DNA from: Candidatus Latescibacterota bacterium
GTDB taxonomy: Bacteria; JAAXHH01
Length of the DNA stretch: 51,228 bases
Direction: 5' to 3'
Assembly: GCA_022823465.1 (NCBI GenBank)
Contig: JAJEHX010000036.1
Location: 1-51,228, forward strand
The stretch's first letter is position 1. Each line of letters opens with the position of its first letter. Positions 1 through 51,228 of the stretch are shown piece after piece. The translations under genes were made by a program, and so were the position numbers. A model generated the notes under the pieces. It did no database searches. It had not been told where the DNA came from and saw only the letters and a program-made list of their open reading frames with translations.

Positions 1-24
1 AGAATCGTGTAGATTTACGCATAG

Positions 25-114
25 CCTCCTCCTTCTCGATGGGGATAGGTCTTTGGGGGAACTGCCACTTTCCAAAGATAACCCCCGTATACCGAGTACG
101 GAGGAGGTCTTTTT
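25..114 (+). terminator. long interrupted hairpin followed by a T-run
   Basis: Four nested complementary blocks form a rod-like hairpin: CCTCCTCC (25-32) with GGAGGAGG (100-107), CTCG (35-38) with CGAG (93-96), GGGG (41-44) with CCCC (83-86) and TCTTTGG (50-56) with CCAAAGA (72-78). The apical loop covers 57-71. TCTTTTT follows directly at 108-114. This fits an intrinsic terminator for an operon entering from the left, or a structured leader ahead of the downstream genes. The structure was paired by eye; its role is inferred. Confidence 0.5.
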
Positions 115-414
115 ATAAACAGGTCAATACATAAGGTCTAAACACGCACAGTCTTCCCGATCTGATACGAACGGCGATCAAACTAGGTCTGATCAATCTG
201 GAAGAATGAACACGTTCGTTTAAAGGAAACGTCCACCCCGCCCAAGACCGGCATCAGGTTTTTTTCGATTCCGGGAAAAAACCGGGGGAAATAGGGATAC
301 ACCCTATAGATATGTGGTCCAGCTTCCCTTTCATTAATGGGTAGATCGTTCCAGTGTTCCATGGTGCTAATACAAAAGGTCCTCGGTATACAACTTTGAG
401 CAAGGAAGGTTGAA

Positions 415-525
415 ATGAAAGCCAGAGCAACTTCAAACGGGATGGCAATCTGGTGTTTGTCGGGTCTGTTGTCTTTGCTTGCTATGGTTCTGATTGATTA
501 CCACGATGGGCGGCAAGGAGGTTGA
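415..525 (+). CDS. possible 36-residue membrane peptide
   Basis: This short frame has a good ribosome site (AAGGAAGG, six bases before the ATG) and ends 29 bases before the S41-like gene. The product has a basic N-terminus (MKAR), one hydrophobic stretch at about residues 10-27 and a short polar tail, so it could be a single-pass membrane peptide. I recognise no family. Its position suggests co-transcription with the S41-like gene. It could also be chance coding. Confidence 0.3.
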   Translation: MKARATSNGMAIWCLSGLLSLLAMVLIDYHDGRQGG

Positions 526-554
526 TTCTCAGTACATAAGGAAAGGATTCGAAA

Positions 555-2570
555 ATGAGTGCTCAATCAGTTGTCTTGTGTTCTTGCATTTCGTCAATAC
601 TGTTGCTAACACCTAACTCGATTTCGGCTGACTGGAAAGTCATAACGAATAACCATATGAATTCCGAGAACCTATTCTCGGTTCGGGATATAAAAAAAGG
701 TATAGAGGAAGAAGCTGGATACTACTTTCCTATTTTCTTTCCTGGTGATTCTGTGATAACCACCGGCCTTTTACTAACCAAGTCATCAGATATCCCCATT
801 GAATTGAAAACTGGCCTATCGTCTAATACAGAATCCTATATGTGGACTTATTCTTTTCCCAATCCCTTAAGATGCACGACTGATAAGTCAGTATTGTACC
901 AACGACTTTATGTTGAAGACGTACTTGGATATTCAGTCTATATCCACTCTAGTATCACCGAAGAATGGTTCAGAAAGGATTTTTCGATTCCGTTTAATCG
1001 GTATCAAGTACCTAAAATCAATCGAATGGCTTCGTGGATTGGGGAAAGAACAGGACAACCAGAAGACTCTCAATCTCAAACGTATTTTCTCGATAGTAAA
1101 AAACAAGCCAATGTTATTGATAAGGTGGCAATCTTGGTTTTTCCAAGATCGAAAGATTTCAAGTTTGTAGTTGGTGATTTCAAAATATCGAACTTGGAAC
1201 GTTCAACTATTGAGTATCACCATCCCCTATTTGACCCAATAGTCGAAAAGAACTCAAACCGTTTGATTTCACATGATATTTTCTCCATTTCAGATCAATT
1301 GCCGGTAGTAACTGCCCCCCTATACATGAGGTCGACTAAAAAGTCAGGAAGTACCACTTTTTACATCGTTCCAGAAAAGAGGGAGGAACTTAATCAAAGT
1401 TCTCTTCGAAAACTCAAGCAAGATATCATATCTAGGATTTTAGATGTGTATCCTTTTTACGATATCCATAACATCAATAAATATAGGGTGTTAAGTAGAT
1501 TTAAAGATATCTGCAAAGTGCCACTTGAGTCCAATAAGGCATTTGAAGATAGCTTACGCCAATTGGTTCTGGACTTCAACGATGTTCACTTTGATGTTCA
1601 AAGCCGTAGTAGGAGATCTCCTACTAGATATGTAAGTCCTGTCGCTTTGTACGAGATCGTTAACGATGTATACATTGCCGCTGTTTTTGATACACTTTTG
1701 ACACACTTGGTGGGCAACCGAATCGTTTCTATCGATGATGTACCAATACAGAATGCGATTTTGGACGAAATACGGATCAAAAGACATAAGGGATCGGATG
1801 AGGTGAGAAAACGTAAAGCATTGAACACTGTTCTAAAACGACAAAAGCATGAAGAGGTTGAAATTCGTATGAGGACTGAACGTGGAGATTTTGAAGAAGT
1901 TTCTATTCGCTATGACAGGGATGTAGTGATTCCTCCGAATTTCGTTCCTTCACATGGTGATTTCAAAGTGTTAGAAGGCGATCTGGCGTACTTTCGTATT
2001 GCAAGGTGGACACCCGATATTTGGGTCAGATTCTTAAATCACTCAGAACAAATTCGGAAATCAAACGGCATTATATTTGATTTGAGATCGAATAGAGGCG
2101 GGGACATACGAGTAGTTATACGTATGATATCGACTTTAATAAATCAACCCGTAGTGTACGGTCATCTTGTCACTCCCGCAGATGGTAGAAAAGAAAGTAT
2201 GATAGTATATCCCCATCCGGTATTCAACTTTACACAGTCAATCATAATACTGGCGAATAACAGGACAGCATGCGCAAGCGAGGATTTTATTGATGTATTG
2301 AGAAATGCAGGTAAGGCTCATTTGCTTTCCAGTACCAGAACCCAAGGTTCTGATTCTGCAATGATTAACATTATCTTACCAGACGGTTTTAAAATCTTCA
2401 CCAACACTTGGATGATCAGATTGACCGCATCAGGAGAATCTATCGAATCATCAGGAATTGAACCTGATTATTGGGTAAGTATAGATAACATTAATGACCT
2501 TGCACACAGGGAGGATAAACTGTGCAAGGTGGCAACCGAGATTCTCAGAAAAAGAAAACGTCATCAATAA
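555..2570 (+). CDS. exported S41-like (C-terminal processing) peptidase with Cys at the nucleophile position
   Basis: The 671-residue product starts with a secretion-signal-like segment (about 1-25), so it probably acts in the periplasm. Residues about 30-215 are a beta-rich region I do not recognise. The C-terminal half looks like peptidase family S41: a PDZ-like stretch (VGNRIVSIDDVPI), then FDLRSNRGGD, then NNRTACASEDF. In related S41 proteins the last motif reads RTxS-A-A/S-E-(E/D)F with Ser as nucleophile; here that place is Cys573 (TGC at 2271-2273). The Lys of the Ser-Lys dyad type is also not seen (TRTQGSD). It may be a Cys-dependent protease, an inactive binder or an immunity factor. 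AAGGAAAGG precedes the ATG. It lies just upstream of the precursor peptide gene, and S41 proteins occur in some RiPP clusters, so a processing role is plausible but unproven. Confidence 0.7.
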   Translation: MSAQSVVLCSCISSILLLTPNSISADWKVITNNHMNSENLFSVRDIKKGIEEEAGYYFPIFFPGDSVITTGLLLTKSSDIPIELKTGLSSNTESYMWTYSFPNPLRCTTDKSVLYQRLYVEDVLGYSVYIHSSITEEWFRKDFSIPFNRYQVPKINRMASWIGERTGQPEDSQSQTYFLDSKKQANVIDKVAILVFPRSKDFKFVVGDFKISNLERSTIEYHHPLFDPIVEKNSNRLISHDIFSISDQLPVVTAPLYMRSTKKSGSTTFYIVPEKREELNQSSLRKLKQDIISRILDVYPFYDIHNINKYRVLSRFKDICKVPLESNKAFEDSLRQLVLDFNDVHFDVQSRSRRSPTRYVSPVALYEIVNDVYIAAVFDTLLTHLVGNRIVSIDDVPIQNAILDEIRIKRHKGSDEVRKRKALNTVLKRQKHEEVEIRMRTERGDFEEVSIRYDRDVVIPPNFVPSHGDFKVLEGDLAYFRIARWTPDIWVRFLNHSEQIRKSNGIIFDLRSNRGGDIRVVIRMISTLINQPVVYGHLVTPADGRKESMIVYPHPVFNFTQSIIILANNRTACASEDFIDVLRNAGKAHLLSSTRTQGSDSAMINIILPDGFKIFTNTWMIRLTASGESIESSGIEPDYWVSIDNINDLAHREDKLCKVATEILRKRKRHQ

Positions 2571-2601
2571 CAAACAGACTGAATTCCGTATAGATACCAG
2601 A

Positions 2602-2626
2602 TTGTCAGGTAGTGTAGCTGGACAGG
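2602..2626. repeat. left arm of a 25-bp perfect inverted repeat flanking the precursor gene
   Basis: This arm begins TTGTCAGGTAGTGTAGC and ends TGGACAGG. It is the exact reverse complement of 2889-2913. The two arms bracket the ribosome site and whole reading frame of the precursor peptide, with 262 bases between them. It lies 32 bases after the stop of the S41-like gene. Confidence 0.95.
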
Positions 2627-2636
2627 TGGTGTTGGC

Positions 2637-2666
2637 CCTTTCTCTTAGTTAATGGCTTAAGAAAGG
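2637..2666 (+). promoter_or_regulatory. small hairpin overlapping the precursor ribosome site
   Basis: CCTTTCT (2637-2643) can pair with AGAAAGG (2660-2666) around a 16-base loop. The right half overlaps the AAAGGAG ribosome site of the precursor gene, so folding could reduce its translation. Seven perfect pairs are visible; a regulatory role is inferred. Confidence 0.3.
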
Positions 2667-2674
2667 AGAGAACC

Positions 2675-2845
2675 ATGAAAGTGTTAATCAAACCGAGAGT
2701 TGAAGTAAACGAAGAAGGCTTGAACGTCGAAGAAGATGCAGAAGCAATCGCTCTGTGTGATTTGTGGTTATGTCAGCCCGTTTGGTGTGATCTGTGGGAA
2801 TGCAATATTGCAGAAGACAAGTCAGAGGACGATGTATTGTTCTGA
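2675..2845 (+). CDS. RiPP precursor peptide with periodic Cys/Trp core
   Basis: A 56-residue peptide with a strong ribosome site (GAAAGGAGAG, five bases before the ATG). Residues 1-27 form an acidic leader rich in Glu and Asp. The core, residues 28-43, is CDLWLCQPVWCDLWEC: Cys28, Cys33, Cys38 and Cys43 lie exactly five residues apart, Trp sits at 31, 37 and 41, and CDLWxC occurs twice. An acidic tail of 13 residues follows. Size, leader-core layout and a radical SAM/SPASM gene 123 bases downstream fit a RiPP precursor. Likely modifications are radical-made thioether or carbon-carbon links at Cys and Trp, or Cys glycosylation; the chemistry cannot be read from sequence. The gene sits inside a 25-bp inverted repeat. 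I recognise no known precursor family. Confidence 0.8.
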   Translation: MKVLIKPRVEVNEEGLNVEEDAEAIALCDLWLCQPVWCDLWECNIAEDKSEDDVLF

Positions 2846-2888
2846 CTTAAGTCGGAATGGAGTTTCCACGACACAAGCTGTTGGCCAT

Positions 2889-2913
2889 CCTGTCCAGCTA
2901 CACTACCTGACAA
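2889..2913. repeat. right arm of the 25-bp inverted repeat
   Basis: Exact reverse complement of 2602-2626. It lies 43 bases after the precursor stop and 55 bases before the maturase start. The 10-base palindrome GACTTAAGTC (2844-2853) lies between the precursor stop and this arm. No direct target duplication is obvious outside the arms. Confidence 0.95.
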
Positions 2914-2968
2914 CCAGTGTTATTCTGAATGTTTTCGAAGTACGGTTCTTATTAAAGGAGTAGAGATT

Positions 2969-4432
2969 ATGTTGAAGACTAGTTACTACAACATGATTAT
3001 CCCAGTAAAAGAAAAGAACATATACCTGGTTTACAACACTCGTTCTAATTCTTTGCTCGAACTAGAACCGAATGAGGCCCAACTGTTGTATACTTGGAGA
3101 AAGGAACCCACTATATCAATCAAGGATCAGAAAGAACATCAACGATTCATTACGGTCTTATGGCAAAACGGGATAGTTGTACCGAACGATTTGGACGAAA
3201 AAGAAGACATACATCAGCGGATAATAAAAGAACGAGAATGGAGCTTTCAAGAGGCTAATTTTTACATAACAATCACTCCCACTCTTTCCTGCAATATGGG
3301 TTGTTCATACTGCTTTGAAGGTGATAAACCCTGGAACAAATTCATGAAAGACAAAACGATTAATGGTGTGATAGATTTCCTTCATCGTGAAATCAATAAC
3401 AGTAAGCTTGTGGAGAGATTCGTAGGTATGAAAGTATGCTGGTTCGGTGGCGAACCATTATTGCGACCAGAAATTGTTGAGCGATACTCTGAGAAACTAC
3501 TCAAGGTTTCTAAGCAATACAATTTAAACTACAATTCGAACATCGTGACAAATGGTGTAAATCTGACTGAGAAGGTATGGGAGCTTTTGGCCAGATCTCA
3601 TGTGGAACAAGTACAAGTAACAATTGATGGTTATAGAGATACACACAATATACTGAGACCTATTGTACCAACAGGTGTAGCTCCAAATGCCAACAACGAT
3701 GCAGGTAGTTACGATTTGATATTAGACAATCTCGCGAACAAACCAGTATCTGACATGTCTGTCTCCATTCGAGTCAATACGGATAAAGTTATGTATCCAC
3801 ATCTGGAGGAATTTCTACAAGATTTGGAACAGCGTGTTATTTGGCCGCAAAGATTCAAGGAATTCACTCCTTATTTGGCTTTCAAGGAATTGCCATACGA
3901 AGGATCAGGTGTCAAGGACAGTGTGTCGGAGTACTACAATAGGCGGGAATTTGCAAGGGTAGTCGAAGAATTCCGCACCTTACAATGGAAACGCTATAAC
4001 AGATTCGCCGTAATGAATAATCTCCCAAGAGCAAAGAAACGATTTAAAATGCCAAAACCAGCAAATCACCTATGTACTGTCGCCTCTCATCCTTACAGTA
4101 TGATAATTGATCCAGATGGTTACATCCAACAATGTGCAGAATATGCGAATGATCCTAATACAAGATCACATCATATTTCTGACGAATACAACATACACGA
4201 TATGAATCGAACACTTTTTACCAACTGGGATCAATTCACACGCCCTATATGTCGTGACTGCAAGATACTTCCTGTTTGCGAAATGACCTGCCCCCATAAA
4301 AACCCACCGGAAGCATGTCCTGACTGGAAATACTCTTTAAAATGGATGATTCGCGACCAGTACATTGAATCGCTAGACAATCCGAATGATATACAAGTGA
4401 TATCCGAAATGGGTTCCCCGGTTGGAGCCTGA
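2969..4432 (+). CDS. radical SAM/SPASM peptide maturase
   Basis: A 487-residue radical SAM enzyme. Residues 1-95 resemble the N-terminal recognition region of peptide-modifying radical SAM proteins (SYYNMIIPV...VYNTRSNSLLEL). The S-adenosylmethionine cluster motif is Cys108-x3-Cys112-x2-Cys115 (CNMGCSYC), followed by the WFGGEPLL glycine motif and VTIDGYRDTHNILRP. A full seven-Cys SPASM domain for two auxiliary iron-sulfur clusters follows: Cys369, Cys389, Cys428, Cys431, Cys437, Cys441 and Cys450. Enzymes of this build install thioether or carbon-carbon crosslinks in RiPP precursors, and the adjacent Cys/Trp peptide is the obvious substrate. The ribosome site AAAGGAG lies before the ATG. The gene is complete and AT-rich like the precursor. 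Which crosslink it makes is unknown. Confidence 0.92.
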   Translation: MLKTSYYNMIIPVKEKNIYLVYNTRSNSLLELEPNEAQLLYTWRKEPTISIKDQKEHQRFITVLWQNGIVVPNDLDEKEDIHQRIIKEREWSFQEANFYITITPTLSCNMGCSYCFEGDKPWNKFMKDKTINGVIDFLHREINNSKLVERFVGMKVCWFGGEPLLRPEIVERYSEKLLKVSKQYNLNYNSNIVTNGVNLTEKVWELLARSHVEQVQVTIDGYRDTHNILRPIVPTGVAPNANNDAGSYDLILDNLANKPVSDMSVSIRVNTDKVMYPHLEEFLQDLEQRVIWPQRFKEFTPYLAFKELPYEGSGVKDSVSEYYNRREFARVVEEFRTLQWKRYNRFAVMNNLPRAKKRFKMPKPANHLCTVASHPYSMIIDPDGYIQQCAEYANDPNTRSHHISDEYNIHDMNRTLFTNWDQFTRPICRDCKILPVCEMTCPHKNPPEACPDWKYSLKWMIRDQYIESLDNPNDIQVISEMGSPVGA

Positions 4433-4635
4433 CGTTTCTCTCTATTCGTCTACAACTTTCGACTAAGGCATCAGATTCTCAGCGATCGGGACAAATCCCT
4501 TTATAGAAACAATGTTCTTCTTTCATGCGGATGGATCTTATAGAGATGTTCACGGTAGACGACCGCAATCTGTGGTCCATGTTTCAGGGGACAGGTTCAT
4601 TCATCATGTAAAGATCCTGAGTAGGGAGGCCTCCG

Positions 4636-7065
4636 ATGTTCTACACCCATCTGACACACTCGGTACGTTGGATTAACCGTAACAGGACGTATTCTACATT
4701 GAACGTCTTGGGACTTGCGCTCGGTTTCGGTTCAGTGCTGATCATTGGCCTGTATACCTACCAGAATATACAGTTCGATAAGTTTCATACGAAAGGAGAT
4801 CGGATTTACCGGACCATACTCCAGGTCCAATTGCAAGAATCGGATCCCTACTTCATAAGTGGCGTAATGTCTCCTATCGGCCCGTTGCTCAAAGACGAGC
4901 TTCCCGAAGTGACCGACTATGCCCGATTGCGAAGTGCCGCAGCATCGGAGAAGATGTTCATACAGGCCGATAGGGATTTGTTTGAAATCGAGCAGTCGTT
5001 TTATGCGGACCCGCAGATACTGAGCATATTTGATTTCGAACTCGTACAGGGCAGGTCGGATGATCTGCTGAAATCCCCTTTCACGGCGGTAATGACCACG
5101 ACGCTGGCTCAACGGGTTTTCGGCGGGCAGAACCCCGTCGGCAAGGCAATTCAGTGGCACAATGACGTTTACACGGTAGAAGGTGTCGTGGAAACGCCGC
5201 CCTGGAATTCATCGATTCAATTCGAACTCCTGATCTCTTATTCGACCGTTCAGTCTCATACGACCGATCTGGAACGGGGATGGAACGGTGGAAATACCTA
5301 TACCTACCTTCTTCTTCAAGGTGATTCGGAAACATCCGGGATTGAATCCAAGGCCCTCTCGTTGGTCCAAGACCGCGGCCGGAGCGGGTTGGGAGCCGGT
5401 GTCACCGAGTTCGTGCTGCAGCCCCTTGCCGAGGTCCATCTGCATTCGGCGCGTATCGGCGGGGAAGATCAGGCCCGGTGGGTCAATTGGAACAAAGGCG
5501 ACATCGAGGATATCAGGCAATTGGCCGCCATCGCGGCGCTGGTCCTCATCGTATCGACGCTGAATTTGATCAATCTGTCTGCGTCCAAGCTCACGTCCCG
5601 GTTCAGGGAGATGGGCGTGCGGGCGGCTTTAGGCGCCGACCGCGTACAGCTCGTTCTTCCGACGGTTGCCGAAACCGTCATCGTCTACGCGTGCGCGCTG
5701 ATCGGTACCTTTTCCTTGATGTACCTGGTGATCTCGATCCTGAGCAACATGGATCTAATCGTGATAAAACCGGAATTGTTTGCATTGGCGGATTACGTCG
5801 TCATTGCAGGTGCCTCTGTTTGCATAGTGGTCGTCCACAGCGCCGTTATCAGTCTCTCTTCGTCATGGAAACTATGGTTCCAAAAAACGGCCGCTCTACT
5901 TCAGCCGGCCGATACGGCAACCCACAGAAAATCCGTTCAATACACATTCATCTTTGTCCAGACGACGATATGGACGCTACTGGTGACGTGCGCGATATTC
6001 GTCGTTGAACAGGCCCGGTACATGGAGGGGGAAGAGATCGGATTCGAAAAACGGGATGTCATGCTCTTGCCCATCGGCACTGACGTCGACTACCGAACCG
6101 CCAGGCAAGAGTTTGGCAAATTCGCCGGCGTTGCCGAAACAGCCGCGTCGGGATGGGAGTTTGGCGGCACGACCCAGATGTACATGAATATGAGATTCGG
6201 GGACCGCGAGGAACAACCGCAGGTACACCTGTTGCCGGTCGACAGCGACTTCATGGGGCTGTACGGCCTGAGCGTCACGGAAGGACGCGCGTTTTCTTCT
6301 TCCGGCTCTGAGAATCCGCTGGAGTTCGTCGTGAACCGTAGTTTTGTCCGGCAAATGGGATGGCAGGACCCGATCGGCCAACAGATGGGATTCCCTTTTT
6401 CGCGTGAATTCGGACGGGTCGTCGGCGTGATCGACGATTTTCACTGGACGTCGTTGCACAACCCAATCGGACCTCTTGCGATGTATCTCGGCCAGATACC
6501 GCCCCGGTTCTTCTTCCTGCCGACGGAACTTCCCATGTTGTCGGTCAAGCTGAATCCCGGCACGCGGACGCAAACGATTAGTGACGTGGCCGGGGCGTGG
6601 CAGGAACTGATCCCGCAGCGGCCCTTCACCTATTCATTCATCGAAGATAATTTCACCGATCTGTATCAGTCCGAATTCAGGACAAGCAAGATAACGGGCA
6701 TTTTCTCTCTGATAACGGTCCTCATTACCTGTATCGGATTGTTCAGCGTGACCAGAATAGCGGTAATCCGCCGGATGAAGGAAATAGGCGTCCGCAAGGT
6801 CCTGGGGGCCTCGTTTTTGAACGTGACCTGGTTGTTGCTGCGCGACTTCGTTGCGCTCGTCGGGGTCTCGGTCGCAGTCGCCTGGACGATAGCCTACTAT
6901 CTGCTCAATCAGTGGGTCCAGGATTTTGCCTACAGAATCGAGCTGGAACCGGTCACTTTCCTGGCGGCAGGAGTGAGTACGCTCGCCATCGTTGTATTGA
7001 CCGCTTTCTATCATGTATTGCCTGCTTCCTATGCCGACCCGGTGGATATACTGCGAAGCGAGTAG
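4636..7065 (+). CDS. FtsX/MacB-type ABC transporter permease (double unit)
   Basis: An 809-residue permease of the MacB/FtsX kind: a first membrane helix near residues 20-42, a periplasmic MacB-like core domain, an FtsX domain near 300-415 (motif FREMGVRAALGA), a second helix plus periplasmic domain, and a second FtsX domain near 690-800 (RRMKEIGVRKVLGA). Such proteins work with an ATPase and often a HlyD-type adaptor to move peptides or lipids from the periplasm, or give resistance to them. GGGAGG lies ahead of the ATG. Base composition is visibly richer in G+C than the genes on both sides, closer to the main genome. The likely ATPase and adaptor partners lie at 16063 and 14577, beyond the biosynthetic genes. 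Confidence 0.9.
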   Translation: MFYTHLTHSVRWINRNRTYSTLNVLGLALGFGSVLIIGLYTYQNIQFDKFHTKGDRIYRTILQVQLQESDPYFISGVMSPIGPLLKDELPEVTDYARLRSAAASEKMFIQADRDLFEIEQSFYADPQILSIFDFELVQGRSDDLLKSPFTAVMTTTLAQRVFGGQNPVGKAIQWHNDVYTVEGVVETPPWNSSIQFELLISYSTVQSHTTDLERGWNGGNTYTYLLLQGDSETSGIESKALSLVQDRGRSGLGAGVTEFVLQPLAEVHLHSARIGGEDQARWVNWNKGDIEDIRQLAAIAALVLIVSTLNLINLSASKLTSRFREMGVRAALGADRVQLVLPTVAETVIVYACALIGTFSLMYLVISILSNMDLIVIKPELFALADYVVIAGASVCIVVVHSAVISLSSSWKLWFQKTAALLQPADTATHRKSVQYTFIFVQTTIWTLLVTCAIFVVEQARYMEGEEIGFEKRDVMLLPIGTDVDYRTARQEFGKFAGVAETAASGWEFGGTTQMYMNMRFGDREEQPQVHLLPVDSDFMGLYGLSVTEGRAFSSSGSENPLEFVVNRSFVRQMGWQDPIGQQMGFPFSREFGRVVGVIDDFHWTSLHNPIGPLAMYLGQIPPRFFFLPTELPMLSVKLNPGTRTQTISDVAGAWQELIPQRPFTYSFIEDNFTDLYQSEFRTSKITGIFSLITVLITCIGLFSVTRIAVIRRMKEIGVRKVLGASFLNVTWLLLRDFVALVGVSVAVAWTIAYYLLNQWVQDFAYRIELEPVTFLAAGVSTLAIVVLTAFYHVLPASYADPVDILRSE

Positions 7066-7078
7066 CTTTGTATTAGGG

Positions 7079-7111
7079 TCAAGATGGACTGTGAACTCAG
7101 TTACATCTTGA
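7079..7111 (+). other. stem-loop between permease and subtilase genes
   Basis: TCAAGATG (7079-7086) pairs perfectly with CATCTTGA (7104-7111); inside, ACTG pairs with CAGT around a six-base loop. There is no T-run after it, so it is not a classic terminator. It sits just before the subtilase ribosome site (TTGGAG) and could be an mRNA stability or processing element, or a protein-binding site. Confidence 0.45.
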
Positions 7112-7129
7112 ACAGTTGGAGTTTTCGGA

Positions 7130-9025
7130 ATGAGAATCGCAGTGGTGGATAGTGGAATTGATATGGATCATCCACGTCTAAAACACATCCAGTGTTTTGG
7201 AGTTTCCTTGATTCAAGACGAACAAAAGCGTATTACCGTTTGCGAGGACTATCAGGACCGTCTGGGACATGGAACTGCATCCGCCGCAATCATCTATAAG
7301 TTTTGCCACGAGGCGGAATATGTAGCCGTTAAAATATTCCAGAATGAACTGATTACATCAGAGAGTTTGTTATGTAGAGCTATTTCATGGTGTATCGAAA
7401 ACTCAGTTGATATTGTAAATCTTTCTCTTGGTATTCTCACTAACTCGCCCTCCGCAGAACTGTTACGTCTATGTAATGAAGCCTATGATCGAAACATTGT
7501 AGTAGTTGCTGCTGCCCATCACATTTCCAATAGTGAATGTTACCCCGCCTACTATCCATCAACCTTCGGTGTCACTTGGGGTAATGTCCCTGATTTCAGA
7601 AGATATGGTTACATACCGGATTCACCTGTCGAGTTTGTCGCGAAAGGTACAATTCAACGTGTGCCAACGATAAACGGTGGATACCGAATACAAAGTGGCA
7701 CTAGCCTCGCTTGCGCCTATTTTGCGGGGATTATCGCGGCAACCCTCGAATCACATAATAAAATGAACGCGGCTTCTTTAAAAAAGCACCTAGTTAACAA
7801 CGCAGACCGCAATATCAAACCTATACAGTTTGGAAGACCGCCCAAAAACGACTTCCCCTCGGTACGTAGTAGTGATTTGGATACCGTACGAAAACGGGTG
7901 TTTCGTAACATAAAGGAGCAAAACTGGGCCGGGAGACTCGGGATATTCCCCGCTAGTGAGAAAGAAATGCGAGCGTTTGTCGAATTGCCTGACTATACCT
8001 CGTTTCCGGTCAGCAAGTATCTGGACTATCCTAGAAATGTTGATTTCAGGAAACCTTCAGAATCAAAAAAAGACATGAACTTGACCCCGGCAACATATCT
8101 AAATTCGGATACCACAGAAGGTTTCGACACGTTGGTCTTGGGATACTACTCGGATCAGATGTTTGAATCGAACGTTAGATTTGGCCGCTCCTTGGTAGAT
8201 AGGTGCCTGATGGAGAATAAAAACATCTTTGCATTTGACTCTCGCTTACAATCAGAATTGAAAGAACATACGCGTAACCACCTTTACAACGGGAGTATAC
8301 ACGTACCCGGCATCTCTCGGGAACTGTTTGATGATGTTATGAAGTTCAGATATCTACCTCCAGTTGGTATACCTGTTTTAGGGGTGATCGGTACAAGTAA
8401 TCGACAAGGTAAGTTCACGACGCAACTTCGTATTAAGAGAATTATGGAAAACGCAGGGTACGAAATATCATATTTGTCTTCTGAGCCACAAGGTGAACTT
8501 TTTGGTGCGAACATGACTTTCCCTTATGGCTATCAGTCTGCGGTGCATATCGAACAGGAAAAGTGGCAGTATTTCCTGCGCACATATATGAAAGGAGTAG
8601 CTGATTTTCTGCATCCACATGTGATTCTGACCGGCACGCAAGGAACTACTATTCCACGCGGAAACAGAGATTTAATCATTGGGAACGAGACCGACACGCT
8701 GAATTTCTTGATTGGGATAATGCCTGATCGTTTTATCTGCGCGATCAATCCTCAAGACTCGATTGGGTACATACGCAACGTCTGTAAGGTCGTTAGTATA
8801 TTCTGCAAGGCAAGTCCCATCTTCTTTGTGATGACTCCTTGGGAACGTGTTTTCAAGAGAACCGAGACCGGACAAACTGTTGCTCAACACCGAACTCTGG
8901 ACGAAGACGAAAAAAAACACTGTCAAAGGAGATTTGAAGAAGCTCTGGACAGACCGGTCATAGATATCATGGATCACGAAAATGATGGTTTGATTCTGCG
9001 TGCTATAGAGGCTGAATTCTCATAA
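7130..9025 (+). CDS. cytoplasmic subtilase (S8) fused to a DUF1611-like P-loop domain
   Basis: The 631-residue product begins directly with the subtilase Asp motif (MRIAVVDSGID), so it has neither signal nor propeptide and should act in the cytoplasm. The triad is Asp7, His47 (GHGTASA) and Ser192 (SGTSLACAYFAG). The usual oxyanion-hole Asn in AAGN seems replaced by His130 (VAAAHHIS). Residues about 330-631 resemble DUF1611: an N-terminal Rossmann-like part, then a nucleotide-binding loop GTSNRQGKFT (421-430). To my knowledge a characterised DUF1611 protein, DgcN, is a D-glutamate N-acetyltransferase, so this half may transfer an acyl group or bind a nucleotide. In context the subtilase is the best candidate for leader removal, because the ABC exporter has no peptidase domain. 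The gene is AT-rich and 16 bases from the ACP gene. Confidence 0.8.
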   Translation: MRIAVVDSGIDMDHPRLKHIQCFGVSLIQDEQKRITVCEDYQDRLGHGTASAAIIYKFCHEAEYVAVKIFQNELITSESLLCRAISWCIENSVDIVNLSLGILTNSPSAELLRLCNEAYDRNIVVVAAAHHISNSECYPAYYPSTFGVTWGNVPDFRRYGYIPDSPVEFVAKGTIQRVPTINGGYRIQSGTSLACAYFAGIIAATLESHNKMNAASLKKHLVNNADRNIKPIQFGRPPKNDFPSVRSSDLDTVRKRVFRNIKEQNWAGRLGIFPASEKEMRAFVELPDYTSFPVSKYLDYPRNVDFRKPSESKKDMNLTPATYLNSDTTEGFDTLVLGYYSDQMFESNVRFGRSLVDRCLMENKNIFAFDSRLQSELKEHTRNHLYNGSIHVPGISRELFDDVMKFRYLPPVGIPVLGVIGTSNRQGKFTTQLRIKRIMENAGYEISYLSSEPQGELFGANMTFPYGYQSAVHIEQEKWQYFLRTYMKGVADFLHPHVILTGTQGTTIPRGNRDLIIGNETDTLNFLIGIMPDRFICAINPQDSIGYIRNVCKVVSIFCKASPIFFVMTPWERVFKRTETGQTVAQHRTLDEDEKKHCQRRFEEALDRPVIDIMDHENDGLILRAIEAEFS

Positions 9026-9041
9026 GAAAGTAAATGACATC

Positions 9042-9326
9042 ATGACAAAAAACGAAATCAAAACAAACCTGTACGAGCTTACCGATACGTTTCTCGATGG
9101 AACCTTTGAGGTCTCACGAGAAGATCAAGAAACTGTGGTTCTCAATCATCTTGCAAGTGATTCGATACAGGCGATAGAATTTGTTCTACTTATCGAATCG
9201 GAATTCGAAATCGAGTTAAATGATGAAGATATCAACGAAGAGTTTTTTTCGAACTTCGATTATATGGCCGGGCTCGTTCTCGAGCAGTTGAATAGCCGGA
9301 ATCAAAGAGGGTCTGATGGTACATAG
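9042..9326 (+). CDS. acyl carrier protein
   Basis: A 94-residue acidic helical protein with the carrier motif DSIQAIEFV; Ser41 is the expected phosphopantetheine site. It overlaps the exporter gene by 11 bases, so the two are probably translationally coupled. Carrier proteins of this sort hold an acyl or aminoacyl group as a thioester for transfer. The BtrH-like domain two genes on is the natural partner: in butirosin synthesis BtrH takes an acyl group from the carrier BtrI. No ligase or adenylation gene that would load the carrier, and no phosphopantetheinyl transferase, is visible in the window. This is unlikely to be the fatty-acid ACP, since no fab genes are near. Confidence 0.85.
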   Translation: MTKNEIKTNLYELTDTFLDGTFEVSREDQETVVLNHLASDSIQAIEFVLLIESEFEIELNDEDINEEFFSNFDYMAGLVLEQLNSRNQRGSDGT

Positions 9327-10980
9327 CAAAGAGTTGAAATCATTACTCATACCCAGGGCACTTATTGAAAATGTCTATCACGTGATAGGATTTTGCTGCG
9401 TTGCAGCGGTTCTAGTCATATTAAACATCATCAAACCGCTGATTTTCTCTAGGATAATCGATATAGGGCTTGTCGCCCGAGATTGGTCATTTATCAAGGA
9501 ACAGTGTCTGTACTTTGCTGGAATAGCTGTTCTGATTGCTACAGCGTCATTTTGCCAGGGGGTACTGGCCTCTGTAATATCCAATCGTGTCGGAGTAATC
9601 GCCAAAAAAGCCGTCACGGAAAAACTGTATAAACTGGGGTATGGCTTTTACCAGAAGTTTGGAACCGGTGACGTCCTCGCAAGAGTTGATGGGGATACCG
9701 ATCAAATTCGAAATTTCCTCATGACCATCTTATACTATTCTATGACTAGTTTGCTAGGATTCATTGCCGCTGTAGTATTTGTTGGCTATGTGGAGTGGAG
9801 AATGTTAGTCGCAAGTTTTGTAATTGTACCGTTCGTTGGATTGCGGATGTACGCGTTCAGAAATGTTATGCTAAACTCCAACCTGAGGGTATCTGAAGAC
9901 CGTGCAACGAGTATTGAACAGATGACATCAGGCATTCAGAACATAATACATCTCCGGCAAATCAACCTCGACGCATGGTCGCTTGATAAGATAAAAAAGG
10001 GGTTTCAAGCGTTAAAACGGTCATCGATAATCAGAGACAGTTGGATGCAAGGTGGAGATGCCGTCACCATGCTGCTTATGGCGATCGGGTATACCATTAC
10101 TATCGGCTATGGTGGACTGTTGGTAGTAGAGGGAAGTCTGAGCGTGGGATATTTGTTTGCGTTTCTAACGTTGCGAGATCGTTTCAATGCACCGGTTTAC
10201 TTCATTACGCAATCTTACCAAAGCTATCTGGCGGCTAAAGCATCACTACAACGTATTTCTGTATTCTACGAGAATGAAGAGGAGGATGGAATTTCTCAAT
10301 CATCAAAAATGAATGGTTCGCTGAAATTCGATCATGTGGAGTACAGGAATTGTGTCTTTCGCTACAATGGCCAAAGCCCCTGTTTGGAAGTTAACGCGAT
10401 CTTCAATACTGGTTGGAATACTATCTATGGAAACAATGGAACGGGAAAAACTACGGTGCTAAGATTGCTGTTAAAGTTGATAAAACCTGGTGAAGGCAAA
10501 ATACTAGTTGATGATACCGACATAGCAAGATTCAACAATCAGGAATGGCGGCATTGCATAAGTGCCATGCCTTCAGACACCTACCTCTTTAGTGGCACCA
10601 TTCGTGAGAACATCCGGCTATTTGATGATACCATTAGCGATCACGAAATCATCCACATTCTAAATGACCTGGGCATTGAAGAAGACGCGCTGGAAGGAAA
10701 TGCAGGCGTAGATCTCGTTGTATCTGATGGCGGAAGAAACGTATCTGATGGGCAACGCCAGAAAATAGCACTTGCACGGGTACTGGTTCGCAATTCCCCG
10801 ATAATTGTTCTTGACGAGCCTTTTTCTCACTTTGATGGGCCATCTAAGCAATCGATTCAATACTACCTGAAACGAAGATTAACAGACAAAATCGTCATCT
10901 GTGCATCGCACGATGATGTTACAGAAATAACCGATCACGCATTCGTGATTAAAAATGGGAATCTTGTAAACATATCATGA
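9316..10980 (+). CDS. ABC exporter, fused membrane and ATPase domains
   Basis: A 554-residue half-transporter: six-helix exporter membrane domain (about 1-310) followed by an ATPase. Visible motifs are Walker A GNNGTGKTT (from Gly372), a variant signature VSDGQRQK (from Val476), Walker B IIVLDEP and H-loop SHDD. There is no N-terminal C39 peptidase, so any leader must be removed by another enzyme. It probably works as a homodimer in the inner membrane and exports the finished peptide. It overlaps the ACP gene by 11 bases and the next gene by four (ATGA), which indicates one operon. Confidence 0.9.
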   Translation: MVHSKELKSLLIPRALIENVYHVIGFCCVAAVLVILNIIKPLIFSRIIDIGLVARDWSFIKEQCLYFAGIAVLIATASFCQGVLASVISNRVGVIAKKAVTEKLYKLGYGFYQKFGTGDVLARVDGDTDQIRNFLMTILYYSMTSLLGFIAAVVFVGYVEWRMLVASFVIVPFVGLRMYAFRNVMLNSNLRVSEDRATSIEQMTSGIQNIIHLRQINLDAWSLDKIKKGFQALKRSSIIRDSWMQGGDAVTMLLMAIGYTITIGYGGLLVVEGSLSVGYLFAFLTLRDRFNAPVYFITQSYQSYLAAKASLQRISVFYENEEEDGISQSSKMNGSLKFDHVEYRNCVFRYNGQSPCLEVNAIFNTGWNTIYGNNGTGKTTVLRLLLKLIKPGEGKILVDDTDIARFNNQEWRHCISAMPSDTYLFSGTIRENIRLFDDTISDHEIIHILNDLGIEEDALEGNAGVDLVVSDGGRNVSDGQRQKIALARVLVRNSPIIVLDEPFSHFDGPSKQSIQYYLKRRLTDKIVICASHDDVTEITDHAFVIKNGNLVNIS

Positions 10981-13295
10981 AAAAACAGATCCCTGTTCTA
11001 GAACCTCCTGTTACTTCTTACCTGTTCTACATGTACCCGCTGTCGGTCATTCGTCCGCACATGGCGTTTTCACCGTGGATATGCAGTAATTACCTCCAGC
11101 TATACCATTACAACGACCGGGATCTGAAATTCTACGTCAGCCCGTTTTCACCGAAAGGCGGAAAGAAAAACTCATATTTCGTCGTTTGCCCGTTCTTAGA
11201 GATCCAAAGCCTGGAACAAAGCATGATCACGCGGAGGCGTGACGATATCATACAATTCGTCATGAAGAGTCTTGATGAAGATTGGCACGTGCAATTGGAC
11301 GTTGATTACTTCCATTTGCCTTCTACGGCGCCATACAAGCAATTCCATTATCTGCATGAAGTACTGGTATCGGGATATGACGACAATAGCAAGACGTTTG
11401 AAATTTCCGGTTACGATAGATTATGGAAGTATCAAAAATCAACGATAACGTTCAGCGACCTCTTTGAAGCCGTAATAGATAAGACAGCGAACGATAGCAC
11501 CTATCCTGCAGACCAATTAGATGAAAGCCCCAAGGCCTTCTTATACAGGACCGATCACAATAGAAAGTGCGATATCGATATCAGGCAAATGTATGAATTG
11601 CTCTCGGATTATCTGGAATCAGCGAACACGGCTGAGAAGTATCGTATGCTGTATGTTCCTCAAGAGGATGGGCTTTGGGGAGTATCCGTGTATTCCTACC
11701 TGATAGAATTACTGGATCAATGTCGTTCATTGGATACCCTCACCATTCCTCTACGTGTTCTGTGGGAACATAAGAGAATCATGGCCGAGCGGATCCGGTA
11801 TCTGGAAGAGCATGGTTACATTGATTCCGGCTATCGCATTTTCGAAGAGTATTCAGAAGTAACAAGAATGGCGAACCAAGTGAGATGGCTCCTTCTTAAA
11901 TGCCTCATGAAGCGGAAAGTATCATTGGTAAGGAAAGCCAGCGACACCTTGCATGATATTGCGGAGCGCGAGTACAGGGTATTGAGTAATCTCAGGAACC
12001 TACTCGAAGACTGCAACTCGGCACCTGGTAAGGGGTCAACTCCTTACTTCTCGTACTCCGACATGAAAAGGTCGCCTCACTATGCGAGTTGTAATGATCC
12101 GATCACGGCGCGTTCTTCAGAATCATCTACTGAACATGCGGCCACCTTAACTCAGCCAACCCATAGCATCAACTTCGGAGTTGACTCCCTGGAACATCAT
12201 CGGGAACGCTCCCTTCGACAGCTTGTCCAGAGAGATGTATATCAACCGTCTTACGAAGATCTGTCCAATTCTGTCAAACAGATACTCCATTATACCCAAT
12301 GCGGTAAGGTAAAAGTGCTGATGCCACTAAGAGAGTTGAAAGGCGATGGAGCCATTATCGTATCGGAGATTCTGCAGGTCCTTCGACAGCACGTTGGCGT
12401 ATCCAACGTTTTTGTCGTTGACAATGGGATCCATCCACAGATCGCCCGAGAGATCGCTGACAGTCGAGTAACGGTGATCACCGAGTCCATGATACGACAA
12501 CGGTTGGACTGGGATCGATTAATGCGTCTTATGAACCTTCCCGATATCCAATGCGGTAAAGGATATGCCATTACACTAGGCATTGCATACCTGGCCATTA
12601 ATGGACTCATGGATGATGACGATTGGCTTGTCCAGTGTGACGGCGATATCGCGGAATTCAGACAGTTCCAACTGATGCCGCATCTGTTCTATCCGGTCAC
12701 TGCGGAACCTTATCAATCCTGGGAATATCTGAAAATTGCACAAATCCAAAGAAACAATGAGACGGTCAAAGCAGGGATCAACGGTTTGGCGACTTACTTC
12801 AAACTTGCACAGAACGCTTCCGTTTCGCACATGAATCAGCAACGATTTACCGCGCAGGAGATTTACGAAGCCTGTATTCATCACATCTGGATGCTGACCG
12901 GGCAATTCGCGCTAAGGTGGCGGCATGCGGTAAACAGAATGATTGCGGCAGGATATTGCGATGAGACCCTTGCCAGTGCGCAACACGGTTGGCGCAGACT
13001 TGCTCAGATTGTAAATCCCAATCCGTGTATGGACCGGGCGAATTCGAAACAAAAAGAAGATTGCATGATGACGAGAATCTTACAGTTCATTAACGCGCTA
13101 ACCGTTTTTGGGCAATCGGTCAGAACACCCTGGTCTTTGGAAATGATCAGAGAGTTTAACAATGGTGTAGTCCCGGGAGTGGATTCCATAGTCAGAATTC
13201 CAGATAAGAACGGTCCCCTGTGCGTTGATGATATCGAAATGGATCGTGTTTTCCCATCCGTTCAAACCATGTTGGATAACGACCTGTTGTCATAA
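10977..13295 (+). CDS. BtrH-like acyltransferase domain fused to a GT-A glycosyltransferase domain
   Basis: A 772-residue two-part protein. Residues about 1-360 resemble the butirosin BtrH N-terminal family: VDYFHLP, the HEVLVSGYDD core and the helical EHKRIMAERIRYLEEHG region. Such domains have a cysteine-peptidase-like fold and can move acyl groups from a carrier protein. Residues about 430-772 look like a GT-A sugar-nucleotide transferase: KVLMPLRELKGDGAIIV, a GKG segment and QCDGDI with Asp555 and Asp557 as a DxD-type metal site. It most resembles GT2/GT81 enzymes. With the ACP next door, the fusion suggests that a sugar is transferred and acylated, or that peptide and sugar are handled by one enzyme. 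The four-base overlap with the exporter gene supports an operon. Domain assignments are from memory of the families. Confidence 0.72.
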   Translation: MKKQIPVLEPPVTSYLFYMYPLSVIRPHMAFSPWICSNYLQLYHYNDRDLKFYVSPFSPKGGKKNSYFVVCPFLEIQSLEQSMITRRRDDIIQFVMKSLDEDWHVQLDVDYFHLPSTAPYKQFHYLHEVLVSGYDDNSKTFEISGYDRLWKYQKSTITFSDLFEAVIDKTANDSTYPADQLDESPKAFLYRTDHNRKCDIDIRQMYELLSDYLESANTAEKYRMLYVPQEDGLWGVSVYSYLIELLDQCRSLDTLTIPLRVLWEHKRIMAERIRYLEEHGYIDSGYRIFEEYSEVTRMANQVRWLLLKCLMKRKVSLVRKASDTLHDIAEREYRVLSNLRNLLEDCNSAPGKGSTPYFSYSDMKRSPHYASCNDPITARSSESSTEHAATLTQPTHSINFGVDSLEHHRERSLRQLVQRDVYQPSYEDLSNSVKQILHYTQCGKVKVLMPLRELKGDGAIIVSEILQVLRQHVGVSNVFVVDNGIHPQIAREIADSRVTVITESMIRQRLDWDRLMRLMNLPDIQCGKGYAITLGIAYLAINGLMDDDDWLVQCDGDIAEFRQFQLMPHLFYPVTAEPYQSWEYLKIAQIQRNNETVKAGINGLATYFKLAQNASVSHMNQQRFTAQEIYEACIHHIWMLTGQFALRWRHAVNRMIAAGYCDETLASAQHGWRRLAQIVNPNPCMDRANSKQKEDCMMTRILQFINALTVFGQSVRTPWSLEMIREFNNGVVPGVDSIVRIPDKNGPLCVDDIEMDRVFPSVQTMLDNDLLS

Positions 13296-13329
13296 CAGAT
13301 GGTTTTAAATCTCCTTGGTGGATACAGCC

Positions 13330-14502
13330 ATGCATATAGCAGTTATAGGTCACGGATTTTGGCCTCAAGTAGGTGGACTAGAAAGACAAATATACGATTG
13401 TGCCTTAGGCTTCGCCCGTAGAGGTCATAAAGTATCGATATTATCGATCTCAGGTGAAAGCAGTGAGTCCCCTCAAAGAGAGTTGTTAAAAAGCCCTAAT
13501 GCTCATCCCATTGAGGTTTATCGTTTCAAGGTTCCTTCATTCAAACCTGACCGGGATGATCCTCTTCAAGACCTTTCCATCCCTTTGGCATTTTATAAAC
13601 GTTCGGCTTCAGACTGGGCGCAGTTGATACGGTCGGCTGATATCATTTGTACCTTTGGCGTGGTTCCGGGCATAGTGGGAGGAATGATAAAAAACACCTG
13701 TCAGGTACCGCTTGTTGCCGTACTTCCAGGTATTCCAGACAAGTCGAGCCCGGATTTTGAAGAAGTTCTGAAAAGCAAGGCAGATGCCTTCGTCAGCGTC
13801 TCAAGATTCATGCAGGAGAAGGGCAGGGCATTGTATGATCTTGAAATGATCAACATCTACAACGGAGTGGACACCGATTTCTTTAAACCGACACACAAGA
13901 ATATGAAGTATGCCTTTCTTGAAAATGTGTCCGAGGATCTGATCACCAGTCCGGTTCGTCTCGATCCAATGAAAGGTATCCATATACTTATCGAAGCATT
14001 TGATAGGGTACATAGATCTTACGACAAGGCAAAACTGTTGATTACAGGCAATGGTAGCGTGTTTCACGAAATGGGTACGATCAGTCCATATCACGAGTAT
14101 CTGTTGAATATGTCTGAGCGTATGGGACTGGCCGATCATGTAGTTTTTGCGTTAGGTGAAACCTCGAACGAAGATATGCCGGCCCTTTACACTCTGTCTT
14201 CTGTCTGTGTAATGACCAGTCTGAGTGAGGGATTTGGGTTGGGCATAGCGGAAGCGATGGCTTGTGAAACGCCAGTAGTGGCTACGCGGACGGAAGGCAT
14301 GCAGGAAGTTTTCGAGGATGGCATTGGAGGTTACTATGCCGATGTTGGAAACACAGATCAAATCGCAGAATGTATCATCAAGCTGTTGACAGATTCTGAA
14401 CTCAAAACACGTATGGGGAAGGAAGCCAGAGAACATATTCTCAATGCATATTCCCTTAACGCTCAGATAGATGGTTACTTAGACCTGTTTTACTCGTTTT
14501 AA
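13330..14502 (+). CDS. GT4-family glycosyltransferase
   Basis: A retaining GT-B glycosyltransferase of about 390 residues. The N-terminus has the glycine motif GHGFWPQVGGLERQ, typical of GT4. The C-terminal domain has LDPMKGIHILIEAF and SEGFGLGIAEAMACETPVVAT, with the E-x7-E nucleotide-sugar signature. I chose the ATG at 13330, whose product opens with the first strand MHIAVIGHG; a TTG at 13315 would add five residues. It is the last AT-rich gene before the host-like adaptor gene. With the GT-A domain upstream, two sugars may be added to the peptide product; a cell-surface glycan is the alternative. Confidence 0.85.
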   Translation: MHIAVIGHGFWPQVGGLERQIYDCALGFARRGHKVSILSISGESSESPQRELLKSPNAHPIEVYRFKVPSFKPDRDDPLQDLSIPLAFYKRSASDWAQLIRSADIICTFGVVPGIVGGMIKNTCQVPLVAVLPGIPDKSSPDFEEVLKSKADAFVSVSRFMQEKGRALYDLEMINIYNGVDTDFFKPTHKNMKYAFLENVSEDLITSPVRLDPMKGIHILIEAFDRVHRSYDKAKLLITGNGSVFHEMGTISPYHEYLLNMSERMGLADHVVFALGETSNEDMPALYTLSSVCVMTSLSEGFGLGIAEAMACETPVVATRTEGMQEVFEDGIGGYYADVGNTDQIAECIIKLLTDSELKTRMGKEAREHILNAYSLNAQIDGYLDLFYSF

Positions 14503-14576
14503 TGTGCAATACGGACCGCGGGATCGCATGAGAGGAGGCAGGACTCGTTTCTTGCAACGGATGTAAGGAGCCTATC

Positions 14577-15911
14577 ATGAGCCAACCTACTCAAAACGGC
14601 GAAAACAAAAGTGGGCTCGTGGACATGTTCACGGAGGAGCGGCAACGTGAACAGCACGGCACCATGGACCGCCGTATCGAGAAGAAGCGTTTCACGCCGC
14701 GCCGGATCGCCCTCGGCGGCCTGGCCGCGGCGGTGGTCGCCTTCGGCGTCTATGCGCTGCTCAGCGTCAACCCTTCCTCCCTGAACGTGGAGGCGGCAAA
14801 GCTGACCACGGCCCCGGTGATCCACGGTCCCTTCCTAGAATACATCGTCGAGCAGGGCGCGGTGATGCCGCTTACCACGATCTACCTGGACGCCGTGGAA
14901 GGCGGACGGGTGGAAGAAGTCTTTGTTGAAGAGGGCACGCAGATCGAGGAGGGCACGCCCATCCTGCGCCTGTCCAACGCCGCGCTGCAACTGAGCGTTA
15001 TGCAGCGGGAGGCCGAGTTGTTCCGCGAGGTGAACGAGCTTCGGCAGACGCGGGTTACCATGGAGCAGCGGCGCCTGAACCTGCGCTCTCAACTGGTGGA
15101 ACTGGATTACCAACTGCGCCAGGCCGAACGGGAATACGAGCGCCAGGACGAGATGTTCAAGGCGGACCTGACTTCACGAAAGGAATACGACGAGGCGAAG
15201 GATAACCTCGAATACTACACGCGCAGGCGGGAGGTCACTGTCGAAACGCTGCGCCAGGATTCGCTTTACCAGACGATCCAGATCCAGCAGCTGGAAGAAT
15301 CGATTGACCGGCTGCGGCTCAATCTCGAACTCATCAGGCAGAACCAGGAGAACCTGACGTTGCGCGCGCGGATCACAGGGCTGCTTTCTTCACTCATCGC
15401 CGAGGTGGGGGAGTCGAAACCCGGCGGCGAGCGGCTGGGACAGATCGACGTGGAGGACCAGTTCAAGGTCAGGGCGGCCATCGACGAACATTACATCGCC
15501 CGCATCCAGTCGGGCCAGGCCGGTTCCTTCGATTTCGCCGGGGAGACCTACGACCTGTTGATCCGGCGGGTGTATCCCGAGGTGATCGAGGGGCAGTTTG
15601 AGGCGGACATGGTGTTCCCCGAAGGGATGCCCGAGGGGTTGCGCCGGGGGCAGACGCTGCAGGTTCGGATCGCGCTGGGCGAACTGGCCGACGCCATGCA
15701 GGTGCCCCGGGGCGGTTTCTACCAGAAGACGGGCGGGCGCTGGATCTACGTGCTGGATCCCGAGGGTGAGTTCGCCATTCGGCGGCAGATAAGGCTCGGA
15801 CGGCAGAACAGCCAGTTCTTCGAGGTACTCGAGGGACTCGAAGAGGGCGAGCAGGTCATCACCTCCATGTACGACAACTTCGGCGACATGGAACAGCTGG
15901 TGTTGAAATAG
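14577..15911 (+). CDS. HlyD/MacA-like periplasmic adaptor protein
   Basis: A 444-residue membrane fusion protein: cytoplasmic N-terminus, a single membrane helix at about 46-62, a split lipoyl-like domain (GGRVEEVFVEEGTQIEEGTPIL), a long coiled coil at about 140-265, then beta-barrel and membrane-proximal domains. It bridges an inner-membrane ABC permease and an outer-membrane channel. AAGGAG precedes the ATG. Composition is that of the main genome. The MacB-type ATPase follows at 16063, and the nearest FtsX permease is at 4636, so the export machine appears split by the biosynthetic genes. Confidence 0.9.
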   Translation: MSQPTQNGENKSGLVDMFTEERQREQHGTMDRRIEKKRFTPRRIALGGLAAAVVAFGVYALLSVNPSSLNVEAAKLTTAPVIHGPFLEYIVEQGAVMPLTTIYLDAVEGGRVEEVFVEEGTQIEEGTPILRLSNAALQLSVMQREAELFREVNELRQTRVTMEQRRLNLRSQLVELDYQLRQAEREYERQDEMFKADLTSRKEYDEAKDNLEYYTRRREVTVETLRQDSLYQTIQIQQLEESIDRLRLNLELIRQNQENLTLRARITGLLSSLIAEVGESKPGGERLGQIDVEDQFKVRAAIDEHYIARIQSGQAGSFDFAGETYDLLIRRVYPEVIEGQFEADMVFPEGMPEGLRRGQTLQVRIALGELADAMQVPRGGFYQKTGGRWIYVLDPEGEFAIRRQIRLGRQNSQFFEVLEGLEEGEQVITSMYDNFGDMEQLVLK

Positions 15912-16062
15912 TGCGTAGAAAAAACAGGGCAGCACTGTAGTCTTACGGCTAGGAACCTTCAAAACATTGGGACGAAACAGTGCGCATTGAACGAAAGTCG
16001 AATGATTAGAGCGTAGCGTTACGACCAGAAAGCAACGTTTACAAACAGTAAAGGAGTCCGTC

Positions 16063-16737
16063 ATGATCACGACCCAAAATCTCAAGAAGCTCTACGCGAC
16101 CGAAGAGGTGGAGACCACGGCTTTGAACGACGTGACCATGACCGTGGACGAAGGGGAGTTCGTGGCGGTCATGGGACCGTCGGGATGCGGCAAGTCCACC
16201 CTGCTCAACATCCTCGGACTCCTCGACAACCCCACGGGCGGGGAATACCACTTCGTTGGCGAAGAAGTGTCCGACCACTCCGAGCGGCAACGGGCAAACC
16301 TGCGCAAGAACAACATCGGCTTCGTCTTCCAGAGCTTCAACCTGATCGACGAGCTCACCGTTTACGAGAACATCGAACTGCCCCTGATCTACCTGGGCAC
16401 GTCCAAGACGGATCGCAAGGCACGGGTGGAAGCGGCCATGGAGCACATGCAGATCCCCCACCGGCGGAACCACTTCCCGCAGCAGCTCTCCGGGGGCCAG
16501 CAGCAGCGCGTGGCCGTGGCGCGGGCGGTCATCGGCAATCCCAGGCTGATCCTGGCCGATGAGCCGACCGGTAACCTGGACTCGGCCAACGGTTCGGAGG
16601 TGATGGAACTGCTGACCGGCCTGAACGAGACGGGCACGACCATCATCATGGTGACCCACGACCAGGCGCTGGCCGACCACGCCCACCGCACCATCCGGCT
16701 CTTCGACGGACGCATCGTGAATGAGGCTGCGGCGTAG
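16063..16737 (+). CDS. MacB/LolD-type ABC transporter ATPase
   Basis: A 224-residue ATPase with Walker A GPSGCGKST, Q-loop VFQSFN, signature LSGGQQQR, Walker B LILADEPT and H-loop THD. These are hallmarks of the MacB/LolD/FtsE group that drives FtsX-type permeases. The adaptor gene lies 151 bases upstream. No FtsX permease follows directly; the permease at 4636-7065 is the only visible candidate. A damaged second copy of its 3-prime part lies at 18935-19153. Confidence 0.92.
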   Translation: MITTQNLKKLYATEEVETTALNDVTMTVDEGEFVAVMGPSGCGKSTLLNILGLLDNPTGGEYHFVGEEVSDHSERQRANLRKNNIGFVFQSFNLIDELTVYENIELPLIYLGTSKTDRKARVEAAMEHMQIPHRRNHFPQQLSGGQQQRVAVARAVIGNPRLILADEPTGNLDSANGSEVMELLTGLNETGTTIIMVTHDQALADHAHRTIRLFDGRIVNEAAA

Positions 16738-16916
16738 GAGGAAGTGTATGCCGTCGTCGCCCGGTGCCAGGCGGGCCGAGTCGTGAAGATAGGGACGATT
16801 TTACATACACGCGTGGGTTCTAAAGATCGACTTGTTACCATGTGATTGGATATTCTGAAATCGAACCTAAATCACATTGCGATCTTGCCATTTCAAACTG
16901 CAGGAGTACCCGTCAT

Positions 16917-17852
16917 ATGGCCGAGGATCGTTACAAAGACATCGTCATAGCGACCGAATCGCTCACCAAGCACTACGGCCGCATCGTGGCCGTGGACGGG
17001 CTGTCCATGGCCGTGCCGCGTGGCCAGATATTCGGGCTGCTCGGTCCCAACGGTTCGGGCAAGACGACCACGATGGGCATGTTGCTAGGACTCGTGAAGC
17101 CTACCTCGGGTCGCTTCAGATTGCTGGACGCCGGCATCTCCCACCGGGAAGCCCTGCGCCGCACCGGCGCCATCGTGGAGACCCCCTGTTTCTATCCCGG
17201 CCTGTCCGGCCGCGACAACCTCGCCTATTTCCAGGGCATATCCGGGAAGAGTAACCAAGCAGAATTGAACGAGTTGCTTGAAAGAGTGGGCCTCGGCGAT
17301 CGCGCGAACGACCGCTTCCGCACCTACTCCCAGGGTATGAAACAGCGTCTGGGGCTGGCCTACGTCCTCCTCGGCGATCCCGAAGTCCTGTTTTTAGATG
17401 AGCCCACCAACGGCATGGACCCGGACGGCATGGCCGAGATCCGGGAATTGATCCGAAGCCTCGGGACCGGGGGCCGTACCGTGCTCCTGTCGAGCCACCT
17501 GTTGCACGAAGTCGAGCAGGTGTGCGACAGCGTCGCCATCCTTTCACGGGGCAGACTCGTCGTCCAGGGCAGAATCGACGACCTGGTCCATTCGCTGGCC
17601 GGGGATCGGCTTCGCGTTCGTACCACCGACAACGAAAAAGCGATCGGGATACTGTCCGAACTGGATTGGGTCGGGGAGGTGACCGCGGAGGATGGGACGA
17701 TCCTCGTGACAGCCCCCGCGGAGCGATCGCCGGAACTGACGGTGGCTCTCGGCCGTTCGGACGTTTACGTCGCCGAGTTGTCGGCGGAGCAGATGTCCCT
17801 GGAGCAATACTACTTCAAGGTCACGGGCAGTGGTGAAGGGGGGACCGCATGA
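16917..17852 (+). CDS. ABC-2 type transporter ATPase
   Basis: An ATPase of about 311 residues with Walker A GPNGSGKTT, signature YSQGMKQRLGLA, Walker B VLFLDEPTNGMD and a C-terminal extension, as in ATPases that drive ABC-2 permeases (drug, lantibiotic or polysaccharide export). I chose the ATG at 16917, which follows CAGGAG; a GTG at 16842 would add 25 residues that do not look like the family. It overlaps the permease gene by four bases (ATGA), so the two form one transporter. Confidence 0.9.
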   Translation: MAEDRYKDIVIATESLTKHYGRIVAVDGLSMAVPRGQIFGLLGPNGSGKTTTMGMLLGLVKPTSGRFRLLDAGISHREALRRTGAIVETPCFYPGLSGRDNLAYFQGISGKSNQAELNELLERVGLGDRANDRFRTYSQGMKQRLGLAYVLLGDPEVLFLDEPTNGMDPDGMAEIRELIRSLGTGGRTVLLSSHLLHEVEQVCDSVAILSRGRLVVQGRIDDLVHSLAGDRLRVRTTDNEKAIGILSELDWVGEVTAEDGTILVTAPAERSPELTVALGRSDVYVAELSAEQMSLEQYYFKVTGSGEGGTA

Positions 17853-18895
17853 TACGCCGGATACTGCGCCTCACGCGATGGGAGTTGTTCAAACTCCGGC
17901 GGTTATGGATGCCCTGGATAATCCTGGCCGTGCTCGTCATCCTCAACCAACTCTCGTTGTGGGGTACCTACGCGACGTATGATTCCACCCCTGCCGATCA
18001 ATACGTCGTCTCGGTGCCGGCGAATGCAGGCGGAGAGGAATCGGCCATCCGGGTTTCTTGCGACGACATCGAGGACGGGACGGCTAATTCCCTTCTGGCG
18101 GACATTCCGGACGAGTTCCGGGAACAGGTCCGTCAGGAAGTGGAATCTCACCGGGAGCGGTGTCTCGAAATCCGTGAACAGATTGCCGCCGGAAGGCAAC
18201 GTTTCGTGCAACACTGCATCCTTCCGAGCAGTCTGGCCAACGGTCTGAAAGCAGTTAAGGATTTCGTCCCCATCCTGGTCATCATACTGGCCACGTCCGT
18301 TTTCGGAAGAGAATACACCCTGGGTACCTTCCGGCCTGTAATGAGCAGGGGCGTGAGACGCTGGGAGTTCCTGGGCGCGAAGGCGCTGTCGATAGCGCTG
18401 ACATCAGGCGCCTGGTTGCTCATTGTGTCCCTTACGGTCGTGGTCAGCAGCCTGGCGGTGGCGCTCCTGACCGGCGAAGATGTGATCTCAGCGGATGCCG
18501 GCCAGTGGTTGTCCGCGGCGGTGATATTTGGCAAATTGATCTGTGCGTTGCTTCCGTACATAGCGGTATCCCTGTTTTTTACTGTGTTGACGAGGTCGGG
18601 GACGGGCGGCGTTTCAATTGCACTGGGGCATTTCCTCTTCGAGCTTATAACCATCAGTCCCCTCACCAAGATATTCAGCCCGACCGTCGGCAACTACATG
18701 CTCGCGACCAACGTCATGATGGTCTTGCAGCTCGACTTCGTGCCGCCCGCGAATGAAGGCGCGAGCGTCTTTGCCTCCTTTTTCGATATGTACCTCAATC
18801 CACTCCTCGTCATGTTCGCTTACACCGTCGTGGCCGGCGCTGCGGCTGCCTGGCTCTTCCTTCGCAGGGACGTGACCGGGCCCAGGGGAGAGTGA
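17849..18895 (+). CDS. ABC-2 type transporter permease
   Basis: A 348-residue membrane protein: first helix at about 22-38, a long soluble segment to about residue 145, then about five helices, the usual plan of ABC-2 permeases with an extended first loop (LTRWELFKLRRLWMPWIIL at the N-terminus). It pairs with the overlapping ATPase gene. The substrate is unknown; a role in peptide export or self-protection is possible because of the neighbouring cluster, but these genes have host-like composition and may be older residents. Confidence 0.85.
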   Translation: MIRRILRLTRWELFKLRRLWMPWIILAVLVILNQLSLWGTYATYDSTPADQYVVSVPANAGGEESAIRVSCDDIEDGTANSLLADIPDEFREQVRQEVESHRERCLEIREQIAAGRQRFVQHCILPSSLANGLKAVKDFVPILVIILATSVFGREYTLGTFRPVMSRGVRRWEFLGAKALSIALTSGAWLLIVSLTVVVSSLAVALLTGEDVISADAGQWLSAAVIFGKLICALLPYIAVSLFFTVLTRSGTGGVSIALGHFLFELITISPLTKIFSPTVGNYMLATNVMMVLQLDFVPPANEGASVFASFFDMYLNPLLVMFAYTVVAGAAAAWLFLRRDVTGPRGE

Positions 18896-18934
18896 GTTCG
18901 CCAGTACGGTTTCATCGGCTGTAATTGGCACGCG

Positions 18935-19153
18935 GGTACGCTGATCCTGGCCGACGAGCCCACGGGCAACCTGGACTCGGCCAACGGCGCGGAGGTGATG
19001 GAACTGCTCAACGGCCTGAACGAAGCGGGCACGACCATCATCATGGTAACTCACGACCAGACACTTGCGGACCACGCGCACCGGATCATACGGCTCTTCG
19101 ACGGACGCATCGCGACGGGGGAGGTACAAGATGAAACGGCCAGGAGGAACTGA
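18935..19153 (+). pseudogene. 3-prime remnant of a MacB-type ABC ATPase gene
   Basis: The frame GTLILADEPTGNLDSANG... through a stop at 19151-19153 matches the last third of the ATPase at 16063-16737 almost residue for residue, including Walker B and the H-loop (MVTHD). Walker A and the signature are absent, and no start codon or ribosome site fits. It is a leftover of a duplicated transporter cassette. Confidence 0.8.
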
Positions 19154-19292
19154 GTCGCGGCAATTGCGTTGAATAGTATGAGAAGACGCTATAGACCATA
19201 GCCCAAACACGGCAACGGCCAGTTCCAGCATAGTAAATCAATTTGCGACGGCGTTCGGTTTCGGTATATTGCGTCCATAACCGCGATAACCC

Positions 19293-19434
19293 CACTTGGA
19301 AGAAGACGCAACACCTTGCCCTGGACACCACGGACCTCGAGGTCGGGGAGTACGTGCTGACTGTGACGCTGACCGACCGGCATACGGACATTTCCGTCTC
19401 CAAGTCGGTCAACTTCATGGTGGTGGAGCCGTAG
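19293..19434 (+). pseudogene. possible 3-prime remnant of an unknown gene
   Basis: The frame TWKKTQHLALDTTDLEVG... to the stop at 19432-19434 has regular alternating residues and looks like the last beta-sheet module of a larger protein (EVGEYVLTVTLTDRHT). No start, ribosome site or family assignment is available. Its place beside the ATPase remnant suggests a decayed stretch. Confidence 0.35.
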
Positions 19435-19576
19435 TAGATTCAGAGCCAACTCTGGACGAATGGAATTGAGTGTATTACCTTCCTGCACTAGCCGGGAAAC
19501 CGGTTCTTGCCTATTCGAACCAGTCAACCATCCATCGCAGAACCTATCCGACTGAGAATCAAGGAAACATCGAAGA

Positions 19577-19888
19577 TTGATAATAGTCCGATCGCATGGT
19601 GATGTCGCTATTCGCCTGACAGAAGAGCGATGGCGGCACATTGTGCGGAGACATCCGGAAATGGCGACTTTCCAGGAGAGCATCCAGGAGACCATATCCC
19701 AACCCGATCAGATCCAGGAAGGTGACTACGGCACACTCATGGCCATTCGCTTTTATGCGAAAACGCCATTGACGAGTAAATACCTGATCGCAGTATATCG
19801 AGAAGTGCAACCGGACGATGGTTTTGTTTTAACCGCCTATTTGGCCGGTCGTCTCTCGAATAGGAGAAACGTCTTATGGAAGTCCTGA
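19577..19888 (+). CDS. small BECR/RelE-like toxin candidate
   Basis: A protein of about 103 residues read from a TTG start with AAGGAAA nine bases upstream. Motifs such as RWRHIVRRHPEM, then a central beta-sheet and TAYLAGRLSNRRNVLW at the end, recall the PBECR/RelE-like nuclease fold often found beside DUF2283 proteins. The next gene overlaps its end by 13 bases. Toxin activity is inferred from size, fold hints and pairing only. Confidence 0.5.
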   Translation: MIIVRSHGDVAIRLTEERWRHIVRRHPEMATFQESIQETISQPDQIQEGDYGTLMAIRFYAKTPLTSKYLIAVYREVQPDDGFVLTAYLAGRLSNRRNVLWKS

Positions 19889-20088
19889 AAATACCAGATA
19901 AGCCCGATACGATTGACTGGGAATACGACGAAGAAGCTGATGTCCTCTATCTTTCCGTCGGAACGCCCAAACCGGCTGTGGGTGTTGATATAGGCTCAGG
20001 GATTGTCGTCCGTTATGATGAGGTCAACAATGAAGTGGTCGGACTTACTGTATTGGGCTTGCGAGCACGCGTAGTTAAAGAAGTTTGA
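19876..20088 (+). CDS. DUF2283 family protein, probable partner of the toxin-like gene
   Basis: A 70-residue protein with the DUF2283 pattern WEYDEEADVLYLSVG...GVDIGSGIVVRYDEVNNEVVGLTVLG. Such proteins are commonly encoded next to small RelE-like or DUF4258-like genes. Overlap with the preceding gene indicates translational coupling. A neutralising role is likely but unproven. Confidence 0.75.
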   Translation: MEVLKIPDKPDTIDWEYDEEADVLYLSVGTPKPAVGVDIGSGIVVRYDEVNNEVVGLTVLGLRARVVKEV

Positions 20089-20143
20089 ACGCACACGAAG
20101 TTGCTTGAGAAACAAATCTTTACAAGAACCACCGGCACTCCAA

Positions 20144-22861
20144 CTAGCCGTTCAGTTGCACCGTCTTCGCCTCACCCGCTGCCAACTCGAGCACCGGATC
20201 AAACCCGACCGCTCCCGAATCCCCCAAGTGCAATCCGGACAACTGCAGGCTGCCGTGAAGGGCGCTCAGTTCGGCCTGAAGTCCATCACCGGTCCTGGAC
20301 ACCGTACAGGTCCCCCACGCATATCCGGTCGACCAGAAGTGCCGGCCCGGGCGGTCGGTCAGGGTCATGGTCTTTGTAACGGCGGAATACTGGAAGCCGG
20401 TCAGGGCGAGGTGGGCGGCCCAGGCCGCCATGGCCCGGGCGTAGTGGTGGCCGCACTCGGCTTCGTCGAAGGGGTTCCTTCTCCGGCCGTCGTACCGGTC
20501 GCGGATGTCCTGAATGCAGTCCAGGCCCTCATCGACCATGCCCTCGTAGATCATGCCGATGGCCGCGGTGTATTCGAAACCGGTCATGACTTCGGTGAAG
20601 TAGGAGAAGGGATTGTCGGGGCGGTCCTTCGGGTAGGACGCCATGAGCAGCGCCGACTCGTCGCCCAGAACGTAGGACCTCATGACGTTGGTGTGGCCGT
20701 GGAAGCCCTCCAGCCTGTTGTACTCCAGAATGCTCTGCAATGATCTACGGACATTTCCTGAATCCGCGAGATATCCCAGGCCGCAGACGTGGGCCATGTA
20801 CTGGCCGACGAGCTGGTCTACCAGGCAGCCCGAACCGAGCTGGTAATCCGGATTCGCAAGATCCTTCGGGCCCATGCCCACGGTCAGCCCTTCGGCCACG
20901 TCCTCTTCTCGCTCCGGCACCCGGATCTCGTGTTCGTAGTATTCCCCGTTATACAGGTTCGCATCGGTCCAGGTGCTTCCACGGTCGTACAGGTCCCGGC
21001 AGGAATCGGCGAAGTCGTCGTCTCCCAGGTAACGGGCCATCTCCTCCGCGGCGCGCAGGGCGCCCAGGTACCAGAACTCCATCTGGGGATTGGGACCGAA
21101 GTACTCCACGTCCATGGTATTGTGCTGGCAGCCTTCCATCACGCCGTCACGGTCGGCGTCCCAGCCACCGGGTATCCAGCAGAAGGCCAGCGCCTTCTTT
21201 ACTCCGGGCCAGAGCGCCCGAAGTTGCTCGTCATCGCCCGACAGTTGCCAGTCGCGGTACATCTTCATGACGCACCCCATCTGGCCGTCCGCCGCCGCCT
21301 TATTGAAGTTGCGGGCTCGTGCCAGCGGCAGCCAGACCCGGAAGCTCATCAGGCCGTTTTCGTCGGTGGCATGGGCGAATTCCACCTCGCGCATGGTCTG
21401 CGCCAGGTCGCCGAAGAGAAAGGCCGTGGACTGCTCGTAGTTCCATACGTGGGTGCAGGAGCCCAGGCAGCATCCCGCCGCGTCGTGACATCCCTCCCAG
21501 CCGTAGAAACGCCCGTCCGGCGTCTGGAAGCAGGTCTGGCTGCGCAGCGTGCTCAGGTTGAAGAGCGCCGCCTCCTTGACCACCTCCGGCAGGTCCGAAC
21601 CGCAGAACGCCTCGACGAACCGGAGCGTGTCCGCTTCCAGGTTGTCCAGGTCGGGTACGACTTGCTCCACCACGTCCCAGGCGTCCTCGAAACGCGTCGT
21701 ATAATAGTTCCCGATCCGGTCTCCCGTGTCGCGGCAGGCGCCGCCCGTGTCGCAGCATCCGCCGTCGTCGTCACAGCATCCGCCATCGTCGTCACAGCCG
21801 CCGCCGCTGCCGTCGCAACTGTCGCTCGTGCTGTTTCCGTTGTCGTCACAGCGTTCTGCCGCGCCGTCCCCACCTTGCTCGCAACATCCCTCTTCCTCCT
21901 CGCAACAGGCGTCATCTTCGGCGGACTCCGTATCACCGCCCACGGTCAGATCCTCCTTCGTTGCGGGCGTCCACGTATACCGGTTGGGGAAATGCCACGC
22001 CAGCACGAAGGTCACACTTGCCGTTTCCCCGGACGCCAGGTCGATGCGTGCCGACAGCGAGGCCGTGGGGCGGGCGTTGTTGCCCGCATCCCGGTCCGAG
22101 AGGGTGCCGTCCGCGCTGAATTCGTCCCAGAAGTCGAGCAGCGGGGTGCCCCAGCGATCGTCCCGCCAGGCGGTTCGATAGCTGACGGCTTCCGCCGTCG
22201 TCGCCAGCGCCATCGTGCCCCACTGCGCCGCCTCGCGGTCCACGCCCTTCGACGACATGAACAGTCCGCGTAACCCCTCGCCGGCCCGGTAGCGGTTCCG
22301 GTTTTCACTGCATGCACCGTCCGTGCCGTCCATGCCGATAAAATTAGGTATCGAACCGCAAACGGCAGCCGACACGGGGACACCGGCCCGGTTGGTCAGC
22401 ACGTAGCGCAGGACCGCCACGGGCAGGCCGCTGCGGTCGGCGTCGCATGGCACGAGGGGATTAAAGGCTTCCAGGCGCACGTCGACCGGCACGTCGTCGT
22501 CGGACAGGCGGACCTGGCCGAAAGGGTAGGCCGCGTCGAAGGCACACCGGGCAAACCGCGGCAATCCGTGGTTGGCGGCGGGGCTTCCGCTGGCGCCTTC
22601 GTATTCGAAGTATTCGAGCGGGCCCTCGAGCAGGCGCGTCACGGCGCTTCCGCCCTCGGGCCGGGCGTACAGCACAAAGGATGGGGGGCACCGGGTGTCC
22701 CGGCCGGGGATGAAGCTCTTGGCCGGACGGTTCATCAGTTCCCAGTCGCGCAGGTCGCCCCGTCCGCCAAGGGAGACCGTACCCGTGCCGATGCCGCCGA
22801 GCGGCAGGGCGATACGTGCGAGATGATCCTGGTCGTAGTGGCGGAGCACGGGCCACGTCAT
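20144..22861 (-). CDS. GH116 glycoside hydrolase with Cys-rich insertion
   Basis: A 905-residue protein of the glucosylceramidase/beta-glucosidase family GH116. The N-terminal domain begins with PLGGIGTGTVSLGGRGDL and the catalytic alpha-barrel carries HNTMDVEYFGPN and CLVDQLVGQY, family motifs that hold the nucleophile Glu and the acid Asp. No signal peptide is seen. Between WHFPNR (290-294) and IGNYY (383-387), where relatives have a short loop, lies a segment of about 85 residues rich in Cys, Asp and Gly with 12 Cys and repeats such as CCDDDGG. AAAAGGA precedes the ATG. Natural substrate unknown; a beta-glucoside or beta-xyloside is likely. Confidence 0.9.
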   Translation of the reverse strand: MTWPVLRHYDQDHLARIALPLGGIGTGTVSLGGRGDLRDWELMNRPAKSFIPGRDTRCPPSFVLYARPEGGSAVTRLLEGPLEYFEYEGASGSPAANHGLPRFARCAFDAAYPFGQVRLSDDDVPVDVRLEAFNPLVPCDADRSGLPVAVLRYVLTNRAGVPVSAAVCGSIPNFIGMDGTDGACSENRNRYRAGEGLRGLFMSSKGVDREAAQWGTMALATTAEAVSYRTAWRDDRWGTPLLDFWDEFSADGTLSDRDAGNNARPTASLSARIDLASGETASVTFVLAWHFPNRYTWTPATKEDLTVGGDTESAEDDACCEEEEGCCEQGGDGAAERCDDNGNSTSDSCDGSGGGCDDDGGCCDDDGGCCDTGGACRDTGDRIGNYYTTRFEDAWDVVEQVVPDLDNLEADTLRFVEAFCGSDLPEVVKEAALFNLSTLRSQTCFQTPDGRFYGWEGCHDAAGCCLGSCTHVWNYEQSTAFLFGDLAQTMREVEFAHATDENGLMSFRVWLPLARARNFNKAAADGQMGCVMKMYRDWQLSGDDEQLRALWPGVKKALAFCWIPGGWDADRDGVMEGCQHNTMDVEYFGPNPQMEFWYLGALRAAEEMARYLGDDDFADSCRDLYDRGSTWTDANLYNGEYYEHEIRVPEREEDVAEGLTVGMGPKDLANPDYQLGSGCLVDQLVGQYMAHVCGLGYLADSGNVRRSLQSILEYNRLEGFHGHTNVMRSYVLGDESALLMASYPKDRPDNPFSYFTEVMTGFEYTAAIGMIYEGMVDEGLDCIQDIRDRYDGRRRNPFDEAECGHHYARAMAAWAAHLALTGFQYSAVTKTMTLTDRPGRHFWSTGYAWGTCTVSRTGDGLQAELSALHGSLQLSGLHLGDSGAVGFDPVLELAAGEAKTVQLNG

Positions 22862-22948
22862 GGGTATTCGTCCTTTTCAAATAGAAATGAAGCGTTCTTG
22901 AACGGAGCCTTGTTCGCGCCGCCGTTCTCTATGTGTAGTCGTCCCTTC

Positions 22949-24310
22949 CTAACCTGAAATGTAACGTCGCCGGTAGTCCCGCATCGCCGCCATCACCCTG
23001 GGCGCCAGCAGGAGGGCCGAGATCATGGTGGGAATGGCCATCAGGGCAAAGGTGCCGTCTATCAGGCTGACGGCGGCATCCAGCGAAGCGACCGAAGCTG
23101 CGATGACGCAACCCACGTAGAAGTAGTTGTACAGAAACTGCCAGCGGGCTCCGATCAGGAAACCGAGGCACTTGGTGCCGTAATAGGAATAGGTGAAAAT
23201 CGTGCTGGTGCTGAAGAAGAGCACGCAGACGATCAGTATATACGATCCGAAGCCCGGCATGGCGGACTCGAAGGCGTTGGCCGTCAGCGTCACGCCGTTG
23301 TCGGATGTCGTCTGCCACACTCCCGTCATCAGGATCACGAGAGCCGTGCAGGTGCACACGATCATCGTATCGATGGCGGGCTCCATCATGGCGACCAGGC
23401 CCTCGCGCGTCGGTTCATGGGTCTTCGTCGCGCCATGGACGAGGGATTCGGTGCCGATACCCGCCTCGTTCGAGAAGGCGGCGCGGCGCACGCCCGTTAT
23501 GATGACCGCGCCCACGGCGCCGCCCGCCGCGGCTTCCCCGGTGAACGCGTCGGTAATGATCAGCATCAGGTACCGCGGGACGTCCTCGATGTAGATCGCA
23601 ATGATCCAGGCGGCACAAACCATGTACAGGATCACCATGACAGGCACGACGCGCGAAGCGACGTCGGCGATGCGGGTGATGCCGCCGAATATGACGATGC
23701 CGACGAGGAGCACCAGCACGATGCCGGCCGTCAGATCGAACCAGAAGTGATCTTCGCCGATCACACCCATGGGTACGAACACCACGTCGCGGATGATCTG
23801 CACCAGTTGATTGACCTGGAACAACGGCAGGCATCCGATCACGCCGACGATGGCGAAGAAAACGGCGAGGGGCTTCCAATGCCGGCCCAGCCCTTCCCGG
23901 ACGACGTACATGGGACCGCCCTGCGTCTTGCCGGCGCTGTCCTGGCCCCGGTACATGATCGCCAGGGAACAGGTGAAGAACTTGGTCGCGATGCCTACGA
24001 AGGCGCTGACCCACATCCAGAACACGGCGCCCGGACCGCCCACGGTGATGGCGATGGCCACACCGGAGATGTTGCCCATGCCTATGGTGGCCGCGAGGGC
24101 GCTGACCAGGGCCTGGAAATGGGTGATGTCGCCGGGTTCGTTCGGGTCGTCGTATTTTCCCCGGACGATTTGGATCGCGTGTCTGAGATACCTGAATGGA
24201 ATGAAGCGGGAGTACAGGAGGAGGAACAGTCCGCCGCCGATGAGCAGGTACAGCAGGTACGACCAGGCGGTATCCGCGAAGAAGACGATACCCTGTTCCA
24301 CTACATTCAT
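22949..24310 (-). CDS. AGCS-family sodium:amino acid symporter
   Basis: A 453-residue polytopic membrane protein with the signature of the alanine or glycine:cation symporter family (GDITHFQALVSALAATIGMGN, and RAAFSNEAGIGTE in the middle). It imports alanine, glycine or similar amino acids with sodium across the inner membrane. A strong ribosome site (GGAGGAGG) lies before the ATG. It stands between the amidase and the GH116 gene on the same strand; uptake of amino acids freed from peptidoglycan is a reasonable but unproven link. Confidence 0.92.
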   Translation of the reverse strand: MNVVEQGIVFFADTAWSYLLYLLIGGGLFLLLYSRFIPFRYLRHAIQIVRGKYDDPNEPGDITHFQALVSALAATIGMGNISGVAIAITVGGPGAVFWMWVSAFVGIATKFFTCSLAIMYRGQDSAGKTQGGPMYVVREGLGRHWKPLAVFFAIVGVIGCLPLFQVNQLVQIIRDVVFVPMGVIGEDHFWFDLTAGIVLVLLVGIVIFGGITRIADVASRVVPVMVILYMVCAAWIIAIYIEDVPRYLMLIITDAFTGEAAAGGAVGAVIITGVRRAAFSNEAGIGTESLVHGATKTHEPTREGLVAMMEPAIDTMIVCTCTALVILMTGVWQTTSDNGVTLTANAFESAMPGFGSYILIVCVLFFSTSTIFTYSYYGTKCLGFLIGARWQFLYNYFYVGCVIAASVASLDAAVSLIDGTFALMAIPTMISALLLAPRVMAAMRDYRRRYISG

Positions 24311-24361
24311 GAATCGCCTCCTCCGTGGCGTGTCGCGATGTATTGCGGCTGTCCGGCGAAC

Positions 24362-25618
24362 CTATTTCCTGGTGAAAGCCAGGGTACCGCTCTTCAGCCG
24401 GGAGACATCCGGCACATTGGCGGCAATCAGGACTTCGTCAGGGGGCACCAGGAACACGGTATCGCCTTGTCGAACTTCCTGGCGCGCGGCCCTGTTCAAA
24501 GCGACCGGGGCGTTGTAACGGACGAGCACCCGCGTCCCCGGCGGAATGCGGGACCATCGGCGGACCTGCCTGCCGTGTTTTATCGTGCCCTTTGGGAAGA
24601 TATAGTAGGTATCGGACCGCTTGTAGGAAGGGCCGGCGATGTCGAAGGCCGTAGTGCCCCGTTCGATGACGGGGACGGCGGCCGTGACTGCCTGGATGTC
24701 TTCCGTGCGTTCGCGGTTGAGGTAAACCTTCGTTCCGACCGGGATCCTGTCCCAGTTCCTGATTTCATTCCCACGCATAATCGTACCTTTTGGAAAACGG
24801 TACACCGTGGTGGCGTCGTTGTACTCGCCCCGGGCAATGTGCCAGGCCGTGATGTTCTTCGTAATGACGTGTTCGGATTGCCGGGCGACCGCTTCGTCGT
24901 ACTTCCCGCGGTCGACGAGCCGGACCCTGGCGATATCGATGTCGGGATCCGGTATGAGCCGTCCCGCCCGTACGTCCGGGTCGTATAGTATGCTGTTGCG
25001 TGAATCCTTCGAGGTCAGGCCGGCACGGACCCGGCTGAAGTTGAACACGCCGGGGTCTTTCTTGCGTCCGCGGTGGGGCCGCTTTACCCACCTGTTCGGT
25101 CTGCCGTAGGCGACGCGGTAGTGTTCCAGCACGTTCCGATCAGGTATTTTGTACACCCGTTGCATCACCTCGATCAACCACTTGAGGGAACTGTACTGCG
25201 CCGATGTGAACGGGTCGTTGTGGTATCCCACCAGTTCGATGCCGATGGAATGACTGCTGATGTCCCTCAATCCATTCCACATGCTCAGGCCCGCGTGATT
25301 CGCCCTGTACCGCTTGTCCAGCGTCCGGTAGATGGTCCCGTTCCGGGCGACCAGGTAGTTGGAGTGCCCCCTGCGGGAAATGGTCCTCAAAGCGCTTGTC
25401 AAGCCGGATTCCGTGCTGTGGAGGACGATGAAACGGGTGGATTTGCGTAGTCGTTTCTTGAAGGACCGGGGCAGGTGCTTCTGGTAATCGACAAGCCTGG
25501 GCGCCGCGTGGAGTGCCACCGGTTCGAGAGCAGCGGGCCAGAGCAGGATCAGGCAGAAGGTCCAGACCGGAAAATGGACCAGCGCGAGGGATCTGTACTT
25601 CTTCGGGATCGAGGCCAT
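24362..25618 (-). CDS. N-acetylmuramoyl-L-alanine amidase with C-terminal LysM-like repeats
   Basis: A 418-residue exported protein: membrane or signal segment at about 14-40, then an Amidase_2 (PGRP-like) zinc domain. Visible ligands are His in FIVLHSTES, His in NVLEHYRVAYGRP and Asp in KKDPGVF. The C-terminus has three related modules (TAWHIARGEYNDATTVYRFPKG, TAFDIAGPSYKRSDTYYIFPKG and a shorter one) that look like LysM-type wall-binding repeats. The enzyme cuts the amide between muramic acid and the stem peptide. No clear ribosome site precedes the ATG. Confidence 0.85.
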   Translation of the reverse strand: MASIPKKYRSLALVHFPVWTFCLILLWPAALEPVALHAAPRLVDYQKHLPRSFKKRLRKSTRFIVLHSTESGLTSALRTISRRGHSNYLVARNGTIYRTLDKRYRANHAGLSMWNGLRDISSHSIGIELVGYHNDPFTSAQYSSLKWLIEVMQRVYKIPDRNVLEHYRVAYGRPNRWVKRPHRGRKKDPGVFNFSRVRAGLTSKDSRNSILYDPDVRAGRLIPDPDIDIARVRLVDRGKYDEAVARQSEHVITKNITAWHIARGEYNDATTVYRFPKGTIMRGNEIRNWDRIPVGTKVYLNRERTEDIQAVTAAVPVIERGTTAFDIAGPSYKRSDTYYIFPKGTIKHGRQVRRWSRIPPGTRVLVRYNAPVALNRAARQEVRQGDTVFLVPPDEVLIAANVPDVSRLKSGTLAFTRK

Positions 25619-25756
25619 CGTGTACGTATGTTAACGAACACGCGTGATTAGTACTACTACTTTTTCTTGAATTCTACCAACGGCAGCAGGTGAACGCCTG
25701 TAACTGCAGCAAGTGAGCGTCTGGCTGTCAACGCAGAAAAGCACCGGGAAAATCCA

Positions 25757-26890
25757 CTACCAGTTCGTGAAGGATCCGTCCTCCCGCCGCAGCATGCGGC
25801 CCTGGGACGGGCGGTAGGGAAATCGCTTCGCCGCTTCTTCGTCGAATTCCACCCCCAGGCCCGGACGGCGAGGCGGCAGCAGGTAGCCTTCTTCCCATTC
25901 GACCTGGGCGGGGAAGACATCCGGGAGCATGCCCGGAAGAACGGGCAGTTCCTGCACGCCGAAGTTCGGTGAGGCCAGGCTCAGGTGCAGGCAGGCCGCC
26001 GTGGACACGGGCCCGAGCGGATTGTGCGGCGCCAGGTCGATGTAGTGGGTCTCGCACCAGCCCGCGACTTTCCGCGCCTCGGTCAGTCCGCCGACGAGGC
26101 ACAGGTCGACGCGGGCGTAGTTGATCAGGTCTTCCTCGATCAGCTCCCGGAATTCCCATTTGCTTGTGAAGTGCTCGCCGACGCCAAGGGGCACGGCAAC
26201 GTGCTGCCTGAGCATCCGGTAGGACGCCTTGTTCTCGGAACGGAGGGGATCTTCGATGAAGAATGGCCGGTAGGGTTCGACAGCGCGGCAAAAGGAGATG
26301 GCTTCGGGCGGATCCAGCCGGGTGTGCACGTCACACAGCAGTTCGATATCGTCGCCCAGGGCTTCCCGCAGGGCCCGGAACTGCTCGATGCCCTTGCGTA
26401 CCGACCGCGTGGGTTCCAGCACTTCGCCTTCGTGGGGCAATCCCCAGCGGATGAACTTCCAGCCGTCTTCCACTTTAGCCCGCGCCTGGTCGACCAGTTC
26501 TTCGGACGGACCGTCGCCGCCGCAGTGCGTATAGCAGACCGCCTTGTCCCGGCACAGGCCGCCGAGCAGTTCGTAGACAGGAACGCCGAGGGCTTTTCCG
26601 TGGATGTCCCAAAGGGCTATGTCGATGGCGCTGACCGCGGCGGACAGGGCGTGGGCGCCGGGGAAGAAATTGCCGCGGAACATCACCTGCCAGAGGTGTT
26701 CCCTGCGCACCGGGTCCTGGCCGATGAGCTTTTCGCGGAGGGCCAGGACGATCTCCTTGACGGCCAGTTCACACCACGTCAGGCCGCTTTCGCCTATCCC
26801 GTAAATCCCTTCATCCGTCTCCACCTTGACGAAGAGATAGTTACGGTGGCCGCCGCAGACCGGGAAGACTTTGACGTCGGAAATGCGCAT
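25757..26890 (-). CDS. enolase-superfamily sugar-acid dehydratase (galactonate dehydratase-like)
   Basis: A protein of about 377 residues of the mandelate racemase/muconate lactonising group. Metal-site motifs are DVHTRLDPPEA, FFIEDPLRSEN and GVGEHFTSKWEF, and the catalytic His motif is HNPLGPVSTAA, as in D-galactonate and related dehydratases. I placed the start at the ATG giving MRISDVKVFPV, the first strand of the family; an upstream start at 27136 would read through the tandem repeat and the MsrB gene. No good ribosome site is visible. Exact sugar acid unknown. Confidence 0.88.
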   Translation of the reverse strand: MRISDVKVFPVCGGHRNYLFVKVETDEGIYGIGESGLTWCELAVKEIVLALREKLIGQDPVRREHLWQVMFRGNFFPGAHALSAAVSAIDIALWDIHGKALGVPVYELLGGLCRDKAVCYTHCGGDGPSEELVDQARAKVEDGWKFIRWGLPHEGEVLEPTRSVRKGIEQFRALREALGDDIELLCDVHTRLDPPEAISFCRAVEPYRPFFIEDPLRSENKASYRMLRQHVAVPLGVGEHFTSKWEFRELIEEDLINYARVDLCLVGGLTEARKVAGWCETHYIDLAPHNPLGPVSTAACLHLSLASPNFGVQELPVLPGMLPDVFPAQVEWEEGYLLPPRRPGLGVEFDEEAAKRFPYRPSQGRMLRREDGSFTNW

Positions 26891-26909
26891 GGGTATCGCG
26901 GGCTCGCGG

Positions 26910-27001
26910 CTCGTTGCCGGGAGCCCGCTACTCGTTCCTTGCCGGGATCCTGCTGCTCGATTTTTGCCCGGAACCTGCTTGCTCGTTCCTTGCCAGGGTC
27001 C
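26910..27001. repeat. imperfect tandem repeat, about four units of 21-26 bp
   Basis: Units begin with CTCG at 26910, 26931, 26956 and 26982 and share the pattern CTCGTTCCTTGCCGGGATCC. The block lies upstream of the enolase start and downstream of the MsrB stop on the minus strand. Function unknown. Confidence 0.75.
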
Positions 27002-27024
27002 GTCACCTTTCCGCGACCGCGAGC

Positions 27025-27585
27025 CTACTCCTCGGGCTCGAAATCCAGGGACGCGGAGTTCATGCAGTACCGGAGACCCGTGGGCCTCGGCCCGTCGGTG
27101 AACACGTGGCCCAGGTGGGAGTCGCACCGCTTGCACAATACCTCGGTGCGGATCATGCCGAAGCTGCGGTCCGTTTCCTCGGCGATGTTCTCTTCGGCGA
27201 CCGGCTCATAGAAACTGGGCCATCCCGTGCCCGAGTCGTACTTGGTTTTGGACGAGAACAGCGGCGTGCCGCAACCGATGCACTTGTAGACCCCGTCTTC
27301 ATAGTGCTTGTCGTACTTGCCCGTAAAGGCCCGTTCCGTGCCCTTTTCCCGTGTGATGGCGTACTGCTGGTCGGTAAGTCGTTCTTTCCATTCTTCTTTG
27401 GTCCTGACCACTTTATCCACTGTAACGGCTCCTTTCTTCGTTCCGTCGGACGCGACCTCGACGATGGTCACTTTCTCTGCCGCGCCGGACTTGCCCTGGG
27501 CCGCCGCTTCATCATCTTTCGCCATGTCCGAATCGCACGCGGTCAAAAAGGCCCATGCGGCCGCGATCACAATGACTTTGTACAT
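27025..27585 (-). CDS. lipoprotein peptide-methionine (R)-S-oxide reductase
   Basis: A 186-residue MsrB with a lipoprotein signal (lipobox LTAC, Cys17), so it is anchored in the periplasm. The catalytic domain has two zinc-binding CxxC pairs (CIGC, CKRC), [17 protein letters not shown] and the active-site RYCMNSASL with Cys174. It repairs the R-form of oxidised methionine in exported proteins. GGGAGGTGG precedes the ATG. Its start lies 15 bases after the glyA stop, so they are probably co-transcribed. Confidence 0.95.
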
Positions 27586-27600
27586 GACACCACCTCCCGG

Positions 27601-28869
27601 TCAACGATTGTGCTCGGTCGTGGAAATCCCGGGGACGGGAAAACCGGCGCAGAGTTCCCTGACCTCGTCATGGATCGACGACAGTTTCTCGTCGTTTCCG
27701 TGATTATCGATCGCCGCGTTGATCCAGTCGGCGATCCTCTTCATCTCGGGTTCCTTCATCCCCCGCGTCGTGGCCGCCGGCGTGCCGATACGGATCCCGC
27801 TGGGGCTGAAGGGCGATCTCGTATCGAAGGGCACCGTGTTCTTGTTCGCGGTCAGTCCGGCCTTGTCGAGGGCGGTTTCGGCGTCTTTGCCTATGATACC
27901 CTTGTTGGTCAGGTCCACCAGCACGAGGTGGTTGTCGGTCCCGCCGGAAACGAGATCGAAACCGTGCTCGAGCAGCGCCTCGGCCAGGGCCTTCGCGTTG
28001 GCCACGATCTGCCCGGCGTAGTCCTTGAACTCGGGTTGCATGGCCTCCTTGAAGGTCAGCGCCTTGGCGGCCGTAATGTGATCGTGGGGGCCGCCCTGCA
28101 GTCCGGGGAACACGGCCCGGTCGATGTCCTTTGCGTACTTCTTGTGACACATGATGATCGCGCTGCGCGGACCACGCAGTGTCTTGTGGGTGGTCGTCGT
28201 GACGACGTCGGTGAAGGGCAGCGGGCTGGGATGGACGCCGCCCACGATGAGTCCAGAGATATGGGAGATATCCGCCATGGGCACGGCGCCGACTTCGTCG
28301 GCAATGGATTTGAAGGCCTCGAAGTCGAACTGCCGCGGATAGGCCGTGGCGCCTGAGATAATCAGCTTCGGCCGGTGTTCGAGGGCCAGGCCGCGGACCT
28401 CGTCCATGTCGATACGGCCCGTCTCCTTCCGAACCCCATAGGAAACCACGTTATAGGACTTGCCGGAGTAGTTGACGTGCAGTCCGTGGGTCAGGTGGCC
28501 GCCCTGGTCGAGCTTCATGCCCATGATCGTGTCGCCGTAGTCCAGCAGGCCGAACATGACCGCGGTATTGGCCGGGCTGCCCGAATAGCACTGCACGTTG
28601 ACGTGCTCGGCCCCGAAGAGGGCCTTGGCCCGCCGTCGGGCGAGGTTTTCGATCTTGTCGATGTATTCCTGTCCACCGTAGTACCGTTTGCCCGGATATC
28701 CTTCCGAGTACTTGTTGGTCAGCACGGAACCCATAGCTTCCAGAATGGCTGGCGAGACGTAGTTTTCCGAAGGGATGAGTTCGATCCCGTCCCGTTGCCG
28801 TTCCCTTTCGGCGACCAGCAGGTCGTACAACTCCTCGTCCCGTTGCCGTACGGCGGAAAAGTCCTGCAT
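27601..28869 (-). CDS. glyA: serine hydroxymethyltransferase
   Basis: A PLP enzyme of about 422 residues that interconverts serine and glycine with tetrahydrofolate. Motifs include [31 protein letters not shown] and the Schiff-base Lys in [14 protein letters not shown] chose the ATG at 28869 ([14 protein letters not shown]), eight bases after GGAG; an ATG 12 bases upstream is possible, and a longer frame from 29001 has an N-terminus unlike the family. Confidence 0.95.
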
Positions 28870-29001
28870 TATCGGCTCCATGTCCTGCGTCTGCGCGAAC
28901 TGGCGGGGATCGGACAGAACCGACCTGTGACCGTCCCGGATCTCTTGCCGTACGATCCGGGTCGTGTTTCGCCAACCTTCCACAGGCCCCCAAACCCCCA
29001 T

Positions 29002-29397
29002 GACTTACGGATTTATAGTAAGAAAATCGGAAGAGACTCGCAAGCGAAAAGGGACGTGATTGACCTGATCCGTCGCGGGATCCGGCGACAGATCCGGCGC
29101 GGTTGACTAGATGCGGTACCGCGGTATGTCCAGGTGCATGCTGAGCGCCGAAACATGAAAACGATCAACGAGATGTCAAAGTCAGATTTATCTCACACTA
29201 AAGCACGACGGGGGATCAATTTTTACAATACAGTTCGAGATTTGCGCGGTGGTCCATACTAAAACTCTATAGATCAAGTCTATCCGAGATCACGTAAAGT
29301 ACTCCCCGGTGGACGACGGTCGGCGCATGCCGGTTGACGGAGGTCATTTGCAACTCGTATCATGTTGATGCCATCAAACCGCCGCGAAGGAGCCGAA
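29002..29397. other. non-coding gap with three 12-bp tandem repeats
   Basis: About 395 bases between glyA (minus) and the small membrane protein gene (plus), expected to hold divergent promoters. No confident promoter is seen. At 29067-29102 the unit GATCCGKCGNNN occurs three times in a row (GATCCGTCGCGG, GATCCGGCGACA, GATCCGGCGCGG). The rest is AT-richer and shows no RNA gene that I recognise. Confidence 0.6.
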
Positions 29398-29604
29398 ATG
29401 TCAGAACAGGATCAACTGGACGTACCATCGACGCGGTGGGATTTCCTCGTCGAACGCCTGAACAAGATTGACAGCCGCCTCTCTGCCCTCGAAGATGCCC
29501 AGAAACACGTGGCGACGAAGATGTGGGTCGTCGGCACGGGACTGACGACCATAGTCGTGCTCACCGGACTGATTATCAACCTGCTCAACTACCTCAAGCC
29601 CTGA
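29398..29604 (+). CDS. small coiled-coil membrane protein
   Basis: A 68-residue protein: residues about 10-38 form a short coiled coil (WDFLVERLNKIDSRLSALEDAQ) and about 41-63 one membrane helix (MWVVGTGLTTIVVLTGLIINLL). The ATG at 29398 follows AAGGAG; an upstream ATG at 29362 would add 12 residues. The plan resembles holin-associated XhlA-like proteins, but no phage genes are near. It ends one base from the stop of the convergent transporter gene. Confidence 0.6.
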   Translation: MSEQDQLDVPSTRWDFLVERLNKIDSRLSALEDAQKHVATKMWVVGTGLTTIVVLTGLIINLLNYLKP

Positions 29605-29605
29605 T

Positions 29606-31090
29606 TCATTTCTGCAGCATGCCGGCTGCGCTCACGACGAAGGCCGAGAGGAGCACCACCGTGGAGAGCACGCCGAGCACGAGCATGGCGGGCCGGGTGC
29701 GGTAGGCGGGGGGCAGTTTGAAATTCAGGTAGACGGCCGCGAAGCAGACCAGGCCCACGCCCATGTTGGTCGCCAGGAGGGCCACGATCTGCGTGATCAG
29801 GTCGAAGGTGATGTCGCTCCAAATCGCCACGGCGGAAGAGATGAAGAACCAGATCACGATGTAGGTCTGCAGCCTGCGGTAGGAATAGGACGCAAACCGT
29901 GGCCAGACGGCCGTCAGGAACTCGTGGGCGAAACGGGTCAGCGCTTCCGGGATAGTGGCCAGCGTCCCCCAGAGGGCGGCGAGAATGGCCACGTAGTACA
30001 CCGGGATGAGAGCCGCGTGGATCTGCGCCCAGATGGAGGACTGTCTCGTCAGCAGGTCCCACGCGTTGCCGGGCAGGATCGTCTGCCGCGGGTAGAGCAC
30101 GACTGCCCCGGCGATCATGAAGGCGGCGGTGACGATGAACAGCACGAGCGCCCCCATGGATACGTCCCACTTGAGGGGAGACAGCAGCACGCGCATGCGC
30201 TTCACCTGGGAAGCATCCTCCTTGAGGTAGTTGATCTTCAGCGTGCCGTCGATCCGGCCGCCGAGCCGTCCTACCTCGGGATTCCTCGTCAATCCCCAGC
30301 CCCGAAGCGCCACCCAGCCGGAATAGGCCAGGTAGGTGCTCAACGTGCCGCCTACATAGCCGAAAACCGTCACCAGGTTCAGGAAGTAATCGTTCCGCGC
30401 GGCCGACGGCGCCCAGTCGGGTGCGGCGGGCAGGTTCCCGATGGACAGCGTGCCGAAGAGGATGCCGCTGACGCTGGGCCAGACGATGATCGTGGCCAGG
30501 ATGGTGCCGGTAACCAGGATGCCGCAGATGATGATCTGCTGCTTTTCAAGGATATCGTAGGAAGTGAGCAGGCTCAGCCCGATGGCCAGGCCGAGGAACA
30601 CCGTAGTAATCAGGTTCTCCCAGAAGGTATCCGTCGGGCCCACGGGCAGCGAATCCGTGAAGATATGGACGACGAGGTTGCCGCAGGGCTTGGCGACCGC
30701 CGTCAAGGCGATGCTGAGGGCGAGCAGTTCGATGGTCAACAGCGTCAGGATGAACCATCCCCGGGGACCCGGCAACTTCGCCAGCATGCGGCCGAAGGGC
30801 TGACCGCTCACCGCCGTGAAGCGGCCCAGCAAGTACGTCACAGCAACGCCCTTGACCAGTACGCTCAGCAGGATGAGCCAGAGCAGGCCGTATTCCGCCC
30901 ATGCGCCCACGCCGGTGACCAGAATGGTCTCTCCCGCGCCTACGGCCATGGAGGCCACCAGCGCGGCGGGTCCGAAGAAACCGAGCATCAGCCGGAACTT
31001 CTTCCATGACCACGGTTCCGCGTAGACGCCGGTGGGTTCGGGAATGGACAGGTATCTTGATGATTCGGTAGAATCTGAAGCCTGGTTCAT
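29606..31090 (-). CDS. Nramp-like transporter lacking the canonical metal motif
   Basis: A 494-residue membrane protein with about 11 helices and Nramp-like order (GFFGPAALVASMAVGAGETILVTGVGAW in helix 1). The metal-binding DPGN of classical manganese/iron Nramps is GAGE here (51-54), and the helix-6 region reads GYVGGTLSTYLAY instead of a MPH motif. It belongs with Nramp-related proteins whose substrate is not manganese or iron in the usual way. The gene is divergent from the phosphoesterase gene. Confidence 0.8.
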   Translation of the reverse strand: MNQASDSTESSRYLSIPEPTGVYAEPWSWKKFRLMLGFFGPAALVASMAVGAGETILVTGVGAWAEYGLLWLILLSVLVKGVAVTYLLGRFTAVSGQPFGRMLAKLPGPRGWFILTLLTIELLALSIALTAVAKPCGNLVVHIFTDSLPVGPTDTFWENLITTVFLGLAIGLSLLTSYDILEKQQIIICGILVTGTILATIIVWPSVSGILFGTLSIGNLPAAPDWAPSAARNDYFLNLVTVFGYVGGTLSTYLAYSGWVALRGWGLTRNPEVGRLGGRIDGTLKINYLKEDASQVKRMRVLLSPLKWDVSMGALVLFIVTAAFMIAGAVVLYPRQTILPGNAWDLLTRQSSIWAQIHAALIPVYYVAILAALWGTLATIPEALTRFAHEFLTAVWPRFASYSYRRLQTYIVIWFFISSAVAIWSDITFDLITQIVALLATNMGVGLVCFAAVYLNFKLPPAYRTRPAMLVLGVLSTVVLLSAFVVSAAGMLQK

Positions 31091-31290
31091 GGAATTGAAA
31101 TGATATGATCACGCAGTCGTCATATCAAGCATTTATACTGTTGATGAACCATTCGGCTGGTTAAAACGCACGACTGACTCTGAAAGCCAGAACGCGGGAC
31201 CGGCACAACCGGCATATTCCGGTCCATAAAACTCTGTTTCAACAGGCGTCTACTTTGTATAATCAATCCATACATTCCTCTTGTGTCGAA

Positions 31291-31337
31291 GTGGATGGCC
31301 CACCGGCCATCCACACGTTTTCCGGATCCTGATCCGG
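31291..31337 (+). promoter_or_regulatory. two consecutive hairpins in the phosphoesterase leader
   Basis: GTGGATGGCC (31291-31300) pairs perfectly with GGCCATCCAC (31305-31314) around CACC. Eight bases later CCGGATC pairs with GATCCGG (31322-31337) around CT. The second ends just before the AAAGGAAG ribosome site (about 31344). They could act as attenuator or operator; function is inferred. Confidence 0.45.
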
Positions 31338-31358
31338 CGGTTGAAAGGAAGCCATCCG

Positions 31359-32921
31359 ATGGACACCGGTCTTAAACCGATCACAGATGAAACAGGCGGG
31401 TCATCGGCCCGACCCGCAGAACGCGAAGCCCTGACCCGGAGAGCCTTTCTCAAGCAGGCAGCCTTCGCGGCCGCGGCGATGGCCGCCCCCTTTCCCGTGC
31501 TGGCGGACCCGTACGCGCCGCAGGCCAGAAGCGCCGCGGTGGCCGGCGTGCGCCCGGTCCGTGTTTCCGGCCGCGTCCTGTCCGGTAGCGCAGGTCTGGC
31601 CGGCGTCGCGGTAACGGACGGATTGACGGTCACCGCCACGGACGGGGATGGCCGTTTCGAAATCGTGTCCAACACGCTCCAGTCCTTCGTATCGATCTCC
31701 ACGCCCGACGGCTACGCTTTGGAACAGAATCCAAGCGGGACGGCCTCCTTCTACCGGCCGATCACGCCGGACGACTCGGGGGCGATGGCCGCCCGCTTCG
31801 ACCTCGCGGAACTGGACGGATCGGATGAACGCCATGGATTCCTGGTACTGGCCGATCCGCAGACCCAGGATGCCTACGAAATGGGACTCTTCCACGCGGA
31901 GACCGTGCCGGACGTGAAGGCGACCGAGGCCGCGCTGGCCGGCCGCCGGCTTTTCGGCGTGGGCTGCGGGGATATCATGTTCGACGATCTGACCCTGTAC
32001 CCCGAGTATGAACGAGGCGTCCTCCGAATGGGCATGCCCTTCTTTCAGGTCGTCGGCAACCACGACCTGGACTTCGGCCCCTCCGACGACGGATCCGTCC
32101 GCACGTTCAGCCGCCACTTCGGACCCAACTTCTATTCCTTCGAACGCGGGGAAATCCACTATATCGTGCTGGACAACGTGTTCTGGCACGGAGAAGGCTA
32201 CATCGGCTACGTAACCGACGATCAGCTCAATTGGATCGCCCAGGACCTCGCCCTCATCGAACCCGGCAGGACCGTGGCGGTCTTCAATCACATCCCCCAG
32301 TACACCACGCGGCATATCAGAACCGGGGACGACAGTCCGTCCATTTCATCCACGACCGTGAATAACGAGCGCATGTACCGCCTGCTGGAACCCTACAAGG
32401 CCCACGTGTTCTCCGGTCACGTCCACGAACACGAGCATATTTTCGAAGGCGGGGTGCACGAGATCGTCCAGGGCACGGTCTGCGGCGCCTGGTGGAGCGG
32501 CCCCATCTGCTGGGATGGGACGCCCAACGGATACGGTGTCTACGAGGTCGACGGTCCGGATATACGATGGCGCTACAAGTCTACGGGCAGGGACGACGCG
32601 CACCAGATGCGCGTATACCCCCGTGGCAGCGATCCGAAGGCGCCGGACGAGATCGTCGCGAACATCTGGGACTGGGAGTCCGAATGGCGCGTCGTCTGGT
32701 ATGAAGACGGCATGCGGAAGGGGGCGATGGCACGGAGACCCGGGACGGATCCTCTTGCGGAGTCCCTGCACAGGGGATCGGACATTCCCGAACGCCGCCC
32801 ATGGGTGGAACCGGTCCCCACGAATCATCTATTCTATGCGCCTGTTTCACCCGAGGCGGGGAAAGTGGTGGTCGAGGCGACGGACCGCTTCGGCAGGACG
32901 TACACGGCCGAACCGGGCTGA
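31359..32921 (+). CDS. Tat-exported calcineurin-like phosphoesterase
   Basis: About 520 residues. A twin-arginine signal is clear (LTRRAFLKQAAFAAAAMAA), so the folded enzyme is exported. An N-terminal carboxypeptidase-regulatory-like beta domain (VSGRVLSGSAGLAGVAVTDG) precedes the metallophosphoesterase core with ADPQTQ, GDIMF, VVGNHDLDFG, FNHIPQYT and FSGHVHEHEH as metal ligands, then a C-terminal beta domain. This three-part plan is that of MetallophosN/MetallophosC proteins. Substrate unknown. The ATG at 31359 follows AAAGGAAG; the longer frame from 31281 is unlikely because the hairpins would lie inside it. Confidence 0.9.
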   Translation: MDTGLKPITDETGGSSARPAEREALTRRAFLKQAAFAAAAMAAPFPVLADPYAPQARSAAVAGVRPVRVSGRVLSGSAGLAGVAVTDGLTVTATDGDGRFEIVSNTLQSFVSISTPDGYALEQNPSGTASFYRPITPDDSGAMAARFDLAELDGSDERHGFLVLADPQTQDAYEMGLFHAETVPDVKATEAALAGRRLFGVGCGDIMFDDLTLYPEYERGVLRMGMPFFQVVGNHDLDFGPSDDGSVRTFSRHFGPNFYSFERGEIHYIVLDNVFWHGEGYIGYVTDDQLNWIAQDLALIEPGRTVAVFNHIPQYTTRHIRTGDDSPSISSTTVNNERMYRLLEPYKAHVFSGHVHEHEHIFEGGVHEIVQGTVCGAWWSGPICWDGTPNGYGVYEVDGPDIRWRYKSTGRDDAHQMRVYPRGSDPKAPDEIVANIWDWESEWRVVWYEDGMRKGAMARRPGTDPLAESLHRGSDIPERRPWVEPVPTNHLFYAPVSPEAGKVVVEATDRFGRTYTAEPG

Positions 32922-33032
32922 GGCCGACGCAACCGAGTATAACTGAGGCTGGGCTGATGCAGCCGAACCGAACTGAGGCTGGACCGGCGCAACCGAGTCG
33001 AGTCAGGGCTGGGCCGACGCAGCCGCACGTAA
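32911..33032. repeat. 30-bp tandem repeat, four copies
   Basis: Units at about 32911, 32943, 32973 and 33003 share CTGAGGCTGGGCCGACGCAA and CCGA-type ends, with a 30-base period. The first overlaps the end of the phosphoesterase gene. The block fills most of the gap before the PHP gene. Confidence 0.85.
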
Positions 33033-33140
33033 ATCCGGTTTGTGCCCGGACCTTGCACAGACGCACAATAAGTGATCGTCGGTCACATGTAGAATCCTAT
33101 TCACTGCAACACGGCACCGCCGGACTCAAGGGAGCGTATT

Positions 33141-34094
33141 ATGGCGAGCGATGGGCTGATCAGCCCCTTCGACATCGATGACGAGGGATATTTCTGGCTC
33201 AAGGGCAACCTGCATTCCCACACCACCAATTCCGACGGGAAACCGTCCCCGCAGGAACGGCTGGACGGCTACGTCAACCAAGGCTACGACTTCCTGTGTA
33301 TTTCCGATCACTACAAGATCACGCGCATCGATACGGTCAGCGCGCCGGACGATTTCGTGCTGGTCCAGGGTGCGGAAATCCACCCCGAAAACCCCTTCGG
33401 CGGCCAGACCCACCATTTCCTGGCCTACAACATCGACGAAGACATGGACTCGAAAAGCATGCCGCCGCAGCACGTGATCAATGAGGTCAAGCGCCAGGGC
33501 GGCTCGATCTGGCTCGCCCATCCCCACTGGAGTTCGGTCAATATCCTCCGGGATACCCTGCCCCTGCACGGCCTGGCCGGCATCGAAGTCTTTAATACCA
33601 CCTGCCGCTGCGCCGGTCGCGGCGAGTCCTCTGTGCACTGGGACGACTGGATGGACCTCCTGGGCCGGCCGATCCCCGCGCTGTCCAACGACGATTCCCA
33701 TGCCCTCGAATCGGAAAACAAGGACACCTACGGGGGCTGGAACATGGTGAAGGTCAAAGAACGCTCGGCGAAGGCGATCATCGACGCGCTGGAGCGAGGC
33801 TGCGCCTACGTGACGACCGGTCTCGAGATCCGGGACATCCAGCTGTGCCGCGTCGACGACGCGGGCGATGGCAACCGGGTAGTGGAGGCCAGCATTCAGT
33901 GCTCGGAGGCGCAGAGCATCCTTGCAGTATTCGACAGCTATGGAACCGAATATCGGTCGAAGGACGGCAGCACATTCGAAGAGGCCGCGTTCAGGCTGCG
34001 GCCTAATGTACGGTGGGTCAGGTTCGAGATCATCGCGCCGGACGGTACGAAGGCGTGGTCGAATCCGATGGATCTGGCGAAAGTTGGCCGGTGA
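33141..34094 (+). CDS. PHP-domain metal-dependent phosphoesterase-like protein
   Basis: A 317-residue protein with PHP metal motifs: NLHSHTTNSDG (His25, His27), ISDHYK, GAEIHPENP and the late NDDSHALE. PHP proteins usually hydrolyse phosphoesters with two or three metals. The C-terminal 90 residues form a beta domain. GGGAG precedes the ATG, and no signal peptide is present. It follows the phosphoesterase gene on the same strand. Confidence 0.85.
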   Translation: MASDGLISPFDIDDEGYFWLKGNLHSHTTNSDGKPSPQERLDGYVNQGYDFLCISDHYKITRIDTVSAPDDFVLVQGAEIHPENPFGGQTHHFLAYNIDEDMDSKSMPPQHVINEVKRQGGSIWLAHPHWSSVNILRDTLPLHGLAGIEVFNTTCRCAGRGESSVHWDDWMDLLGRPIPALSNDDSHALESENKDTYGGWNMVKVKERSAKAIIDALERGCAYVTTGLEIRDIQLCRVDDAGDGNRVVEASIQCSEAQSILAVFDSYGTEYRSKDGSTFEEAAFRLRPNVRWVRFEIIAPDGTKAWSNPMDLAKVGR

Positions 34095-34185
34095 GACTTT
34101 CGAAAGTCGGTCGGTGAGATATTGTGGGGCCGGCACAGTGGGCGTTCAGGCGCCGGAGACTGCTGACCCACGCGCCACCGGTCGT

Positions 34186-34213
34186 CTTCGGATGGCACAT
34201 GGCCCATCCGAAG
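34186..34213. terminator. bidirectional hairpin between convergent genes
   Basis: CTTCGGATGG (34186-34195) pairs perfectly with CCATCCGAAG (34204-34213) around an eight-base loop. It touches the stop codon of the minus-strand cytochrome gene and lies after the PHP gene. No T-run follows. A separate 14-base palindrome GACTTTCGAAAGTC lies at 34096-34109, just past the PHP stop. Confidence 0.55.
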
Positions 34214-35863
34214 CTACCGAAGGTCCACCCGGTTAACGGCCTCGGCGAGAAGGACCGCCGAAGCCGAGGCGTTGTCGTTGTAGTAGGTTACGAAGCGCTT
34301 CGTTTCATGGGCGTCGTACGGGGCGAGATTCTGCGCCCACCGGAAGCCGATGGTCTGGAACATCAGCCGCGCCCTGACTACGATCTCCCGCACACCCGGC
34401 CGGGCGGCGACCCGGTATTGGATCCTGTCGCTTCCGGCTCGGAAATCCGCGTCCCCCCGCGCCCGCCCGTGCACCATGACGGCTGCGTCGGCGGTCGCCT
34501 TGTCGAACCCCTCGGGCAGCACGCGGTTGTCTTTGGCGTATGTGGCCGCCGAAAGAAGCCCCGTGGTGACCTTCCCCGATCTATCCGCGATAATCGGTTC
34601 GTAGATTTGTACTTGGCCGGGGTCGTCGATCACCTGGTAGTGCGGCTCGAAGGCGCCCGCTTCCGCGTCGTTGTCGTTACCCTCGATGCTTCCGTCGGAG
34701 CGCATGGCGCCCGATTCGAACAGCAGGTTCCCGTCGGCGTCGTGCACCGCGAGGTGGATCCAGGCTCTTCTGGACGGGTAGGCCGTCGGCAGCTTGTGGC
34801 CCGCCAGGTTCGTCACCTCGAGATCGATAACGAAGTGATCCTCCTCGCGGGAGACTTCCAGCACGCTCAACCGGGCTGTCGCGGTCTGCAGGTGATTCAG
34901 GGTCTCTTCGGCGGCGCGCTGAAGGTCGCTTGGCGGCGCGTCCACTAGGAGTTCGTCGCGATACTTGTCGAGCAACTGCAACATGAAGGCGTTGCCCCCT
35001 CGAAAGACATGCTGAGAGAACCCCTCCCGGGGCTCGCCGAGTACCGAGGAGATAGGGGCCTGCGAGGTCTCCGGCATGTGGCAGGCCTGGCAGCTCTGGG
35101 ACTCCGCAAAGGCGCTGTGCTTCCACTCCAGGTAGGGCGTCTGCTCCGGAAACCGGGAAACTTCCCGCCCTTCGCCGTCGAGGCTCGTCGTGAACAGCGT
35201 GTGGCAGGTGGCGCACAACTCGGACTGCTGGATGTGCGTGGAACTGTCGGGCAGGAAACCGGTGGCCGACTGCATGACCCGGGTCAATCCGACGTCCACC
35301 TCAAAAGGACCGAATATCTGCGGGTCGACGCCGGCTTCCGTCCGAATCAGGAAGTTTCCGTCGAAGCTCGATTCCTCGCCGAAATTATCGGGCCGGATCT
35401 GGTGGCAGGCGGTGCACGATACCCCGTCGAGGGCCAGCATGGCGCGCTCGTCACCGCTGCCGGCGGCCTCGATATGCCGGAACACCTTTCCCAGGCCGCC
35501 TTCCTCGCGGGCGAGCGTCCGCGCCATGGGCATATGGCAGGTCGAGCAGGTATCCTCGATCTCGGCCTGCACCCCGGGATGGTCCGTCACCTCGCGACGC
35601 ACAGAGGCCTGCCAATAGGGATCGCGCGCCGAATGGGCCATCATGGACCCGCGCCAGACATGGCCGATGGACACATTCTGCCCGTCCGCGTCGATAAGAT
35701 CGCTGTGGCAGGCGATGCACTGATCGGAAGTGGAGAAGGTGCTGTGGTCCACCGTCTCCGCCACGACCGACGCGCCCGCGAGCCAGGCGAACAGGCCAAG
35801 CGACCCCAGCGTGACGTACCCCCACAGCCCGGCCCACAACCTGCCCGCATAGCTACCAGCCAT
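34214..35863 (-). CDS. pentaheme c-type cytochrome
   Basis: A 549-residue protein with a hydrophobic N-terminal anchor or signal at about 12-34. It has five CxxCH haem sites: Cys49, Cys106, Cys150, Cys217 and Cys258 as the first Cys of each. Residues about 290-549 hold no haem motif and look beta-rich (VTNLAGHKLPTAYPSRRAW). It resembles multihaem electron carriers of the cytochrome c554/decahaem type. Its start overlaps the end of the cytochrome-barrel gene by 11 bases, with GGAGG in the overlap, so the two are coupled and probably pass electrons to each other. Confidence 0.85.
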   Translation of the reverse strand: MAGSYAGRLWAGLWGYVTLGSLGLFAWLAGASVVAETVDHSTFSTSDQCIACHSDLIDADGQNVSIGHVWRGSMMAHSARDPYWQASVRREVTDHPGVQAEIEDTCSTCHMPMARTLAREEGGLGKVFRHIEAAGSGDERAMLALDGVSCTACHQIRPDNFGEESSFDGNFLIRTEAGVDPQIFGPFEVDVGLTRVMQSATGFLPDSSTHIQQSELCATCHTLFTTSLDGEGREVSRFPEQTPYLEWKHSAFAESQSCQACHMPETSQAPISSVLGEPREGFSQHVFRGGNAFMLQLLDKYRDELLVDAPPSDLQRAAEETLNHLQTATARLSVLEVSREEDHFVIDLEVTNLAGHKLPTAYPSRRAWIHLAVHDADGNLLFESGAMRSDGSIEGNDNDAEAGAFEPHYQVIDDPGQVQIYEPIIADRSGKVTTGLLSAATYAKDNRVLPEGFDKATADAAVMVHGRARGDADFRAGSDRIQYRVAARPGVREIVVRARLMFQTIGFRWAQNLAPYDAHETKRFVTYYNDNASASAVLLAEAVNRVDLR

Positions 35864-36968
35864 CGCGGAAGCCTCCGTCGAACCAGTCCCAAAGCAGGTA
35901 CATGACGATCTGCGATTTGCGGCCCTGCCGGTTGGCGACCGGAACTCTTACGCCCACGTTGAGCAGGACATGCTGACGCGTGTTGAGCGACACCTGAATT
36001 TGAGGTACCAGGTCAAGTGTGACGTCGGCCCCGGACACCAGTAAGCGGGAAGCCAGCACCTCGACCATGGGGCTCCAGGCCCGGCCGAACTCCCCTTCCG
36101 TCAAAGTCCTGCCGATCGCGGTCCGGACAATACCCTTGTCCTGAACGGACCCCGTTACGGCGAAGTCCACCTGCACCTGGGACTGGATAAAGGCGTCGCC
36201 CGGCAACAATTGAACGAAGGAAACGTGGGGCTCCAGCTTCGTCGAACCGGAGCCGAAACCGTCGTCCTCGTCCCCGGTGGGCAGGACGACCTCGCCGCCA
36301 ATGCTGAAGGCGTTCCCTCGATCCAGATTATGGTAGAGCGCATACCGGTAGCCGGCCGTCAGGTCTCCGAAGCCGATCTTTGCCCCGCCGTCTCCCGGGG
36401 TTTGACGCCGGCCGAAGGGCGCTTTCAATTCGATCATGCCGCGGGGCCCGAAACGCTTTTCGTACACCGGTTCGATGATCACGGCCTTGCTGTCGTCCGT
36501 GTCCACCCTCAAGTTGAATACGGTCTCGTCCTCGGGAAACGCCTTCTCGGTAAACAGGGGTTTTGGAACGTTGAATTCACCGCGGGGCCAGTTCTTGTTC
36601 GTGCAGAAGGTGCGTACATGGCCGAGAATGGCGTAGATCTCTTCGTCCGTGAGGGCATCCCCAAAGGCCGGCATCATCCGGTCGAAGGCCCGTACCGGAC
36701 CGCCTTCGTGAATCACGGCATGCCAGTCCGGGTCGGGTTCGCGGGAGGCGAATTCACAGTCGGTAAAGTCGGGAAGCTCCAGTTCGAAACCACGATCCTC
36801 GACCGGACGACCTCGCCCGTCCGAACCGTGACAGGCCGCGCAGGCCTGTTCATAGAGTTTGGCGCCGTCAAGTTTGGCGCCGTCTACCTGGTCGGCAAAG
36901 GCGGTCCGTGCCAGGAACAGTCCGGAAAGACAAAGCAGAGCCGTAAGGCACTTGTAATGTGTTTGCAT
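35853..36968 (-). CDS. cytochrome c fused to an outer-membrane beta-barrel
   Basis: About 371 residues. A Sec signal (MQTHYKCLTALLCLSGLFLARTAFA) is followed by a class I cytochrome c domain with CAACH and a distal Met in FDRMMPAF. From about residue 140 the chain shows alternating strands that end in an aromatic stretch (YLLWDWFDGGF), as in outer-membrane barrels. A single chain with haem domain and barrel recalls the cytochrome-porin fusion Cyc2, though this barrel is smaller. I chose the ATG at 36968, which gives a normal signal peptide. It is coupled to the pentaheme gene. Confidence 0.75.
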   Translation of the reverse strand: MQTHYKCLTALLCLSGLFLARTAFADQVDGAKLDGAKLYEQACAACHGSDGRGRPVEDRGFELELPDFTDCEFASREPDPDWHAVIHEGGPVRAFDRMMPAFGDALTDEEIYAILGHVRTFCTNKNWPRGEFNVPKPLFTEKAFPEDETVFNLRVDTDDSKAVIIEPVYEKRFGPRGMIELKAPFGRRQTPGDGGAKIGFGDLTAGYRYALYHNLDRGNAFSIGGEVVLPTGDEDDGFGSGSTKLEPHVSFVQLLPGDAFIQSQVQVDFAVTGSVQDKGIVRTAIGRTLTEGEFGRAWSPMVEVLASRLLVSGADVTLDLVPQIQVSLNTRQHVLLNVGVRVPVANRQGRKSQIVMYLLWDWFDGGFRDGW

Positions 36969-37122
36969 AACCGCGTAAGATCCCACGACGGTGGCGGAAG
37001 GACTACGCCCGGCACACAACGAACCGACCGGCCGGAGGGGCTTTCCGGCTTACCGTCAACTCGTTGAGTGTAACTGTGTACTATATTAGACGGATTTAAG
37101 AGGGGTTTCCTGCGATTCGAAT

Positions 37123-37572
37123 TCAGGCCACCCGCTCGATCCGGACGCGTTTGACCCCTTCCCGGCGGACGCGGTAGCACACCTCGAAGAATTCGGCCGT
37201 GTCGCCGATCATCCGGGCGAAGAGATTCACCGCGACGGGACCGTCCGGCATGTTGGGCTGCCCGTCCCGGCCGTAGAACCAGCAGAGCTCGGTGATCCCG
37301 TCCAGCCACCCGTGCATGAGACCGGGTTCCAGGCGGTAATAGCAGATATCCCCTGGGAGCGTGCGGCTCGTCAGGTTCTCGGGAGGTATGACGATATCCT
37401 CGGACAGGAAGTAGGCGATCTCGCTGCCCGAGTACACGGCGTGGATGCCCTCTTCCTCAAGGGGCAGGGCGTCCCATATGGCCTGACAGGTTTTCGGGGC
37501 CTCGTCTTCAAGCAACTCGGCTTCGACTGAGACGCCTTCGTCGATGAAGGTCAGTCTTATTCTTCGCGGCAT
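37123..37572 (-). CDS. DUF3830 family protein
   Basis: A 149-residue soluble protein that matches my memory of DUF3830, a cyclophilin-like beta fold (RIRLTFIDEGVSVEAELLEDEAPKTCQAIWDALP). No signal peptide. Such proteins often lie near catabolic genes; the function is unknown. It stands alone, about 150 bases upstream of the cytochrome genes on the same strand. Confidence 0.7.
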   Translation of the reverse strand: MPRRIRLTFIDEGVSVEAELLEDEAPKTCQAIWDALPLEEEGIHAVYSGSEIAYFLSEDIVIPPENLTSRTLPGDICYYRLEPGLMHGWLDGITELCWFYGRDGQPNMPDGPVAVNLFARMIGDTAEFFEVCYRVRREGVKRVRIERVA

Positions 37573-37624
37573 GACGAGCTTCCAGATTCCACGTTTAACA
37601 ACGACTTAGCTTCCCGAAGTTAAA

Positions 37625-38431
37625 CTATAACTTGAGAAACAGTCCGATGTCCCAGGCCGGGGCGTCCAGCAGATTGCGCGCGCCCGTGTACTTCGTTACA
37701 CCCGCGGTGATCCCCGCGTCGGACGTGATATAGAAGTTGATTTCGGGACCGAAGGACACGTACTGCTGGTCGTTCACGGTCCATTCATCTCTCGTTCCGA
37801 GGGCTTTCACTCCGCGAAGCCACACGGATACCCCGACTCGCTCGTCGATCATGAAACCCGCTTCCAGCGCATATCTCAACTCGTCGGAAAAATCGCTCTC
37901 CCGGTTGTTGAAACCTATTTCGCCTTTGAGATAACCCGGTGTCGGCCAGAGGGAATGGCCGACCTGGAGCGAGAACAACTGGTTGAATTCACCGTCGCCG
38001 GTGAACAGGCCGACTTCCTGTTCGGAAAAGGAATCTCCCAGCGGCAATCCGGCCATGACCTGCAGGCTTACGACCGTGGGCCGGTTGGTGAGCAATCCAA
38101 TTCTGGCTCCTAGCTCCCAGTCTCCGGTACCTGCCTTGGTATCGGCCCCGGCCCTGTCCTCACTGATGCGCTGGTAGAAAGGTATGTATCCTACAAGCGT
38201 CAACCGGTCTACAAGGCCGAATTCGCCATACAGACTGGTTGTATAACGGCTCTGGGCCGTTATAGGCTCCTTTTTTCCGGATGGCTTAAAATACGAGTCA
38301 CTCCGTATTATCTGCTCGTTCAGCTTGAAGTAGCCCTTGCCCGGGGGTTGGGTCCATCCTCCGGCGGAGGCCGGGCAGGTCTGAAGGATGTATCCCGCAA
38401 GCATGGCAGTAGTAAAAAGGATTCGCGACAT
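37625..38431 (-). CDS. outer-membrane beta-barrel protein, paralogue 1
   Basis: A 268-residue exported protein with a signal peptide (about 1-23) followed by GGWTQPPGKGYFKLNEQII and a chain of alternating strands ending in LFLKL, typical of small outer-membrane barrels. It shares most motifs (YTTSLYGEFGLVDRLTLVGYIPFY, KGEIGFNNRESD) with the next gene, so the pair arose by tandem duplication. Role unknown; possibly transport of hydrophobic compounds. Confidence 0.7.
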   Translation of the reverse strand: MSRILFTTAMLAGYILQTCPASAGGWTQPPGKGYFKLNEQIIRSDSYFKPSGKKEPITAQSRYTTSLYGEFGLVDRLTLVGYIPFYQRISEDRAGADTKAGTGDWELGARIGLLTNRPTVVSLQVMAGLPLGDSFSEQEVGLFTGDGEFNQLFSLQVGHSLWPTPGYLKGEIGFNNRESDFSDELRYALEAGFMIDERVGVSVWLRGVKALGTRDEWTVNDQQYVSFGPEINFYITSDAGITAGVTKYTGARNLLDAPAWDIGLFLKL

Positions 38432-38554
38432 GAACTACCCCCTTGAAGGATGCAGAACAACCACATCGTCAGGGATATTCGAGCTGAATAAGAACTTTTG
38501 GGTCAGCGGATCAGTTTTCATGATTGATCCGATTGGTCCGTTCTCTCCAACTGC

Positions 38555-39379
38555 CTACAGTTTCAGAAACACCCCGAATTCCCAGGTTGGAGCGTCCAGC
38601 ATGTTATGGGCCTGGGTGAACCTTGTCATACTGGCGGTAATCCCTGCGTTGGGCGTAACGTAGAAATCGACCTGCGGGCCATAGGACAGGTACTCGACAT
38701 CGTTTCTCGGATGAAACTCGTCGTCCGCTCGGTCGAGGGCCTTTATACCACGAAGGCTCAATGCGATGCCGACACGTTCGGCAATCGTATATCCGGCCTG
38801 CAGACTATACCGCAACTCGTCGGCGTAGTTATTGTCGCGAATGTCACTACTCTTTCGGTTGTTGTATCCGATCTCACCTTTCAAGTAGGCAGGTACGGGA
38901 TAGAGCGAGTGGCCTACTTGAAGGGAGACATGTTGATTGAACTCGCCGTCACCGGACCAGAAGACGACATCGCCCCCTGAATCTCCAAAAGGCAATCCCG
39001 CCAGGGCTTGAAGGCTGACCACCGTTGGTCCGCCAGTAAGTAGCCCGATCCTGACACCAACGTCCCAGTCGCCAACACCGGTCGTTGGTTCAAACCCTTC
39101 GGCATCCACGCTGAAGTTCGTATAAAACGGCATGTACCCCACTAGGGTCACCCGGTCGATCAAGCCGAATTCACCGTAAAGACTTGTCGTATAGCCGCTA
39201 ACGGTCGGAATCTCACCTTTGTCACCATTTGCGAAAAAAAGCGATTCTGCACTTATGATCTGCTGGCTGAGTTTGAAGTATCCCTTGCCCTTGGGTTGGG
39301 TCCATCCGCCAGCGTGGGCCGCGACGGAATGGCAAACCACAACGGCCGTCATCAATGTGACTAATGCCAATCGGTTCAC
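38555..39379 (-). CDS. outer-membrane beta-barrel protein, paralogue 2
   Basis: A 274-residue exported protein, start GTG, with AAAGGAG 12 bases upstream. After the signal peptide it reads GGWTQPKGKGYFKLSQQII, close to paralogue 1 along its whole length, and ends GVFLKL. Same family and probable outer-membrane place. Confidence 0.7.
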   Translation of the reverse strand: MNRLALVTLMTAVVVCHSVAAHAGGWTQPKGKGYFKLSQQIISAESLFFANGDKGEIPTVSGYTTSLYGEFGLIDRVTLVGYMPFYTNFSVDAEGFEPTTGVGDWDVGVRIGLLTGGPTVVSLQALAGLPFGDSGGDVVFWSGDGEFNQHVSLQVGHSLYPVPAYLKGEIGYNNRKSSDIRDNNYADELRYSLQAGYTIAERVGIALSLRGIKALDRADDEFHPRNDVEYLSYGPQVDFYVTPNAGITASMTRFTQAHNMLDAPTWEFGVFLKL

Positions 39380-39398
39380 ACTATTACTCCTTTGTCGA

Positions 39399-42044
39399 CT
39401 AGTTGCTCAGTGAGGCACTGCCGACTTCTCTGTTAATCAACCTGCAGTGAAGTATGAGATGGCTCCACGAATCAATATCCTGACCGGAAGCCGGTGTGAA
39501 GGTCCAGGATTTGTTTCCGGACTGCCGTGATACCTCACCGAAACTCCTGGCACCGGAAGGTAAGGAATCAGAATTTCCCCAGTCGATATTCGAACTGGTG
39601 TAGAGTGCTACAAACACATCCGGGGCCGCTCCCGGCGTTGATAACCCCGTAATACTGAGTTTGAGCTTCCCGTCGGAGGTCTCACTTAACGTTACTGATC
39701 CACCAGAGTTATAATTGTTTCGACCACTAATCGTACCAGTACGACTTCTCAGCATTGGCGGCGGTGACGGCGGTGCAGTCACCGTCAACGACGCCGTTCC
39801 GGACTTGCCATCCACGGTCGCCCTGATCGTCGTGGAACCTGCATTAACCCCGGTAGCGGTCGTCGCCGTCCCGGACGATGGACTAACCGTCGCGACGGAG
39901 GTGTTGCTGCTCGACCAGGCAAAGGTCTTGCCCATTATTACCGTGCCGTCCGATTCAAGGGCTCTCGCTGTAAACCGCTGCGTTTCGCCTTCCTCGATTG
40001 AAGTTGACGTAGGTGACACGGTAACCCGATTCACCACGGGCGGAGGCTCGGTTACGGTCAGCATCGCGGTACCGGATATGCTGTCCGCCGTCGCGGTGAT
40101 CATCACTTCGCCCGCTCCTACCCCCGTCGCCAAGCCGTTCTCGTCAACTATGGCCACCATGTCATCCGAACTGGACCAGGTAAACTCCACATCCAGTACC
40201 GACTCACCATCTGCCGTCGCGGCCATGGCTTCAAACTGCTGTGTCTCCCCCTCCTCGATTGTCGTTTCCGCAGGACTCACCGCCACGGTTGCTACCACCG
40301 GCGGTGGCTCGGTCACCGTCAGCGTCGCGGTGCCGGAAACGCTGTCGCCGGTGGCTGTGATCATCGCCTGACCGGCCCTGACCGCTGTCGCCAGGCCGTT
40401 CTCGTCGACGGTCGCCACCATTTCGTCCGAACTCGCCCAAGTAAACGCCACATCTGGGACCGCCATCCCATCTGCTGTCGTGGCCATTGCCTCGAACTGT
40501 TGCGTCTGCCCTTCCTCGATCGACGTTTCAGAGGGACTGACATTCACCATCGACACCACAGGTGGCGGCGGAGGTGGCGGAGGTGGTTCATTCACGGTCA
40601 GTGTTGCCATGCCGGATACGCCGTCTGCCGTCGCTGTGATCATCACTTCGCCTGCACCGACTCCTGTCGCCAGGCCGTTCTCGTCGACTGTAGCCACCAT
40701 CTCGTCCGAACTCGCCCACGTAAACGCCACGTCTGTGATCTCGGTTCCATCCGCCGCCAAAGCTATCGCTTCGAACGAATGTTCCTGACCCGTCTCGATC
40801 GTCGCTTCCGTCGGAATCAGCGTCACGGTCGATACCATCGGTGCGGGAGGTTCTGTCACGGTCAGCATGGCCATGCCGGAAATGCTGTCGGCGGTGGCCG
40901 TTATCATCGCCTGGCCGGCACTGACCGCTGTCGCCAGCCCGTTCGAATCAACTGTAGCCACCATCTCGTCCGAACTCGCCCACGTGAACGCCACGTCCGG
41001 AACCGCCATTCCATCTGCCGTGGCAGCCATGGCTTCAAACTGCTGCGTCTGACCCACCTCGATCGTCGCTTCCGCCGGACTGACCGTTACCGTTGCTACC
41101 ATCGGAGGTGGCTCGGTCACCATCAGCATCGCCGTGCCGGAAATGCTGTCGGCCGTTGCCGTAATCATCACTTCGCCGGCTCCGACGCCGGTCGCCAGAC
41201 CGTTCGAATCGACCGTTGCCACTATGTCATCCGAACTTGACCACGCGAACTCCACATCCGTGATCGCGCTACCATCGGACGTCGTGGCCATGGCCTCGAA
41301 TTGCTGAGTCTGGCCCTCTTCGATCGTCGCTTCCGCCGGACTCACTGTCACGGTTGCTATCACGGGTTCAGGGGGCGGTGGCTCGCTCACGTTTATCGTT
41401 ACGGGCGAACTCGTAACGCCACCCGCCGCGGCGCGGATGGAGGCCGTACCGGCGCTGACGGCCGTAGCCACGCCGGCGGAAGTAATGGTCACTACGCCGG
41501 TGTCGCTGCTAGACCATGAGATTGAGACATCATCGCGGACGGCGCCTCCTGCCGTCCGGGCCGTTGCCGTGAAGGTCACCATTTCCCCTACCATCAACTC
41601 CTGGGCCGAGGAAGGAGAGACCGTGACACCGGACACGGGCGGCACAATGACTGTGATCGTCGCCGGCGCGCTTGTTATGCCGTTTCCAGTCGCTCTGATC
41701 GTGGCCGTGCCGGGGCTTACCGCGGTTGCCACACCGCCGGAATTGATGGTTGCGACAGCGGTATTGTTGCTGGACCAGGTGAAATCGACGCCGCTTATGA
41801 CGGACCCGTCAGAAGCCTTGGCTGTCGCGACAAACCTTTGCGTTTTACCCACCTCCAGAGAAACCGTGGCCGGACTGACCTCGATTTGAGAGATTGTCGG
41901 CGGCGGGGGGGGCGGCGGCGGTGTGGGTGGCTGGGTAGTGGGCGGACTGGTCGGAGAGGAGTCGCCGCCACCACAACCAGCGGCCAGAAAGACGGCCGCA
42001 AAAACCAGCATGGCTATGCACGATGTGATCATTCTGTATGACAT
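39399..42044 (-). CDS. lipoprotein with eight Ig-like (BIG2) domains and a C-terminal DM13-like domain
   Basis: About 881 residues. A lipoprotein signal ends at LAAGC (Cys24); a proline-rich linker follows. Eight BIG2-type modules of about 85-90 residues come next, each opening like VATVTVSPAEATIEEGQTQQF. The last 110 residues (GTISGRNNYNSGGSVTL...) resemble a DM13 domain, proposed to take part in redox or cell-surface binding. The ATG at 42044 follows GGGAGG. The modules are so alike in DNA that recombination could change their number. It is probably a surface adhesin. Confidence 0.82.
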   Translation of the reverse strand: MSYRMITSCIAMLVFAAVFLAAGCGGGDSSPTSPPTTQPPTPPPPPPPPTISQIEVSPATVSLEVGKTQRFVATAKASDGSVISGVDFTWSSNNTAVATINSGGVATAVSPGTATIRATGNGITSAPATITVIVPPVSGVTVSPSSAQELMVGEMVTFTATARTAGGAVRDDVSISWSSSDTGVVTITSAGVATAVSAGTASIRAAAGGVTSSPVTINVSEPPPPEPVIATVTVSPAEATIEEGQTQQFEAMATTSDGSAITDVEFAWSSSDDIVATVDSNGLATGVGAGEVMITATADSISGTAMLMVTEPPPMVATVTVSPAEATIEVGQTQQFEAMAATADGMAVPDVAFTWASSDEMVATVDSNGLATAVSAGQAMITATADSISGMAMLTVTEPPAPMVSTVTLIPTEATIETGQEHSFEAIALAADGTEITDVAFTWASSDEMVATVDENGLATGVGAGEVMITATADGVSGMATLTVNEPPPPPPPPPVVSMVNVSPSETSIEEGQTQQFEAMATTADGMAVPDVAFTWASSDEMVATVDENGLATAVRAGQAMITATGDSVSGTATLTVTEPPPVVATVAVSPAETTIEEGETQQFEAMAATADGESVLDVEFTWSSSDDMVAIVDENGLATGVGAGEVMITATADSISGTAMLTVTEPPPVVNRVTVSPTSTSIEEGETQRFTARALESDGTVIMGKTFAWSSSNTSVATVSPSSGTATTATGVNAGSTTIRATVDGKSGTASLTVTAPPSPPPMLRSRTGTISGRNNYNSGGSVTLSETSDGKLKLSITGLSTPGAAPDVFVALYTSSNIDWGNSDSLPSGARSFGEVSRQSGNKSWTFTPASGQDIDSWSHLILHCRLINREVGSASLSN

Positions 42045-42199
42045 ACAACCTCCCGCCATGGCTAAGGCTTCATAACGTTTCTCATGTCGTCGCATACCAG
42101 TGTCACGTCGTCACGTACCTGGCCGACTCGTATGGTCCTTAAGAGCCGACTCGCATGATCTCTGCTACATGAGTCGACTTGGCAACGATTCACCAAGAC

Positions 42200-45100
42200 C
42201 TACTTCCCGTTCCCGCTTCCGTTCCAGCGTCCGCCGGTCCGTCTCCGGCCGTTCATCTCCACCGGTTTCCATCCGCTTTCACCGCTGTGCACGGGAGCGC
42301 CGGCCAGTCGAACGCGCTTCGCATCGATTGATTCGCGCATCGTCTTCAGCATTTCATCCGAGGGCCTGACGCGGAAATCACTCCCCGCCTTGACGCCGAC
42401 CTCGCCATGCTCGGTTGTAGACACCTCGAGCACCACGTCGCAGTTCCCCGGGTAGTTGCCCAGCACGTTCTTGAGCGATGCGAGGTTTTCATCCTCGACT
42501 TGTTCAAGTTCCATGGTCACCACGACGGATCGGGCCAGCTTGTCCCGGGCATCCGTCAGCGATATAATCTCGGAAGCGATGACCTTGTTGTCCTCTTCCT
42601 TTTTCGATATGTGTCCGTGCACGAGGATCAGCGCGTCAATGGTCACGAGATCCCGATACAGGGCGTACGGTTCCGAAAAGACGAGCACCTCGCCCGACCC
42701 GGAGAAGTCTTCGATCGTGACGAAGGCCATGGTCTTGCCGTTCCGGTCCACGATGGGCTTGATCTCGGTCACGATACCGCCGACCACGACGCTGTCCTGC
42801 CGGCTGTTGGCGTGGTCGAGACGCCGCATCTCCGCCGACGTGAACGCCCGGATGTCTTCCTCGTATTCCTTCAGTGGATGCCCCGTCACGTAGAACCCGA
42901 GCAGTTCCTTCTCGAAGCCCAGTTCCTGGCTCGCCGGCCACCGGGCGACAATAGGCAGCACGGGCCTGTGTATCTCCAGTCCGGCGCCCGGTCCCGTCGC
43001 CTCGAGATCAAAAAGGGAGGTCTGGCCCTTTTCCCGGTCGTTCTGGCGGGTCTGCGCCCCTTCGATGACCGTGTCGAGCACGTCCATGAACTGCGCCCGG
43101 TGCCCCTCGAGGCTGTCGCAGGCGCCGGCCTGTATCAGGCTTTCGAGCACCCGCTTGTTGACGAGCCGCAGATCGATGTGCTCGCAAAGCCCGAATACGT
43201 CTTCGAAGGACCCATGTTCCTCCCTCGCCTCGACGATGGATTCCACCGCGGACTGCCCCACGTTCTTTATCGCACAGAGCCCGAACCGGATGGCATCGCC
43301 TTCCACGCCGAAGGTTTTGTCGCTTCTGTTGACGTCCGGCGGCCGCACCTCGATGCCCATCTTCCGGCATTCGTTGATCAGCACGACGATTTCCTCGGTA
43401 TTAGACATCGTATTTGACAGCAGCGCGGCCATGAACGGCACCGGGTAGTGCACCTTCAGGTAGGCTTCCTGAAAGGCGAGGACGGCGTATCCGGCCGAGT
43501 GGCTCTTGTTGAACGCGTAACCGCCGAAATATTCGATCAGGCCGAATACTTCCTCCGCGATACTCTTCTCGATGCCGTTCCCGACGGCGCCGTCGACGAA
43601 ATTCCGCCGTTCTTCGGCCATGACTTCGGGCTGCTTCTTGGCCATGGCCTTCCGGAGGAAATCCGCCCGGCCCAGGGTATAACCCGCCATGTCCCGGGCG
43701 ATCTGCATCGCCTGCTCCTGGTAGACGATGAGGCCGTAGGTCTCCTTCAGGGCCGTCTCCATCCCGGCGTGGTGATAGGTGACGTCCTTGCGCCCGTGCT
43801 TGCGGTCGATGTAGTCGTCCACCACGCCGCCGTTCAGGGGGCCCGGCCGGCAGAGCGCGTTCATGGCGATCAGGTCGTCGACGCCGTCCGGCCGCAGGCG
43901 CCTCAGGAATTCGTGCAGCCAGCCGCTGTGGAACTGGAAGATCCCCGTGGTCTCGCCCCGGCGGAACAGGTTCAGGGTCTTCGGATCATCTAAGGGAATG
44001 TCATTCAGTTCGATTACATCGCCTGTCGTCTCCTTGATCATCGCTATGGCGTCCTGGATCACCGACAGGTTCTGCAGCCCCAGGAAGTCCATCTTCGGCA
44101 GGCCGATGTCCTCCATGAGTTCGCCGGGATACTGGGTGACGATCGTATCCTTGTTGCTCGGCTTGTACAGCGGCACGTAGTCGGTCAGTTCGCCCGGCGT
44201 GATCACTACGCCCGCCGCGTGGACGGAAGCGTGGCGCGCGAGACCTTCGAGGGTCTTCGCGTACTGGATCAACTGGCTTTCCGTGCCGCCGCCATCGGCC
44301 ATCTGCTTCAGTTCCGGGACCTGGTCGATGGCCCGGTCGAGGGTGATCTTCAGTTCGGTGGGAACCAGCTTGGCCACGCGGTCCACGTCGCCGTAGGACA
44401 TGCCGAGGACGCGCCCCACGTCGCGGATCGCCGCCTTGGCCCCCATGGTCCCGAAGGTGATGATCTGGGCCACGCTGTTCTTGCCGTACTTCTCCACCAC
44501 GTAGTTGATGACCTTGTCCCGTTCCCGGTCCGCGAGATCGATGTCGATATCGGGCATGCTGACGCGCTCGGGATTCAGGAAGCGTTCGAAGAGCAGTCCG
44601 TAACTGATGGGGTCGATATTCGTGATGCCCAGCACGTAGGCGACCATGCACCCCAGGCCGGAGCCCCGTGTCATCAGAGGGATGCCCTGTTCCGCGGCGA
44701 ACCGGGCGATATCCTCCACGATCAGGAAGTAACTCGGGTAGCCCATCTGGCTGATGACGCCCAGTTCGTATTCGAGCCGCGCCTTCAGTTCGGGCGTGAC
44801 AGTGTCGTAACGCGCCGCCATCCCATCGAAGGACAGCTTGCGCAGGTAGGCGTCCGCGCTGTCATATCCTTCCGGCAATGGAAAGTGGGGGAACTTGAAC
44901 TGGCCCATTTCCAGTTCGAAATTGATCGACTCGGCGATGGATACCGTGTTCGCCAGGGCGCCTGAAACATGGCCGAACAGCTGGCCCATCTCATCGGCGG
45001 TTTTGAAATAGAGGGAGTCGGTGGCGAATCTGAGCCGCTTGGGGTCGTTCAGTTCCTTGCCGGTCTGGATGCAGACCAGCACATCCTGGGCGGGCGCGTC

Positions 45101-45748
45101 GTCCCGATTGAGGTAATGGGCGTCGTTGGTCGCGACGATCGGGAGGTCGAATTCCCGGGAGAAGTCGATCATCGCGTTGTTGATGGGCTTGTCGAATTCC
45201 AGCCCGTGATCCTGGATCTCCAGGTAGAAATTGGATCCGAAGATTTCCTTGAGTTGCCCGCACTTCGTCCTCGCCTGGTCGATCTGGCCGTCCACCACCA
45301 GGTTGGCGAGCGGGCCCTTGGCGCAGGCGGACAGGGCGATCAGCCCTTCGCTGTGCTTCTCCAGCAACTCCATGTCCACGCGCGGCTTGTAGTAGAATCC
45401 CTCGAGGTATCCGGCAGAGGTGAGCTTCATCAGGTTCCGGTAACCCGCGGCGTTCTGGGCGAGTACGACGAAATGGGTCGTCTGGTCGGCCCGTTCGCCG
45501 CCCCGGATCGGACGCTTTTCCTTCCGGCTTCCCGGCGCGACGTACAACTCGCAGCCGATGATCGGCTGGAGTCCCGCGTCCCTGACCGTCTTGTAAAACT
45601 CCACGGCGCCGAACATGTTGCCATGATCGGTCATGGCAATGGCGGGCATATCGTAGGCTTTGGCGGTTCGGGCGAGATCCTCGATGCGGCTGGCGCCGTC
45701 GAGCAGGCTGTAATGGGTGTGATTGTGCAGGTGTACGAAAGAGGACAC
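42200..45748 (-). CDS. dnaE: DNA polymerase III alpha subunit
   Basis: A full-length 1182-residue replicative polymerase. The N-terminal PHP domain starts FVHLHNHTHYSLLDGASRIEDL, the catalytic Asp motif is MPDIDIDLADRERD, and an OB-fold (VVVGGIVTEIKPIVDRNG) stands near the C-terminus. The start is GTG with a weak AAGGG site. It synthesises most of the chromosome with the beta clamp. No accessory polymerase genes are adjacent. Confidence 0.97.
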   Translation of the reverse strand: MSSFVHLHNHTHYSLLDGASRIEDLARTAKAYDMPAIAMTDHGNMFGAVEFYKTVRDAGLQPIIGCELYVAPGSRKEKRPIRGGERADQTTHFVVLAQNAAGYRNLMKLTSAGYLEGFYYKPRVDMELLEKHSEGLIALSACAKGPLANLVVDGQIDQARTKCGQLKEIFGSNFYLEIQDHGLEFDKPINNAMIDFSREFDLPIVATNDAHYLNRDDAPAQDVLVCIQTGKELNDPKRLRFATDSLYFKTADEMGQLFGHVSGALANTVSIAESINFELEMGQFKFPHFPLPEGYDSADAYLRKLSFDGMAARYDTVTPELKARLEYELGVISQMGYPSYFLIVEDIARFAAEQGIPLMTRGSGLGCMVAYVLGITNIDPISYGLLFERFLNPERVSMPDIDIDLADRERDKVINYVVEKYGKNSVAQIITFGTMGAKAAIRDVGRVLGMSYGDVDRVAKLVPTELKITLDRAIDQVPELKQMADGGGTESQLIQYAKTLEGLARHASVHAAGVVITPGELTDYVPLYKPSNKDTIVTQYPGELMEDIGLPKMDFLGLQNLSVIQDAIAMIKETTGDVIELNDIPLDDPKTLNLFRRGETTGIFQFHSGWLHEFLRRLRPDGVDDLIAMNALCRPGPLNGGVVDDYIDRKHGRKDVTYHHAGMETALKETYGLIVYQEQAMQIARDMAGYTLGRADFLRKAMAKKQPEVMAEERRNFVDGAVGNGIEKSIAEEVFGLIEYFGGYAFNKSHSAGYAVLAFQEAYLKVHYPVPFMAALLSNTMSNTEEIVVLINECRKMGIEVRPPDVNRSDKTFGVEGDAIRFGLCAIKNVGQSAVESIVEAREEHGSFEDVFGLCEHIDLRLVNKRVLESLIQAGACDSLEGHRAQFMDVLDTVIEGAQTRQNDREKGQTSLFDLEATGPGAGLEIHRPVLPIVARWPASQELGFEKELLGFYVTGHPLKEYEEDIRAFTSAEMRRLDHANSRQDSVVVGGIVTEIKPIVDRNGKTMAFVTIEDFSGSGEVLVFSEPYALYRDLVTIDALILVHGHISKKEEDNKVIASEIISLTDARDKLARSVVVTMELEQVEDENLASLKNVLGNYPGNCDVVLEVSTTEHGEVGVKAGSDFRVRPSDEMLKTMRESIDAKRVRLAGAPVHSGESGWKPVEMNGRRRTGGRWNGSGNGK

Positions 45749-46089
45749 GGGGTTCGCCCTTCAGGCAGGTTCCGCGGTTCACCTGGTGTGGACGGGCGCG
45801 GTACCGCCTCTTGAAATGCTGATGGGTCTGGATGGCAGGAAAGTTCGTACCAAGCTTACAATGGAAAAATAGGTTGATAAGAAGCGTAGGCGCAAGGTAT
45901 TTTACGTTTTTTTCGATCGCCTTTGAACGCGTGGTGCATGAAGTTGGGAAGGGCCTCGAACCGTCGGGCGATTTGACCGGTTCGCGACCTGTTTAGTGAA
46001 AGGTTCCGGGCGCGATATTCCATTGATTTCATGCGCCGGTTTCATGCACCGGTATCCATTCCGCGGGTCCGGAGAGTCACAGAATAGTC
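45749..46089. other. divergent intergenic region between dnaE and serA
   Basis: 341 bases expected to hold both promoters. A TTGACC box at 45973 is the best -35 candidate for serA, but no matching -10 is convincing. A short direct repeat TTTCATGCRCCGGT occurs twice at about 46027-46053. No RNA gene or hairpin of note is visible. Confidence 0.5.
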
Positions 46090-47721
46090 ATGCATCGCAT
46101 CATCGTCCTCGATAAACTGGCCCGTGAAGGGCTCGATCGGCTCGACCGGGCGGAAGGCGTAACCTACGACGTGCGCACCGGTCTCGGCGGTGAAGCGCTG
46201 CGCGAGGCCCTCCTGGAATACGACGGGGCCATCTGCCGAAGCGAAGCGAAGATCACCGCAGAGGTCCTGGCTGGCAGCCGGCGCCTTCGCGGCATCGTCC
46301 GCGCGGGCGTGGGGACGGACAACATCGACCGGGAGGCCGCGACCCGCCAGGGCATCGTGGTCATGAATACGCCCACCGGCAATACGCTCAGCACGGCGGA
46401 ACACGCTTTTACCCTCATGGCGGCCCTTTCGCGCAACATTGCGCCGGCGTCCAGGAGTCTCATGGAAGGACGGTGGGACCGCGGCTCATTCACGGGCGTC
46501 CAACTGGCGGGCAAGACCCTGGGCATCGTCGGCATGGGCCGCATCGGACGGGAAGTCGCCGCGCGGGCGAAGGCCTTTGCCATGCGCGTCATCGGTTTCG
46601 ATCCCTTTCTGTCGCCCGAACAGGCCGCCAAACTGGGCGTGGAATACATGGGCGACGTGCGCGATCTGTTGCCCGAGGTGGATTACCTGACGGTGCACAC
46701 GCCCCTCACGCCGGAGACGCGCCACCTTATCAGCCACGGGGAAATCGACCTGTTGAAACCGGGGGCGCGGCTGGTCAATTGCGCCCGCGGGGGAATTTAC
46801 GACGAGGACGCGTTGATAAAGGGTCTCGAAAGCGGCAAACTGGCCGGTGTGGCACTGGACGTCTATGAGGAAGAACCCTGCGTCGACAGTCCGCTGTTCA
46901 ATATGCCCGGCGTACTGTGTACCCCCCATCTCGGGGCGAGCACGGAAGAGGCGCAGGCCGACGTCGCGGTGGAAGCCGTGGACCTGCTGGCCAACTTCCT
47001 GGTCACGGGCGAAGTCCGCCACGCCGTGAACGCCGTCGCCATCGATTCGAACACGTTCCAGGCGCTGGGCGGCTATCTCGACGTGGCCTACCGGCTGGGG
47101 GTCCTGCTTTCCCAGTGGCACAGCGGCGGTCCGCGGGCGTGCCGCCTCACCTACCGGGGCAAGGTCGTCGACGAAAACACGCGCCTGCTCACCTCCGCCT
47201 TCTGCGCGGGACTGCTCGAACACGCCCTCGACGAAGAAGTCAACATCATCAACGGCGAGATGCTGCTCCGGGAGCGAGGTATCCACCTGAACGAAGAAAC
47301 CCGAAGCGCGGCCGGATTCTTCACCTCGGCCATCAGCGCGGAAATCGATTGTGGTGACGAGACCTACCGGGCCGACGGAACGGTGTTCGGCAACAACATG
47401 CCGCGGTTGATCCGCCTGGGCGAACATCGCATGGAGGCTTACCTGGACGGCAATCTCCTGATCTTCAATCACAGCGACGTCCCCGGCATCATCGGCGCCA
47501 TCGGCGACACGTTCGGGAGGTACGAAGTCAACATCGCCCAGATGGCCGTGGGTCGGCTGGGGAATGAACCCGGAGGAAAGGCGGTGGGCGTGCTGAACCT
47601 GGACGACGTCCCGCCCCAGGAGTCCATCGACGAGATCCTGCGCCATCCGGCCATCAACAACGCGCGGTTTATTCGACTGCCGGCCCACGGGGCCCTGCCG
47701 CCCTGGATGCCGGGGCGATGA
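46090..47721 (+). CDS. serA: D-3-phosphoglycerate dehydrogenase
   Basis: A 543-residue enzyme, first step of serine synthesis. The NAD-binding motif is GIVGMGRIGREVA; catalytic Arg, Glu and His lie in NCARGG, DVYEEEP and TPHLGAST. An intervening (ASB) domain and a C-terminal ACT domain (NHSDVPGIIGAIGDTFGRYEVNIAQM) follow, as in long-form SerA enzymes regulated by serine. GGAGAG precedes the ATG by about 13 bases. Confidence 0.95.
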   Translation: MHRIIVLDKLAREGLDRLDRAEGVTYDVRTGLGGEALREALLEYDGAICRSEAKITAEVLAGSRRLRGIVRAGVGTDNIDREAATRQGIVVMNTPTGNTLSTAEHAFTLMAALSRNIAPASRSLMEGRWDRGSFTGVQLAGKTLGIVGMGRIGREVAARAKAFAMRVIGFDPFLSPEQAAKLGVEYMGDVRDLLPEVDYLTVHTPLTPETRHLISHGEIDLLKPGARLVNCARGGIYDEDALIKGLESGKLAGVALDVYEEEPCVDSPLFNMPGVLCTPHLGASTEEAQADVAVEAVDLLANFLVTGEVRHAVNAVAIDSNTFQALGGYLDVAYRLGVLLSQWHSGGPRACRLTYRGKVVDENTRLLTSAFCAGLLEHALDEEVNIINGEMLLRERGIHLNEETRSAAGFFTSAISAEIDCGDETYRADGTVFGNNMPRLIRLGEHRMEAYLDGNLLIFNHSDVPGIIGAIGDTFGRYEVNIAQMAVGRLGNEPGGKAVGVLNLDDVPPQESIDEILRHPAINNARFIRLPAHGALPPWMPGR

Positions 47722-47849
47722 TGGATTGAAGGAAACGGGCGTTTAAAGGTAATACAGAGTCTATTCAGGTTGGATGCGAAGTATTGGACTCAGCAACGCG
47801 TCGCGACGATTTGGCGGCGACCGGCAGCATTGTACCGGAGACGGAACCC

Positions 47850-48611
47850 ATGACCAAACTCAGCGTCAACTTAAACAAGGTGGCCCTATTGCGGAACACG
47901 CGCGTGCACGGCGTACCGAGCGTGACAGGCGCGGGACGCACCGCCATCGAGGCCGGGGCCTACGGCATCACGGTGCACCCGCGACCCGACCAGCGGCACA
48001 TCACGCCGGGCGACGTGGACGACCTGGCCGAGCTCCTGAAGGACTACCCGGACATCGAATACAATATCGAGGGCAATCCCTTCCACCAGGTCATGGATAT
48101 CGTTCGAAAGGTCCGGCCCACCCAGGCGACCCTGGTTCCGGACGATCCGGACGCCTTCACCTCGGACCATGGCTGGGACGTAAAGGCCAACGCCGAGCGC
48201 CTCAAACCGTTCATCGCGGAGCTGAAGGACCTCGGTTGCCGCGTCAGCCTCTTCATGGACGCGGACCTGGAACAGATCGAACGTGTGCCCGGGATCGGCG
48301 CCGACAGGATCGAACTATATACCGAGCCCTATGCCGTGTCTTTCGCGGAGGGAGCGGAACAGATGCGGCCCGTCCTGTCGGCCTTTGCCGAGGCGGCCGG
48401 GCATGCCCACGAGATCGGCCTGGGCGTCAACGCCGGCCACGATCTCAACCTGGACAACCTGGCGTTGTTCTGCGGCACCGTGCCAAACGTACTCGAGGTC
48501 TCCATCGGCCACGCGCTGGTCGCCGACGCCCTGGACATGGGGTTGAAAGACGCCGTGGGGGCCTACCTTGCCGAACTTGAAAAAGCGGAAGTGATTTCCA
48601 CCGGTTCCTGA
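47850..48611 (+). CDS. pdxJ: pyridoxine 5-phosphate synthase
   Basis: A 253-residue PdxJ that condenses 1-deoxyxylulose 5-phosphate with amino-acetone phosphate to make vitamin B6. Motifs: KLSVNLNKVALLRNTR, ITVHPRPDQRHI, EYNIEGNP, SLFMDAD and GLGVNAGHDLNL. The ATG at 47850 follows GGAG and starts the family's first strand; an earlier start at 47784 adds 22 unlike residues. Confidence 0.95.
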   Translation: MTKLSVNLNKVALLRNTRVHGVPSVTGAGRTAIEAGAYGITVHPRPDQRHITPGDVDDLAELLKDYPDIEYNIEGNPFHQVMDIVRKVRPTQATLVPDDPDAFTSDHGWDVKANAERLKPFIAELKDLGCRVSLFMDADLEQIERVPGIGADRIELYTEPYAVSFAEGAEQMRPVLSAFAEAAGHAHEIGLGVNAGHDLNLDNLALFCGTVPNVLEVSIGHALVADALDMGLKDAVGAYLAELEKAEVISTGS

Positions 48612-48701
48612 GCGCAGGGACCTTTACTATATTGAGCGTATGAAATCTGAATTGATCGAATTCATCCGAACCCAAAACAGTTTCCCCTGGAGGTTGTTTA
48701 C

Positions 48702-50216
48702 ATGAAAATCCGATTTGCGCGGTACATCCCACTGGTGATCGCGATCCTCGCGCTGTCCGGCCCTGCGCAGTCCCAGGACCTGGCCGCCTTCGAGAAGAAC
48801 GTGACCGAATTCACGCTCGAGAATGGACTGACCTTCATCGTGGTGGAGAACCATGACGCCCCCGTGGTATCGTTCCTGACCTACGCGGACGTCGGCTCCG
48901 TGGACGAGGTCAAGGGGATTACCGGCCTGGCCCACGTCTTCGAGCACATGGCCTTCAAGGGTACGACCACCATCGGCGCGAAGGACCTGGAAGCCGAATA
49001 CGCGGCCATGGAGAAGGTGGACGAGATCTTCGCGGACCTGCGCCGCGAGCGGCACAAGGGCCACCAGGCCGATCCCGAACGCTTGGCCAGCCTCCAACAG
49101 GCCTTCGAAGACGCCCAGAAGGCGGCCAGGGAGTTCGCCCAGTCCAATGCCATGGACGAAGCCATCGACCGGGCGGGCGGTGCGGGGTTGAACGCGACGA
49201 CAAGCGTGGACGCCACCCGGTATTTCTATAGCCTGCCGTCGAACAAGATCGAGCTGTTTTTCTCTCTGGAGTCCAATCGTTTCCTGGACCCGGTCCTCCG
49301 CGAGTTCTTTATCGAGCGGGACGTGGTCAAGGAGGAGCGGAGGATGCGCACGGAAAGCAGTCCGGTCGGGCGCTTACTGGAAGAGATGCTGGCGACGGCG
49401 TTCAAAGCTCATCCCTACGGCGAACCCACGGTCGGCCACATGTCCGATCTGGATTCCATGACCCGCAAGGAAGCGATGGACTTCTTCAACCGGTACTATG
49501 GACCGGCCAACCTGACGATACTCGTCTCGGGGGACGCGGACCCGGCGCACGTCAAGGAGCTGGCGCGCACGTATTTCGATCGCCTTCCCGCCAGGCCCGC
49601 CACGGAACCGGTAGAAACGATCGAACCACCGCAAGTGGCCGAACGGCGCATCGTCATGGAAGACAAGTCGCAGCCCGTGCTGCTGATGGGCTATCACAAG
49701 GTTGACGTAAAACACGAAGACGACCTGGTGTTCAACGTGATGTCCGATATCCTGGGAAGCGGCCGGACAAGCCGGTTGTACACCTCCCTGGTAAAGGATC
49801 AGAAGATCGCGGTCAACGCTTCGTCCTTTACGGATTTCCCCGGCAGCAAATACCCGAACATGATGGTGTTTTTCGCCTTTCCCAGCAAAGACCATACGGC
49901 GGCGGACTGTGAAGCGGCTATCGAAGAGGAGATCGAGCGGATAAGAAACGAAGAGGTGACCGAAGAGGAACTCTCCAGGGCGAAAGTCCGGGCCCGCGTG
50001 AACCTGATCCGCCAGCTAGACTCCAACATGGGGCTGGCGCTGCAGATGGCTTACTTTCACGTACTGACGGGAGACTGGCGAAACCTGTTCCACAGCATTG
50101 ACCGGATCAATGAAGTGACCGCCGAAGATATCAAGCGCGTGGCCAATGAGTACCTGGAGCCCAGGAACCGGACGGTGGCTTCAATCGTGACGATGGAAGA
50201 TGAATCTTCGGAATAG
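48702..50216 (+). CDS. M16 family zinc peptidase (catalytic subunit)
   Basis: A 504-residue periplasmic protein with a signal peptide (about 1-25). The inverted zinc motif HVFEH (His78, Glu81, His82) and distal VVKEERRM mark an active M16 peptidase. A coiled-coil insert at about 100-145 separates the motif from the rest of the first half. GGAGG precedes the ATG. The next gene encodes a partner without zinc site, the usual heterodimer plan. Confidence 0.92.
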   Translation: MKIRFARYIPLVIAILALSGPAQSQDLAAFEKNVTEFTLENGLTFIVVENHDAPVVSFLTYADVGSVDEVKGITGLAHVFEHMAFKGTTTIGAKDLEAEYAAMEKVDEIFADLRRERHKGHQADPERLASLQQAFEDAQKAAREFAQSNAMDEAIDRAGGAGLNATTSVDATRYFYSLPSNKIELFFSLESNRFLDPVLREFFIERDVVKEERRMRTESSPVGRLLEEMLATAFKAHPYGEPTVGHMSDLDSMTRKEAMDFFNRYYGPANLTILVSGDADPAHVKELARTYFDRLPARPATEPVETIEPPQVAERRIVMEDKSQPVLLMGYHKVDVKHEDDLVFNVMSDILGSGRTSRLYTSLVKDQKIAVNASSFTDFPGSKYPNMMVFFAFPSKDHTAADCEAAIEEEIERIRNEEVTEEELSRAKVRARVNLIRQLDSNMGLALQMAYFHVLTGDWRNLFHSIDRINEVTAEDIKRVANEYLEPRNRTVASIVTMEDESSE

Positions 50217-50292
50217 CATGTGGCCGGCAACGCGAATGACTGAATCACGGTCGACTCGATTATCCCTGGCACTGAACACAGGAGTTGAACTC

Positions 50293-51228
50293 ATGCGCAG
50301 TACCCCTTTGAAGATCGTCCTCGCCGGCCTGTTGATGGCCGGCCTGTTCACACCGGCCATGACAGTAAGTGCCCAGCAGGACTACAGAGAACTGGAATAC
50401 CCTCCGCTCAATGATATCGAAACCCCTACGCCCACACGGGTCGTCCTGGATAACGGGATCATCCTGTACCTGGTGGAAGACCGTCGGCTGCCCATGATCA
50501 ACCTGAGCGCGCGCATCGGCGTGGGCGCCGTAAACGAACCGGCGGATAAGATCGGCCTCGCCGGGATTACGGGTTCGGTAATGCGTACGGGAGGATCCAC
50601 GAGTATGTCGGGCGACGAGATCGACGAAACGCTGGAAGGCATCGGGGCATCCGTGGAGACGAACATCGGATCGGTTTCCGGTTCCGCCTTCATGTCGGTC
50701 CTGAAGGACAACGTGGATACCGTATTGCCCATCCTTGCGGACATTCTCATGAATCCCGCCTTCCCGGACGACAAGATCGAACTCGCGAAGGTTTCCGCCA
50801 GGTCTGTCATCGCCCGTCGTAACGACGACCCGACCAACATGGGCTTCCGGGAATTCACCAAACTGATCTACGGGGCGGAGAGCGTATACGCCCGGCACTC
50901 CGAATATGCCACCATCGACGCCATTACCCGGGACGACCTGGTGGCCTTTCACCAGGCCTGGTACCATCCGGACAATACCATGCTCGGCGTGTGGGGAGAT
51001 TTCGACACGGACGAGATGGTAAAGAAGATCTCCGAAGTCTTCGGAGGATGGATGAAAGCCGGGTTCGAGCGTCCTGAACTGCCCGGTGTCGACTATACCT
51101 TCGACAGTTCGGTCAACTACATCGAAAAAGACGATATCAACCAGAGTACGGTCGTCCTCGGCCACATCGGCGGCCTTATGAGCAATCCCGATTACTTCGC
51201 CCTGAGGGTCATGAACGATATCCTCAGC
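50293..51228 (+). CDS. M16 family peptidase-like partner, partial
   Basis: The first 312 residues of a second M16 protein; the frame is open to the window end. It has a signal peptide and the VLDNGIILYLVEDRRLPMINL start of the family, but GLAGITGSVMRTGG replaces the HxxEH zinc motif, so it is probably the non-catalytic subunit. GGAG lies eight bases before the ATG. Gap to the catalytic gene is 76 bases. Confidence 0.88.
   Translation, partial: MRSTPLKIVLAGLLMAGLFTPAMTVSAQQDYRELEYPPLNDIETPTPTRVVLDNGIILYLVEDRRLPMINLSARIGVGAVNEPADKIGLAGITGSVMRTGGSTSMSGDEIDETLEGIGASVETNIGSVSGSAFMSVLKDNVDTVLPILADILMNPAFPDDKIELAKVSARSVIARRNDDPTNMGFREFTKLIYGAESVYARHSEYATIDAITRDDLVAFHQAWYHPDNTMLGVWGDFDTDEMVKKISEVFGGWMKAGFERPELPGVDYTFDSSVNYIEKDDINQSTVVLGHIGGLMSNPDYFALRVMNDILS

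Follow-up and report, generated by a model that had tools for sequence, protein, structure and literature searches.

A candidate four-cysteine DD(I/V)LF-type RiPP precursor beside a radical SAM/SPASM maturase in a Latescibacterota genome

A short open reading frame (ORF) with four Cys at a spacing of five lies next to a radical SAM/SPASM enzyme gene in Candidatus Latescibacterota contig JAJEHX010000036.1, and the entire 51,228 nucleotides of this stretch are referred to here as the window. The locus raises the question of whether the ORF is a genuine precursor gene, which of its regular features matter, and what kind of modified peptide it would yield.

The precursor gene and its relatives

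The ORF, its parts and the two genes that adjoin it are the following.

555-2570, + strand: S41-family peptidase with a signal-peptide-like N-terminus (Pfam PF03572, 1.6e-17), directly upstream of the precursor in four of four loci
2675-2845, + strand: precursor peptide of 56 aa, MKVLIKPRVEVNEEGLNVEEDAEAIALCDLWLCQPVWCDLWECNIAEDKSEDDVLF (translation; alignment with relatives)
2675-2755, + strand: leader, residues 1-27, with the invariant MKVLIKP inside (alignment A2; MKVLIKP codon changes synonymous only)
2756-2803, + strand: core CDLWLCQPVWCDLWEC, residues 28-43, with four Cys that are kept in four of four precursors and Trp that are not
2804-2842, + strand: acidic tail NIAEDKSEDDVLF bearing the DD(I/V)LF mark (C-terminal [DEG][DE][IV]LF in four of four; same mark in PMC12703449)
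2969-4432, + strand: radical SAM/SPASM peptide maturase of 487 aa (Cys motifs; NCBIfam NF052473, 1.1e-111; fold CteB, 5why)

The translation of 2675-2845 agrees exactly with the initial annotation, which had placed Cys at residues 28, 33, 38 and 43 and Trp at residues 31, 37 and 41, and the ORF is a real short-peptide gene. It occurs as a single copy in its genome and a Shine-Dalgarno-like GAAAGGAG precedes its ATG. Across the MKVLIKP stretch, each of four pairwise comparisons shows three to four codon changes, every one of them synonymous, which indicates that the reading frame is under selection. A six-frame scan of the window and loci L022, L023 and L024 for C-x4-C-x4-C-x4-C returned a single match in the window (2756, the precursor), one in L022 (the orthologous peptide) and none in L023 or L024; since only the precursor and its orthologue match, the period-five pattern is not background.

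A search for the maturase gene covered 96 genomes, twelve of them from the window's genus (G000-G011, the window's own included). Apart from the window's genome, three members of its genus have close homologues, G010 with 80% identity and G008 and G011 with 49%. The locus is carried by four of the twelve genomes, which amounts to a patchy distribution. A search of contigs with very specific patterns added one useful locus, L029, again from this genus. Viral contigs gave no match, and plasmids held distant maturases only, with up to about 31% identity.

The order of S41 peptidase, precursor and radical SAM/SPASM maturase genes is constant in all four carriers, and the short ORF between the S41 and maturase genes reads MKVLIKPQVVVNEEDSDVDELEPEAIAMCDLGPCLPLQCTLGACNPLSGDTSDGDILF in L003, MKVLIKPVVLDVEEEQDQDVVAYCDNICGANSKSCSVNTCISNSKDDEVDEILF in L004 and MKVLIKPVDLDFEDDQDQDVVAYCDKACGINNCDKTCGINNGDDEVDDILF in L005. 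Invariant in the four precursors are the MKVLIKP leader, AxCD at the first Cys, the four Cys and a C-terminal [DEG][DE][IV]LF, realized as DDVLF in the window, GDILF in L003, DEILF in L004 and DDILF in L005. The view of the ORF as a RiPP-like precursor adjoining its maturase is thus borne out by adjacency in four of four carriers and by the conserved leader, Cys and tail, and wherever the maturase is retained among the relatives, so are the frame and the four Cys.

The regularity of the core proved less durable. The initial annotation had expected relatives with the maturase to share the Cys spacing, which is 5,5,5 in the window and L003 and is lost in two of the three relatives (4,7,5 in L004 and 4,5,4 in L005). 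Period five is therefore not a constant of the family, and these two spacings rule it out as a family trait. The Trp residues, which had been regarded as a core feature, are all replaced (G, Q, G) in the closest relative, L003, whose maturase is about 79-80% identical, and they are also absent from the L004 and L005 cores. Neither the exact spacing nor the Trp can therefore be essential, and a candidate role of Trp cross-links as an essential feature was rejected for the same reason. What survives of the proposed doubled CDLWxC motif is a doubled C-D-x-x-(x)-C unit, clearly visible in L005 (CDKACGINN-CDKTCGINN), while its Trp is not kept. Likewise, the suggestion that the spacing marks two equivalent units holds in so far as the four Cys form two C-x3/4-C units in all carriers, although their exact spacing changes.

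Strong conservation in the core is confined to the Cys and to the Asp that follows the first of them (alignment A2). No other conserved acceptor residue was found in the four precursors, and for this reason the bond partner cannot be read from the sequence. This variable core is flanked by a conserved leader and a conserved tail, the pattern expected if both ends are removed. It is plausible that neighbouring enzymes would convert the peptide into a cross-linked natural product that has lost both ends.

The maturase and the placement of the peptide

The best NCBIfam model for the window maturase is NF052473 (FlmE/OhkG) with 374 bits at a cut-off of 500, and the scores of all four carriers (374-409 bits) stay below that cut-off. 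The models ranked next describe maturases of Cys-rich peptides, namely TIGR04463, Clo7bot, geopeptide, CefB (5e-37, 127.7 bits; cut-off 600) and PapB (3.5e-33, 115 bits; cut-off 340), and DynA-type models appear among the weaker matches (4e-21). This ranking supports a Cys-modifying maturase. The CxxxCxxC motif (C108/C112/C115) and all seven SPASM Cys (369/389/428/431/437/441/450) are invariant in the four maturases (alignment A1). A two-sequence AlphaFold model, used with its mean pLDDT of 55.7 for the fold class and the shape of the N-terminal domain only, has CteB (5why), TigE and SuiB as its closest solved folds, with EpeE also among the fold matches; by sequence, CteB and SkfB are nearest. 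CteB is a thioether-forming maturase, and both CteB and SuiB bear an N-terminal peptide-binding (RRE) domain. The invariant radical SAM and SPASM Cys and the proximity to the CteB fold support a thioether-forming enzyme. Within the low-confidence model, residues 1-75 are modelled as strands followed by helices (pLDDT about 57-87), and this predicted strand-helix domain appears to be shaped like an RRE.

The C-terminal mark points to a described family. Orphan RiPPs with a DD(I/V)LF motif were introduced through FlmA and OhkA (Pfeiffer et al. 2025, PMC12703449), and the cases studied have Arg residues in the core and a peptide arginase (FlmR/OhkR) nearby; the core, cleavage sites and final products of that family are unknown, and a role of the tail as follower was left open (PMC12703449). 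This system of FlmA/OhkA precursors, FlmE/OhkG maturases and FlmR/OhkR arginases shares with the window locus the C-terminal mark, a precursor near 55 aa and the maturase's best model, whereas the window core has four Cys and no Arg, the phylum is a different one and all model scores stay under their cut-offs. The mark is exact in the window and L005, with near forms in L003 and L004. The precursor model FlmA_fam (NF052472, cut-off 30 bits) spans the L004 peptide from one end to the other (E 0.0043, 17.2 bits, residues 4-54) and matches the L005 peptide with an E-value of 0.037 (14.2 bits); the window and L003 peptides gave no match to it. The curated cut-offs of the Flm/Ohk, Cef, PapB and QhpE models were all missed. 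A search for the peptide arginase PF12640 in the window's own genome and six of its genus gave no match, and no positive control matched either, which leaves this absence unproven. The lack of a detected arginase and of a core Arg suggests a Cys-type variant, and the window peptide probably belongs with the DD(I/V)LF RiPPs in that capacity, although by the curated models it is not a formal member. No true FlmE/OhkG locus above the cut-off was encountered in the genus, in 16 genomes of the phylum, in 384 spread genomes or in 395 genomes of one phylum (that of the SusD-rich G077, probably Bacteroidota). The DD(I/V)LF tail is thus met here behind an Arg-free core with four Cys, in another phylum and beside a secreted peptidase and a QhpE-like protease. 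Such a simpler, apparently arginase-free system would allow direct tests of the maturase reaction and of the fate of the tail.

In the reading that we favour, and to which we assign a moderately better than even chance, the ORF encodes an FlmA-like DD(I/V)LF precursor in which Cys rather than Arg would be modified: the maturase would introduce thioethers, an S8 protease would cut off the leader and an ABC transporter would export the peptide. PapA/PapB ranthipeptides of the freyrasin type share with the window system a radical SAM/SPASM maturase related by profile and the Cys-based rings proposed here; the window peptide differs by lacking a C-x3-D/E array and its maturase reaches 115 of 340 bits. 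PapB accepts Cys-Xn-Asp with n = 0-6 (PMC9413430). Given this tolerance, a conserved C-D pair would still be compatible with PapB-like chemistry, which we take as a lead only.

An alternative that we regard as unlikely, yet as deserving some weight, would have the Cys form plain disulfides or bind a metal while the radical SAM enzyme epimerises, methylates or makes a non-sulfur bond. Consistent with it, no acceptor is conserved, and the reactions of radical SAM/SPASM RiPP enzymes are of several kinds, TigE and EpeE being among the fold matches; against it speak the best-scoring models, which are those of Cys-rich-peptide maturases, and the narrow set of strongly conserved core positions, namely the four Cys and the one Asp that follows the first of them.

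An assignment of precursor and maturase to the Cys-every-fifth type of RiPP, as CefA and CefB respectively, is improbable. CefA/CefB RiPPs (NCBIfam NF038107; Methylomagnum plasmid NZ_AP019784) do share the period-five Cys, seen here in the window and L003, and a related radical SAM/SPASM maturase, recognized by the CefB model with 5e-37. On the Methylomagnum plasmid the annotated CefA adjoins a TIGR04463 maturase, and in L038 (minus strand; genome G237) a Cys-every-fifth peptide, CAADACGWKGCAIQACGANACLAEACVLDMCAADIC, adjoins a maturase related to FlmE/OhkG. However, the window peptide has only four Cys and the period is not genus-wide, being lost in L004 and L005; the 128 of 600 bits for CefB fall far below those for FlmE/OhkG (374), to which the maturase is much closer; and the Methylomagnum CefA consists of many CGADA or CGADA-like pentads with a C-terminus that is not of DD(I/V)LF form. 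As period-five Cys are already known from CefA and L038, the spacing itself is not new. Nothing was found in the literature on CefA chemistry.

Improbable too are Trp C-C or C-O cross-links of the cyclophane, darobactin or dynobactin type, with Cys forming disulfides only: three core Trp, DynA-type maturases among the weaker matches and exporter genes whose best matches are DarC, DarD and (second) DarB would agree with them, but the absence of core Trp from the closest relative, L004 and L005, set against four Cys kept in four of four, leaves a Trp cross-link disfavoured.

Two observations stand beside this placement. Genome G237 encodes many type IX secretion sorting domains, and beside related maturases in L040 and L041 lie short peptides, rich in Cys and containing CxLCSEDPxFCG repeats, that end in DDLL or GDLF and are possible further relatives of the DD(I/V)LF kind.

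Complementary arms around the precursor gene

The precursor and its ribosome-binding site are enclosed in the window by a perfect inverted repeat of 25 nt.

2602-2626, + strand: 5' arm of the enclosing stem, 25 nt, 100% complementary to 2889-2913; counterpart in L003, L004 and L005
2889-2913, + strand: 3' arm of the enclosing stem, 25 nt, complementary to 2602-2626

Complementary arms of about 16-25 bp surround the precursor gene in all four carriers, and their sequences differ while the pairing is kept. The arms measure 17 nt in L005 and 15 nt in L004 (17 with G-U), and L003 has 12 nt and, in addition, a stretch of 16 nt that includes G-U pairs. For comparison, complementarity did not exceed 8 nt in 19 other gene triples, nor 9 nt (10 with G-U) around other Cys-rich precursors of related maturases. 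Energies of duplexes between the two intergenic stretches lie, in the four loci, below those of shuffles (z -6.7, -7.4, -2.0 and -2.9), and folds of the whole regions gave z-values of -7.0, -6.9, -3.4 and -3.6 that no shuffle equalled. Between the window and L003 arms there is one double-sided change (A-U to G-C), and between those of L004 and L005 there is another (C-G to U-A); each comparison also shows two one-sided changes with pairing kept and one terminal pair lost. Arms that have diverged with their pairing preserved through two compensatory changes indicate an RNA stem, and on this comparative ground the arms probably form one. No Rfam family matched the region and no text on stems around RiPP precursor genes was found in the literature.

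The opposing idea that the arms are recombination sites of an invertible segment, which would switch the precursor gene on and off, takes its appeal from a long perfect inverted repeat flanking one small gene. It is very unlikely: the arms diverge between relatives and two base pairs carry changes in both partners; G-U pairs, for which RNA alone has a need, occur in the L003 and L004 stems; the four copies share one orientation; and no second full copy of the arm was found in the window's genome. DNA inversion is accordingly disfavoured by the arms being diverged yet complementary and by their G-U pairs.

An RNA stem would most likely act by setting the precursor message apart from its neighbours through nuclease processing or protection, a role suggested by the window stem, which leaves both ribosome-binding sites outside the paired arms. 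A more specific version can be put forward tentatively. In a Cys-cross-linking branch of the DD(I/V)LF RiPPs, a stem between 5'UTR and 3'UTR would loop out the precursor cistron, and cutting or shielding of this loop might provide an excess of precursor over the S41 peptidase and the maturase. If this were true, a stem kept by compensatory changes despite drift would represent a dedicated RNA device for RiPP precursor supply. Should the covarying arms around the precursor gene be confirmed as RNA, they would give a RiPP operon a novel means of setting precursor levels.

Neighbouring genes, proposed maturation route and locus history

The remaining genes of the locus are listed in their order.

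415-525, + strand: 36-codon ORF, apparent remnant of an S41 start (signal peptide) of the L023/L024 kind, 78% identical to the S41 N-terminus
4636-7065, + strand: MacB/FtsX-type permease, DarB-like (ADOP 6e-65, best; DarB 8e-30, second)
7130-9025, + strand: QhpE-like S8 protease fused to a TIGR04066/DUF1611 P-loop domain (NF049966, 3.8e-40; TIGR04066, 1e-11); four of four loci
9042-9326, + strand: acyl-carrier-like protein (profile match); four of four loci
9316-10980, + strand: ABC exporter without a C39 peptidase domain (PF00664 and PF00005); four of four loci
10977-13295, + strand: protein with a weak BtrH_N match (PF14399, 6e-5, below cut-off); four of four loci
13315-14502, + strand: GT4 glycosyltransferase, found in the window and L022 only
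14577-15911, + strand: DarC-like periplasmic adaptor (NF038010, 5.3e-52, below cut-off)
16063-16737, + strand: DarD-like exporter ATPase (NF038007, 1.7e-82, below cut-off)

For this gene set, a maturation route can be proposed in which the N-terminal domain of the maturase would bind the MKVLIKP leader. The enzyme would then link the sulfur of every Cys to a carbon atom in a residue close by; the resulting thioether rings, each formed with a loss of 2 Da, would be arranged as two repeated C-x3/4-C units. Leader removal by the QhpE-like S8 protease would follow in the cytoplasm, and the cleaved peptide would then leave through the ABC exporter. Trimming of the acidic tail outside the cytoplasm may fall to the secreted S41 peptidase, a role suggested by gene order. 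We infer that the maturase acts on the window peptide, and propose on the same footing which bond it forms, in which order the steps follow, that the tail is removed and that the product is secreted.

The S8 protein carries the DSGID, GHGT and SGTSLA motifs of an Asp-His-Ser triad, invariant in alignment A4, and reaches 137.6 of 165 bits with the QhpE model NF049966; no signal peptide was seen. QhpE removes a leader in the cytoplasm after Cys-Asp/Glu thioethers have formed and before ABC export (PMC7876137), and the likeness to QhpE supports leader cleavage ahead of ABC export in the window system as well. Qhp maturation (QhpD, QhpE, QhpF) similarly joins a radical SAM enzyme, a cytoplasmic subtilisin-like leader protease and an ABC exporter; in contrast, the window precursor is not a QhpC subunit, QhpG and dehydrogenase subunits are missing, and the S8 protease is fused to a TIGR04066-like domain.

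In the S41 protein the CASE nucleophile motif, DLRSNxGG and DxHF are conserved, and it resembles the S41 domains of retinol-binding proteins and carboxyl-terminal proteases. A Ser-Lys dyad is typical of C-terminal processing proteases (S41A). No conserved catalytic Lys in the T-x-G-K-G position was found in the four loci, and a classical tail-specific protease was ruled out by the missing dyad.

A Dar-like three-part exporter is also encoded. Its adaptor and ATPase match DarC and DarD of the darobactin exporter DarBCD best, and DarB is the second-best NCBIfam match of the permease; on the other hand, the scores stay below cut-offs, the best match of the permease is ADOP, and neither precursor nor maturase is of the darobactin kind. 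The MacB-type permease is present in four of four loci and is placed elsewhere in L023/L024.

The upstream border carries traces of rearrangement. DNA at 138-509 is 83-87% identical to L023/L024, a likeness that stops inside their S41 gene start, and from about 900 onward the window resembles L022 instead. Judging by the remnant of an S41 start before a different, complete S41 gene, an exchange of the RiPP module has apparently taken place at the 138-525 site. Further downstream, only residues 1-370 of the BtrH-like protein match L023/L024, its second half being confined to the window and L022. This half (12177-13292) has no Pfam match, and DDDDWLVQCDGD within it looks like a GT-A glycosyltransferase motif.

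The G008 locus differs from the window in two further genes. Directly behind its maturase lies a pentapeptide-repeat protein (L023:7676-8311) that the window lacks; because proteins of this kind can confer self-protection, the product of the G008 locus may be antimicrobial. Where the window has the GT4 enzyme, G008 carries a macrolide-type glycosyltransferase (L023:12964-14214; MGT family, 1.3e-26), for which glycosylation or self-protection is a possible role.
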